This document shows positions 1-46,457 of a stretch of 46,457 bases of DNA, in pieces (the stretch's first letter is position 1; every line of letters begins with the position of its first letter). The notes beneath the pieces are model-generated. The model was given only the letters and a program-made list of their open reading frames with translations. It searched no databases and was not told the origin of the DNA. Location: positions 1 through 46,457 of the forward strand of contig JAAELO010000288.1 of assembly GCA_024226555.1 (NCBI GenBank). Reading direction: 5' to 3'. The position numbers and the translations under genes were made by a program. This DNA is from Desulfobacterales bacterium (GTDB taxonomy: Bacteria; Desulfobacterota; Desulfobacteria; Desulfobacterales; JAAELO01).

Positions 1-57
1 AGTTTTTTTTGGAAATAACAAAGTATTTCGCCAAAAGAGAGGTTATTAGAGATTCCC
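1..57. repeat. Partial MITE-like repeat at left window edge
   Basis: Right half of the family element, ending in the GGTTATTAGAGATTCCC terminus. The left half lies outside the window. The flanking four bases are TTGA. The first 31 bases match the last 31 bases of the window with a single difference, because both edges fall at the same internal point of the repeat. Confidence 0.85.
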
Positions 58-77
58 TTGAGTAAAATGTAAGGGCT

Positions 78-893
78 ATGGAACAAAATAAAGTTACATA
101 TTACAGGGATAAAAGATTAGATGGGATTGAAGCTTGTCGTGTTGAGAGAAGCACCCATAACTTCCCCAGTCATTCCCATGACAATATATATACATTGGGT
201 TATATGGAAAGTGGCTGTTGTTTTTGTCAGGGACGCATGCGGAAGAACTCATATTTGGAAGCAGGTGAATTTGCCTTAATAAATCCAACTCAGGTACACG
301 CTGGTGGCCCGGATGGAAGTCCCACTATTTCTTACAGAATGTTTTATATCGATATTGATCTATTAAAAAAAATATCAACGGATTCCTCAATTGGAAAGAA
401 TGGTTTTCCTGAATTTAAAAAAATTGTTGCAAAAGACCATCTGCTTGCAAATAAATTTGATGCTCTTTTTGAAGTTATGCACAATAAATGCGGTTTACTT
501 GAAAAAGAATCGGCTCTGATTGAAGCTTTGGGGTTTCTTACGGAACAATATGGATTTGAAAATGTTAAATCATTTAAAATCGGTAAAGAAAATAACGCTG
601 TTGAAAAAGCAAAATCATTTCTATCTGAAGAACTTGATTTAAAAATGCCCCTTACTGATGTCGCTGATGTGGCTGGATTCAGCAAATATCATTTTCTTCG
701 CGTATTTAAAAAGAACACCGGCATTTCCCCTCATGCATTCAGAACTCAGCAAAGAATTGAATATGCTAAAAAATTGATAAAGCAGGGGATTGCATTCTCC
801 CAGGTTGCACTTGAAACAGGTTTTACCGATCAAAGTCACTTTACAAAAAAATTCAGACAGTTCACAGCAGCATCACCAGGTCAGTATTTATAG
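78..893 (+). CDS. AraC family transcriptional regulator
   Basis: A 271-residue AraC/XylS-type regulator. Residues 1-110 look like the cupin-type effector-binding half, with a conserved His-rich start (HNFPSHSHDN) and the phrase GEFALINPTQVHAGGP typical of this subfamily. Residues about 170-271 form the double helix-turn-helix, including DVADVAGFSKYHFLRVFKK and ETGFTDQSHFTKKFRQ. The gene starts just downstream of a repeat element and has a modest AAGGG ribosome site. It precedes a DMT-family exporter on the same strand, an arrangement common for AraC regulators that control an adjacent EamA exporter. That regulatory link is inference. The effector cannot be told from sequence. Confidence 0.93.
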   Translation: MEQNKVTYYRDKRLDGIEACRVERSTHNFPSHSHDNIYTLGYMESGCCFCQGRMRKNSYLEAGEFALINPTQVHAGGPDGSPTISYRMFYIDIDLLKKISTDSSIGKNGFPEFKKIVAKDHLLANKFDALFEVMHNKCGLLEKESALIEALGFLTEQYGFENVKSFKIGKENNAVEKAKSFLSEELDLKMPLTDVADVAGFSKYHFLRVFKKNTGISPHAFRTQQRIEYAKKLIKQGIAFSQVALETGFTDQSHFTKKFRQFTAASPGQYL

Positions 894-1002
894 ACTTCCT
901 TTAAATTCCTTTGAGAAAAAATATAATTCTTAAATTCCGCAATTTTTTACAATTAATCAAAACTGATTTTGTGTAATCTTTTTTTAAAAAAAGGAGAAAA
1001 AG

Positions 1003-1923
1003 ATGGCACAGGCAGATCAAACAAATTTCATTTCAAATATACATAATAATATAAAAACTAATCAGGTATTTCCGGTTGCAGCTCTTATAACGGCTGTTAT
1101 ACTTTGGGGAGGATCATTTGCAGGGATGCGATATGTCGTTAAATATATTAACCCCTGGTCAGTGATGTGGCTAAGAATGCTTATACCACTAATTTTTCTA
1201 CTCCCTTTCTATCAGAAATTAAAACCATCAAATTTCAATAAAAAAGACCTAAAATTACTGATTCCCATGGCTATTCTTCAACCATGCCTTTATTTTCTTC
1301 TTGAATCATATGCAATGACTATGACAACTTCCACACAGGCTGGGGTGATCTCTGCTGCAGTACCTTTGTTTGTTTCATTTGGAGCATTTATATTCTTAAA
1401 AGAAGATATAAGCAGTAAAAATATTACAGGCTTGATCATCTGTATATCAGGTGTGATTCTATTAACTTCCATTCAGGATGACAATAGTAATGCAAGCAAT
1501 CCTGTTCTTGGTAATTTACTTGAAATTCTTGCAATGGCTTCTGCTGCAGCTAATATGATTTTAGTTAAAAAATTAAGTTATAAGTATAGCCCATGGACAC
1601 TCACAGCCATTCAAATATTTGCAGGCTCACTTTTTTTTCTACCTGGATTATTTTACCTAAAAGAGATGGCGGCTTTGGACATTGATTTTAATCTAATATC
1701 AATTCTGTTTTATCTGGGAGGATTTGTTACCTTAGGAGCTTTTGGGCTATATAATTGGGGAATGAGTAAAATTGAAGCTTCAAAAGCGTCTGCGTTTATT
1801 AATCTGGTTCCTGTAACAGCAATTTTTATTGGATGGATTACACTTGGAGAAACTCTTAGCAAGACACAATCTTTAGCGGCAGTAATTGTTATTGCAGGTG
1901 TGTTGATAAGTCAGAAAAAATAA
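1003..1923 (+). CDS. EamA/DMT-superfamily transporter
   Basis: A 306-residue inner-membrane permease with about ten hydrophobic helices arranged as two EamA repeats (roughly residues 25-155 and 170-303), the usual length for the drug/metabolite transporter family. Motifs such as ILWGGSFAGMRYVVKYI near the N-terminus and the repeat-end pattern LGETLSKTQSLAAVIVIAGV are typical. A strong AAGGAG site lies seven bases before the ATG. It probably exports or imports a small metabolite or amino acid under control of the upstream AraC protein. The substrate is unknown. A stem-loop directly after the stop may end transcription. Confidence 0.93.
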   Translation: MAQADQTNFISNIHNNIKTNQVFPVAALITAVILWGGSFAGMRYVVKYINPWSVMWLRMLIPLIFLLPFYQKLKPSNFNKKDLKLLIPMAILQPCLYFLLESYAMTMTTSTQAGVISAAVPLFVSFGAFIFLKEDISSKNITGLIICISGVILLTSIQDDNSNASNPVLGNLLEILAMASAAANMILVKKLSYKYSPWTLTAIQIFAGSLFFLPGLFYLKEMAALDIDFNLISILFYLGGFVTLGAFGLYNWGMSKIEASKASAFINLVPVTAIFIGWITLGETLSKTQSLAAVIVIAGVLISQKK

Positions 1924-1925
1924 TG

Positions 1926-1950
1926 TCAATCACGTTTTGAATGTGATTGA
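1926..1950 (+). terminator. Stem-loop after the EamA gene
   Basis: A perfect 8-bp stem (TCAATCAC paired with GTGATTGA, nine-base loop) starts three bases after the stop codon. It is followed only by TTTAAG, so it is a weak intrinsic terminator candidate. Confidence 0.5.
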
Positions 1951-1971
1951 TTTAAGCAAATACTAATTTTA

Positions 1972-2132
1972 GGGAATCTCTAATAACCTCTCTTTTGGCA
2001 AAATACATTGTTATTTCCAAAAAAAACTGTAATAAAATCGGCTCGTTATTTTTTGAAATGCAGAGATTTTATAAAACTAAAGCTTTTATAAACGTCGTAT
2101 TTCATCCAAAATTTTAATTATTAGAGGTTCCC
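1972..2132. repeat. MITE-like repeat, long form (161 bp)
   Basis: Complete family copy with GGGAATCTCTAATAA and TTATTAGAGGTTCCC ends. It is flanked by an exact TTTA duplication (1968-1971 and 2133-2136). It carries the additional internal module with TTTATAAAA and AGCTTTTATAAA that defines the long form. The right duplication contains the stop codon of the minus-strand gene at 2134. Confidence 0.9.
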
Positions 2133-2133
2133 T

Positions 2134-2457
2134 TTACTTAATAAACCTGGGTACCGTTTTTTCTAAAATTTTTATCAACTGATCATCCATATATTCATAA
2201 TCATCTGGAATTCCTAAACAGATGATATGTTGATCTTTAATATATTTTTTGAATTTATGCCCTAACTTCTTTTTATGCTTTTGCTCCATAACAAATATAT
2301 ATTCAGCCCATTTTACATCATCTACACCTATGGGGATCTCTGCATCATTATTTAGTCCGGCTGAACGAACTTCCCATCCATCATAATTACAGAAGATAGC
2401 TTCAGCTGTCGGACTCCTTAATTTGTTTTGACTACAGATAAACAATATTTTCTTCAT
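2134..2457 (-). CDS. Small LMW-PTP-like phosphatase family protein
   Basis: A 107-residue cytoplasmic protein of the low-molecular-weight phosphotyrosine phosphatase fold. The N-terminal MKKILFICSQNKLRSPTAE contains the phosphate-binding loop C-x5-R followed by Ser. The general-acid region appears as GIPDDYEYMDD instead of the classical DPY. It is shorter than true LMW-PTPs (about 150 residues) and belongs to the short subfamily annotated generically as phosphotyrosine protein phosphatase. A GGGAA ribosome site lies before the ATG. It is the last gene of a run with the methyltransferase 13 bases upstream. Its stop codon lies in the target duplication of the adjacent repeat. Substrate unknown. 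Confidence 0.85.
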   Translation of the reverse strand: MKKILFICSQNKLRSPTAEAIFCNYDGWEVRSAGLNNDAEIPIGVDDVKWAEYIFVMEQKHKKKLGHKFKKYIKDQHIICLGIPDDYEYMDDQLIKILEKTVPRFIK

Positions 2458-2470
2458 TGTTCCCGCTGTT

Positions 2471-3190
2471 CTAAGTTTGCTGTTTACTTTTTTTCTGAAT
2501 AAGATTTATACGAATTGGCTGTAAAAACCTTTTACCATCTTCATCCATATTAAGTGAAAACTTTTCTTTTACCTTTTGGAATAGTTCAGGTGATAACTTA
2601 TGGTCTGCATATGTAACATTAATTACTAAAGATTTGAACTCTTCAAAGTTTTTGTAAAATTTAGGTATATTTATAAAAATCTCATCAACCATTGATAAAC
2701 TTTTATCACTAACTGATTTATTTATAGCATTATATGCTGCTTGCCGCACGATTTTTTCATCATGAAAAAGACTTAATAAATCATTAAATTCACCATCATA
2801 AACTGGTTCTGAGATATAAACAAATCCACCAGGCTTAAGAACTCTTTTTACCTCATTAAAAGCATTATTCATAAGACTCATTGGAACATGATGCAAAGAT
2901 TTAAACATGAAGGCCACATCAATAGATTCATCTTCTAAAGGTATTAACTCACTACCGGATTTGATAAATGTCACATTGGGAAGATCATCAATTAAAAGAT
3001 TTTTACTGTGCTGGGTCTCATCAACTTCTGCGGCCGTAACCTTTCTATCATCACCATTAGTAGCTATTAATCTTGTTATTTCGGCTTTCCCACAACCAAG
3101 ATCTAATATCGATTTACCATCAAGCCTTAAAAGTTGCTCTAAAAATTCTATCTCATTCCAGGTTTTATAGTTTTTTTCTGATAGTTTCAT
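2471..3190 (-). CDS. Class I SAM-dependent methyltransferase
   Basis: A 239-residue cytoplasmic methyltransferase. Motif I is visible as SILDLGCGKAEITRLIA (about residues 29-45), the acidic motif II follows at AAEVDE, and the Methyltransf_11-type signature VAFMFKSLHHVP with VLKPGGFVYISEP lies near residues 90-125. No domain identifies the substrate. It sits between the DUF6279 lipoprotein gene upstream and the phosphatase-like gene downstream with short gaps (27 and 13 bases), so it is probably co-transcribed with both. Confidence 0.92.
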   Translation of the reverse strand: MKLSEKNYKTWNEIEFLEQLLRLDGKSILDLGCGKAEITRLIATNGDDRKVTAAEVDETQHSKNLLIDDLPNVTFIKSGSELIPLEDESIDVAFMFKSLHHVPMSLMNNAFNEVKRVLKPGGFVYISEPVYDGEFNDLLSLFHDEKIVRQAAYNAINKSVSDKSLSMVDEIFINIPKFYKNFEEFKSLVINVTYADHKLSPELFQKVKEKFSLNMDEDGKRFLQPIRINLIQKKSKQQT

Positions 3191-3217
3191 CTATTTATTC
3201 CATTCAATATTAAAATT

Positions 3218-4060
3218 TTAATCGTTTTGTATTTCCTTCATTATTTTTATATAATTATCTATCTTCTCTAATGCATTTTCCCTTTGATCTTCTGTGGCAA
3301 AACTATCTATTTGAAGTATCATAGCTCTGGTTCTTTTTCTTCTTTCTATAACCACAGTTGCATACTCTTTTGTATAGAATCTCCTGTAATTGAAAAACCA
3401 AGCATTCAGTTTTTCACTGAATTTATCAAAGTCTTTTTTCTCTTTTAAGATTTTTATAAATCTTTGTTGTGAACGTAATTGATGGTTATACTTGATCATC
3501 TCAATTTTATTATTAACTACTATGAAGCCTTCAACTATTTTTTCTTGTTCCTTTGAAAGATCTCCAAGCCACTCCTCAACATCTTCGATAGCATTTTCAA
3601 GTAAATCATCCCGTTTTTCACTATAAGGCTTTTTAATTCTTTTAAGCTTTTTTTCATTTCTTTCAGAAATAGATTCTTCAAAATATTTTATTTGACTATC
3701 CGACAATGAATATAAAAATTTGATAGAATCCTTGGAAATATAGTTTACTAAACCCTTGCCAAAACCTCTTAAACCTTTATAAAACCAATTAATGTCTTCA
3801 TCAGCAATACCATTTTTGACTCTATGTTTTACTTCTTCAAGAAAGTATATATATTTGGGCAATTCTTCATTACGATGCCAAATATGTAATTTATCGAGTT
3901 TTGTTTCTATAAATTCTTCCTGAGAGGGCATTATATCGAAGTGTTTATCTATTCTCCTGTAAAGCAAATAATCAGCCCAATTATAGCCAAATTTTACAGT
4001 TGAACAGGCATAAAACCCCATTAATAAAAAAATCAGGAAAATTATTTTCTTATTTTTCAC
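3218..4060 (-). CDS. DUF6279-type lipoprotein
   Basis: A 280-residue predicted lipoprotein. Residues 1-19 form a type II signal peptide with the lipobox-like FYAC, so the mature protein would begin at Cys19. The rest is charged, helical and rich in Lys and Glu. The opening VKFGYNWADYLLYRRID and LDKLHIWHRNEELPKYI match what I recall of the DUF6279 family, whose function is not established. The start is GTG and overlaps the stop of the upstream FAA-hydrolase gene by four bases (GTGA), indicating translational coupling. Location is probably periplasmic, lipid-anchored. Confidence 0.82.
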   Translation of the reverse strand: MKNKKIIFLIFLLMGFYACSTVKFGYNWADYLLYRRIDKHFDIMPSQEEFIETKLDKLHIWHRNEELPKYIYFLEEVKHRVKNGIADEDINWFYKGLRGFGKGLVNYISKDSIKFLYSLSDSQIKYFEESISERNEKKLKRIKKPYSEKRDDLLENAIEDVEEWLGDLSKEQEKIVEGFIVVNNKIEMIKYNHQLRSQQRFIKILKEKKDFDKFSEKLNAWFFNYRRFYTKEYATVVIERRKRTRAMILQIDSFATEDQRENALEKIDNYIKIMKEIQND

Positions 4061-4677
4061 TTAACAACCCATGAACCATCAACTAACAGCTGGTCTCCTT
4101 CAAAAATTTTACCAAGAAAAATATCACCTGTTTTGATCTCTCCAACACCTTTTGGAGTTCCGGTCATGACAATATCTCCATCTTCAAGCGTGAGAAATGT
4201 TTTTATCTCATTTAGAATGTCATTTGGTTTGTTTAACATCATTTGATATTCAGCTTTTTGAATTAAAACACTATTTATATAAAGCTCCATACGCAGATCT
4301 TTCATGTTGCCATTGAAAGGTACAAAATCGCTGAAAACTGCAGAATTATCAAAACTCTTTGCACGTTCCCAGGGAAGTCCCTTAGTCTTAAGTTTTGTTT
4401 GAACCTCTCTTTTTGTTAGGTCTAATCCCATCCCTATAGCAGATATTTTAGAAGATACTACAAGGAACGAAATCTCACCCTCATAGTGAATTGTGTCAGT
4501 TTTGCCGGAATAGATCTCATTTGAAATGGCTGAATTTGGTTTAATGAATATGACCGGTTCCGATGGAACTTCATTATTAAGCTCCTCTATGTGCTCAACA
4601 TAATTCCTTCCAATACATACCACTTTTGAAGGGGTGATTTTGTTTCCATTTAACTTTATTGAATTCATTTTTTTCAT
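4057..4677 (-). CDS. Fumarylacetoacetate hydrolase family protein
   Basis: A 206-residue single-domain FAH-superfamily enzyme, the size of the YcgM/FAHD1 group (acylpyruvases, fumarylpyruvate hydrolases, oxaloacetate decarboxylases). The core signatures are KVVCIGRNYVEHIEE, EPVIFIKPNSAI, YEGEISFLVV with metal-binding Glu residues, and the C-terminal DGDIVMTGTPKGVGEIKTGD. It probably cleaves or decarboxylates a short beta-keto acid with a divalent metal in the cytoplasm. The exact substrate cannot be read. It couples by a four-base overlap to the downstream lipoprotein gene. The first ATG is used here; an ATG three codons later is also possible. Confidence 0.92.
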   Translation of the reverse strand: MKKMNSIKLNGNKITPSKVVCIGRNYVEHIEELNNEVPSEPVIFIKPNSAISNEIYSGKTDTIHYEGEISFLVVSSKISAIGMGLDLTKREVQTKLKTKGLPWERAKSFDNSAVFSDFVPFNGNMKDLRMELYINSVLIQKAEYQMMLNKPNDILNEIKTFLTLEDGDIVMTGTPKGVGEIKTGDIFLGKIFEGDQLLVDGSWVVK

Positions 4678-4721
4678 TCTTTCTAATAATAAAAATTAAG
4701 TGCTGCTTTAAAACATTATAT

Positions 4722-6293
4722 TTATATAACTTTGGTTAAGCATTCAACAATATCTTTGTGATTATAATATTTCGCCAAATCTAACGGAGTTTTTTTCTGT
4801 GAATCTTTATGATTTGGATCTGCACCTTTTTTCAAGAGTATTTTTGTTACATCAAGCCATCCTCTTAAAGCTGCTACATGAAGTAATGTCCATGAGTGCA
4901 CATCTTTTCCGTTAACATCAATTCCTGATTCAATAAGGAACATTATAAATTCTTTATGTAATGGATCCTGTCTCTGATAAACAATTGACCAAACTGGACT
5001 ACCTCTATTATCTTTTATATTTACATCGACTCCTTTTTTAATAATTTTTTTTGCAGTCGAATAATTCCCAAAACGTAAAGCTTTAAATATAGGAATTTCA
5101 CCTCTTCTGTTTTTAGCATGTAAACTCCCACCATTACTAATTAAAAGTTCATGAAGTTCAGGTATTGGACTTTGAACTGCATAGTGCAGGGGGGTATTTC
5201 CAGAACGATCTTTAACCGTTACCAAAGAACCTCTGTTAATAAGTTCTTTTACTATATCAGTCCAGCCATTTAAACAGGCAATATGAATCAATTCCCTTGA
5301 GAATCGATCTTTGAATTTAGAATTAATTTTGTTTTCTAACAAAAAATTGCTAACAGCAAAATTTAAAGGAAGCCTTGCCCAAAGTTGCTGATTAAGTGTA
5401 TTTTTATTAGCACCTTTTTCAATTAGGTATTTCGCCATTATAAAATTGTGAGCCCTTAATGCTAAATATAGAGGTGTTTCACCTGCACTGTTTTTACCAT
5501 TGATTTTTGCTCCATTTCTTAATAACAGGTGTACTATTTCAGGCCATGCGCTGGTTGCAGCATAATGAAGAGCGGTATTATCCAGTCGATCCTTACTATT
5601 AATTACAGCACCATTTTTAATTAATATATCAACTGCATCAAGCCAGCTAACTTCTCTTGTACAAGCCCAGTGAAGAGGTGTTGCTCCTCCATCATCCTTC
5701 TTATTTACATCAGCACCTTTTTTTATAAATAATTTTAACAGATCCAGGTCTTCAAATCTGTTTCGAATTACAAATAAAAAAGGGTTAGTGGTTCTCGTAA
5801 AACGATCATTATTAACAACACTATCAAAGTCTATTGTAGAACCATTATTAATCAGAAATTTAAACAGTTCAATTTTTTTTCTTCCCAAAGCCAGATTTAA
5901 GGAAGATCGACCTCCATTATCCTTGCTATTTATATCAATCCCTTTTTCTATTAGAATTTTTGCAAGTCTTAACTCATCCTTAATATGCTTCTTATTGTAA
6001 TTACTTGATTGTGCAAGGGTGTGCAGATAGTTCATCTTATACTTATTTTCACATAAAGGATCAGCTCCTTTTTCTATAAGATAAAAAGCAATATCATGGA
6101 AATTATATGTTATTGCAAATCTAAGAGGTTTATCCCCATATTTGTTTTTTTTATTTACATCTGCTCCATTTTCAACAAGTTGTTTTACTTTTAAAAGCCC
6201 TCCATTAGACATGGCATGCTCTAAAGTTGATTTTGAATAAGCAAAGCCTTTAAATACTAACAGTAGTAAAATACTGAATAGAAGTTTCTTCAT
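4722..6293 (-). CDS. Secreted ankyrin-repeat protein
   Basis: About 523 residues, made of an N-terminal signal peptide (MKKLLFSILLLLVFKGFAYS) followed by roughly a dozen ankyrin repeats to the C-terminus, seen as recurring phrases such as GATPLHWAC, DNTALHYAA, GETPLYLAL, GNTPLHYAV and WTLLHVAAL. No enzymatic domain is present, so the role is probably protein binding in the periplasm. The start at 6293 is preferred over the ATG nine bases earlier because it makes the classic ATGA overlap with the stop of the upstream lipoprotein gene. The two are almost certainly translated together and may act together. Confidence 0.92.
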   Translation of the reverse strand: MKKLLFSILLLLVFKGFAYSKSTLEHAMSNGGLLKVKQLVENGADVNKKNKYGDKPLRFAITYNFHDIAFYLIEKGADPLCENKYKMNYLHTLAQSSNYNKKHIKDELRLAKILIEKGIDINSKDNGGRSSLNLALGRKKIELFKFLINNGSTIDFDSVVNNDRFTRTTNPFLFVIRNRFEDLDLLKLFIKKGADVNKKDDGGATPLHWACTREVSWLDAVDILIKNGAVINSKDRLDNTALHYAATSAWPEIVHLLLRNGAKINGKNSAGETPLYLALRAHNFIMAKYLIEKGANKNTLNQQLWARLPLNFAVSNFLLENKINSKFKDRFSRELIHIACLNGWTDIVKELINRGSLVTVKDRSGNTPLHYAVQSPIPELHELLISNGGSLHAKNRRGEIPIFKALRFGNYSTAKKIIKKGVDVNIKDNRGSPVWSIVYQRQDPLHKEFIMFLIESGIDVNGKDVHSWTLLHVAALRGWLDVTKILLKKGADPNHKDSQKKTPLDLAKYYNHKDIVECLTKVI

Positions 6294-7660
6294 TTTTGCC
6301 ACCCCAGATGTGGATATTCTCTGTACCGATCTTTATATTGAGATTTAATTGTGCTTATAAGTTTCAATTTCATATCATCAAATTTAAGCTGAAATAGACC
6401 GCCATCTCCAACCGCGATTATTTTTCCCCCATCAAGAATCACATCATAAAAACCTCTTCTGCTATAATTTCTATAATTGTTTAATAATTTATAAATATCA
6501 GGATTATCATATTTTAAACGATAAACAATTTTAAGCTTTCGAGGCTCGTTGGTATCATAAATTACTAATCCATCACCCTGATTACAGACATACAAATAGT
6601 TGGCATCAGTTGTTAAACCAAAAGGACTGGAAATATTATAGTTCCTTACAAGAGTGGGATATTTTATCATACTAATATCAATTACATGTAACTGATTGTT
6701 TCCAAGAGTTACATATGCATATTTCCCTCTCACAACAACAGGATCTTTTGCTCTAACATGTGGAAGTTGTGATATTATAGAAGGAGATGATCTGGATATT
6801 AAATTTGATGTTCCGGACTTATATCCTGTATCATAGATATAACAACCCGTTTCTGAACCAATAAACAGATGATTTTTATGTAAAAAAAGAGTTTCAATGA
6901 ACTGACCAACCCTGAATTTTGATAAATGAACAGGTAAAGCCGGGTTGTTTATATCAAAAATGTGCATATCCGAATTGTCCACTGTATATAGCCTGTTCTT
7001 AAACAAAGCAAAACGGGACATTGAACCACCAGTTCCTGTTGAACTACCACCCGAAGGAGATCTACTACGAAGAACAGCTCCATAAGGTATGTATTGAGTA
7101 CTTGTAGTTCTTTTCCATTCAACCCAATCAATCACAATTCCTTTTGCTGGATCTGCCTTCTCATATAAATAACCATTGCCTCCATGTGGATCTAAATCAA
7201 GTCGTCTCCCTCCCATAAAAGCATTTGATGGGAAAACAAACCTGATTCTTTTTACAACTTTTATTTTTGATATGTCGTTATTTAAATTACTTATATCAAT
7301 AGCCAATAGATCATTGTAACTATCTGCATATAAAATATGCCCTTTAATGGCTAAATCATGATTTCCCAATATCTTTAAAAAAGCTAATTTTTTTGGAGAA
7401 ACAGGATTAGAGTTATCAATAATATGTATCCCAAGCTTTTTATCGTTAACAAAAATAAACTTATCTTTGATATAAATTTTACCCGGATTGATTAACTCTT
7501 TTGGTTGTTCAACTCTAAAAGATTTATAAAGATCATCAAAAGAAAGATAAACAGGCTTCATGTAAACAGTTGTATTATGGACTATCTTTGGACAACCATT
7601 AAGTATAAAAATAGTAATTAACAATGCTGATAACAGAACAATTTTTTTTATATTTATCAA
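6290..7660 (-). CDS. LVIVD-repeat lipoprotein
   Basis: A 456-residue predicted lipoprotein with a signal sequence ending in the lipobox-like LNGC at residues 20-23. The mature part contains repeated beta-propeller-like strands of the LVIVD type: LGIHIIDNSNPVSPKKLA, LLAIDISNL, MHIFDINNPALPVHLSKF, LHVIDISMIKYPTLVRN and LVIYDTNEPRKL. Such proteins are usually surface or periplasmic and of unknown function. The start is TTG, chosen because a GAGG ribosome site lies eight bases upstream and the hydrophobic leader begins immediately. It is the first gene of a coupled pair with the ankyrin protein. Confidence 0.88.
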   Translation of the reverse strand: MINIKKIVLLSALLITIFILNGCPKIVHNTTVYMKPVYLSFDDLYKSFRVEQPKELINPGKIYIKDKFIFVNDKKLGIHIIDNSNPVSPKKLAFLKILGNHDLAIKGHILYADSYNDLLAIDISNLNNDISKIKVVKRIRFVFPSNAFMGGRRLDLDPHGGNGYLYEKADPAKGIVIDWVEWKRTTSTQYIPYGAVLRSRSPSGGSSTGTGGSMSRFALFKNRLYTVDNSDMHIFDINNPALPVHLSKFRVGQFIETLFLHKNHLFIGSETGCYIYDTGYKSGTSNLISRSSPSIISQLPHVRAKDPVVVRGKYAYVTLGNNQLHVIDISMIKYPTLVRNYNISSPFGLTTDANYLYVCNQGDGLVIYDTNEPRKLKIVYRLKYDNPDIYKLLNNYRNYSRRGFYDVILDGGKIIAVGDGGLFQLKFDDMKLKLISTIKSQYKDRYREYPHLGWQK

Positions 7661-7879
7661 TATCAGACCTCATCTCAATTTTTCAAAAATTTAAAGCAAC
7701 GATTTTTTTAATCCAAACTAATTTCTTGAATAAGATTATTAAATAATTTTCAAACTTGAGAAAATGACCAATTTAACTTTCGTTTTATATTTTTTGATAT
7801 TCTTTTAAAAATCATGAAAATTATTATAGAGATAACCAATGTAGAAGTTAAGATAAAATTATGTTAAATTATATTTTAT

Positions 7880-7928
7880 CTGAATTTCCCTATATAGGAA
7901 TAATATGGAAATTCAGTTTTTCTTTTTT
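7880..7928 (+). terminator. Terminator-like hairpin without an upstream gene
   Basis: A perfect 10-bp inverted repeat (CTGAATTTCC and GGAAATTCAG, 17-base loop) is followed by TTTTTCTTTTTT, the form of an intrinsic terminator on the plus strand. No plus-strand gene lies upstream within the window for several kilobases. It could end a small RNA or antisense transcript. The rest of 7661-7943 is AT-rich and shows nothing recognisable. Confidence 0.45.
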
Positions 7929-7944
7929 AAGATTTTATTTTTAA

Positions 7945-8106
7945 GGGAACCTCTAATAATTAGAATTTTGGATGAAATACAGCGTTTATAAAAGCTTTCA
8001 GTTTTATAAAATCTCTGCATTTCCAAAAATAACGAGCCGATTTTATTACAGTTTTTTTTGGAAATGACAAAGGATTTCGCCAAAAGAGCAGTTATTAGAG
8101 ATTCCC
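7945..8106. repeat. MITE-like repeat, long form (162 bp)
   Basis: Complete copy in the orientation opposite to the one at 1972. It is flanked by an exact TTAA duplication (7941-7944 and 8107-8110) and lies directly upstream of the KaiC-like/XRE/cupin gene. Confidence 0.9.
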
Positions 8107-8131
8107 TTAATAAACTTAAAGGTATTTAACA

Positions 8132-9436
8132 ATGTTTTCTAAAAAAATAAAAATTTCATCTGGCATAAGCGATTTTGATCATTATCTTGGTGGACTTTTT
8201 ATAGGTGATAATGTCATTTGGTATGATGATGCAGGTAGCCTTGCTTCAATCTTTTGTATGAATCTGATTGAAACTTCCTCTTTACATAATAAACACTTGA
8301 TTTATGTAAGTTTTGACAGATCACCTAAAAATTTACTTAACTTTCTTGGGCCTTATGCTGAAAATCAAAACCTTACAATTTTAGATTGCTTTACAATGGG
8401 TAAGGGTGATGGGTCTGAGGTTTTTAACAGATTTTATGAGAAAGATGGTGCTCAATGGCCCTATCAGGTCATAAAAGTAAAAGAACCAAAAGATCCTGAA
8501 AAAGTTATGGAAGCTATTTATGGCATACACAAAACAAAAGAAGGTGATGTTCGGTTTATTTTTGAAAGCCTCACAGGAATGCAGGATTTATGGGGCGGAG
8601 AAGATCATATTCTAAAGTTTTACTCCCATTCATGTCCCAGGTTATATGAACTTCAAACTATCGCATATTGGGTTGTTGAAAAAGGGGCCCACTCCAATAC
8701 ATTAAAAGCTCATATCAATCAAATAGCCCAGGTTGCAATAGAACTTTCCATTAACAGGGGGAAGTCCTCTTTAACTATTCTGAAAGCAGAAGGTCGTACT
8801 ATTAATTCTCTTAATAAACCCCGAACTTTCTATAACAAAGGTATCGATGTTGAATTTCGAGAGGATAATAAAAAAAGTACAGGGAATATTGATATTGGTT
8901 TAAGATTAAAAGAGATGAGAGTAAAAAAAGGGTTTACACAGACCGAGCTTGCAAAAATGGTTGGTGTAACACCAAGCAATATTTCACAGGTTGAAGGAAA
9001 TCTCATTTACCCCTCTCTTTCAGCACTCTTAAAAATTGCTGAAACTTTATCGGTAAATATTAAATACTTTTTTGAGGGTGTTTCTGATGAAAAAAGCAAA
9101 CTTGTTTTTTCTCAGGTAGATAGCCTTGATGTAAGTTTTTCAGATTTTCCCAAGGACAGTATCAGAGGAACTCAACTAACACCAGCTCACCTTGACCTCA
9201 AAGCAGAACCTTATATTATTGAGATTCTACCTGGAAAAAAACTCTCTTCTCATTTTTTTAAACATAAAGGGGAGGAAGTTGGTTATATGCTTTCAGGCAA
9301 ACTGAATATTACAGCTGAAAATTCAGTATATACAGCTCGCACAGGTGATCTTATATACCTCTCAACGAGTATGCCATCACAGTGGAAAAACCCGGGACCA
9401 GATGAAGCTAAAGTTCTGTGGATAAAAATGAAATAA
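8132..9436 (+). CDS. KaiC-like/XRE/cupin fusion regulator
   Basis: A 434-residue protein with three parts. Residues about 8-235 resemble a RecA/KaiC-type ATPase domain, opening with SSGISDFDHYLGGLFIGDNV, but the Walker A loop reads DDAGSLAS and lacks the Lys-Thr pair, so nucleotide hydrolysis is doubtful. Residues about 256-312 are a clear XRE helix-turn-helix (KGFTQTELAKMVGVTPSNIS). Residues about 355-430 are a cupin sensor domain (HKGEEVGYMLSGKLNI). It probably represses or activates nearby genes in response to a small ligand. It faces the glutamate synthase gene tail to tail across a shared terminator. The target genes are unknown. Confidence 0.88.
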   Translation: MFSKKIKISSGISDFDHYLGGLFIGDNVIWYDDAGSLASIFCMNLIETSSLHNKHLIYVSFDRSPKNLLNFLGPYAENQNLTILDCFTMGKGDGSEVFNRFYEKDGAQWPYQVIKVKEPKDPEKVMEAIYGIHKTKEGDVRFIFESLTGMQDLWGGEDHILKFYSHSCPRLYELQTIAYWVVEKGAHSNTLKAHINQIAQVAIELSINRGKSSLTILKAEGRTINSLNKPRTFYNKGIDVEFREDNKKSTGNIDIGLRLKEMRVKKGFTQTELAKMVGVTPSNISQVEGNLIYPSLSALLKIAETLSVNIKYFFEGVSDEKSKLVFSQVDSLDVSFSDFPKDSIRGTQLTPAHLDLKAEPYIIEILPGKKLSSHFFKHKGEEVGYMLSGKLNITAENSVYTARTGDLIYLSTSMPSQWKNPGPDEAKVLWIKMK

Positions 9437-9476
9437 AAAAGGCCACCTGTAAAAATATACAGATGACCTTTTGATT
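9437..9476. terminator. Bidirectional intrinsic terminator
   Basis: A stem-loop between two convergent genes: AAAGGCCACCTGT pairs imperfectly (G-U pairs) with ACAGATGACCTTTT around a short A-rich loop. A-rich and T-rich flanks are present on both sides, so it can serve both strands. Confidence 0.75.
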
Positions 9477-9493
9477 CTTATTTTAATTTTTTT

Positions 9494-11131
9494 CTAACCA
9501 TTAAGAATTTTCTTTGCAATTTCATCATTATAATCTGAAACATGAGGAATTCCTGTTTCCACTGCAGTTTCTCTGTTTCCAGAGAACAGGTCTTCTCTTG
9601 ATATCTGATCCAATGAAAATTTTCTGGCCCCAGCCATTAACTGCTGGATTCCACAAGCAAGCTTATCAGCCATAGTCCAGAAAGCGATAGCTCCGTATGG
9701 AATATTCTTCATCTCATCCTTACCAATTTTCTTCTGCACATCATGGTAAGAAGCAAAAATTTCTTCTGCGCTGTTCCCAAGGGCTGAAACAGATTTTGGA
9801 AGTTTATCCCAGTTTCCAAATACTTTGTTTTTTCTTTCAGGGTGTAGAACACCTTCGATATTTGAACCAAGGTAACCTGGAATCATTATCGCTCTACCCA
9901 TACATATCAGTTTTGTAAAAGGAGCTCCCAGTGCCAGCGACTTAAACATGCTGTCTTCAAGTGCAAAGCCTCCTGCAAAAGACATATCAACAACTTTTTC
10001 ACCTTTTGCCGCTAGAATACTTGCATATTCGTACGCTTTTGCGTGAAGATTAATTGAAGGAACGCCCCAGCTGTGCATCATATTCCATGGACTCATACCA
10101 GTTCCACCACCAGATCCGTCTATTGTAAGAAGGTCAAGTTTTGCATCTGTGGAAAATTTAATCGCCATTGCAAGCTCTTCCATTCCGTAAGAGCCTGTTT
10201 TTAGAGAAATTCTCTTGAAACCTAAGCTTCTGAGGTAATCAACACTCTTCATAAAATCTTCACGAACAAGATCAGATGTATCGATATCAGTTCCGCCAAG
10301 TCTGCTGTGACGTGCGAATGAACTAATAGCACCGGCATTAAATGCTTCCTGAACTTCAGGTAATTCAGGATTTGGATCAACAACATATCCACGTTTCTTA
10401 AGGAAAAGGGCATAATCAAGTGATGTAACCTGAATCTCACCACCAATATCTTTAGCTCCCTGCCCCCATTTTAACTCAATAATACACTTGTTCCCATATT
10501 TTTCAGCTACATATTCAGCAACACCATTTCTTGTATCTTCAACATTAAGTTGAACTATAATAGCGCCATACCCATCATTATATCGAAGATAGGTATCAAT
10601 TCTTCGTTCAAGCTCAGGAGCTTTAAAAACTCTTCCATTTTCAATCTCTGATTCACGGTCAACACCAACAACGTTCTCACCGATAACAACAGGTATACCA
10701 GTAAGGGAACCACCTATAGCAAAAGAATCCCAATACTTGGAGGCAATAAATGTAGAACCTAAAGCGCCTGTCATCATAGGCATTCTAATTTTGGTTTTCA
10801 TTTCATTACCAAACTCAGTTTCAAGATTTACATTTGGAAAGATACAATCATCTGGATTATTAGTTAAACCTTCGGAAAGACCGTTGGAACCATAAGCATG
10901 ACCCTGAATTCTTAATGAGTTGTATGAAACACCAACGTGCGTTGTGTTGTTACTACCAGCAGTAATCTTACCAAAACTTCTTGGATATAATAGTTTACGT
11001 CCAACAAGACCGGAAAGCCAGGTTTCACATTTACCCTGACAATCTGCTCTACAAAGTGAACATAGACTTGATTCACAAGGGTTACCACGATTGACTGTTC
11101 CTAAAGCATCATTTATTTTCGAAAATCTCAT
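9494..11131 (-). CDS. Glutamate synthase FMN-domain subunit (archaeal-type GltB)
   Basis: A 545-residue FMN-binding glutamate synthase family protein. It covers the central FMN/2-oxoglutarate domain: KCIIELKWGQGAKDIGGE, LLTIDGSGGGTGMSP and the barrel end SFAGGFALEDSMFKSLALGA. The N-terminus has a cysteine cluster C19-x4-C24-x2-C27-x3-C31-x3-C35 that could hold an iron-sulfur centre. The amidotransferase and GXGXG domains of full-length GltB are absent, as in split synthases. It would make glutamate from 2-oxoglutarate with ammonia supplied by a partner such as the product of the gene at 12387. It has a GGGAG ribosome site and lies behind an ANTAR-type leader with terminator. Confidence 0.92.
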   Translation of the reverse strand: MRFSKINDALGTVNRGNPCESSLCSLCRADCQGKCETWLSGLVGRKLLYPRSFGKITAGSNNTTHVGVSYNSLRIQGHAYGSNGLSEGLTNNPDDCIFPNVNLETEFGNEMKTKIRMPMMTGALGSTFIASKYWDSFAIGGSLTGIPVVIGENVVGVDRESEIENGRVFKAPELERRIDTYLRYNDGYGAIIVQLNVEDTRNGVAEYVAEKYGNKCIIELKWGQGAKDIGGEIQVTSLDYALFLKKRGYVVDPNPELPEVQEAFNAGAISSFARHSRLGGTDIDTSDLVREDFMKSVDYLRSLGFKRISLKTGSYGMEELAMAIKFSTDAKLDLLTIDGSGGGTGMSPWNMMHSWGVPSINLHAKAYEYASILAAKGEKVVDMSFAGGFALEDSMFKSLALGAPFTKLICMGRAIMIPGYLGSNIEGVLHPERKNKVFGNWDKLPKSVSALGNSAEEIFASYHDVQKKIGKDEMKNIPYGAIAFWTMADKLACGIQQLMAGARKFSLDQISREDLFSGNRETAVETGIPHVSDYNDEIAKKILNG

Positions 11132-11204
11132 TTCTCACATCTCCCAATGTTTAAATTAAAAAAGAAAAAAACTAACGATTAATATTTAAAGGGAGCTGTA
11201 TCCT

Positions 11205-11256
11205 TAAAACACAAAAAGGCATCTGCCCTTTTATTTAAGGGATACAGACACCTTTG
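11205..11256 (-). terminator. Leader terminator upstream of glutamate synthase
   Basis: On the minus strand an 11-bp stem (AAAGGTGTCTG with CAGATGCCTTT, all positions pairing if two G-U pairs are allowed) continues into an inner CCCTT/AAGGG stem. A TTTTTGTGTTTT run follows. It stands between the ANTAR-type hairpins and the synthase start codon, the position expected for a regulated intrinsic terminator. Confidence 0.85.
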
Positions 11257-11269
11257 TCATTTTATTTTT

Positions 11270-11313
11270 TTACATCAATGTAATATTATTTTGTACGCCA
11301 TTGTACAGAATAA
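11270..11313 (-). promoter_or_regulatory. Dual-hexaloop ANTAR target RNA
   Basis: Two adjacent minus-strand hairpins with six-base loops. The first (plus positions 11292-11307, stem extended to 11286-11313) is TGTAC-AATGGC-GTACA. The second (11270-11283) is TTAC-ATTGAT-GTAA. Both loops have A at position 1 and G at position 4, the published recognition rule for ANTAR-domain antiterminators. They precede a strong terminator and the glutamate synthase gene, and a GAF-ANTAR protein is encoded immediately upstream on the same strand. The match of loops, order and context is seen; binding is inferred. Confidence 0.82.
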
Positions 11314-11500
11314 TAGCAAATTATATATAATAATTTATGAGATATTTTATTAGCACTACTTATCCGCTGTGTCAAGCTGTTATGATGTTTTTAGTGTATG
11401 TTAATTAATGAGAATCATAAACTTTGATGATATTGTATTTTAAAGAATAGTTAAATTTGAAAATTATTTTAAATAAAGAATATATTTAATATTGTGGTTA

Positions 11501-12214
11501 CTAATATAGCTCTTCAGATATCAGGATAGCATCTGCAATTTGACGTATTGTTTTTCTTGAATCCATACTTCTTTTCCTGATCCATTTATATGCCTCATCA
11601 CTTTTCATATCGCGTCTGTTCATCAAAACTTCCTTTGCCCTGTCCAGAAGTTTTCTTGTTTCAAGTTCCTCCTCAATCACCTTGGTCTTAACCATCAATT
11701 CAGTGTTTAAAATAGCAACAGCGGCCTGATTGGCAACTGCAGTAACCATATTAATCTCAGTTGAGGTAAAATTATGTGCTGTAGAGGTAAAGCAATTTAA
11801 GGCTCCAATAACCTGCTTGTTTTTTAGTTGAAGTGGGACTCCAATCATCGAAACCAGACCTAATTCTGCAGCCATCTCTTTCTCTTTGAAAAGATCGTTT
11901 TCTATAACATTCTTTATAACTATGGGAATTTTTTTGGATACAATGTTGCCAACAACACCTTCATTCATATCAAGAGAGCGATCCTTCACATATTCAGGTG
12001 AAATTGACTGGGTTGCTTTTAGCCTGATTTTAGGAGGAACTTCGTCATCATCAACAAGCCATAATGAGCATATTTCAACTTCTGTTACTTTTGCTGTAGC
12101 CATTACAATGAGTTTCAAAATGTCATCCAGGTATAAATCTGATGTAATAGCTCTACTGATATCTGTTAGAGCCTTGATGTATAGATCAAGTGTTTTGTAT
12201 TCTGAAGTATCCAT
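11501..12214 (-). CDS. GAF-ANTAR antiterminator protein
   Basis: A 237-residue cytoplasmic regulator. Residues about 15-165 form a GAF sensor domain (EGVVGNIVSKKIPIVIKNV, VSMIGVPLQLKNKQVIGALN). Residues about 180-235 form an ANTAR RNA-binding domain (LLDRAKEVLMNRRDMKSDEA, DSRKTIRQIADAILISEEL). ANTAR proteins bind paired hexaloop hairpins in nascent RNA and prevent termination. The gene lies just upstream of such a leader and of the glutamate synthase gene, and is divergent from the amidotransferase-like gene, so control of glutamate synthesis by a nitrogen-related signal is the simplest reading. AGGG sits only three bases before the ATG, and the start lies within a possible TATTCTG/CAGAATA stem. 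Confidence 0.92.
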   Translation of the reverse strand: MDTSEYKTLDLYIKALTDISRAITSDLYLDDILKLIVMATAKVTEVEICSLWLVDDDEVPPKIRLKATQSISPEYVKDRSLDMNEGVVGNIVSKKIPIVIKNVIENDLFKEKEMAAELGLVSMIGVPLQLKNKQVIGALNCFTSTAHNFTSTEINMVTAVANQAAVAILNTELMVKTKVIEEELETRKLLDRAKEVLMNRRDMKSDEAYKWIRKRSMDSRKTIRQIADAILISEELY

Positions 12215-12302
12215 GGACCCTAATGTACAGAATAATAGGGTATTTTACAATACCATATAAATGTTATTTTTCTATTTTTAGATATTTATTCATAATATTG
12301 CC

Positions 12303-12335
12303 TTGACATTAAGTACAACTAATATTTATTAATAT
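12303..12335 (+). promoter_or_regulatory. Possible sigma-70 promoter of the amidotransferase-like gene
   Basis: A perfect TTGACA (12303-12308) is followed after 17 bases by TTATTA, with a TAATAT a few bases further. The -10 match is weak, so only the -35 is convincing. It lies in the 172-bp divergent region and points to the gene at 12387. Confidence 0.4.
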
Positions 12336-12386
12336 TTGTTATAGAAATGCCATAAATTTATAATTCAATCTGGAAAGAATAAAATA

Positions 12387-13502
12387 ATGGGAAAATTATT
12401 AGCTATTTCTTCTGACGATTATAGAACTCCAGTGGATGGACTTAAAAGTCTGAGTGCTATGAGCGAAGAGTTCGATTCTAACTCTGTCACTGGTATTCTT
12501 TTAAGAGATCTTGGTGGACCATTCAAAACATTGAAAAAATATCCAGTGTTATCAGGTGTTTTTACAAGAGAAGGTATTAGAAAACTGGATATATTTATGC
12601 TTGAAATGGGCTTTATGACAAAATATAAGGTCTCATTTAAAATAACTAATAATAAAAATGGTGATATACCACAAAGAGATGTATATCTGATTAGAGTTTA
12701 TGATTTTCCTTATAATTGGGATAACATAACATCAACCGAAGCTGAATCCAAATTAATGGATATCTGCCTTGAGCTTAAAAGAATGAGTGAAGAAAAAAAT
12801 GATATGACCGTTTTCTCTTTCTGGCCCGATGTTATATTAATGAAAGAGATAATATCACCATTGGAAATAATAGAACATCTTGAACTGGATAGAGTAGAAT
12901 TCTCTGCAAAATTGATGATGTTATATGTTAATGAATCAAACGGGTTTGATAAAAACCTATACTCTTTTAATCCATCTTTTCTTCAGGGTTATGCGTCAAT
13001 GAATAATGGTGAAAATAACAGTTACATTAAGAATAGAGATTTCTTATCATCAAGAAAATCTTATAATTATTGTTCATCAAGATCAGAGACTCTAACCCAA
13101 ATCCTACACTACTATATTTCTGCACTTGAGCTTGAAATAAAAAACATCAAACATGTAATTTCACCTTTAACAGGAAAAGAGCTTAAAGAACATCAGGATA
13201 GTAATTTTCTTACTATGCTAAAACACTCTTGCAGAAGTATGAGTATTGATGGCGCTCAATGTTTAATAGGCAGCCTTCCAGACAATACTCTTTTCCTTAC
13301 AAAGGATGCAAAAAGTATTACTACATGTGTTGTCGGTACAAAACCTGGTATTACGGCTTTTTCCTCTGAAATAACAGGACTTGAAAAGCTACTGCCAGAT
13401 AGGGATAAAACACAAGACTATCAACCTGCTCATGATGAATTAATAGTTCTTAATCCAACAAATCCGGAAATGGAAATTCACAGTCAACAGAATAGAATAT
13501 AG
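12387..13502 (+). CDS. Glutamine-amidotransferase-like glutamate synthase partner
   Basis: A 371-residue protein resembling the class II amidotransferase subunit that accompanies split glutamate synthases. Recognisable stretches are GILLRDLGGPF, FLQGYASMNNGENNSYIKNR, RSETLTQILHYYISALEL, DGAQCLIGSLPDN and LEKLLPDRDKTQDYQPAHDE. Family members would deliver ammonia from glutamine to the FMN subunit. Class II enzymes use a cysteine at residue 2, but here the protein begins Met-Gly-Lys with no cysteine in the first hundred residues, so glutaminase activity is doubtful. A GGAAAG ribosome site precedes the ATG. The stop TAG spans the junction with a repeat terminus at 13502. Confidence 0.8.
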   Translation: MGKLLAISSDDYRTPVDGLKSLSAMSEEFDSNSVTGILLRDLGGPFKTLKKYPVLSGVFTREGIRKLDIFMLEMGFMTKYKVSFKITNNKNGDIPQRDVYLIRVYDFPYNWDNITSTEAESKLMDICLELKRMSEEKNDMTVFSFWPDVILMKEIISPLEIIEHLELDRVEFSAKLMMLYVNESNGFDKNLYSFNPSFLQGYASMNNGENNSYIKNRDFLSSRKSYNYCSSRSETLTQILHYYISALELEIKNIKHVISPLTGKELKEHQDSNFLTMLKHSCRSMSIDGAQCLIGSLPDNTLFLTKDAKSITTCVVGTKPGITAFSSEITGLEKLLPDRDKTQDYQPAHDELIVLNPTNPEMEIHSQQNRI

Positions 13503-13722
13503 GGAACCTGTAATAGAAAAAGTTGGATATTCAGATCCAAGTTCATTTAGTCTTTTGTTTAAAAGACTAACAAAATTAACTCCAAAGGAGCATAAACAGC
13601 AGTTTTCGATAAATAAAAAGTTCTGAAAACTAAACCAGGTTGGATCTATAAAAAAATGAATTGTAATATTAACTTTTATTTTGAAATTTTTTGGTTTTTC
13701 TAATAATTAGTTATAGGTTCCC
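13502..13722. repeat. Repeat termini bracketing a gene fragment
   Basis: GGGAACCTGTAATA at the left and TAATAATTAGTTATAGGTTCCC at the right match the two ends of the MITE-like family, but the interior is not the usual one and instead includes an AraC-type fragment. The four-base flanks (TATA and TTTA) differ, so this may be two element remnants joined by deletion. Confidence 0.65.
13513..13626 (+). pseudogene. C-terminal remnant of an AraC-type regulator
   Basis: One short reading frame (13522-13626) ends in VGYSDPSSFSLLFKRLT followed by KLTPKEHKQQF and a TGA. This is the last helix-turn-helix of an AraC/XylS protein (compare the usual GFSDPSYFSRLFKK and TPSEYR patterns). No start codon, first HTH or sensor domain is present, and a repeat terminus adjoins it directly. 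It differs clearly from the AraC gene at 78-893. It is therefore the tail of a lost regulator gene. Confidence 0.75.
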
Positions 13723-13822
13723 TTTAGAGTTTTAAAAAATGTTTAAAAGCATGGTTGTGTAACACAATAAAAGAATTGAAATCGGCCATGATATAGGCAA
13801 ATTAGTAAAGGTTTAAAAAATA

Positions 13823-14686
13823 ATGAAAATACATACAAGAAAATTCATATACAATATTCCATGGAATCTGTTCGTAATTACCCTTGGTTGCTTAATGCTT
13901 GCAATTGGGATTAACTCTGTTGTCATACCTCACGGACTTGTTACAGGAGGCTTTTCAGGTGTCGGAGTCTTACTTTTCTATTCCACCGGGATTCTAACAC
14001 CCGGTATATGGTTTTTAATTTGTAATATACCGGTATTCATACTTGGATGGATCTTTGTAAGTAAAAGATTCCTTCTCTATAGTCTATATGGGATGATTGT
14101 CTTAACTATTTTTATAGATTATGTTTCAATCAATATTCCAATTCAGGACAAGATGTTAGCAGTTCTTGCTGGTGGTTCAATAATTGGGGCAGGAGCAGGT
14201 ATAATCTTTCACTCCCTTGGATCTGCTGGTGGAAATGATATTATATCTATAATGCTAAATCAGAAGTTTGGGATTAGAATAGGTACCTATAACTTTATAT
14301 TCAACTCAGTACTATTTGTTTTAAGTCTTGGAATCTTAACTATAGATCTTTTTATTTATTCCATGGCAATGAGTTTCATAACTTCCCAGATTGTAGATTA
14401 CTTCCTCAGTATTTTTAACCAAAGAAAAATGGCACTTATTATCTCTAATAAACCAGAAGATACTGTGGCCCTTATTATGAAAAAACTTGATAAAGGGGCT
14501 ACCTTTCTTCAGGGAAAAGGAGCATATACTGGAAAAGACAAGAAAATCATTCTTACAGTTGTTCACAATTATCAGATAAAGAGGCTTGAAGAAGTTGTTT
14601 TTAGTGTTGATCCTGATGCTTTTCTTATAACAGAAAATACTTTTAATGTTATTGGTAAAGGGTTCTCATTCAGGAAAGTTTATTAA
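13823..14686 (+). CDS. YitT family membrane protein
   Basis: A 287-residue protein with the YitT organisation: five or so N-terminal membrane helices with the DUF161 signature (VVIPHGLVTGGFSGVGVLL and LGSAGGNDIISIMLNQK), then a cytoplasmic DUF2179 domain from about residue 205 (MALIISNKPEDTVALIMKKL, GATFLQGKGAYTGKDKKII). Biochemical function is not established for the family; a transport role is often supposed. An AAAGG site lies ten bases before the ATG. A mutated copy of the sequence encoding its C-terminal region lies at 16341-16438. Confidence 0.92.
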   Translation: MKIHTRKFIYNIPWNLFVITLGCLMLAIGINSVVIPHGLVTGGFSGVGVLLFYSTGILTPGIWFLICNIPVFILGWIFVSKRFLLYSLYGMIVLTIFIDYVSINIPIQDKMLAVLAGGSIIGAGAGIIFHSLGSAGGNDIISIMLNQKFGIRIGTYNFIFNSVLFVLSLGILTIDLFIYSMAMSFITSQIVDYFLSIFNQRKMALIISNKPEDTVALIMKKLDKGATFLQGKGAYTGKDKKIILTVVHNYQIKRLEEVVFSVDPDAFLITENTFNVIGKGFSFRKVY

Positions 14687-14696
14687 TATCTCTATA

Positions 14697-14857
14697 GGGA
14701 ATCTCTAATAACCTCTTTTGGCAAAATACATTGTTATTTCCAAAAATAAAATGTAATAAAATCGGCTCATTATTTTTTGAAATGCAGAGAATTTATAAAA
14801 CTGAAAGCTTTTATAAACGCTGTATTTCATCCAAATTATAAATTATTAGAGGTTCCC
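14697..14857. repeat. MITE-like repeat, long form (161 bp)
   Basis: Complete copy with exact TATA duplication (14693-14696 and 14858-14861). It lies between the yitT gene and the Crp/Fnr gene. Confidence 0.9.
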
Positions 14858-14892
14858 TATAATAATTTCAAATTAAAAACTTAGGAATAAAA

Positions 14893-15483
14893 TTGATTGA
14901 ATCTGCTAAGATGTCTTTAACTGATCTATTGAAAAAAAAGGTATTTCAAAACAACTCTGATGAAAATAAAGGGTTAAAAGAACTTACTAACCTTTTTAAG
15001 ATAAAGAACTATTCCCGGAAGGAATTACTGGTATTAGCAGGAGAAAGATGGAAAAATGTTTACTTCATTAATAACGGATCCATAAGACTTTTTTATACTG
15101 ATATTGAGGGCCGTGAGTTTAATAAAGGTTTTTTCAGTGAAGGAGATCTTGTTTGGCCTGTAGCTCCATCTGCTCGCAAGAAAGAAAGCCTTTTTAGTAT
15201 TGCTGCTTTAGAAGATACTATCGTTTCACAATGTAAATTCTGTGATTTCTATTCGTTATTGATGAAATTAAATCTTTGGGAAAAATTTGCTTTACCCTAT
15301 GCAGAAAAATTTTCAGAGGATAAATTTCAGAGGGAATATGAGTTCCTAATGCTTTCTGCAACTGAAAGGTATAAAAAATTCTGCAAAGATCATCCTAAAC
15401 TTAAAGATAGAATTCCTGATTACCAATTAGCTACTTATCTTGGAATAACAAATGTTTCCCTATCCAGAATAAAAAACAGATAA
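14893..15483 (+). CDS. Crp/Fnr family transcriptional regulator
   Basis: A 196-residue regulator. Residues about 35-125 form the cyclic-nucleotide-binding-like beta-roll (GERWKNVYFINNGSIRLFYT, FFSEGDLVWP). Residues about 150-196 form a short Crp-type helix-turn-helix (LMLSATERYKKFCKDHPKL, DYQLATYLGITNVSLSRIK), in the compact form common in Bacteroidota. The cysteines at Cys78 and Cys81 (QCKFCDF) are not in the Fnr cluster arrangement. The TTG start is chosen because TTAGGA lies eight bases before it; an in-frame ATG follows six codons later. It probably regulates the SDR gene 82 bases downstream, through palindromes in the gap. This is inference. Confidence 0.9.
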   Translation: MIESAKMSLTDLLKKKVFQNNSDENKGLKELTNLFKIKNYSRKELLVLAGERWKNVYFINNGSIRLFYTDIEGREFNKGFFSEGDLVWPVAPSARKKESLFSIAALEDTIVSQCKFCDFYSLLMKLNLWEKFALPYAEKFSEDKFQREYEFLMLSATERYKKFCKDHPKLKDRIPDYQLATYLGITNVSLSRIKNR

Positions 15484-15485
15484 TT

Positions 15486-15499
15486 TTAACATATGTTAA
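15486..15499. promoter_or_regulatory. 14-bp palindrome upstream of the SDR gene
   Basis: TTAACATATGTTAA is a perfect palindrome directly after the Crp/Fnr stop codon. It could be an operator for the flanking regulator, but its short AT-rich composition makes chance possible. Confidence 0.35.
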
Positions 15500-15524
15500 T
15501 TACAGCTTTTTAAATCTCCAATAT

Positions 15525-15560
15525 CCTCCTGAACATTAAACTAATGTTCATAAAAGGAGG
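15525..15560 (+). promoter_or_regulatory. Hairpin that pairs with the SDR Shine-Dalgarno
   Basis: TGAACATTA (15530-15538) and TAATGTTCA (15542-15550) form a perfect 9-bp stem with a three-base loop. Outside it, CCTCCT (15525-15530) can pair with the AGGAGG ribosome site (15555-15560) of the SDR gene. The inner repeat could instead be a DNA operator. Either way it sits where it can control expression. Confidence 0.6.
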
Positions 15561-15564
15561 TACA

Positions 15565-16338
15565 ATGACTTTATTAAAAAATAAGACGGCTTTAATTACT
15601 GGTGGTAGTGACGGAATAGGTTTTGGGATTGCTATTGCTTTTGCTAAACAAGGAGCAAATCTGATCCTGATAGGAAGGGATGAAAAAAAACTATCCCAAA
15701 GAGAAGAGATCCTGAAGAAATACAATGTTGATTGTATGTCAATTGCTGAAGATATAAGCAATACTAATGCTGTAAAAAAAATATCAGAAAAGATAAAAAA
15801 CCAAAATGTCAGTATTGATATTTTAGTACACAACGCAGGTTTAGCCAGATTTGTCCCATTTGATAAAACAGATACTTCTCTATTTGATTACCATCTAAAT
15901 CTCAATGTTAAGGTTCCCTATTTCTTAACCCAGGAATTTCTTAATGATCTAATCTCTTCCAATGGGAATGTAATTAATATTTCATCCTATTTTGCAAGAA
16001 AAATGTTACCAGACAGACCCTCTACAGCATATTCAATAACCAAAGGGGCTTTGGAATCCTTCACTAAATCATTAGCCTATGAACTTGGACCACTTGGAGT
16101 CCGTGTTAATGCCATTGCTCCAGGCACAGTTTTAACTCCTCAGGTAGAGAAAAATATAGAACTACTTGAAGACAGTGCTAAAGATCGATTTAAATCGATG
16201 ATTAAATCCATTTATCCGTTACAAAAAATAGGAGAGCCTGAAGATATTGCAAATTTTACAGTTTTCCTTGCATCAGATAAAGCAAAGTGGGTTACTGGTG
16301 GAGTATTTCCAGTTGATGGAGGTTTGACAACAAATTAA
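15565..16338 (+). CDS. SDR family oxidoreductase
   Basis: A 257-residue short-chain dehydrogenase/reductase. The Rossmann glycine motif is TGGSDGIGFGIA, the NAG motif appears as VHNAGLA, and the catalytic Ser-Tyr-Lys set is in NISSYFARK and AYSITKGALESF. The C-terminal GGVFPVDGGL is typical of FabG-like members. It would use NAD(P)H to reduce or oxidise a small alcohol or ketone in the cytoplasm; the substrate is unknown. The start at 15565 is chosen because an AAGGAGG site lies four bases upstream; an earlier in-frame ATG at 15544 lies inside the hairpin. It is preceded by a Crp/Fnr regulator on the same strand. Confidence 0.93.
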   Translation: MTLLKNKTALITGGSDGIGFGIAIAFAKQGANLILIGRDEKKLSQREEILKKYNVDCMSIAEDISNTNAVKKISEKIKNQNVSIDILVHNAGLARFVPFDKTDTSLFDYHLNLNVKVPYFLTQEFLNDLISSNGNVINISSYFARKMLPDRPSTAYSITKGALESFTKSLAYELGPLGVRVNAIAPGTVLTPQVEKNIELLEDSAKDRFKSMIKSIYPLQKIGEPEDIANFTVFLASDKAKWVTGGVFPVDGGLTTN

Positions 16339-16340
16339 TA

Positions 16341-16438
16341 TAGGAGCTACTTTTCTTCAAGGAAAAGTAGCCTATAGAAATTCTTAAATTTGTTCATAAT
16401 TACCAGATAAAGAGGCTTGAAGAGGTTGTTTTCAGTGA
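16341..16438 (+). pseudogene. Decayed duplicate of the yitT 3' region
   Basis: This stretch copies the part of yitT encoding GATFLQGKGAYTG through EEVVFSV (about 14496-14612), with substitutions and an internal deletion of about 20 bases. Shared runs include CAGATAAAGAGGCTTGAAGA. It has no open frame of its own. It forms an imperfect direct repeat around the segment holding the MITE, crp and SDR genes. The hairpin TATAGGAGCTACTTTTC/GAAAAGTAGCCTATAG within it may act as a terminator for the SDR gene. Confidence 0.8.
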
Positions 16439-18739
16439 CTATGAAATAGTTTTATCAAATAACCTGTTGATACTGCTTATGTAATGTTTGTGTGGACAGG
16501 GCTTTGACAGATGATCGAGAATCTTATCTTTTTGCTTTAGATCTTTAATTGATTCAAGGAATTCAATATTTCCTGATAGAAAAAGAATAGGGATTTTTTT
16601 ATTTGTTTTTCTAATATAATTATATATGTCCATTCCGTTAATATTTCCTGGAAGTATATAATCAAGACTAACGAAATCGTACTCATTTTTTTCAAAAAGA
16701 TCCATTCCTACCCGGCCATTTGGTGCAATATCCACTTTGTGACGAAAAGGGGCACGGGTCAACAACTTATTCAGGACTTTCGAGATAAGAAACTCATCTT
16801 CAACAATAAGAATTCTTTTTTCAAAATGATTTTTTTCCTTCTTAATATTATCAATTATCTCTATATCGGTTAATTCTTTTTCAATAACAGGAAGAGAGAT
16901 AGTAAATCTTGTGTATTTACCAAATTCAGATTCTACTGAAATACTACCTTTATGTTGATTTATGTATTTTTTAACATTGCTCATTCCATAACCAGTGCCT
17001 TTAATATCAGAATCATAAGATCTGGTATTATCATTATTTCCCTTAAGCGTAAAAGATGGGACATAGATCTGATCCAGATATTCTTCAGGAATACCACATC
17101 CATTATCCTCAATTTCTATGTAAATATTTTCATCACAAGCATAAGTTTTTATAAAAATTTTAGAATTTTTTTTCATACCAGTGGCATGAATCGAGTTTTG
17201 TATTAAATTCATAAGGGAATGTTCAATCATTACAGGATCTGCAAGAAGTTCAGGAACTGGTTGATCTTCCCTTATTATTTCGATTCCTTCAAGATCATTT
17301 CTAAGAAGATTTAAGACACTATCAACTTTCTTTGCAATTTTAAAATACTCATGTTTTGGTTGCTGATTTTTAGCAAAAGCTACCAGGTTTCTTGTTAGGT
17401 TCTTTCCACGTAGGGTTTGGTCCAGGATCAGTTTAAGTTTCTCTTCTATGTTCTCATCTTTACAATATATTAAGCCAAGTTCAGTGTTTCCCATTATTAT
17501 TCCCAGAACATTATTGAAATCATGCGCCATTTTTCCGGCAACCTGTCCTACCAATGCAAGTTCTTTATGTTCGCCAGCTACTTTCTGGGCATACTCTTTC
17601 TCTTTTTCCGCAAGTGTATGTTCTGTAATATCACGACCAATTGCTATTGCGCCTGTTTTGTTGCTGTTATCATCAATTAAATATCTGCCATGCCATGAAA
17701 TTATACGTTTTTCCCCATCACTACGTTGAATGGCAGTTTCATAATCCTCAATAACTTCTTTATTATCTACGATAGAAAGGATTTCATCCAGAATCTCTAT
17801 CCTATAATTTTTATCAGGATAAGCCCATTTCCATATTTTCCTATGGCCTACAACTTGATTTTTGGTGTAACCGCTGATACTTTCGGCAGCTTTATTCCAA
17901 ACAATAACATTGCCATTGTTATCAAGAACACTGATCCATATATTAGCATTATCTATAATCGATTCTCTGAACTGGTTAAGTTTCCAGATCTCTCTTTCAG
18001 CAATTTTTCGATCTGTAATTTCAGATTCAAGATTTGATTTAGTTACAATAAGTTGAGCACGTTCATTCTGTAGACGGTTAGCAAGTTCCTCCTTCTCTAA
18101 ATAGATGTTGAATAAACCCTTTACAAGAGCAGATACGGAAATAGCTGTTATCGCATTGAGTACAATGAAGTTTACTCCTGTTGCAATCAGTCGAGGGATT
18201 GAGGTTATATGTTTGAATTCATCACCTAACCAGCCGGAAACAATCAAAAAGCATGTTATAACCATAAAAATAGTATTCAAAAGGATAGCTGCCAAAGCAC
18301 CTTTATTACCAATAATTACTCCGGCAAGTACAGCAAAAGTGAAAAGCCAGGCGGGACCTCCACTAATGGGACCAACCGAAAGAATAACAGATATGCCAAT
18401 TATGTAAAATCCAAGAAGGGTAAAAATTGCTCTGAGTTCAAATCTGATATGGTGGACAAGTAATAAAACAAAACAAAGTATTAATCCAATAATATCAACA
18501 ATTGCCAGTCCCCAGGCATTTTTTGTTATAATTAATTTTCCGGTAGCTACTAATGCAATTGAGCCTAACAAAAAACTTGCAATCAAGAGTGATGTGAGAA
18601 TATGGGCGCGCATTCTGTAAAGGCTGTCTCGTTCCAAAGAATATGGCCAAACAATTCTTTCAACAATAAATTGATGTATTTTCACATAAATATTAAAACC
18701 AGGTATTTTTCTATTGTTATTCAAAATTACTCTTTTCAT
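16439..18739 (-). CDS. Membrane-bound hybrid histidine kinase
   Basis: About 766 residues. Six hydrophobic helices fill residues about 45-215, a short coiled coil follows, then a PAS domain (about 260-375, NANIWISVLDNNGNVIVWNK). The histidine kinase core has the H-box AGKMAHDFNNVLG (near residue 405), the N-box SLMNLIQNSIHATG and the G-boxes DNGCGIPEEY and GTGYGMSNVKKY. A C-terminal receiver domain has RILIVEDEF and the phosphoacceptor Asp in FVSLDYILPG. The HDFNN form belongs to a kinase subclass common in delta-proteobacteria-like genomes. No output partner is adjacent. An in-frame TTG four codons earlier (18751) is possible, and no clear ribosome site decides between them. Confidence 0.92.
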   Translation of the reverse strand: MKRVILNNNRKIPGFNIYVKIHQFIVERIVWPYSLERDSLYRMRAHILTSLLIASFLLGSIALVATGKLIITKNAWGLAIVDIIGLILCFVLLLVHHIRFELRAIFTLLGFYIIGISVILSVGPISGGPAWLFTFAVLAGVIIGNKGALAAILLNTIFMVITCFLIVSGWLGDEFKHITSIPRLIATGVNFIVLNAITAISVSALVKGLFNIYLEKEELANRLQNERAQLIVTKSNLESEITDRKIAEREIWKLNQFRESIIDNANIWISVLDNNGNVIVWNKAAESISGYTKNQVVGHRKIWKWAYPDKNYRIEILDEILSIVDNKEVIEDYETAIQRSDGEKRIISWHGRYLIDDNSNKTGAIAIGRDITEHTLAEKEKEYAQKVAGEHKELALVGQVAGKMAHDFNNVLGIIMGNTELGLIYCKDENIEEKLKLILDQTLRGKNLTRNLVAFAKNQQPKHEYFKIAKKVDSVLNLLRNDLEGIEIIREDQPVPELLADPVMIEHSLMNLIQNSIHATGMKKNSKIFIKTYACDENIYIEIEDNGCGIPEEYLDQIYVPSFTLKGNNDNTRSYDSDIKGTGYGMSNVKKYINQHKGSISVESEFGKYTRFTISLPVIEKELTDIEIIDNIKKEKNHFEKRILIVEDEFLISKVLNKLLTRAPFRHKVDIAPNGRVGMDLFEKNEYDFVSLDYILPGNINGMDIYNYIRKTNKKIPILFLSGNIEFLESIKDLKQKDKILDHLSKPCPHKHYISSINRLFDKTIS

Positions 18740-19045
18740 TATAAAATTCAATTAGTTCTATTCGTGACAAACTTACATTATAGCAAAAATATTATAACCA
18801 ATGCAAAAAAAATAAAGTTCAAAATATAAAATATATTTATAAACGTTCCTGTTTTACTTTTCAATTTATAGGTTAAAATGTTTTATTTTAAATAAACTCG
18901 GTTATTTTTTTAATTGAATCAAAATGTATAATTTTACTCAAAAAGGGACGGGGGAGGGGTTGTGTGTAATATAAATTTGTAAACTATTGAATAGCACTCA
19001 TTCTTACATATTTAAAATAAAAAAAAATGATAAATTTTAATTTTA
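18740..19045. other. AT-rich intergenic stretch
   Basis: No gene, RNA or repeat is seen here apart from an unusual G-rich run (GGGACGGGGGAGGGG, 18945-18959) that stands out in this AT-rich sequence. It lacks four separate G-triplets, so a canonical quadruplex is not supported. The region presumably holds the promoter of the kinase gene at 18739. Confidence 0.5.
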
Positions 19046-19174
19046 GGGAATCTCTAATAACCTCTCTTTTGACGAAATACATTGTTATTTCCAAAAAAAA
19101 CTGTAATAAAATCGGCTCGTTATTTTTTGAAATGCCTTGTATTTCATCCAAAATTTTAATTATTAGAGGTTCCC
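19046..19174. repeat. MITE-like repeat, short form (129 bp)
   Basis: Complete short-form copy: the internal TTTATAAAA module is missing and the sequence runs from GAAATGC directly to CTTGTATTTCATCC. Exact TTTA duplication at 19042-19045 and 19175-19178. Confidence 0.9.
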
Positions 19175-19293
19175 TTTAAATTAAGTTGTTTTTTATTGAT
19201 TTTATAATATATTTTCAAACAATTCTTGTTTTTTTTTGTGAAATTGTCAAACAATTGTTTTTTGTTATAACTGTAACTATCATTTATAAACTT

Positions 19294-20946
19294 TTAAAAC
19301 TTGAATTTATCCATGATAGAACCAATCGCATCTGATAGGTTGTTTACAACAAGCGCATTATCTTTAACTTTAGAGCTGTTTTTATTCATTTTATTTGCGG
19401 AATCGCTTAATACTGACATATCTTTTGCTACTGAACTTGAAACAGTTGATCCTTCTGAAACATTTCTTGTAACTTCATGCACACCTGTTGAAGCCTGTTC
19501 TATGTTTTCAGCAATATCAACTGTAATTGCAGATTGTTCTTCAATGGATGCACTTATATCTGAAACAATAATATTCACATTATTTATGATATCAGTAATC
19601 TCTTTCATAACAGCTACTGTATCTGCAGCCGATGTTTGAATTCCATTTATACTTCCCTGAATAGCACTTGTTGCTTCAGAAGTTTGCATGGCCAGGGCTT
19701 TGATTTCACTTGCCACAACTGCAAACCCTTTTCCTGCATCACCAGCTCGTGCGGCTTCGATAGTTGCATTTAGTGCAAGTAAATTTGTTTGTTCAGAAAT
19801 ATCATGGATTGTTTCGGTAACATTACCGATTTCTGTTGCAGCTTTACCCAAAATATCTATTAATCTGGATGAATTTTCAACTTTATCTACAGCGTCATTA
19901 GTAGTTCGGTTAGCATTTTGAGTTTTGGTATTAATTTCAACAATTTTATCACTAATACTTCCAGCTGAATTTGAAACCATTTCAATGTTTGTTGACATCT
20001 CTTCAATTGCTGCTGCAACGCTATTCATGTTTGTGCTCATCTCTTCAGCAGCGGCAGCTACAGTATTTGAGGTTGAAGCTACCCGTTGTGAATTTTCACT
20101 CATGCTTACAGAAGTATTTGAAAGGTTTGATGAGGAACTGTGTAGTTCTGTAGTACCATTTAGGAGTTCAACAAAAAGTTTTTTAAGGTTACTGGTCATT
20201 TCATCAAGACGCATACCTATATCGCTTAATTCGTCGTTACCCTGAATGCCGAATTCAACTGTGAAATCTCCTTTACCTAATATACAAGTAGCAGTATTTA
20301 CTTTTTGAAGCCTTTTGATAATATTTTTGATTGTTAAAAGCACAAGTAGTCCAAACAACATACCTATAAAAATACAAGCGGACTGTATGCTTAGAAGACT
20401 AGTTGTTTTCTTTTCAGAGTGTTTCTGAAACTGAACAACAGCTTTATTCATCTTTACTAAAAAAAGCATATTGTTAGCAATTAACCATTCAATCTCTTCA
20501 TCAGCATTTTCATTACTCATAAAAATGTGATGAATTTTTTTAAAATAATCCTCTTTCATTTTATTAACTTCTAACAATGAAGTTCTGATAGCCTCGGGAG
20601 GTTTCGGACAATCTGCAGATTTACCGGAAGGGTTTAGTGTTATAGGTGCTTTACCAGAATTTAATAATGCATCAAGGGTCGTTTCAAAAATTTTCATAGA
20701 GTTTTTTGCTTCATCATGAATTTTCTCATCATTGATCTTCAGGCGCTGTTTTTTCTGATAAAAAAAGATGACCTCTTTGGTCATTTTCTGAATTAGCATT
20801 CGTTGTCTACCTGCAAGATTAATTACTAACCCATCAGCTTTTTGACTGTTACTGACTATCCATGTCGCCCCAAACATAGCAGTTATAATAATTAAAAAAC
20901 CAGCTACACAAATACTCAGTTTAAGTTTGATAGAAAGTGATTTCAT
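19294..20946 (-). CDS. Methyl-accepting chemotaxis protein with PilJ-type sensor
   Basis: A 550-residue chemoreceptor. A transmembrane helix (about residues 8-30) is followed by a periplasmic PilJ-type sensor ([16 protein letters not shown], about 40-160), a second membrane helix (about 185-208) and a HAMP linker. The signalling domain has the hairpin-tip sequence [20 protein letters not shown] and the following [14 protein letters not shown]. The PilJ-type input is also found in nitrate-sensing and twitching receptors. The ligand is unknown here. The ATG has a strong AAGGAG site. No che genes lie in the window. Confidence 0.95.
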
Positions 20947-21074
20947 AAGAACTCCTTAAATAGAAATATACAAGTGATAGCAAAGTTTGTATCAGCTTTG
21001 TTGGGATATAATTTTGATTTCCGGATTTTCAAGCGAACATTAAATATAAGAATAATAAATTTTTGTCATTATTG

Positions 21075-21112
21075 CAAGTACTTAAAACTGTAATCATTAT
21101 TTTAAGTACTTG
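21075..21112. promoter_or_regulatory. Long inverted repeat in a divergent promoter region
   Basis: CAAGTACTTAAAA and TTTTAAGTACTTG form a perfect 13-bp inverted repeat with a 12-base centre. A further AAGTACTTG lies at 21201-21209. The region separates the divergent chemoreceptor and radical SAM-Nudix genes, so these could be operator sites. There is no T-run to make a terminator. Confidence 0.5.
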
Positions 21113-21234
21113 TATCTACTAAAAAAATCTCCAGGTAGGCATGTAATATAATAATACAAGTTATCTATACTCAAGTGCTATGGCATATTTGGTTGATGAT
21201 AAGTACTTGTTTACTGATTTACCTACTTTTGCTA

Positions 21235-21280
21235 TCTAATAATTAATATTTGATAAAATACAGCGTTTATAAAAGCTTTG
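21235..21280. repeat. Degenerate MITE-like fragment
   Basis: TCTAATAATTA, then TTTGATAAAATACAGCGTTT and ATAAAAGCTTT match the start and internal module of the long repeat form, but the opposite end is missing. It lies about 60 bases before the radical SAM-Nudix gene. Confidence 0.6.
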
Positions 21281-21340
21281 TTTGATGGATGTTGGAAATA
21301 GTTTCTGCTAATTAATTAAAAATAAAATGTAGGAGACAGT

Positions 21341-23320
21341 ATGACAAACCAGAATTTAGTAGAATCAAATGACACAAAAAAAATATTTGATGCAGGACTT
21401 CTTTATCATCATTATGCAAATACTGCTTATCCGTTAACACCCAATTCGTTCAGGGATTTTCGCATCACTGATCAAACTCGAATCGAAAGTTTCCTGAAAT
21501 CCGAATGGGAGAAAACAGATCGACTAAGTCTTTATGTACATATTCCCTTTTGCAAGGTTAGGTGCAAATTCTGTGAATATGCCGTACTGCAGGATACTGA
21601 TGAGTCAACTGAAGGCCAATATGTAGATCTCCTCCTGCAAGAGATGGCAATGTATAAGAAAATTCTTGAAGGCAAGAAAATAGCAGGATATGATTTAGGT
21701 GGTGGAACCCCGACCAAATTATCTGTTATGAATTTAAAAAAAATTACATCATCTATTACAGAGTCTTTTGATATTCCTGAGGATGTGATTTTTAGCATTG
21801 AGACAACTCCGGTTATTGCCGCAAAAGAACCGGAGAAAATTTTAGAAGTATATAATATGGGTTACCACAGAATCAGTATGGGTATTCAAACCGTTTCTGA
21901 AAAGCTTCTCAATGAATTGGGCCGGGAGGGAGCAACTCATATCTATGAGAAAGCTGTTCAGAATATCAGAAAAGCAGGATATACAAAATTCAATATAGAT
22001 TTAATGTATGGCTTTCTTAATCAGGATAATGAGGATTTTGAAAATACACTGAATTATGCCATATCTTTGAACCCTGATTATATAACCCTTTATCGTAATC
22101 GTTACAAAGGTACAAAACTGGAAAAAGAAGCTGGTGGCGTTTCACTATATAAAATTATTCAACAGTACCGTCTTGCATACAAACTGTTGAACGAAAATGG
22201 TTTTTTTGCAAATCCTGGGAAAAATACATTCAGTAGAATCAAAAAAGATTATGGAACAAGTGATTACTTAACCGAGCGTGTTATTAATGGAACGTCCTAT
22301 GTGGGGATGGGACTGGGGGCACAATCTTTTGGAATGGAATATCTGGCCTATAATCAAGGTGCTGCTAATAAACAATTAGAAAAATACAGGCAATTGATCG
22401 AAAAGGGACAATTCCCATTTCAGGATATTTACTCTTTAAATAAAGAAGAATCTATTGCAAAAATGGTTTCTGTAGCATTCTATTTTGGGTTTGTTGATAT
22501 TGAGGCGTTCCAAAAACGATTTGGTCTCAATTTTCTGGATTATTTTAAGAAAGAGGTAGAGTTTGTCACATCTCAATCCTTTATGGAGATCATAAAAAAC
22601 AGAATCTATTTAACTGACCGGGGTTCTGATTATATTAACGGAATCATTCCTCTCTTCTTCTCGAAAAGATCAAAAGCAGAGCTAATGGATCTGATCGGAA
22701 AATCCGAGACAAAATCCAACGGGGAAAAAGAGTTTCTGAGCACATACAATATTGAGGAGTTTGCCCGGCCTTCAGTGACTACAGATATTATCGTTTTTTC
22801 ATCTAAGAAACAACAAACTAATAAACTTTCAATACTTATGATCAAAAGAGGGGAACATCCCTTCATGAACGATTGGGCTCTTCCTGGTGGATTTATCAAG
22901 CCAGGAGAAACTGTTGAACAAACTGCTCACCGTGAATTATATGAGGAGGCAGGTGTTTCAAATATTGAATTGTCCCAGCTTGGAATGTTTAGTCAACCCA
23001 AAAGAGATCCTCGAGGGTGGGTTATTTCATGTGCTTTCGTAGGACACGTGGAGAAAGAAAATACCCCATTGAATTTCGGTGAAGATGCAATTGATGCCCA
23101 GTGGTTTGAACTTCAATTTAAAGCAGATACAACTGGAAAGTATTCCCTTATCCTCACAGGGGAACAAGGGGTTATATCTGCAGAAGTAGAAAAAAATGAA
23201 CTTACCAATAATACAGCTTCGGCATTTAAAAACATAAAATCGAAAGGGATTGCTTTTGACCATGCAGAAATTATCGCAATTGCCTTAACCACCATGGATT
23301 TAGAATGTGATGAGCAATGA
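21341..23320 (+). CDS. Radical SAM (HemW/HemN-like)-Nudix fusion protein
   Basis: A 659-residue two-enzyme fusion. The first two-thirds is a radical SAM protein of the coproporphyrinogen-dehydrogenase-like group: VHIPFCKVRCKFCEY holds the cluster cysteines C71, C75 and C78, followed by GGGTPTKL and GIQTVSEKLL. The last third is a Nudix hydrolase with a complete box G-x5-E-x7-REL-x-EE-x-G (GGFIKPGETVEQTAHRELYE and onward, near residue 520), in an ADP-ribose-pyrophosphatase-like context. An AGGAGA site precedes the ATG. The Nudix part may act on a nucleotide linked to the radical reaction or serve as a sensor domain. Both activities and the purpose of the fusion are inference. Confidence 0.9.
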   Translation: MTNQNLVESNDTKKIFDAGLLYHHYANTAYPLTPNSFRDFRITDQTRIESFLKSEWEKTDRLSLYVHIPFCKVRCKFCEYAVLQDTDESTEGQYVDLLLQEMAMYKKILEGKKIAGYDLGGGTPTKLSVMNLKKITSSITESFDIPEDVIFSIETTPVIAAKEPEKILEVYNMGYHRISMGIQTVSEKLLNELGREGATHIYEKAVQNIRKAGYTKFNIDLMYGFLNQDNEDFENTLNYAISLNPDYITLYRNRYKGTKLEKEAGGVSLYKIIQQYRLAYKLLNENGFFANPGKNTFSRIKKDYGTSDYLTERVINGTSYVGMGLGAQSFGMEYLAYNQGAANKQLEKYRQLIEKGQFPFQDIYSLNKEESIAKMVSVAFYFGFVDIEAFQKRFGLNFLDYFKKEVEFVTSQSFMEIIKNRIYLTDRGSDYINGIIPLFFSKRSKAELMDLIGKSETKSNGEKEFLSTYNIEEFARPSVTTDIIVFSSKKQQTNKLSILMIKRGEHPFMNDWALPGGFIKPGETVEQTAHRELYEEAGVSNIELSQLGMFSQPKRDPRGWVISCAFVGHVEKENTPLNFGEDAIDAQWFELQFKADTTGKYSLILTGEQGVISAEVEKNELTNNTASAFKNIKSKGIAFDHAEIIAIALTTMDLECDEQ

Positions 23321-23406
23321 TTAAAAGAATGTTAGTTGAATTCATTTTTTGAAATAAGAGTAATGGTGCTGGATTCATTCTGGTTATTATATCAAAGTAA
23401 ACAACT

Positions 23407-25356
23407 TCATTCATCCAGTAGTCCTCGAATCGTATCGGATAGCTCATAGATAGTTAGAGGCTTCATTAGTAAACTATCTATACCCATTTCGTTTGCATTT
23501 TCAGAAGTAATTTTCTTGCTGAATCCAGTACAAAGAATAACGGGAATATCTGGTCTTATTTTCTTGAACTCAGAGGCTAATATATCACCTGTCATATCAG
23601 GCATGGTCAAATCAGTGATTAAAATATCGTATTTGTCTGGTTGTAAGCGAAAGTATTTCAAAGCATCAGCAGCATTATTAAATGTTTCAACTTTATATCC
23701 AAGGCCACTCAATAGCTCTTTTCCAATTTCTACTAAATATATTTCATCGTCTACAAAAAGTATTGTTTCATTTCCGTTTTGAAGAAAATCGGATTCATCA
23801 GTAACTTTTTCAGCCTTTTTTCTAATAAGTGGTAGAAATATATGAAATGATGTTCCAATATCGGGTTCACTATATACCTGAATGATCCCCTGATGATTTT
23901 TCACAATTCCGTGTACCGTGGAAAGTCCCATTCCTGTTCCTTCACCAACACCTTTTGTTGTGAAATATGGTTCAAAGATATGTGAAATTGTATCAGCGCT
24001 CATACCATGTCCTGTATCTGCCACAGTAAGTTTGAGATACTCACCGGGTTTTATATCCTGATACACAGATGAATCACTACTGGTGAATTTTACCGGACCC
24101 AGTTCAACATCAAGCCTGCCACCCTCATCTTCCATTGCATGGAACGCATTTGTGCAAATATTCATTACTATCTGGTGAATCTGTATCTGATCTGCCTGAA
24201 CTGTGCCTATATTTGATTTAATATTGTGATCTATTTTTATGGTTGTTGGGATAGTGGCTCTTAGTAGCTTTAAAGATTCTTTAACAACCATACCAACATC
24301 AACAGGAATCTTTTTTGATTCGGTCTGCCTGCTGAAAGCAAGTATTTGTTGTACGAGTCCTTTTGCCCGTTCGCTCGCCATATAGATTTGATCGATATAT
24401 TTTTCAATCTTATGATTACCGGAAGATTTAATTTTAGCTAACTGGGCATAACCAAAAATAGCACCAAGAATATTGTTAAAATCATGGGCGATACCACCTG
24501 CAAGTGTACCAATTGCTTCCATTTTTTGAGCCTGAAGAAGTTGGTCCTTGAGACGTTTTGTTTCTGTTATGTCATATATAAAACCATCATAATAATGAAT
24601 ATTATCTTTTTTGTTTTTTTGTAAGACAGCACTTATAAGGCCCCAGAATTTATCTCCATTCTTTTTCCTCAATAAAATTTCAGAATCGAATACCTTTCCT
24701 TTACTATTCAATTTATCAAGAAACTCATCTCTTAATTTAGGATTTACATAAAGGTCACCCATAGAAACCTTATATATATCCTCATCAGTTTCATTGTAGC
24801 CAAATATCTTTGCAGCTGTTGAGTTGAATGAAATTATTTTTCCATCAAATGTTGATCTATATAATCCAATAGGTGCTTCATTAAATAAATCACGATATTT
24901 TTTTTCACTTTCTTTTAATGACTTCTCTACCTGCAGGCGTTTTGATATATTTAGTCCAACACCAACAACACAGAGTGTGCCTTTTACTTTAAACCGTGCT
25001 CCTGTTAGAAGGTGGGGAGTAATACGACCATTTTTTGATATAACATCAATCTCAAGCAAGGAATGTCCTTTTTCAAAAACGTCCTTTATTGCATTATTAA
25101 CATCATTTCGTCTTTTCAAAGGAAAAAAGTCTTCCGGCAGCATATTAGCTATATCATCAACTGAATATCCTGTTAAAGTCTCAAAATTTCGATTCCATTT
25201 CAGGAATTTTCCATGTTCATTTATCACATAAAATATACCTGGAAGACTTGATATCGTTGCTTTGGAGAACTCCCTTTCAATAAGAAGTTCCTCCTCAAGA
25301 TGTTCTAACTCCTTAACCCTTTTTTCTAATTCGCCATAAGTAGGTTTTTCAGTCAT
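23407..25356 (-). CDS. Cytoplasmic PAS hybrid histidine kinase
   Basis: A 649-residue soluble kinase with a short N-terminal coiled coil (EKPTYGELEKRVKELEHLEE), two PAS domains (about residues 25-145 and 150-265), a HisKA domain (MEAIGTLAGGIAHDFNNILG, His near residue 292), a HATPase domain (NICTNAFHAME, DTGHGMSADTISHIFEPYFT, GTGMGLSTVHGI) and a C-terminal receiver (ETILFVDDE, LITDLTMPDMTG). The absence of membrane helices suggests sensing of an internal signal through PAS. TAGAGG lies seven bases before the ATG, close to a lone repeat terminus. No response regulator gene is adjacent. Confidence 0.94.
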   Translation of the reverse strand: MTEKPTYGELEKRVKELEHLEEELLIEREFSKATISSLPGIFYVINEHGKFLKWNRNFETLTGYSVDDIANMLPEDFFPLKRRNDVNNAIKDVFEKGHSLLEIDVISKNGRITPHLLTGARFKVKGTLCVVGVGLNISKRLQVEKSLKESEKKYRDLFNEAPIGLYRSTFDGKIISFNSTAAKIFGYNETDEDIYKVSMGDLYVNPKLRDEFLDKLNSKGKVFDSEILLRKKNGDKFWGLISAVLQKNKKDNIHYYDGFIYDITETKRLKDQLLQAQKMEAIGTLAGGIAHDFNNILGAIFGYAQLAKIKSSGNHKIEKYIDQIYMASERAKGLVQQILAFSRQTESKKIPVDVGMVVKESLKLLRATIPTTIKIDHNIKSNIGTVQADQIQIHQIVMNICTNAFHAMEDEGGRLDVELGPVKFTSSDSSVYQDIKPGEYLKLTVADTGHGMSADTISHIFEPYFTTKGVGEGTGMGLSTVHGIVKNHQGIIQVYSEPDIGTSFHIFLPLIRKKAEKVTDESDFLQNGNETILFVDDEIYLVEIGKELLSGLGYKVETFNNAADALKYFRLQPDKYDILITDLTMPDMTGDILASEFKKIRPDIPVILCTGFSKKITSENANEMGIDSLLMKPLTIYELSDTIRGLLDE

Positions 25357-25379
25357 ATAAATCCTCTAAATGAACTATA

Positions 25380-25604
25380 TAGAGGTTCCCTTGAGGTAAA
25401 AAAATATTAAATTTAAAAATTTTAATATCTAATTATACCAGACCGTTAATAAAATACAAGATATTGATTTTGATAGCATATTGAGATTTCATAATATTAG
25501 AAACTTAACCATTAAAGCAGAAAACAGAGTTTTGAATTAAAAATGAGCATATGATTACAGTTAAATATAATTGTTTGAATGACCTCCCCTGTATTAGAGG
25601 TTCC
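25380..25604. repeat. Isolated repeat termini
   Basis: Two stray right-end fragments of the MITE-like family, AGAGGTTCCC near 25381-25390 and ATTAGAGGTTCC near 25593-25604, with no matching left ends. Between them the sequence is AT-rich and shows no gene. Confidence 0.5.
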
Positions 25605-25712
25605 TAATATAAAAAAAAATAGAAAACTTATTTTACATTTGATTACAATACGTTATATAATTCATTTAGTTATATTTTTTTCCAAAAATTTATATTACAA
25701 CTCCTAAACTAT

Positions 25713-25728
25713 AGGCACAAAAAGTGCA
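25713..25728 (+). promoter_or_regulatory. Possible sigma-54 promoter
   Basis: AGGCACAAAAAGTGCA keeps the essential GG and GC at the required spacing of the -24/-12 pattern (TGGCAC-N5-TTGCA), with two mismatches. The GCAC/GTGC arms also make it a small inverted repeat. A MITE-like element begins ten bases downstream, between this site and the gene at 25949. Confidence 0.4.
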
Positions 25729-25738
25729 AAGATATTTA

Positions 25739-25868
25739 GGGAATCTCTAATAACCGCCTTTTAACCGATCTACGGCGTTATTACGAAAAAAAAACTGTTG
25801 TAAAATCAGCTCGTTATTTTTTCTAATGCCTTGTATTTCAATCAAAATTCGAGTTATTAGATGTTCCC
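25739..25868. repeat. MITE-like repeat, short form (130 bp)
   Basis: Complete but diverged copy (one end reads TTATTAGATGTTCCC) with exact TTTA duplication (25735-25738 and 25869-25872). Confidence 0.88.
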
Positions 25869-25948
25869 TTTAATCAAAATTTAAATTGATAATTAAGACA
25901 TTAAATAGATTTATATAACATATAAAATTCTAAAGGGAGATTATAATT

Positions 25949-26113
25949 ATGAGTACAATTGATAGATGTCCTGGCAATGACCAACAGAAAAGTTTTACAA
26001 TTATCAATGTTACATGTCATGCATGTGGGGAAATTAACGAAGTATATTCAGATGAACTGCAAAAAAAACAAACTTGTGATAAGTGTAGTGTTGAGCTTAA
26101 GGTAGAAGGATAA
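25949..26113 (+). CDS. Small zinc-ribbon-like protein
   Basis: A 54-residue protein beginning MSTIDRCPGNDQ, with cysteine pairs C23-x2-C26 (CHACGE) and C43-x2-C46 (CDKC), plus C7. The layout of an RCPG-type N-terminus followed by two CxxC knuckles resembles small zinc-ribbon proteins widespread in anaerobes whose function is unknown. AAAGGGAG lies before the ATG. It is 31 bases upstream of the octaheme cytochrome gene on the same strand and probably shares its transcript. It has no signal peptide, so it is cytoplasmic. Confidence 0.82.
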   Translation: MSTIDRCPGNDQQKSFTIINVTCHACGEINEVYSDELQKKQTCDKCSVELKVEG

Positions 26114-26144
26114 ATAATACAATTTAAACAGAGTTAATATAAAT

Positions 26145-27326
26145 TTGAATATCTGGTTACGGAACCCTTTTATAATATTTATAACTCTCTTTCTTTTATT
26201 TTCCTGCACAAAGAAAGATCCGTATAGCTGTATATCATGTCACAGGGGACTTCATCCAGGTCTTGTTTCAGATTTTGAAAACAGTAAAATGAGCGATCAT
26301 TTCAGCTGTGAAAAATGCCATGGAATAAAACACAGCTCTAAAAAAGACGTCAGTAAAACGGTCCTTCCTGTAACTGCAACGTGTCAGAATTGTCATGAAG
26401 AGAAAGCTGATCAATATTTAAATGGAAAACACTCAATTGCATTTAAAGCAATTGAAAGTCTTCCATTCACCCACAACCAACCAAATGCTTTCATAAAAGG
26501 ACGAAAAGGATGCGGAGGGTGTCATTCTGCAGGCTTTGATAAAATCTCTGACAGATACGAAAAAAACAGTTTAAAACCAAAGTATGGAATGGGGTGCATC
26601 AACTGTCACACTAGACACATGTTCTCAAAAAAAGAGGCGCAGGAACCGGAGAGCTGTAAAACGTGCCATACAGGCTTTGATCATGCTCAGTATGAGATGT
26701 GGTCTGGTTCAAAACATGGCTCAATTTATCTTTCTAACCGTGCTAAAGGTATGGATACAAAAAGAGTTCCAAAGTGTCAGACATGTCATATGGTTAATGG
26801 TAATCATAATGTTATAACATCCTGGGGCTTTTTTGGAGTTAGAGCCTTTGAAAAAGATCAGAGATGGGCAAATGACAGGGAAGTTATTTTCAAATCTCTT
26901 GGTTTTATAGATTCTGAAGGCAAAAAAACTGATTTTTATAATAAAGCAGTAAAGTTGAAAATGATCAGAACAGATGAGAGTGAGTTTAATAAAATAAGAA
27001 ACTCTATGGTGAGAACCTGTAGTAAATGCCATTCAAAATCTTTTGTTATGAATAACTTCAAAAATACTGAAGAGATGATGAGGGAAGCTGATAAACTATT
27101 AGCTCAGGCTATAAGAGAAATTACCATAAAAGAAAAAGAGATCCCAAAAATGTTTTCGTTTTATGATGTAAATACAATATATCAGGAAGTTTTATTTAAT
27201 ATGTTTATGGATCACAGGATGAAATCATTTCAGGCAGGTTTTCACATGAATCCTGATTATAGTACGTGGTATGGTTATGCAAAGATGAAACAGGATTTGA
27301 TTAAAATCAAAGAATCATTGAAGTAG
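26145..27326 (+). CDS. Octaheme c-type cytochrome, hydroxylamine oxidoreductase-like
   Basis: A 393-residue secreted multiheme cytochrome. It has eight CxxCH haem-binding motifs (CISCH, CEKCH, CQNCH, CGGCH, CINCH, CKTCH, CQTCH, CSKCH) and the C-terminal GFHMNPDYSTWYGY signature of the HAO family. The N-terminus is a signal peptide ending LLFSC, so it is probably a periplasmic lipoprotein. Related proteins in anaerobes reduce nitrite or hydroxylamine, while bacterial HAO oxidises hydroxylamine; direction cannot be read here. The start is TTG with a weak ribosome site, accepted because the signal peptide begins at once. No dedicated quinol oxidase partner is adjacent. Confidence 0.92.
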   Translation: MNIWLRNPFIIFITLFLLFSCTKKDPYSCISCHRGLHPGLVSDFENSKMSDHFSCEKCHGIKHSSKKDVSKTVLPVTATCQNCHEEKADQYLNGKHSIAFKAIESLPFTHNQPNAFIKGRKGCGGCHSAGFDKISDRYEKNSLKPKYGMGCINCHTRHMFSKKEAQEPESCKTCHTGFDHAQYEMWSGSKHGSIYLSNRAKGMDTKRVPKCQTCHMVNGNHNVITSWGFFGVRAFEKDQRWANDREVIFKSLGFIDSEGKKTDFYNKAVKLKMIRTDESEFNKIRNSMVRTCSKCHSKSFVMNNFKNTEEMMREADKLLAQAIREITIKEKEIPKMFSFYDVNTIYQEVLFNMFMDHRMKSFQAGFHMNPDYSTWYGYAKMKQDLIKIKESLK

Positions 27327-27360
27327 TCTTGTTTACGACAAAAAATCCTACAAATTTACT

Positions 27361-27376
27361 TTTATTAGAGGTTTCC
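27361..27376. repeat. Isolated repeat terminus
   Basis: TTTATTAGAGGTTTCC resembles the right end of the MITE-like family without a left end. It lies between the convergent cytochrome and LolA-like genes. Confidence 0.45.
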
Positions 27377-27386
27377 TTCACAGGGA

Positions 27387-27983
27387 TTATTTTACCTGAA
27401 GATTTCGGATCTCCAGTGTTTCAATAATTATACCCTTTGAATCGAAAGATTGAACGATTACCGGAAGTTTTACAAAAGAATCAACTTTAAGAATATAAAT
27501 ATTAACATCATCAACTGAGAAACTATTTCGACCTGCTATAGTAAGTTCATGAAAGAACTCATTTGAGTTTACTTTAATCTCAGCATTATTTGATAATATC
27601 TTTACTTTTTTTAGCAGTGTTCCCAAATCGGACTTATCTACTGTATGGCCACCTTTGCTTATCAGCGAAGAATCCGGGGAAAGAGTCATTGTAAATGACA
27701 TAGATTTAAATGGTTTTACTATAACTTTGTTTGTTTTTGGATTATAGGTTAGTTCCGCTCCATTATGGGGAGAGATGAACTTCATTTCAATGAAACCTGG
27801 TTTTTTATAGAAGTATTTTATCTCAGTAGTTTCTTTAGCATCTTTTGTGTACAGAGTCGCAGAATAAGATGTTAGATTGTTAAAACTTTCCAACATGCCA
27901 TTTATCAATGAGGTATTTTTACCAATAACTGTTTGCGATAAGAAAAATATAATAATAGCTGTTAGAAGATAAAACCTTGTCAT
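27387..27983 (-). CDS. LolA-like periplasmic protein
   Basis: About 198 residues with a signal peptide (MTRFYLLTAIIIFFLSQTVI). The body follows the LolA/DUF1571-type beta-sheet pattern: SYSATLYTKDAKETTEIKYF, KKPGFIEMKFISPHNGAEL and YNPKTNKVIVKPF, close to the usual length. Such proteins carry lipoproteins or sense lipids in the periplasm; the exact role is unknown. The ATG at 27983 is preferred because it follows the upstream stop by one base and starts the signal peptide directly; a TTG six codons earlier would overlap that gene. It forms an operon with the SRPBCC gene. Confidence 0.8.
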   Translation of the reverse strand: MTRFYLLTAIIIFFLSQTVIGKNTSLINGMLESFNNLTSYSATLYTKDAKETTEIKYFYKKPGFIEMKFISPHNGAELTYNPKTNKVIVKPFKSMSFTMTLSPDSSLISKGGHTVDKSDLGTLLKKVKILSNNAEIKVNSNEFFHELTIAGRNSFSVDDVNIYILKVDSFVKLPVIVQSFDSKGIIIETLEIRNLQVK

Positions 27984-27984
27984 T

Positions 27985-28497
27985 TTAACTCTGTATAGCA
28001 AGCTGTTTGTTTATAATCAGAGTTCTTAACTCATTTAAACCACTATCAACTATTCTATTATGGTTTCTTGTAAATAGTGGTTTTGCAAATGGAGCTAAGC
28101 ACTTCATCCACAATTTAGTGGGGCTTACATTCCAGACGAAGTTCACAATTGTAATATTATTTTTTGAAGAAAACCTGCAAACTCCAATACCATCAAGGTC
28201 TCCCGTTACTTTAAATGATATAAAGGTATATGGAATCAGGTTTGTAATTTTAGCTTCAAATGTAAGTGTGTAGGGAAGCGTTCCTTTCCATATCGATATG
28301 AACTTATTACCTTTTTTAATGTCAGAAGAGATTATATCTATATTTTTAACTTCATGAACTCCGTAACACCACTCAGGCCAGTTTTTATAATTAACAATCT
28401 CATTCCAAACTGGTTTAAGAGGAGCATCAATTTTCCATGAATTTTTAAATCTGTATTTGTTGTAAGTGCTTAAAAATGTATTGATTTTTCTTATCAT
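27985..28497 (-). CDS. SRPBCC family protein
   Basis: About 170 residues of START/Bet v1-like (SRPBCC) fold: SWKIDAPLKPVWNEIVNYKN, WPEWCYGVHEVKNID and the strand pattern GNKFISIWKGTLPYTLTFEA. The family binds hydrophobic ligands or acts as polyketide cyclase-like enzymes; nothing here shows the ligand. The ATG at 28497 is used with AGGTGG just before it; the frame stays open for ten more codons to a TTG. It is translated with the downstream LolA-like gene. Confidence 0.8.
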   Translation of the reverse strand: MIRKINTFLSTYNKYRFKNSWKIDAPLKPVWNEIVNYKNWPEWCYGVHEVKNIDIISSDIKKGNKFISIWKGTLPYTLTFEAKITNLIPYTFISFKVTGDLDGIGVCRFSSKNNITIVNFVWNVSPTKLWMKCLAPFAKPLFTRNHNRIVDSGLNELRTLIINKQLAIQS

Positions 28498-28617
28498 CAA
28501 CCACCTGAACTTAACATTATAAAACAATCGGATTAAAGTAACTGTAGTTAACCAATTAGCATAATAAAATGGATCGTGCCAGACTTAGTCATGATATAAA
28601 GGTATTTAATATATATA

Positions 28618-28747
28618 GGGAATCTCTAATAATTAGAATTTTTGTTGAAATACAAGGATGAGAAAAAAATAACGAGCTGATTTTACTACAGTTCTTTTTT
28701 TTGAATAACGCTGTAGTTCGATCAAAAGGCAGTTATTAGAGGTTCCC
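28618..28747. repeat. MITE-like repeat, short form (130 bp)
   Basis: Complete copy with exact TATA duplication (28614-28617 and 28748-28751). A second, larger relative follows almost immediately. Confidence 0.9.
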
Positions 28748-28752
28748 TATAA

Positions 28753-28972
28753 GAGAACCTCTAAAAACTTGAATTTAATTTGGAATACAGCGTTTATAAA
28801 AGTTTTTTAGTTTTATAAAATCTATGCGTGATAAAAATGTTAATAACTTTTTTTTTATAAAAAGCTTTAATTTTATAAAGTTTACAGTTATATTGTTACG
28901 AATAACGCTTTACTTCAATCAATCAAACAAACTAAAGCCTTTTTGTTTTATAGGCTGTTATTAGAAATTCCC
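28753..28972. repeat. MITE-like repeat, composite long form (220 bp)
   Basis: Starts with GAGAACCTCTAA and ends with TTATTAGAAATTCCC. Its interior has two TTTATAAAA/AGCTTT-type modules, so it is longer than the standard forms. No clear target duplication. It ends 17 bases before the start of the MASE3 kinase gene and must contribute to its 5' leader. Confidence 0.8.
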
Positions 28973-28989
28973 TAAAAAAGGGTGCTATT

Positions 28990-31035
28990 TTGAAAAGTAA
29001 CAGTATTAAAATTGAAAAGCTTTTAATTACTTTTGTAGCTGTGTTCGTATTGGTAGCTTTTTATTATATAAGTTTTTATAACTACCTTGTATTTCATTCA
29101 TTTTCTGAGTTGTTCAGCATTTCAATAGCTATGGGTATCTTCATGATCTCCTGGAATTCCAGGGGGTTTATGAAAAGTGATTATCTTCTTTTTCTTGGTA
29201 TAGCATATTTCTTTACAGGAACACTCGATTTTATCCATATGTTATCCTATGAAGGTATGGGAGTATTTGAAGGATATGATGCTAATTTACCTACTCAACT
29301 TTGGATTTCATCACGTTATGCTGAGAGTCTTTCGCTTTTATCAGCCTTTTATTTCTTAAAAAGAAAACTAAATATACCATTTGTAGTATTGATTTATCTA
29401 TCGCTTTTCAGCTTTGTAATAGGCTCGATATTTTTTATGAATCTATTTCCAGTGTGTTATATTGAGGGATATGGTCTGACTAAATTCAAAATAATCAGTG
29501 AATATATAATCTCATCAATATTAGCCTTATCGCTTTATATCATATATAAAAACAAAGAATCTTTTGAGCCCTATGTTTACAGATTTATTTCCATATCTAT
29601 AGTTTGTACTATAATTTCTGAGCTATCATTTACTTTTTTTGTAAAGACCTATGGAATAAGTAATCTTATAGGTCACTATTTTAAAGTTTTCTCGTTCTAT
29701 TTTATATACAGGGCTGTTATCAAAACTATTCTTATTAATCCATTTGATATTCTTTTCAGAAGTCTTATTAGAAACGAAAAAGAACTTGAAAAGATGTTAA
29801 ATCAAAGGGGACTTGAGATAGACGAGTACAGTCTGAATCTTAAAGATGAGATTAAGAAAAGAGGATTGATATGGGAAAAACTGAAAAACAGTGAACTTAA
29901 ACTGCAAAGTATTTTTAACAGCATCACAGAACCGATGGTCCTATTGGATAAAGATTCTGTTGTTTCCTATATCAATGACTTTGCGGTTCAGTATTATGGA
30001 CTTTCAAACAGAAAAGATGCTTTAGGTTTAAAATGCTACAATGGTCTATGCAAGTTGAGGAAAAAGTGCAAAGATTGTAAAATACCCAATCTATTAAATA
30101 ATAACAAAAAGCACACTTTCATCAGGGAAAATCCTTTTAATAGTGAACGCTTAGAAAGAGTGACGCTCTTTCCGGTTTTTGATTCTAATTCAGATATTGA
30201 TTTATTTCTCTTGAGAGTAACTGATATTACTGAAACAAATATTCTTGAGAAAAAGCTGATACAGAGTGAGAAATTAGCATCAATTGGTATTCTTGTTTCG
30301 GGGATAGCCCATGAAATTAATAACCCAAACAGCTTTGTTACTTTTAACATCCCAATTTTGAGGGATTATCTATATGAAATAATTCCTATAGTTGATGAGT
30401 ATGCTGAAGAGAATCCTGATTTTGAACTTTTCTATATGCCTTATCAGGATTTCCGGAAAGATATGTTCAAACTACTTGATAATGTAGAACATGGCTCAAA
30501 AAGAATTAATACAATTGTTAGTGATCTTAAAGATTTTTCCAGAACAAATGGTGATGTGAGAGCAAGTGAAATAGATCTGAGGAAACTTGTAAATAAAGTT
30601 GTGACTTTCTGTAGAAGTAAAATAAAAAGAAGTGTAAAGAATTTCAATATTAAATTAGACGAAAATATTCCAATCGTCTCATTGAATCCCTATGCATTGG
30701 AGCAGGTATTAATTAATCTTTTGATTAATGCAGCTCAGGCATTCAATGGACCGCTTAGAGAAGATTCCAGAGTAGATTTAAAAATGAAAACACATGAGAG
30801 TGTTATAGATACATTAATCATTGAGGTAAAGGATAATGCCTCAGGTATAGACGAAAAGACTATAAACAAACTTTTTGACCCGTTTTTTACTACTAAAACT
30901 TCTGAATCCGGGACTGGTCTTGGTTTATACATAAGTCACAATCTTGTTGAGAGTATGGGAGGCTATTTTGAGGTTGAAAGTGAAGTTGGGAAGGGTACAG
31001 TATTTCGAATAGTACTTAATAAAATTTATTTATAG
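28990..31035 (+). CDS. MASE3-domain sensor histidine kinase
   Basis: A 681-residue membrane kinase. Residues about 10-245 form a MASE3 sensor with around seven helices (YFFTGTLDFIHMLSYEGMG, LPTQLWISSRYAESLSLL). A PAS-like domain follows (about 305-405) with several cysteines (KCYNGLCKLRKKCKDCK) that could bind metal. The kinase core has the H-box GIAHEINNPNSFV, the N-box INLLINAAQAF, and DNASGIDEK and GTGLGLYISHNLVE. The start is TTG, used because no ATG lies nearby and AAGGG precedes it. It precedes an NtrC-type regulator on the same strand, separated by a repeat element, and the two probably form a pair. Confidence 0.93.
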   Translation: MKSNSIKIEKLLITFVAVFVLVAFYYISFYNYLVFHSFSELFSISIAMGIFMISWNSRGFMKSDYLLFLGIAYFFTGTLDFIHMLSYEGMGVFEGYDANLPTQLWISSRYAESLSLLSAFYFLKRKLNIPFVVLIYLSLFSFVIGSIFFMNLFPVCYIEGYGLTKFKIISEYIISSILALSLYIIYKNKESFEPYVYRFISISIVCTIISELSFTFFVKTYGISNLIGHYFKVFSFYFIYRAVIKTILINPFDILFRSLIRNEKELEKMLNQRGLEIDEYSLNLKDEIKKRGLIWEKLKNSELKLQSIFNSITEPMVLLDKDSVVSYINDFAVQYYGLSNRKDALGLKCYNGLCKLRKKCKDCKIPNLLNNNKKHTFIRENPFNSERLERVTLFPVFDSNSDIDLFLLRVTDITETNILEKKLIQSEKLASIGILVSGIAHEINNPNSFVTFNIPILRDYLYEIIPIVDEYAEENPDFELFYMPYQDFRKDMFKLLDNVEHGSKRINTIVSDLKDFSRTNGDVRASEIDLRKLVNKVVTFCRSKIKRSVKNFNIKLDENIPIVSLNPYALEQVLINLLINAAQAFNGPLREDSRVDLKMKTHESVIDTLIIEVKDNASGIDEKTINKLFDPFFTTKTSESGTGLGLYISHNLVESMGGYFEVESEVGKGTVFRIVLNKIYL

Positions 31036-31163
31036 GAACATCTAATAATTAGAAATTTTTGATGAAATACAAGGCATAACAAAAAATAACGAGCTAATTT
31101 TAAAACAGTTTTTTTTGGATATAACGAAGTATTTCGTAAAAAGTGCAATTATTAGAGGTTCCA
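31035..31163. repeat. MITE-like repeat between kinase and regulator
   Basis: Short-form relative with one end altered: the left reads GGAACATCTAATAATTAG and the right TTATTAGAGGTTCCA. No clean target duplication. It fills the whole gap between the kinase stop and the regulator start, and its AGAGG end lies where a Shine-Dalgarno sequence is expected. Confidence 0.82.
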
Positions 31164-31166
31164 CTT

Positions 31167-32552
31167 ATGAGGAACTGGAATTTTATAATGAAGATACTTT
31201 GCGTTGATGATGAACCTGATTTTCTTGAAACATTGAGGAGAGGTTTACTTACCTCCGGATACAAAAACTGCATATTTGTAAATAAGCCCTTAAAAGCTGC
31301 ATCTTTAATACAAAATGGGGAACGTTTTGACATAGCTCTGCTCGATATTACAATGGAGGGACTCACAGGTCTTGACCTGTTAGAAATAATAAAGTCTGAA
31401 TCTCCGGCAACAGAGTGTATAATGTTAACCGCAATAGATGATCTTAAGACAGCTGTTTCTGCAATGAGAACAGGGGCATTTGATTATTTAACGAAACCTC
31501 TGCAGAAAGAGGAGTTAATAAATACTCTTGAAAAGGCCCTGGAAAGAAAAAAACTTTATACAATTACGGAAATTGGAAAAAACAGTAAATCCACATCTAT
31601 TGAAAATGAAGATGCTTTTAAAGAGATAATAACTGAATCTGAAAAAATGTTCAGAATATTAAGAGAAGCTGAACTTCATGCAACAAGCAGCGTACCCATA
31701 CTAATAACGGGAGAAAGTGGAACTGGAAAAGAACTCCTTGCAAATGCAATACATATTGCAAGTCATAGAAGCAAAAATATGATGATTCCTGTCAATATGG
31801 CTTCCATAACAGGAACTCTGTTTGATTCGGAGTTTTTTGGACATACCAAAGGAGCGTATACAGGAGCAACATCAGACAGAAAGGGACTACTTGATCAAGC
31901 ATCCACCGGAACTCTTTTTTTAGATGAGATTGGAACACTATCCCATGATCTTCAGGGCAAGCTATTAAGGGTTCTTCAAAACGGGGAATATATAAAGATT
32001 GGTACAAATACACCCAGGAAAACCATGACACGATTTATAGCTGCAACAAATGAAAATCTTGAAGAACTAATAAAAAATAAACTATTCAGAAATGACCTTT
32101 ATTACAGGTTAAAAGGAGGATGGTTGCATCTACCACCTCTTAGAGAAAGAAAAGAAGATATTCCACTTCTTGTTCACAGATTTTTTAAAACTATAACAGG
32201 TGATGATGAATCTGTACCTGTGGAATCAACATCTGTTATGGAGAAACTTACTCTTTATGATTATCCGGGAAATATTAGGGAACTTCAGTCTATAATTCAA
32301 TCAGCTTTAAATCTTTCAAAGGGAAAACCCATTTCTGAAGTTCATCTTCCAGAGGAGATTCAAAAAATCAAGAAAAAGAAAGTTGCAAAAAGTGATGAAA
32401 ACCAAATATATGTCCCACTTGAACTTATAGAAAAAGACTATATACTAAATGTTTATAACGGGCTATCAATGAATAAAACCAGAGCTGCGAATGTTCTTGG
32501 TGTTGGTCTGAATACATTGAGGAGAAAGCTTAAAGCCTATGGGGTGTCTTAA
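31167..32552 (+). CDS. NtrC-type sigma-54-dependent response regulator
   Basis: About 461 residues: an N-terminal receiver (MKILCVDDEPDF, phosphoacceptor Asp in IALLDITMEG), a sigma-54 activator AAA+ domain (Walker A GESGTGKE, the sigma-54 contact loop GAYTGA, Walker B GTLFLDEIG, arginine-finger region around NDLYYRLKGG) and a Fis-type helix-turn-helix (NKTRAANVLGVGLNTLRRKL). It would activate sigma-54 promoters when phosphorylated, probably by the kinase upstream. The ATG at 31167 has GAGG at ideal spacing, supplied by the repeat end; the ATG at 31188 would give a more usual N-terminus. Sigma-54-like sites are found at several other places in this window. Confidence 0.92.
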   Translation: MRNWNFIMKILCVDDEPDFLETLRRGLLTSGYKNCIFVNKPLKAASLIQNGERFDIALLDITMEGLTGLDLLEIIKSESPATECIMLTAIDDLKTAVSAMRTGAFDYLTKPLQKEELINTLEKALERKKLYTITEIGKNSKSTSIENEDAFKEIITESEKMFRILREAELHATSSVPILITGESGTGKELLANAIHIASHRSKNMMIPVNMASITGTLFDSEFFGHTKGAYTGATSDRKGLLDQASTGTLFLDEIGTLSHDLQGKLLRVLQNGEYIKIGTNTPRKTMTRFIAATNENLEELIKNKLFRNDLYYRLKGGWLHLPPLRERKEDIPLLVHRFFKTITGDDESVPVESTSVMEKLTLYDYPGNIRELQSIIQSALNLSKGKPISEVHLPEEIQKIKKKKVAKSDENQIYVPLELIEKDYILNVYNGLSMNKTRAANVLGVGLNTLRRKLKAYGVS

Positions 32553-32582
32553 AGTTTAATTAAAAATTTATTTTAAAACTTA

Positions 32583-32597
32583 TTAAGGGAACTTAGG
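32583..32597. repeat. Repeat terminus fragment
   Basis: TTAAGGGAACTTAGG resembles a left end of the MITE-like family, 20 bases before a full copy. Confidence 0.35.
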
Positions 32598-32618
32598 TTT
32601 TCATATGTTTCTTCTTTA

Positions 32619-32747
32619 GGGAATCTCTAATAACTGCTCTTTTTGCGAAATACTTCGTTATTACCAAAAAAAACTGTTGTAAAATCGGTTCGTTATTTTT
32701 GGTCATGCCTTGTATTTCATCAAAAATTCTAATTATTAGAGGTTCCC
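32619..32747. repeat. MITE-like repeat, short form (129 bp)
   Basis: Complete copy with exact TTTA duplication (32615-32618 and 32748-32751). The following stretch to 33027 is AT-rich and non-coding; it holds only two similar TCCAAAATGG phrases (about 32777 and 32902) that might be regulatory. Confidence 0.9.
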
Positions 32748-33027
32748 TTTAGTCTTGTTAGGATCTATTAAACCACTCCAAAATGGAATATTAGCTTTTT
32801 TTTGTAATACCTCTGTATTCTAATTAATTAAAATATAAATAGTTATTCAGGCATTAGGTCAGATTAATATGGTTTTTTGGTTAAAATACGATAATAACCG
32901 TTCCAAAATGGGATAGGTCTTTTTCACTTACCTATAATAATGAGGTATAAAGACAAATAATAAAAGTTAAGCATACCTTGTGATAAGAACTCATAAAAAA
33001 ATATTGAAATCATCAAATTTTATTTAA

Positions 33028-33169
33028 GGGAATCTCTAAGAAACTTTATAAAATAAAAAAGTTTCTTATAAAATTTCAATTATTAGCGACTCCTCCAGAA
33101 TAGATAATCTGGAACCTAACTGCCTAATAACACATAATATATAAAAAGTGTTACTTAGAAGAGGTTCCC
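33028..33169. repeat. MITE-like composite with a nested insert (copy A)
   Basis: Ends match the family, but the element holds an insert (about 33086-33160) of some 75 bases that is present in reverse orientation in the element at 34210-34412. The non-insert part is shortened to a hairpin with AAGAAACTT and AAGTTTCTT arms. The left flank is TTAA and the right flank TTAT. Confidence 0.85.
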
Positions 33170-33301
33170 TTATGGTGTTAGAAAATTTGATCATGCTAAT
33201 ACAATTTACAAAAAATTAAAAACATATTTTCTATTCGACTTCCTTCTTAATTTAACAAGACTAAAGAGGTTTATAAAAAACATATTTTTTTATTTAGGGA
33301 T

Positions 33302-33317
33302 TGGCTTGTTTATTGCA
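33302..33317 (+). promoter_or_regulatory. Sigma-54-like promoter of the receiver gene
   Basis: TGGCTTGTTTATTGCA matches the -24/-12 pattern with a perfect TTGCA and correct 16-base extent; the -24 half has TT in place of AC. It would start transcription near 33328, just before the ATG at 33342. Confidence 0.55.
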
Positions 33318-33341
33318 AAATTAGTAATTAAAAACATTTCT

Positions 33342-33704
33342 ATGGTGACGAATGTGAAGAAAGTATTAATTGTTGATGATGAAATTGTTCAGATAGAATC
33401 TCTAATCAGGGGATTAAGGATTAGTGGATTTAAAGCTGAAGGAGCAGAAAGTGGTACTGAAGCTCTAAATATTCTCGATAATACTTTTGATCTTGTAGTT
33501 ACCGACTTTGAAATGCCTGGAATGAATGGTCTTGAACTAATAAAGGAGATAAGAAAAAAATTTTCAAATATACCTGTTATACTAACTTCAGCATTTGGGG
33601 ACAAAGATCTTGTTGTAGATGCTATGCATAAAAAATGTAATGGTTTTTTAGATAAACCTTTTACTCTTGATGTTTTGATTGATGAAATAAATAAAGTTTT
33701 GTAA
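33342..33704 (+). CDS. Single-domain response regulator
   Basis: About 120 residues, a lone receiver domain: KKVLIVDDEIVQIE with the acidic pair, the phosphoacceptor Asp in LVVTDFEMPGMNG, conserved Thr/Ser in VILTSAFG and Lys in FLDKPF. It has no output domain, so it would work through protein contacts or a phosphorelay, for example with one of the nearby hybrid kinases. The ATG at 33342 is chosen because the longer frame (TTG at 33306) would start inside a sigma-54-like promoter and add unrelated residues. No clear ribosome site is visible. It is followed 16 bases later by a ferritin-like gene. Confidence 0.88.
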   Translation: MVTNVKKVLIVDDEIVQIESLIRGLRISGFKAEGAESGTEALNILDNTFDLVVTDFEMPGMNGLELIKEIRKKFSNIPVILTSAFGDKDLVVDAMHKKCNGFLDKPFTLDVLIDEINKVL

Positions 33705-33720
33705 CGTTAAGGAGTATAAA

Positions 33721-34185
33721 ATGAACTTTGAATCTATTGATGAAATTCTTAATTTCGCAATTGAAAAAGAGGTTGAAGCAGTGGAATTTTATAAAAAAGC
33801 TTCAGGGCTTGCGCATGTTGAAAGTATTAGAGATGTTCTTTTGGACTTTTCCAATGAAGAGAACAAGCATAAAAAAATGCTTGAACATTTTAAGGATGAT
33901 CAGAAAAAAATTGAAAAATATGAATTTAAAAAGATTCTGGATTTAAAAAGAAGTGATTTTCTGGTTGTAAATGTAGAGTATGAAACAGGGATGAACTTTA
34001 CAGATATATTGAAACTTGCAATGAAAAGAGAAGAGATGGCTGTAAAGCTATATAATAAACTTTCAACTTATGCTCTCGATAGTAATGTTGAAAATCTCTT
34101 TCAAATTCTGGTTCAGGAAGAATCCAAACATAAGAATATTTTAGAAACGATGTACGATGACCATATGACTAAGATGGGAGATTAA
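33721..34185 (+). CDS. Ferritin-like (rubrerythrin-type) diiron protein
   Basis: A 154-residue four-helix protein with paired metal-ligand motifs of the rubrerythrin/ferritin-like type: EKEVEAVEFYKKAS and SNEENKHKKMLEHF in the first half, MKREEMAVKLYNKLS and VQEESKHKNILETM in the second. There is no rubredoxin domain, so electrons would have to come from a separate donor. A probable role is peroxide or iron handling in the cytoplasm. AAGGAG precedes the ATG. It is co-transcribed with the receiver gene, and the pair is flanked by inverted copies of a composite repeat. Confidence 0.88.
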   Translation: MNFESIDEILNFAIEKEVEAVEFYKKASGLAHVESIRDVLLDFSNEENKHKKMLEHFKDDQKKIEKYEFKKILDLKRSDFLVVNVEYETGMNFTDILKLAMKREEMAVKLYNKLSTYALDSNVENLFQILVQEESKHKNILETMYDDHMTKMGD

Positions 34186-34209
34186 ATCACGTTAGTTAAA
34201 TTTTGTTTA

Positions 34210-34412
34210 GGGAATCTCTTCTAAGTAACACTTTTTATATATTATGTGTTATTAGGCAGTTAGGTTCCAGAATATCTATTCTGGAGGAGTCGCTAATAAC
34301 TGATCTTTTTGCGAAACACAGCGTTATAACAAAAATAAACTGTAGTAAAATCAACCCGTTGTTTTTGTTATGCCTTGTTTTTCATCAGAAATTCCAATTA
34401 TTAGAGATTCCC
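34210..34412. repeat. MITE-like composite with a nested insert (copy B)
   Basis: Family ends with exact TTTA duplication (34206-34209 and 34413-34416). Between GGGAATCTC and TAATAACTG lies an insert (about 34220-34293) containing the palindrome CCAGAATATCTATTCTGG and an AACAC/GTGTT stem. The insert is the reverse complement of the one in copy A with very few differences. The remainder is a normal short-form body. Confidence 0.9.
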
Positions 34413-34431
34413 TTTAATAGTTCTTAATATA

Positions 34432-34454
34432 AAAGGGAGTATACTCCCTTTTTT
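34432..34454. terminator. Intrinsic terminator
   Basis: AAAGGGAGTATACTCCCTTT is a perfect palindrome followed by further T residues. It lies between the plus-strand ferritin-like gene and the convergent thioesterase gene and can serve both. Confidence 0.8.
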
Positions 34455-34479
34455 GCTTTACTCTCTAAAATTATCAAAT

Positions 34480-34983
34480 TTAGCAATTTGTCATATCCAT
34501 CTGGCATTCATATTCATAATTTTTTTGGCTTAGTCTCTGCTCTCTTCTTTTTAAAGCTTCTTTATTTCTTCTTATCTCATCATCAGATTCAGTTTTAAGT
34601 TCAGGAGTATCCTCAGTTGGTTTAAAATCTTCACCAAGGGCTACAAATGTTAAATAAGCTGAGGCAATATGAGCAACCTCACCAGTCAGAAGATCTTCTC
34701 TTTCAACTCTCACACCAATTTCCATTGATGATTTATTAACCATATTAAGACTTGCTTTGAATGATATCAAATTCCCAATATGTGAAGGGTTATGGAAATC
34801 AATTCTATCTATCGATGCAGTTACACATATTTTACGTGTATGCCTTACAGCAACAACTCCAGCAGCATTATCGATTTGTTTCATAATAACACCACCATGA
34901 ATGATTCCTGCTGGATTTGCATCATGTGGCATCATAACGTGGGTTATATTAACAGTACTTTCACTTATAGTTTTAGCGTTCAT
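34480..34983 (-). CDS. Acyl-CoA thioesterase (hotdog fold)
   Basis: A 167-residue single-hotdog thioesterase of the YciA/BACH group: MPHDANPAGIIHGGVIMKQI, DNAAGVVAVRHTRK with the active-site Asp region, and IDRIDFHNPSHIGNLISFKA. It would hydrolyse acyl-CoA esters in the cytoplasm. The C-terminal tail from about residue 120 is charged and helical. AAGGAT precedes the ATG. It is the last gene of a minus-strand operon with FTR, glutaredoxin and nitroreductase genes. Its connection to redox functions is not obvious. Confidence 0.92.
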   Translation of the reverse strand: MNAKTISESTVNITHVMMPHDANPAGIIHGGVIMKQIDNAAGVVAVRHTRKICVTASIDRIDFHNPSHIGNLISFKASLNMVNKSSMEIGVRVEREDLLTGEVAHIASAYLTFVALGEDFKPTEDTPELKTESDDEIRRNKEALKRREQRLSQKNYEYECQMDMTNC

Positions 34984-34998
34984 ATCAGATCCTTTTAT

Positions 34999-35328
34999 TT
35001 AAAACATCATGTCAACAGGTCTTCTCTCAGGTACAAATTTGTGTTCAATTTTAGATTCATTCAACTCTTTGGATACATATAGATTACAGAAACAACTTCC
35101 ATACTCTTCAACATCAGGTTCCCGGTATACACACGGACATATAATATCCTTGTCTTTATCTCTTTCTTCCTGAGCTAATCTGCACGGGCAAACCATATAT
35201 CCATATCTTTCTTTATTAACCAGCAATGCTTCTATGAGTTCCATTACCTTCTCTTTGTCATTTGAAAAGTAATATCCCTTTGCCCGCTGTATTTTTCCTA
35301 TTTTTTCATAGAACTCATCTTTTGTCAT
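34999..35328 (-). CDS. Ferredoxin-thioredoxin reductase catalytic subunit
   Basis: A 109-residue FTR catalytic (beta) chain. The cluster and active-site cysteines occur in the usual three groups: CPCRLAQEERD, CPCVYREPD and SCFCNLYV, with CFC in place of the classical CHC. In anaerobes lacking the plant variable subunit this protein passes ferredoxin electrons to a partner thioredoxin or glutaredoxin. Its start overlaps the stop of the upstream glutaredoxin gene by four bases (ATGA), so the neighbouring glutaredoxin-like protein is the likely partner. Confidence 0.92.
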   Translation of the reverse strand: MTKDEFYEKIGKIQRAKGYYFSNDKEKVMELIEALLVNKERYGYMVCPCRLAQEERDKDKDIICPCVYREPDVEEYGSCFCNLYVSKELNESKIEHKFVPERRPVDMMF

Positions 35329-35582
35329 AGCCTTTCAAGAGCCTCCTTAATTTGTTCCTCTCTGAAACCAACAACAACACTCTCTCCAATTTTAATTGTT
35401 GGAAAAGAACACTTTGGATTTAACTCTTTAATTTTTTTCAGGTGTGGTTTTCTCTCCTCTTTTTCAAGAAGATCCACATCCAGGAATTCATATTTAACAT
35501 TCTGTTTATCCAAAAGTTCCATACTCAACTTACAATTTGTACAAGTACTTAAAGAGTATATCATTATATTATTTGCTGGCAT
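35325..35582 (-). CDS. Glutaredoxin family protein
   Basis: An 85-residue thioredoxin-fold protein with the active site STCTNCKLS (CxxC) near residues 14-17 and the conserved cis-Pro region CSFPTIKIGESVVVGF. The length fits NrdH/glutaredoxin-like proteins. AGGAG lies before the ATG. Its four-base overlap with the FTR catalytic subunit gene indicates that it is the FTR's disulfide substrate, forming a ferredoxin-driven thiol system for the cytoplasm. Confidence 0.92.
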   Translation of the reverse strand: MPANNIMIYSLSTCTNCKLSMELLDKQNVKYEFLDVDLLEKEERKPHLKKIKELNPKCSFPTIKIGESVVVGFREEQIKEALERL

Positions 35583-35607
35583 ATCTGACTCCTGTTGTTT
35601 TTAAATT

Positions 35608-36240
35608 CTATTCAAATGAGATTACAATATCATCATATGTTTTCTTCCATTTTGCCTGTGGAAGTTCCTTTGTTTTATCGAAATATCCAAAAGAAATGAT
35701 CATTGGAACCCAATATTTATCTGGTATCTTGAACTCTTTTTTTATTCCATCCATATCAATTCCATCCATAGGGTGTGTATCAACTCCTTTCGCTTTTGCA
35801 GCAAGCATAAGTGACATGGCAAAAAAGCCTGTATTTTTACAAGCGTATGCAACTTCAGCTTCTTTACTATATCCATACAGTTTTTTTCCAACCTTACCAA
35901 GAAAAGCAAATTGAGATTCTTTAGCAGTTCCCTCCTCTATCATTTTTGTAATGACTTTTATTGATCCTTCATTATCATTCTTCCACCCTTCAATATCTGC
36001 TAAAACAATGGCAGTGACAGGAGCTTCACTTACCTTAGGCTGACCCATTGCGAGTTTTTTGAGTTTTTCCTTATCTTCAAAATCTCTTAATACGACTAAA
36101 TTCCAGGGTTGAAGGTTAAAACTTGATGGTGTGTATGCCGCTGTATTTACGATATCTTTGAAAAGATCATCGGATATATCCTTTTCAGGATCAAAAAAGT
36201 TTACAGCTCGTCTTTGTTTTATTATTTCAATAAATTCCAT
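35608..36240 (-). CDS. Nitroreductase family protein
   Basis: A 210-residue flavin oxidoreductase of the nitroreductase fold: MEFIEIIKQRRAVNFFDPEK, the FMN-binding TPSSFNLQPWNLVVLRD, and the C-terminal MDGIDMDGIKKEFKIPDKYW. It would use NAD(P)H to reduce nitro compounds, quinones or other acceptors; the natural substrate is unknown. GAGG precedes the ATG. It is the first gene of the operon running to the thioesterase. A repeat element begins 40 bases upstream. Confidence 0.93.
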   Translation of the reverse strand: MEFIEIIKQRRAVNFFDPEKDISDDLFKDIVNTAAYTPSSFNLQPWNLVVLRDFEDKEKLKKLAMGQPKVSEAPVTAIVLADIEGWKNDNEGSIKVITKMIEEGTAKESQFAFLGKVGKKLYGYSKEAEVAYACKNTGFFAMSLMLAAKAKGVDTHPMDGIDMDGIKKEFKIPDKYWVPMIISFGYFDKTKELPQAKWKKTYDDIVISFE

Positions 36241-36280
36241 TTTTTTCCTCTTGTAAATGCAGTTTTTATCTACCTCTGTA

Positions 36281-36411
36281 GGGAATCTCTAATAACTGCC
36301 TTTTGTATGAATTACTGCGTTACAAGAAAAATATAACTGTTGTAAAATCGGCTCGTTACATTTTTCTCAAGCCTTGTAATTCAACCAAAATTCTAATTAT
36401 TAGAGGTTCCC
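36281..36411. repeat. MITE-like repeat, short form (131 bp)
   Basis: Complete copy with the informative TGTA duplication (36277-36280 and 36412-36415), which shows that the duplicated target is four bases and not merely part of the palindromic ends. The next 280 bases contain no gene. Confidence 0.92.
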
Positions 36412-36587
36412 TGTATTAATTAATGAAAAATATTTTATTTGGATAGATTAAAGAGCAAAAACTGTACCCACTTTTAGTTTTGGATAATATAAAAAACAAG
36501 AAATAATGTAAATGTGCGAAAAAACAAGAAATAAAAGTTAGTATTTGATGTGATGGAATAATGTATTTGTAGATTATAAACAATCGA

Positions 36588-36628
36588 GCTGAAAAAGTTT
36601 TCATCTATTAATAAAACTCTTTTTCAGC
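36588..36628. terminator. Hairpin downstream of the rubredoxin gene
   Basis: GCTGAAAAAG and CTTTTTCAGC form a 10-bp stem, extended by a TTTT/AAAA pairing inside, about 70 bases beyond the stop codon of the minus-strand rubredoxin. It is a plausible terminator although the trailing T-run is weak. Confidence 0.45.
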
Positions 36629-36695
36629 CCGTTGAAAGGTATTATTCAGCTATTTCAAAAATTGTTAATCTTATTCTGATCGGTAAAAAAAGCTA

Positions 36696-36851
36696 TTAAT
36701 CAAGTCTCTCGAAATAGTCTTTTTCGGCTTCACAAAGTGGACAAACCCAATAGTCCGGTAGATTTTCAAAAAGTGTACCGGGTTTTATGCTTTGTGTATC
36801 ACCTGTTTCAGGATCATAAACATATTCACAAGGGCATTCATATTTATCCAT
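36696..36851 (-). CDS. Rubredoxin with a CxC first knuckle
   Basis: A 51-residue rubredoxin-type electron carrier. The second knuckle is standard ([14 protein letters not shown]). The first reads [15 protein letters not shown], with a single residue between the cysteines instead of the usual two and Glu where Gly is normal. The rest of the fold (PGTLFENLP) is intact. GAGG lies five bases before the ATG. It lies downstream of the rubrerythrin-like gene on the same strand, separated by a repeat element, and is a likely electron donor to it or to the flavodiiron protein. Confidence 0.9.
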
Positions 36852-36864
36852 ATGCCTCACTTAA

Positions 36865-37052
36865 GGGAACCTCTAATAATTAGGATTTTGATTGAAATAC
36901 AGATTACAAAAGCTTTTGGTTTTGTAAAATCTCTGCCTGAGAAAAAAATAACGGGTTGATTCGTTTATAAAAAGCTTTTATTTTATAAAGTTTACAGTTA
37001 TTTTTTTCAAAAACGCATTAGTTCGGTCAAAAGACAGTTATTATAGACTCCC
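36865..37052. repeat. MITE-like composite repeat (188 bp)
   Basis: Left end GGGAACCTCTAATAATTAG and a diverged right end TTATTATAGACTCCC. It carries AGCTTTT/TTTATAAA modules. No matching duplication (TTAA left, TATA right). It separates the rubrerythrin-like and rubredoxin genes. Confidence 0.8.
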
Positions 37053-37060
37053 TATATCAA

Positions 37061-37531
37061 TTAAAGATCTTTAAGTTTATTTGTTAAAATTCTAATGTGT
37101 TTCATCTCTTCTTTAATAATTGAATTGATTTTATCAGTTCCAAGACTTGTGGGAACAAGATCTTTCATTCCGAGATAGAAAACAATAGAATCCTTTTCTG
37201 CCACAATTGCACTTTTTAATACATCTTTTATAGATGAAGTATCGATCTCTTTTTCAAAAAAAACGCGCATATCAGCAAGGGATTTGCAATAAAGAACAGC
37301 ATCATTATCTGGATCAAATGTTTGTGAAGTTTTCTCTTTCTCTGTTAGAGTTTTCTGAAGTTCAATAAAAGTTTTTTCATGATCATCTTCCATTACAGCA
37401 AGCTCAAGCAGCAACTTTTTTCCTTCTGCATCAGCAATTTTATCAGCAGCATCTCTATAAAATTTAGCACCATTTTGTTCGATCTTCTGAGCCATTATTA
37501 ACACTTCATTTGCGTTAAAATCATAATTCAT
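37061..37531 (-). CDS. Rubrerythrin-like ferritin-family protein
   Basis: A 156-residue four-helix protein with ligand-type motifs KIEQNGAKFYRDAAD and AVMEDDHEKTFIEL in the first half and IVAEKDSIVFYLGM and KEEMKHIRILTNKL in the second. This is the rubrerythrin diiron domain without its own rubredoxin part. Probable role: reduction of peroxide in the cytoplasm, with electrons from the adjacent rubredoxin. AAAGGGA lies before the ATG. A sigma-54-like element lies about 95 bases upstream. Confidence 0.9.
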   Translation of the reverse strand: MNYDFNANEVLIMAQKIEQNGAKFYRDAADKIADAEGKKLLLELAVMEDDHEKTFIELQKTLTEKEKTSQTFDPDNDAVLYCKSLADMRVFFEKEIDTSSIKDVLKSAIVAEKDSIVFYLGMKDLVPTSLGTDKINSIIKEEMKHIRILTNKLKDL

Positions 37532-37625
37532 GTTCTTTCCCTTTTTTTGTTTGTTAATAAAATCTTACGATTAAATTTATTATTTTTTAAAACTTTCAGA
37601 CACAAAATAATTATCTATAATCTAC

Positions 37626-37641
37626 TTCAAAAAACATGCCA
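37626..37641 (-). promoter_or_regulatory. Sigma-54-like promoter of the rubrerythrin-like gene
   Basis: On the minus strand TGGCATGTTTTTTGAA fits TGGCA-N6-TTGNA, correctly spaced (one change from TTGCA). It points to the gene starting at 37531. Confidence 0.55.
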
Positions 37642-37726
37642 TATTATTAGATAAATCTTAAGTATGCCTTGTAGATTCAGATTACATTATAACTCTAACC
37701 GACTTAATAGTGCCATAACTTCCTTT

Positions 37727-37771
37727 GATACAGTGTATCGTTAAAAACACCATTGATACAAAGATGTATCA
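37727..37771. promoter_or_regulatory. Paired GATACA palindromes
   Basis: GATACAGTGTATC (37727-37739) and TGATACAAAGATGTATCA (37754-37771) are two perfect palindromes built from the same GATACA half-site, with centres about 30 bases apart, close to three helical turns. They lie between divergent sigma-54-like elements, so they may be activator or repressor sites for both directions. Confidence 0.6.
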
Positions 37772-37900
37772 GATAATTGTTTGGAACAATTTTTTTGAAA
37801 TCAGTAAAAAAATAAATGTAATTAATTTTTATAAATATAATTGAATAAATATTATAACTTACTTTTATTAAATAATATTATAATTCTTTATTTCTAATAA

Positions 37901-37916
37901 TGGCATAGAACTTGAA
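37901..37916 (+). promoter_or_regulatory. Sigma-54-like promoter of the rubredoxin-like/cydAB run
   Basis: TGGCATAGAACTTGAA fits TGGCA-N6-TTGNA and points to the gene at 37994, about 80 bases downstream. Confidence 0.55.
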
Positions 37917-37993
37917 GAATGTATCAATATTAACTTTTGAAGAATAAATAAGATTGATAATTTAGAAGAGATTATAAAAATGAGGAGAATATC

Positions 37994-38149
37994 ATGAATA
38001 AATGGAAATGTTCAAAATGTGGTTATGAGCTAACTGAAGATGAGCCACCTGAAGTTTGTCCTTCATGTAGTGAAAAATGTGCTTTTCTGGATAAAACCTG
38101 CTACACACCAGATTGCTCAGGTGAAGGCGTTGATGACAGAATTAAGTAG
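37994..38149 (+). CDS. RCKP-type rubredoxin-like protein
   Basis: A 51-residue protein with a rubredoxin-like knuckle pair MNKWKCSKCGYEL and VCPSCSEKC, then extra cysteines in KTCYTPDCSG. The shape matches the small rubredoxin-like proteins of anaerobes that have a truncated loop between knuckles. It probably binds one iron or zinc and may carry electrons. AGGAGA precedes the ATG. It lies 51 bases before cydA on the same strand and is probably in that transcript, linking it to oxygen handling. Confidence 0.88.
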   Translation: MNKWKCSKCGYELTEDEPPEVCPSCSEKCAFLDKTCYTPDCSGEGVDDRIK

Positions 38150-38200
38150 TAATTAAAAAAAATAACTAAACAACAAATCAGATTTGATCGGAGGAAGAAC

Positions 38201-39508
38201 ATGGACGTGGTGTTACTTTCGCGGCTCCAGTTTGCGGCTGCTACAATGTTTCACTTTCTTTTTGTCCCACTTACACTAGGCTTAGCTTTTTTAATTGCTT
38301 ACATGGAAACTAAGTATGTGAAAACTGGTGATGAAATGTATTTGAGAATGACAAAGTTTTGGGGAAAACTATTCTTAATAAACTTTGCACTAGGAATTGT
38401 CACTGGTATTACATTGGAATTCCAGTTTGGTACAAACTGGTCCAGATACTCTGAATACGTCGGAGATATCTTTGGTTCATTATTAGCAATTGAAGCAACT
38501 GTTGCTTTTTTTCTGGAATCAACTCTAATTGGTATATGGATCTTTGGATGGAAGAAATTATCCAAAAAAGCCCATGCTACAGTTATGTGGCTTATTGCAA
38601 TAGGTGGAACTCTTTCAGCTGTCTGGATTTTGATAGCAAACTCATGGATGCAGCATCCTGTTGGCTATACTATAAGAAATGGAAGAGCAGAATTAACAGA
38701 TTTTATGGCAGTTGTAACTCAAAAATTTGCAATTTTAGAATTTTTCCATACAGTTTCAGCCGGTTATATCCTTGCCGGTTTTTTTGTAATGGGAATTAGT
38801 GCATACCATTTACTAAAGAAGCAAAATATTGAATTCTTTACCAGATCTTTTAAAATGGCCCTTATGTTTGCCCTTGTTTTCTCACTATTTGAAGGCTTAA
38901 CAGGTGATATGCATGGTACTCATATAGCTGAAGTTCAACCAGAAAAATTAGCTGCAATGGAATCCCACTGGGAAACTCAAAAAAATGCCCCTATAACACT
39001 TTTTGCTATTCCAGATGAAGAAAATGAGAAGAATCTTATAGAAATTGGTAAACTTCCTTCACTATTAAGTATTTTGTCATTCCATGATCCTGATGCTGTT
39101 GTGAAGGGTTTAAAGGATTTTCCAAAAGATGAGAGGCCTCCGGTTTTTATAACTTCAATGGCTTTTAAAATAATGGTAGGTTTAGGAACTCTATTTATTA
39201 TTTTAACAATTTGGGGCTTCATTAGAAGAAATAAATTAACAGAGTCTCCGAAATATTTGAAAATTATGCTTTTCTCTATACCTCTTCCCTATATTGCTAT
39301 CGAAGCTGGTTGGGTACTTGCTGAGGTCGGTCGTCAACCATGGATTGTTTATAAACTATTGAAAACTAAAGATGCAGCATCTCCAATTGTGACATCACAG
39401 GTAGCAACAACTCTAATTGGTTTTATTCTGCTTTACGGGTTTTTAGGAGCATTAGGTTTCTATCTGATTTATAAATTTGCCAAGATGGGGCCGGTTGAAG
39501 AGAAGTAG
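38201..39508 (+). CDS. cydA: Cytochrome bd ubiquinol oxidase subunit I
   Basis: A 435-residue membrane protein with about nine helices. The first helix holds LSRLQFAAATMFHFLFVPLT with the haem-ligand His18; FHTVSAGYILAGFFVM supplies a later His; the C-terminal EVGRQPWIVYKLL is the CydA hallmark. It is of the short Q-loop type by length. The complex oxidises quinol and reduces oxygen to water with high affinity, giving both energy and oxygen removal in a low-oxygen organism. A GGAGGA ribosome site precedes the ATG. cydB follows 34 bases later. No cydX or cydDC is visible. Confidence 0.97.
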   Translation: MDVVLLSRLQFAAATMFHFLFVPLTLGLAFLIAYMETKYVKTGDEMYLRMTKFWGKLFLINFALGIVTGITLEFQFGTNWSRYSEYVGDIFGSLLAIEATVAFFLESTLIGIWIFGWKKLSKKAHATVMWLIAIGGTLSAVWILIANSWMQHPVGYTIRNGRAELTDFMAVVTQKFAILEFFHTVSAGYILAGFFVMGISAYHLLKKQNIEFFTRSFKMALMFALVFSLFEGLTGDMHGTHIAEVQPEKLAAMESHWETQKNAPITLFAIPDEENEKNLIEIGKLPSLLSILSFHDPDAVVKGLKDFPKDERPPVFITSMAFKIMVGLGTLFIILTIWGFIRRNKLTESPKYLKIMLFSIPLPYIAIEAGWVLAEVGRQPWIVYKLLKTKDAASPIVTSQVATTLIGFILLYGFLGALGFYLIYKFAKMGPVEEK

Positions 39509-39542
39509 AGATAAAATAAATTAAAAATTCCGGAGGGTAAAA

Positions 39543-40565
39543 ATGGAATTACAATCGATATGGTTTTTTCTTTGGGGTCTTCTTTGGGCAGTCTTTTTTG
39601 TGACTGATGGATTTGATTTCGGAGTTGGAACACTACTACCTTTTTTTGGTAAAACAGAAGAAGAGAAAAAAATAATAATGGCTTCAGTAGGTCCTCTTTG
39701 GGATGGAAATGAAGTCTGGCTTATAACTGCAGGAGGTGTAACTTTTGCAGCGTTTCCAAAAGTATACGCAGTAATGTTTTCAACACTTTATACTCCTTTG
39801 ATGCTTATCCTTTTTGCACTAATAATCAGAGGAGTATCTTTTGAATTTAGAAATCAGATACAATCCAGGCAATGGAAAAATTTTTGGGATGGATGTTTTT
39901 TTATAGGTAGTATTGCTCCTGCAATCCTTTTTGGAGTAGCATTTGGGAATATTTTCCAGGGTATACCATTTGATTTAAATGGAGTTCTACATGGAAATCT
40001 GTTCACCTTTTTAAATCCATATGCTCTTCTTGCAGGAATTCTTTTTTTAGCTCTTTTCCTTCAACATGGTAATCTGTGGCTTAATATTAAAACAGAAGGT
40101 GAGTTGAATGAAAGGGCTCAGAATTTTGCTGGTAAAATATGGATAGCAGTTCTTGTTCTTGCAGTAGCTTTTCTTGTGGCAAGTTATTTTGCAACTAACC
40201 TTTATGCAAACTACTTAAAGTGGCCTGCACTTTTTCTTATAATTATATTTACAGTGGTATCTCTGGTTCTGGTCAGATTTTACATAGCAAAAAAAGCATA
40301 TTTTAAAGCATGGTTTGCTTCTTCCGGAACTATCATTGGTGCAACTTTTTTTGGAGTAACAGGTCTTTTTCCGGTTATGTTTCCATCAAGCATTGACAGC
40401 AATCTTCATTTGACTGCCTTTAATGCATCATCATCACCGCTAACTCTTAAAATTATGCTTGGGGTAACACTTGTTTTTATTCCAATAGTAATAGTTTATC
40501 AAGCCTATACATACAAACTGTTTAGTGGTAAAGTCACAGATGATGAAGCAAATCATGGATATTAA
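39543..40565 (+). CDS. cydB: Cytochrome bd ubiquinol oxidase subunit II
   Basis: A 340-residue membrane protein with about eight helices. The N-terminus LWAVFFVTDGFDFGVGTLLP and the following SVGPLWDGNEVWLITAGG are characteristic of CydB, as is the GVSFEFRNQ motif. It partners CydA in the bd oxidase. GGAGG lies five bases before the ATG. The gene is followed after 16 bases by a small triheme cytochrome gene, which may share its transcript. Confidence 0.97.
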   Translation: MELQSIWFFLWGLLWAVFFVTDGFDFGVGTLLPFFGKTEEEKKIIMASVGPLWDGNEVWLITAGGVTFAAFPKVYAVMFSTLYTPLMLILFALIIRGVSFEFRNQIQSRQWKNFWDGCFFIGSIAPAILFGVAFGNIFQGIPFDLNGVLHGNLFTFLNPYALLAGILFLALFLQHGNLWLNIKTEGELNERAQNFAGKIWIAVLVLAVAFLVASYFATNLYANYLKWPALFLIIIFTVVSLVLVRFYIAKKAYFKAWFASSGTIIGATFFGVTGLFPVMFPSSIDSNLHLTAFNASSSPLTLKIMLGVTLVFIPIVIVYQAYTYKLFSGKVTDDEANHGY

Positions 40566-40581
40566 ATAATCAGGGGGAGAG

Positions 40582-40929
40582 ATGAAAAAGTATTTATTGT
40601 TGTTTATCGCTATAGTTTATTGTGGAGTTGTATTCGCTGAACCAACAGGCCCTGAAAAAATTACTATTACAGGGAAAAAAAGAGGACCTGTAGTTCTTGA
40701 TCATAGAAAGCACCAGAAGATAACATCAACCTGTTTAACATGCCATTCTAATTTTCCCAAGGAAACTAATGGGTTGAAGGCAGCAATAAGTAAAGATGAA
40801 ATAAAGAAAAAATTTGTGATGAATAAGGTTTGTATTAAATGCCACAGATCTCTTAAAAAAACCGGTAAAAAACATGGACCAACAGCATGTAATAAATGTC
40901 ATCAAAAAAAGAAAAAGAAGAGGAGTTAA
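40582..40929 (+). CDS. Small triheme periplasmic cytochrome c
   Basis: A 115-residue secreted protein: signal peptide MKKYLLLFIAIVYCGVVFA, then three CxxCH motifs (CLTCH, CIKCH, CNKCH) and extra histidines (LDHRKHQK) for axial ligands. This is the layout of cytochrome c7/class III-type carriers. The C-terminus is very lysine-rich. It could carry electrons in the periplasm, possibly for the octaheme cytochrome or other reductases. GGGGGAGAG precedes the ATG. It abuts the ZIP transporter gene with no gap (TAA then ATG). Confidence 0.9.
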   Translation: MKKYLLLFIAIVYCGVVFAEPTGPEKITITGKKRGPVVLDHRKHQKITSTCLTCHSNFPKETNGLKAAISKDEIKKKFVMNKVCIKCHRSLKKTGKKHGPTACNKCHQKKKKKRS

Positions 40930-41679
40930 ATGAGCATTACACTGTCGACTCTTTTCTATAGTTCTCTTGCAGGAATTGCAACGATAGTTGGAATACATAT
41001 AATAAGACTGAATGGTCTTTCAGCAAAAAAATATGCAAAGTTTTTAATGCCCTTTGCAGCAGGTATTATTTTAGCTGTTGCTTTCCTGCACCTGATACCG
41101 GAGGCAATTGAACATAACAAGAATTCTGTCATATATGTTTTTATAGGCTTTCTTGTATTCTACCTGCTTGAAAGTGGCCTGATAATGCATGCAGGCCCAG
41201 AACTGCATCACATGGAACACAATGATGAGACAAAACTTTTTGTTTCATCACAAATGGCGTTTATAGGTCTTTTAGTTCACTCTTTTATTGATGGTTTGAT
41301 AATTGGTGTTAGTTTTGAGATCGATTCAACGATAGGTATGTTCACAACATTTAGTATTATTATGCATGAACTACCTGAAGGTGTTACAACATACTCACTC
41401 CTTGCCATAGTAGATTCTGAAAAGAAAGCATTAGTGAAATCATATATTGTAGCACTTGCAACACCTGTTGGAGCAATAATATCACTTTTATTTATTAAAA
41501 CATTAACTGAGCCAAGTATAGGGATTTTACTTGCTCTCGCAAGTGGATCCTTTATTTATGTAGCTGCATCGGATCTAATTCCTGAAACCCACAACCATAA
41601 AAGTTTTAAGAATATATTGTTTCTTTTTTTAGGTGTAGCGCTGATTTATTTTGCAACGAACATGCTACATCAACATTGA
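40930..41679 (+). CDS. ZIP family metal transporter
   Basis: A 249-residue membrane protein with about eight helices. The ZIP metal-binding helices are visible as FAAGIILAVAFLHLIPEA, VHSFIDGLIIGVSFE and IIMHELPEGVTTYSLLA, and a His-rich loop (HAGPELHHMEHND) lies between helices. It would import zinc, iron or manganese into the cytoplasm. Its ATG follows the stop of the cytochrome gene directly, with a GAGGAG ribosome site inside that gene's end. Metal supply for the neighbouring iron proteins is a reasonable but unproven link. Confidence 0.93.
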   Translation: MSITLSTLFYSSLAGIATIVGIHIIRLNGLSAKKYAKFLMPFAAGIILAVAFLHLIPEAIEHNKNSVIYVFIGFLVFYLLESGLIMHAGPELHHMEHNDETKLFVSSQMAFIGLLVHSFIDGLIIGVSFEIDSTIGMFTTFSIIMHELPEGVTTYSLLAIVDSEKKALVKSYIVALATPVGAIISLLFIKTLTEPSIGILLALASGSFIYVAASDLIPETHNHKSFKNILFLFLGVALIYFATNMLHQH

Positions 41680-41725
41680 TGGCATAGAATATGTAAGTAC
41701 TAAATATAAATTTTAAATAACTTAA

Positions 41726-41916
41726 GGGAGCTCTAAAAACAAATTTTGATTGAAATACAAGATTAAGAAATAAATAACGAGCGGATTCGTTTATTAAAAA
41801 AGTTTTGATTTATAAACATTACAAAAGTTTTTTATTTAGAAGATACTCCGTAGTTTTGATTTATTTCTTTGAAAACAACTAAAGTAGTTCAGTTAAAGCA
41901 GTTACTGGAGATTCCC
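41726..41916. repeat. MITE-like composite repeat, diverged (191 bp)
   Basis: Left end GGGAGCTCTAAAAAC and right end GTTACTGGAGATTCCC, both altered. The interior shows the AAATACAAG and AATAACGAGC phrases of the family. Flanks do not match (TTAA left, TAAA right). It lies between the ZIP and rubredoxin genes. Confidence 0.75.
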
Positions 41917-41936
41917 TAAATACTCTGGAGGAAAAA

Positions 41937-42095
41937 ATGAAAAAATATGTATGTGATATCTGTGGGTATGTTTATGATCCTGAAGAGGGGGATGATGCAG
42001 GTGGAATAGATGCTGGAATAGAGTTTAAAGATCTTCCCGAAGACTGGATCTGTCCTGTTTGTGGTGTAGGTAAAGACGAGTTCTCTGAAGAATAA
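41937..42095 (+). CDS. Rubredoxin
   Basis: A 52-residue canonical rubredoxin: [16 protein letters not shown] for the first knuckle and [13 protein letters not shown] for the second, with the usual loop in between. One iron is held by four cysteines in the cytoplasm. GGAGG lies six bases before the ATG. It precedes the flavodiiron protein gene (263 bases apart, with a repeat in between) and is its most likely electron donor, as in rubredoxin:oxygen oxidoreductase systems. Confidence 0.96.
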
Positions 42096-42101
42096 AATAA
42101 A

Positions 42102-42341
42102 GGGAATCTCTAATAATTAGAATTTTGATCGAAATTCAACGTTTATAAAAGCTTTTAGTTTTATAAAATCTCTGTATTAGAAAAAATAATGAACTGATTT
42201 TACTACAGTTTTTTTTCGTGATAACTCAGTGTAATGCGAAGCATTCACAACTTTTCAAGCTGATAGACGAAAACCGCTGTAGGTTCGTTCAAAACAAGCA
42301 AAACTAAAGCCTTTTATTTTATAGGCAGTTATTAGTTTCCC
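42102..42341. repeat. MITE-like composite repeat (240 bp)
   Basis: Family ends with an exact TAAA duplication (42098-42101 and 42342-42345). The interior is enlarged by a stretch (about 42229-42275, including ATGCGAAGCATT) that is not seen in the other copies. It lies between the rubredoxin and flavodiiron genes. Confidence 0.88.
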
Positions 42342-42358
42342 TAAAAGGATGATTTAGT

Positions 42359-43543
42359 ATGCAGTCCGTAATAAAAAAAGGTATCTACGATGTTGGTGTT
42401 GAGGACTGGAATGTAAGAGATTTCCATGGCTACTCAACTGAAAAAGGTACGTCTTACAATGCTTTTTTAATAGTAGATGAAAAAATAGTATTGGTTGATA
42501 CTGTAAAAAAAGAGTTTTTTGATCAACTTATTAGAAATATTTCAAAAATAATTGATCCATCAAAAATAGACTATGTAATAAGTAATCATACCGAAATGGA
42601 CCATTCAGGTTCAATTCCAAAGTTGATGCATATTATAGGTAAGGACAAACCTCTCTACTGTTCCAATTTGGGTGAGAAAGCTCTTTCCGCTCATTTTGGG
42701 GATAATTATAACTATAAAGTTGTTGCTGGTGGTAGTGAACTTAATATTGGGAAAAGAGATCTTGTATTTCTTGAAACAAAGATGCTTCACTGGCCTGACA
42801 GTATGTTTACTTATGTAAAGCAGGATAAAGTACTGTTTTCAAGTGATGCATTTGGTCAACACTATGCTGGTTTTGAAAAGTTTAATGACAATATCTCTGA
42901 ATCTGTAATTATGCCCCATGCAAAGAAGTACTTTGCAAACATTTTAACTCCTTTCTCAGATAAAATTCTAAAACTTATCGAAGAAGTAAAAGGAATGAAT
43001 CTTGAAATAGATATAATATGTCCTGATCATGGTATTTACTGGAGAAAGAACCCTTTAAGTATCATTGAGCAATATGGTGAGTGGGCAAAACAAAATGCTA
43101 ATGATAAAGCTCTTGTAATTTATGATACAATGTGGAATTCAACTGAATCCATGGCTCTTTCAATTACAGATGGAATTGCATCAACAGGTGTAAATGCAAT
43201 TCCTATGCATGCAAGAAAATGGCATAGAAGTGATATCCAAACTGAAGTACTTGATTCAAAGGCTATAGTTTTTGGATCTCCAACCCTTAACAATGGCATA
43301 TTTCCAACTATTGCTGATGTTATGACCTATTTAAAAGGATTAAAGCCAAAAAACAAAATAGGTGCATCTTTTGGTTCCTTTGGATGGAGTGGGGAAGCTG
43401 TTAAGATTCTTAATGCTGAATTTACTAACATGAAGATTGATCTTGTAAATGATGGTTTAAAAGTAAAATATGTTCCGAACCATGAAGTGATTTCAAAGTG
43501 TTTTGATTTTGGAGTTGAAATTGGAAATGCTGTAAAGGGTTAA
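42359..43543 (+). CDS. Flavodiiron protein (rubredoxin:oxygen oxidoreductase type)
   Basis: A 394-residue two-domain protein. The N-terminal metallo-beta-lactamase-like domain binds the diiron centre: SNHTEMDHSGSIPK (HxExDH), a Trp-Pro-Asp region LHWPDSMFTY, then SSDAFGQHY and ICPDHGIYW. The C-terminal flavodoxin domain has YDTMWNSTESMALSI for FMN phosphate and ASFGSFGWSGEAV. It reduces oxygen to water or nitric oxide to nitrous oxide without energy conservation. AAAGGATG lies upstream of the ATG. Together with the upstream rubredoxin gene it forms a standard detoxification pair. It has no fused rubredoxin domain. Confidence 0.96.
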   Translation: MQSVIKKGIYDVGVEDWNVRDFHGYSTEKGTSYNAFLIVDEKIVLVDTVKKEFFDQLIRNISKIIDPSKIDYVISNHTEMDHSGSIPKLMHIIGKDKPLYCSNLGEKALSAHFGDNYNYKVVAGGSELNIGKRDLVFLETKMLHWPDSMFTYVKQDKVLFSSDAFGQHYAGFEKFNDNISESVIMPHAKKYFANILTPFSDKILKLIEEVKGMNLEIDIICPDHGIYWRKNPLSIIEQYGEWAKQNANDKALVIYDTMWNSTESMALSITDGIASTGVNAIPMHARKWHRSDIQTEVLDSKAIVFGSPTLNNGIFPTIADVMTYLKGLKPKNKIGASFGSFGWSGEAVKILNAEFTNMKIDLVNDGLKVKYVPNHEVISKCFDFGVEIGNAVKG

Positions 43544-43578
43544 AAGGAAGGAATTAAATTTCTGAAATAATCTATTTG

Positions 43579-43634
43579 ACCGGAAGTTATTACAGGGAAC
43601 CTCTATATTCCTTATCTATAACTTCCGGTTTTCT
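43579..43634 (+). terminator. Terminator after the flavodiiron gene, holding a repeat end
   Basis: ACCGGAAGTTAT (43579-43590) and ATAACTTCCGGT (43618-43629) form a perfect 12-bp stem followed by TTTTCT. The 27-base loop contains GGGAACCTCTA (43595-43605), identical to an end of the MITE-like family. Confidence 0.75.
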
Positions 43635-43647
43635 ATTAGGATTTAAT

Positions 43648-45024
43648 ATGAAAACTAATATTTTTATAAAGAAAACAGAGTTTAATTGCTCTAAAGAGGA
43701 GCTCTTTGAATGGCATGAAAGAGAGTTTGCACTTGAAAGATTATCCCCCCCTTTTGATCCTGTAAAAGTTATAAGCCGAAAAGGGTCTGGTATTGAGATT
43801 GGAGCTAAAGTAACTATAAAAATGCATGCTGGACTAATTCCATTTATATGGAAAGCTGAACACACTGAATATAAAAAACCTGATGAGTTTGCAGATATTC
43901 AGGTTAGTGGCCCATTCTCTTTCTGGAAGCATACACATACTATTACAGATAGTGGAAATAAGGCATTTCTTGAAGATAAGATTGAGTATAGTCTTCCTTT
44001 TGGTTTTATATTAAATAAACTTTTCAGGAAAAAAATTGAATCAAATCTTTCTTCCATCTTTAAATTCAGACATAAAACTCTGGCTAATGATCTTATTCTT
44101 CACAGTAAATACGGAAAAGAGAGAAAAATAATCCTGATTGCTGGTGCAAGTGGTCAACTTGGATCAGCACTCATTCCCTTTTTCTCAACGGGTGGTCATA
44201 AAGTAATTCGTCTGGTAAGAAGAGAACATATAAATCAGAATGAGATATTCTGGGACCCCTCAAAAGGTTTTCTTGATCTTTCAAAAGCAGGTAAAATTGA
44301 TGCTATTATAAATCTTTCCGGTGAAAATATTGGTGAGGGACGATGGACAAAGAGTAAGAAAGCAAAGATTATTGAGAGTCGAACAAAAACAACAAAACTT
44401 CTGGTTGATGAAATTCTTAAGTTAGATGATCCACCTGAAGTTTTTATCTCTTCATCAGCAATTGGGTTTTATGGAAATACTAAAGAAAATATTGTAAATG
44501 AAAAAAGTGAACAGGGAAGCGATTTTATCTCTGAAGTATGCAAACTATGGGAAGATGCTGCAAGATCTGTTGAAAAAGCAGGGGTAAGACTATTAAATGC
44601 CAGGATTGGAGTGGTTTGCTCCCCACTTGGAGGAGCACTTGAAAAATTAATAACTCCAACTAAAATGGGATTTGGTGGAAAACTTGGAAGTGGAAAACAG
44701 CATATGAGTTGGATCGGTATGGATGATATTTTAGGAATATTCTACTACTTTATTCATGATAAAAAAATAAGTGGTCCTGTAAATATATGTACTCCAGATT
44801 CCATTACAAATTATGATATGATAAAAGCTATTGGTAAGGCTCTAAAAAGACCAACATTTTTTACAGTACCATCTTTTATTATAAAAATATTGTTTGGAAA
44901 GATGGGAGATGAGATAGTTTTATCAGATATGAGGGTTAAACCAGAAGTTTTGATTAATTCATCCTATGAATATATTTGTGATGATTTTGACGAGTATTTA
45001 AAATTTGTACTGGGTAAAAATTAA
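43648..45024 (+). CDS. SRPBCC-TIGR01777 epimerase fusion
   Basis: About 458 residues. The first part (residues 1-150) is an SRPBCC ligand-binding domain (FNCSKEELFEWHEREFALER). The rest is a TIGR01777-type NAD(P)-dependent epimerase: IILIAGASGQLGSALIPFFS, IINLSGENIGEGRWTKSKK, ISSSAIGFYGN and the C-terminal DUF1731-like tail KPEVLINSSYEY. Such fusions are common, and their substrate is unknown. The ATG at 43648 is chosen because AGGA lies six bases before it; the longer frame from 43576 runs through the preceding terminator hairpin and is unlikely. The downstream membrane gene may be in the same transcript. Confidence 0.9.
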   Translation: MKTNIFIKKTEFNCSKEELFEWHEREFALERLSPPFDPVKVISRKGSGIEIGAKVTIKMHAGLIPFIWKAEHTEYKKPDEFADIQVSGPFSFWKHTHTITDSGNKAFLEDKIEYSLPFGFILNKLFRKKIESNLSSIFKFRHKTLANDLILHSKYGKERKIILIAGASGQLGSALIPFFSTGGHKVIRLVRREHINQNEIFWDPSKGFLDLSKAGKIDAIINLSGENIGEGRWTKSKKAKIIESRTKTTKLLVDEILKLDDPPEVFISSSAIGFYGNTKENIVNEKSEQGSDFISEVCKLWEDAARSVEKAGVRLLNARIGVVCSPLGGALEKLITPTKMGFGGKLGSGKQHMSWIGMDDILGIFYYFIHDKKISGPVNICTPDSITNYDMIKAIGKALKRPTFFTVPSFIIKILFGKMGDEIVLSDMRVKPEVLINSSYEYICDDFDEYLKFVLGKN

Positions 45025-45092
45025 TTGTTTGAACTTCTTATAACTGGTTTTGATATACTATTAGTTCCATATTTAGCTAAGGATTTGATTAA

Positions 45093-46184
45093 ATGAACAG
45101 ATACTTTAAATTTTTTTTTCTTTTACTTCTTACAGTGGCTCTGTTTTTTGGCTTTTTACACCTTTTTGTATCAAGTAACTCATTTAATTATGAGAGATTA
45201 CATATCTTTCTGTTTAACCTCTGTACCGGTGGTTCTGTAATTATCTATTATACCCTTGGTGAGAAAGACTTTCAGCCAATTAACCTGTTTTTTTTATCCC
45301 TTTCAATTTTATATGCTTTATGTACATTTTTTCACCAATATATTGCAGCAATTGTAATAGCTTTTCTTCTTAGTTTCATTACTGAAAAGGTTAGAATTGG
45401 AAAGTTTGGTTTTTTTCCGTTAGCCTTCTTTAAGAATGATGTAAGGGTTTATAAAAAATTCCATCAGGCATCGCTACTATGTTTATCAATCGGTCTTTTT
45501 CTGTCAGGCCTGGTAATAATAAACTCTGAATACCACAGGGTAATTACTTTGAAATTTCTAAAATTGGACACTTTTTTTCTTGGATTCTCCTTTCCAGTTT
45601 CTCTGATAACCATGTCAGTAATGTTTAAAAAAATCAAAGAAGATTCAAGGGGAGCTGTTAATGCCCTTAAAAATGCCAGTTTCTGGACAGTAAACCTTGG
45701 AGTTATAATATTTTTTGGTTTTATTCTCATGGAAAAGTACATTTTACAGGTATTTGTTACAACAATCCTTTTTTCATGTGTTATTACTATTTTTATTCTT
45801 TTCAGAAATATGGCTGGTAGGGGGCAGGATAAACATTTCTTAACTTCAGGTATGTTTTTTCTCCTTGTTACATCCATAACAGGAATAATATATATTCTTC
45901 TCCATTTCTTTGACTATTCAGAGCAATCAGGAAAATTCCTTTTAAGAATACATACATTTTCAGCTCTCTATGGCTGGAATATAAGTGGATTAGCAGTTAT
46001 TATAAGATACAGGGATTTTCCAATTCAACTTAGCTCAAGAAGAACTATTCTTCTTCACTGGATAACAGTAATGATCTTTGCGCCTATCGGATATTTCTAT
46101 CCACCTCTTGCAATAGTTGCAACTCTCTCATATTTTGTATTGATAGCGCTTGTTTTGTTTACAAACAAGATTGCTAAAGTATGA
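45093..46184 (+). CDS. Polytopic membrane protein of unknown function
   Basis: A 363-residue protein with about eleven hydrophobic helices and short charged loops. I do not recognise the family with confidence. Conserved-looking His residues occur in VYKKFHQASLLCLSIGLF, YILLHFFDY and LLRIHTFSALYGWNISGLA, which could be haem or metal ligands and recall NnrS-like or quinol-oxidase-like proteins, but this is only an impression. AAGGAT lies before the ATG. It follows the epimerase gene by 68 bases on the same strand. Confidence 0.8.
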   Translation: MNRYFKFFFLLLLTVALFFGFLHLFVSSNSFNYERLHIFLFNLCTGGSVIIYYTLGEKDFQPINLFFLSLSILYALCTFFHQYIAAIVIAFLLSFITEKVRIGKFGFFPLAFFKNDVRVYKKFHQASLLCLSIGLFLSGLVIINSEYHRVITLKFLKLDTFFLGFSFPVSLITMSVMFKKIKEDSRGAVNALKNASFWTVNLGVIIFFGFILMEKYILQVFVTTILFSCVITIFILFRNMAGRGQDKHFLTSGMFFLLVTSITGIIYILLHFFDYSEQSGKFLLRIHTFSALYGWNISGLAVIIRYRDFPIQLSSRRTILLHWITVMIFAPIGYFYPPLAIVATLSYFVLIALVLFTNKIAKV

Positions 46185-46301
46185 TTAATCCACGGTGAAG
46201 TGGTCGATAAAAAGACAATAAGATAAGTTTTAATCTTATATCCTACTTGTTTCTTTATTTCCTCCCACAACCAGAATAGCTATGTATTTTTATTCGAGAC
46301 A

Positions 46302-46317
46302 TGGCATATTTCTTGTA
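46302..46317 (+). promoter_or_regulatory. Sigma-54-like promoter near the right edge
   Basis: TGGCATATTTCTTGTA fits TGGCA-N6-TTGNA. Its target would be a plus-strand gene beyond the window, with the edge repeat between them. The rest of 46185-46354 shows only a weak AAGATAAG/CTTAT hairpin. Confidence 0.4.
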
Positions 46318-46354
46318 CTACTTATCACTGAACTGATTTTGAATTTAGACTAAA

Positions 46355-46457
46355 GGGAACCTCTAATAATTAGAATTTTGGATAAAATACAAGGCATTTC
46401 AAAAAATAACGAGCCGATTTTATTACAGTTTTTTTTGGAAATAACAAAGTATTTTGC
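46355..46457. repeat. Partial MITE-like repeat at right window edge
   Basis: Left part of a copy, starting GGGAACCTCTAATAATTAG after a TAAA flank and cut by the end of the window at the same internal point at which the window begins. Short-form body. Confidence 0.88.

Follow-up and report, generated by a model that had tools for sequence, protein, structure and literature searches.

The DNA analysed here, referred to as the window, is a stretch of 46,457 nucleotides from a Desulfobacterales bacterium, the GenBank assembly of which comprises 7.69 Mb in 904 contigs. Between a gene for a GAF-ANTAR regulator and a glutamate synthase gene, both located on the minus strand, it contains a leader with hexaloop hairpins and an intrinsic terminator (Table 1). 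The glutamate synthase is presumably of the FMN-type. Beyond the regulator gene, a divergent gene encodes an amidotransferase-like protein which is probably the partner subunit of the glutamate synthase. Searches of this protein against Pfam and NCBIfam gave no match. It begins with MGKL while its four homologues begin with MCRL, meaning that the usual N-terminal cysteine nucleophile is absent; a second copy of the gene in the genome (G000:C520:31767-32891) begins with MCRL. Homologues of the PuuR-like protein encoded next to the glutamate synthase gene were detected in nine fetched loci of relatives (e.g. L006, L106 and L124).

Table 1. Features of the leader and of its surroundings in the window.
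Feature	Position	Strand	Remarks
P1 hexaloop hairpin	11284..11315 (core 11306-11293)	-	GUAC-AAUGGC-GUAC
Extra hexaloop (second hairpin of the original prediction)	11270..11283	-	weak, UUAC-AUUGAU-GUAA
P2 hexaloop, antiterminator hairpin	11247..11258	-	GAC-AAAGGU-GUC, aligned to the near-invariant GAC-AAAGGC-GUC of relatives
Intrinsic terminator	11206..11255	-	outer stem of 11 bp, AAAGGUGUCUG (11255-11245) paired with CAGAUGCCUUU (11225-11215), then U-rich tract
Promoter of the glutamate synthase transcript	11347..11375	-	TTGACA-N17-TAATAA, read directly
Operator-like palindrome	11350..11362	-	TWAGTNNNRCTAA, overlaps the spacer of the glutamate synthase promoter
Second operator-like motif	12310-12322	+	TWAGTNNNRCTAA, at the promoter of the divergent gene starting at 12387
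GAF-ANTAR regulator gene	11501..12214	-	237 aa; PF03861 (ANTAR), 64.9 bits, and three GAF models
Glutamate synthase gene	9494..11131	-	downstream of the leader; PF01645 (Glu_synthase), 48.1 bits
Divergent amidotransferase-like gene	12387..13502	+	43-47% identity to four leader-following proteins of relatives
HTH and cupin protein (PuuR-like)	8132-9436	+	convergent to the glutamate synthase gene; no Pfam match in the N-terminal part

The original prediction for this region described two adjacent hexaloop hairpins whose loops (AAUGGC and AUUGAU) begin with A and have G as the fourth base (A1/G4), an intrinsic terminator with an 11-bp outer stem and a GAF-ANTAR gene upstream. All of these elements were found on the minus strand, and the 14 bases said to separate the AUUGAU hairpin from the terminator were confirmed. 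By contrast, the assignment of AUUGAU as the hairpin competing with the terminator had to be abandoned. In relatives, the layout detected 3′ of many ANTAR orthologues is P1 (GYAC-AAUGGC-GUGC), approximately 20 nt, P2 (AGAC-AAAGGC-GUCU) and a terminator, whose 5′ arm consists of the P2 loop and its 3′ strand; at some other ANTAR orthologue loci no leader follows directly. The window possesses a counterpart of this P2, GAC-AAAGGU-GUC, which had been overlooked and whose loop and 3′ strand likewise form the 5′ arm of the terminator. Due to this overlap, P2 and the terminator directly exclude each other and the extended terminator stem postulated earlier is not needed. The leader thus harbors two A1/G4 hexaloops (AAUGGC and AAAGGU), as ANTAR target RNAs do, the second of which overlaps an intrinsic terminator. 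AUUGAU was rejected as P2 because the conserved hairpin is GAC-AAAGGY-GUC and because, in the set of 131 leaders introduced below, only one of the other 130 (L166) has a linker containing an A1/G4 hexaloop closed by C-G. It is at most an extra hexaloop and possibly a third ANTAR site.

The P1 stem of the window consists of 5 and 7 bp around a mismatch. P2, with just 3 bp beyond its loop, is weaker than usual. Its loop ends in U, as in 7 of the 131 leaders, and A1 can pair with this U6; when P2 is enforced, a tetraloop appears in the fold. The terminator is part of the free fold at the decision point (-31.8 kcal/mol), whereas enforcing P2 gave -26.2 kcal/mol. The cost of P2, 5.6 kcal/mol, would have to be paid by the bound protein and by the order of folding. 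On the minus strand the leader folds better than all of 200 shuffles (z -4.10). Past the terminator, a strong hairpin CUGUAUCC/GGAUACAG (11248-11196, minus strand) would, once readthrough has occurred, draw the terminator region into a new fold, and a CUCCC beside it is complementary to the GGGAG ribosome site. As a terminator this hairpin was discarded, since the U tract is transcribed before its 3′ arm (11203-11196), and downstream of this arm comes CUCCCUUUAAA instead of a U run.

A seed alignment was prepared with MAFFT from the leaders of 13 relatives, leaving out the window and the long-insert leaders L004, L006 and L025. The pattern used to choose the seed leaders demanded A1 and G4 of the P2 loop but made G4 optional in P1, and the alignment was not fitted to structure. 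The window-free covariance model built from it (R1) recognised the window at 11213-11310 with 46.1 bits, while a second match in the window was at chance level (14.6 bits, E 0.19). Over the whole 7.7-Mb genome, the leader before glutamate synthase was the sole match at E ≤ 1 (E 3.5e-6). Matches were obtained at E ≤ 0.01 in 125 of 242 genomes of the order and at E ≤ 0.001 in 76 of 395 of the phylum, 64 of the latter lying outside the order. None of the Rfam families matched the window at its gathering score, and the 17 leader matches found there at E ≤ 10 were all below the gathering scores. For bulk comparisons, 131 leaders out of at least 150 matches were collected from 104 genomes (30 loci, 100 fetched stretches and the window); as they are mostly the better-scoring matches, this set is biased towards the model.

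Loops conserved in relatives were a demand of the original prediction; such conservation was seen for P1 and P2, and not for the AUUGAU hairpin. A1 and G4 are jointly present in P1 of 124 and in P2 of 121 of the 131 leaders, the script behind the P2 count favouring A1/G4 loops whenever there was a choice of P2 candidates. Without the 13 seeds and the window, the values are 111 of 117 (P1) and 107 of 117 (P2). Covariation between orthologous leaders, also suggested at the outset, was seen for P1 and the terminator. For these two elements, 95.0% of the cells in the seed alignment are paired and seven pairs have changed on both sides, a result that none of 500 shuffles reached. In an alignment fitted to the model and comprising 101 matches from 100 distinct leaders, 11 pairs (178 cells) have changed on both sides, again with none of 500 shuffles as high. 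For the P2 stem, on the other hand, there is no convincing covariation and none is claimed as proof. Four of its outer pairs have changed on both sides, which 4 of 500 shuffles also achieved; for the other measures, 31 to 166 of 500 shuffles did as well, and on three measures the outer pairs score below an alignment slid by +1. This can be attributed to the core GAC/GUC, which hardly varies. The GAC that precedes the terminator arm and lies outside the terminator pairing is nearly invariant (G in 100, A in 101 and C in 101 of the 101 sequences). Likewise, the 5′ arm of the terminator is almost fixed while the 3′ arm drifts by G-U-compatible changes. A fixed 5′ arm together with an invariant GAC is what would be expected if the 5′ arm doubles as P2, and throughout the 100 distinct leaders of the alignment, P2 and the terminator share columns.

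The putative target genes were determined as the longest open frame starting at most 900 nt from each of the 131 leaders and were grouped by single-linkage BLAST clustering; ten representative proteins were run against Pfam. Most leaders (92) precede a gene of the glutamate synthase FMN-domain cluster to which the gene in the window belongs. MetV-like genes follow 18 leaders (e.g. L067, L091 and L106), two groups of amidotransferase-like proteins five and four, and glutamate dehydrogenase four. A large glutamate synthase, a glutamine synthetase, the small chain of carbamoyl-phosphate synthase, a FlpD-like protein and one unnamed protein occur as single targets, and in three cases the target was too short to tell. 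The representative of the amidotransferase group of five scored 26.8 bits with GATase_6, for which the cut-off is 27. That of the group of four had no Pfam match; by its MCRL motif we take this group to be class-II amidotransferase-like. A short, similar-looking frame precedes MetV in all nine of the 18 cases that were inspected, and in L067, the sole case scanned, FlpD and MetV were called by Pfam (PF02662 and PF12225). The MetV-like leaders thus stand before one-carbon rather than nitrogen genes, which hints at a link of nitrogen status to one-carbon metabolism. On the whole, the leader type is real and widespread in front of nitrogen-assimilation genes of many related bacteria.

Orthologues of the GAF-ANTAR protein (53-71% identity) were detected in 31 of 57 relatives. 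The named records matching the protein (n=5) comprise two Desulfobacteraceae, a Desulfobacula, a Deltaproteobacterium and an Omnitrophota MAG. The leader is present in 28 of the 31 relatives with the ANTAR protein but in only 1 of the 26 lacking it (Fisher p 8e-12), and after removal of the 13 seed genomes the association persisted (both 15, ANTAR only 3, leader only 1, neither 25; p 5e-8). The three ANTAR-bearing genomes without a leader match are G018, in which the contig ends 244 bases past the ANTAR match, G041 and G051, while the leader-bearing genome without an ANTAR match, G031, is 65% complete. The leader is preceded by a same-strand ANTAR match, 55-982 nt upstream, at 60 of 130 loci. 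For 71 of the 131 leaders there is no ANTAR gene in the fetched stretch, which in 59 of these cases covered at least 1000 upstream bases. At such loci the protein would have to act in trans.

The ANTAR domain (PF03861) of the window protein retains 7 of the 11 RNA-contact residues of EutV that are named in the excerpted text of PMC8934654. R142, K143, K149, Y164, R168, M172 and R175 are identical, whereas K147, N173, E160 and R177 are replaced by R, D, S and T, respectively; the dimer contacts E146 and E161 of EutV are both D. These contacts were placed by eye on an alignment, assuming the numbering to be offset by 2.

With the parts of the leader, their conservation, the mutual exclusion of P2 and terminator and the co-occurrence with the protein established at the sequence level, the leader is very probably an ANTAR antitermination switch before the glutamate synthase gene, run by the GAF-ANTAR protein. 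The idea of such a leader with an adjacent regulator, put forward in the original prediction, gained strong support from conservation, covariation, co-occurrence and gene context, while the pairing of hairpins chosen there did not hold. According to this scheme, RNA polymerase would start near 11340, a position deduced from the promoter, and P1, P2 and the terminator would be transcribed in this order. By default, the AAAGGUGUCUG/CAGAUGCCUUU terminator would fold and stop transcription before the glutamate synthase gene. An active dimer of the GAF-ANTAR protein, the proposed one-component antiterminator, would bind P1 and then P2, and with P2 held closed no terminator would form and the polymerase would read through. 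The binding and the direction of control are what we infer here, as is the ligand discussed below.

A pair of A1/G4 hexaloops alone is not rare. With stems of at least 4 bp, a loose rule, 13 pairs were counted in the 46-kb window (9 on the plus and 4 on the minus strand), and 47 of 5000 dinucleotide shuffles of the leader gave such a pair. One might hence regard the hairpins as incidental companions of a plain attenuator or constitutive terminator, the ANTAR protein acting elsewhere, but the single match of a window-free model in 7.7 Mb, the conserved loops and the co-occurrence with ANTAR make this highly improbable. The cognate protein could also be a different one, since two ANTAR domains are encoded in the genome. 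The other ANTAR protein is presumably a response regulator of the REC-ANTAR-like type, encoded in an eut-like locus (C332) with a sensor-kinase-like gene behind it. That it rather than the GAF-ANTAR neighbour acts on the leader can hardly be assumed, given that, of the 31 relatives with an ANTAR domain, only G034 has two ANTAR matches and the other 30 have one each, that the same 31 possess a full-length GAF-ANTAR orthologue and that this orthologue often adjoins the leader. The alternative hairpin CUGUAUCC/GGAUACAG past the terminator and the CUCCC able to pair with the GGGAG ribosome site would fit a control of the opposite sense or at the level of translation, with the terminator being stabilised or the ribosome site hidden. 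Such an action is very unlikely in view of the columns shared by P2 and the terminator and of the arrangement known from EutV targets (PMC3369931 and PMC8934654, as excerpted).

A variant of the antitermination switch concerns the AUUGAU hairpin, which may be a working ANTAR site so that the dimer steps from P1 to the middle hexaloop and on to P2. The P1-P2 linker of the window (34 nt) is one of only 7 among the 131 leaders that exceed 29 nt (median 21; 119 leaders at 14-29), and the hairpin would bridge it, leaving 11 nt to P2. For EutV, a linker lengthened by 20 nt abolished antitermination (PMC8934654, in the excerpted text), and the long linker of the window counts against the switch itself. 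Beyond P1 and P2, the 131 leaders contain eight C-G-closed A1/G4 hexaloops, six in the 90 nt upstream and two in linkers, the AUUGAU hairpin being one of the latter, while 0.74 and 0.10, respectively, were expected from shuffles and none of 100 shuffles was as high in either region. However, the extra hexaloop of L139 is probably the true P1, since the P1 assigned by the model is aberrant there, and the long-linker leaders L089, L126, L136, L140 and L147 have no C-G-closed A1/G4 hexaloop in the middle. Without the C-G closing rule the excess disappeared (13 and 3 versus 14.1 and 2.5). Among the nine loop classes tested, which differ in the bases at positions 1 and 4, the control classes C-G-closed A1/T4 upstream (5 versus 1.6) and G1/G4 in linkers (1 versus 0.04) were also somewhat high, each value being reached by 4 of 100 shuffles. 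The AUUGAU hairpin has a pairing probability of 0.37-0.51 at the decision point, and the genomes searched were all from outside the genus and family of the window. The excess of third hexaloops in the leader family is thus only suggestive, and a relay over three hexaloops in the window is conceivable yet rather doubtful.

As to the signal, the best NCBIfam match of the GAF region is NifA (residues 12-205, 57.3 bits, E 1.2e-15), for which the whole-protein cut-off is 528.85, followed by a phosphoenolpyruvate-protein phosphotransferase model. Among solved structures, 3ci6 (GAF of a phosphoenolpyruvate-protein phosphotransferase) and 3e0y (conserved domain protein) matched best; the NifA-like Nlh1 was weaker. 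The GAF domain of Azotobacter NifA binds 2-oxoglutarate, according to the excerpted text of PMC9866876. Together with the likeness to NifA, this makes nitrogen status the most likely signal to be sensed by the NifA-like GAF domain, with 2-oxoglutarate possibly as its ligand. The GAF-ANTAR protein has a clear candidate RNA, a conserved set of targets and a likely type of signal, which renders nitrogen control by antitermination in Desulfobacterota directly testable.

Desulfotomaculum reducens is a Firmicute and Pelobacter carbinolicus a member of the phylum to which the window belongs. ANTAR substrates in which P2 overlaps a terminator were predicted in 2012 at glutamate synthase genes of the former, nitrogenase genes of the latter and, more broadly, nitrogen genes (PMC3369931, main text in excerpt). 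The leader of the window resembles both, lying before glutamate synthase like the substrate of D. reducens and belonging to a family that precedes nitrogen genes like that of P. carbinolicus. Thus, as far as the excerpts of that paper go, the kind of control and even the target glutamate synthase were already known, while a GAF-ANTAR partner, a test of co-occurrence and a third hexaloop do not appear in them. Another closely similar dual-hexaloop antiterminator system is EutV of the Enterococcus faecalis eut operon (PMC3369931 and PMC8934654, in part). As in EutV targets, there are two A1/G4 hexaloops with P2 embedded in an intrinsic terminator, and the ANTAR domain of the window protein keeps most of the RNA-contact residues. 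Unlike EutV, which is a phosphorylated response regulator acting on eut targets, the putative partner here has a GAF sensor next to its ANTAR domain, and its predicted targets comprise glutamate synthase and further nitrogen genes. In the excerpted text of PMC7496416, ANTAR domains are said to occur with NIT, PAS and GAF sensors, and PAL and NasR are the only characterised one-component ANTAR proteins named as of 2020. NasR is a nitrate-sensing NIT-ANTAR protein; the regulator described here is predicted to be a one-component ANTAR regulator of nitrogen genes as well, with a GAF instead of a NIT sensor and probably a signal other than the nitrate of NasR. Among the literature matches listed, with PMC3369931 covered by excerpts of its main text, none concerned ANTAR leaders in Desulfobacterales or a GAF-ANTAR protein with an assigned RNA. 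What appears to be newer are the GAF-ANTAR partner, the possible third hexaloops and the wider target set. It may be speculated, though as a whole this is unlikely, that a GAF-ANTAR subfamily with no characterised member among the literature matches listed is a dedicated antiterminator of Desulfobacterota responding to nitrogen status (perhaps 2-oxoglutarate), which controls glutamate synthase, glutamate dehydrogenase, glutamine synthetase and the FlpD-MetV one-carbon operon, and that some leaders including the one in the window use a third hexaloop between P1 and P2.

A promoter-like pair of hexamers is located upstream of 129 of the 131 leaders in a permissive scan run without shuffle control. 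The promoter of the glutamate synthase transcript is absent from a stricter scan, whose rule asks for a T as the last base of the second hexamer. The operator-like motif TWAGTNNNRCTAA has two copies in the 46-kb window, one at each of the two promoters listed in Table 1, while 0.65 were expected and at least two occurred in 16 of 100 shuffles. In a slightly looser form, the motif precedes 43 of 121 leaders at a distance of up to 150 nt, compared to 1 and 1 in two control stretches, which suggests a second layer of control at transcription initiation. The PuuR-like protein with HTH and cupin domains is a candidate reader of this motif.

The region upstream of the ANTAR gene was considered as a further leader and dismissed: it shares a 14-mer with P1 and, by eye, has no stemmed A1/G4 hexaloop. 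This 14-mer, TATTATTCTGTACA, is an exact copy of the P1 5′ strand at 12224-12237 on the minus strand, just 5′ of the ANTAR start codon. It has two copies in the window where 0.00 were expected, and the upstream one lies inside a possible ACCCUA/UAGGGU hairpin. Both autoregulation of the ANTAR gene and a duplicated fragment are possible explanations for this copy.
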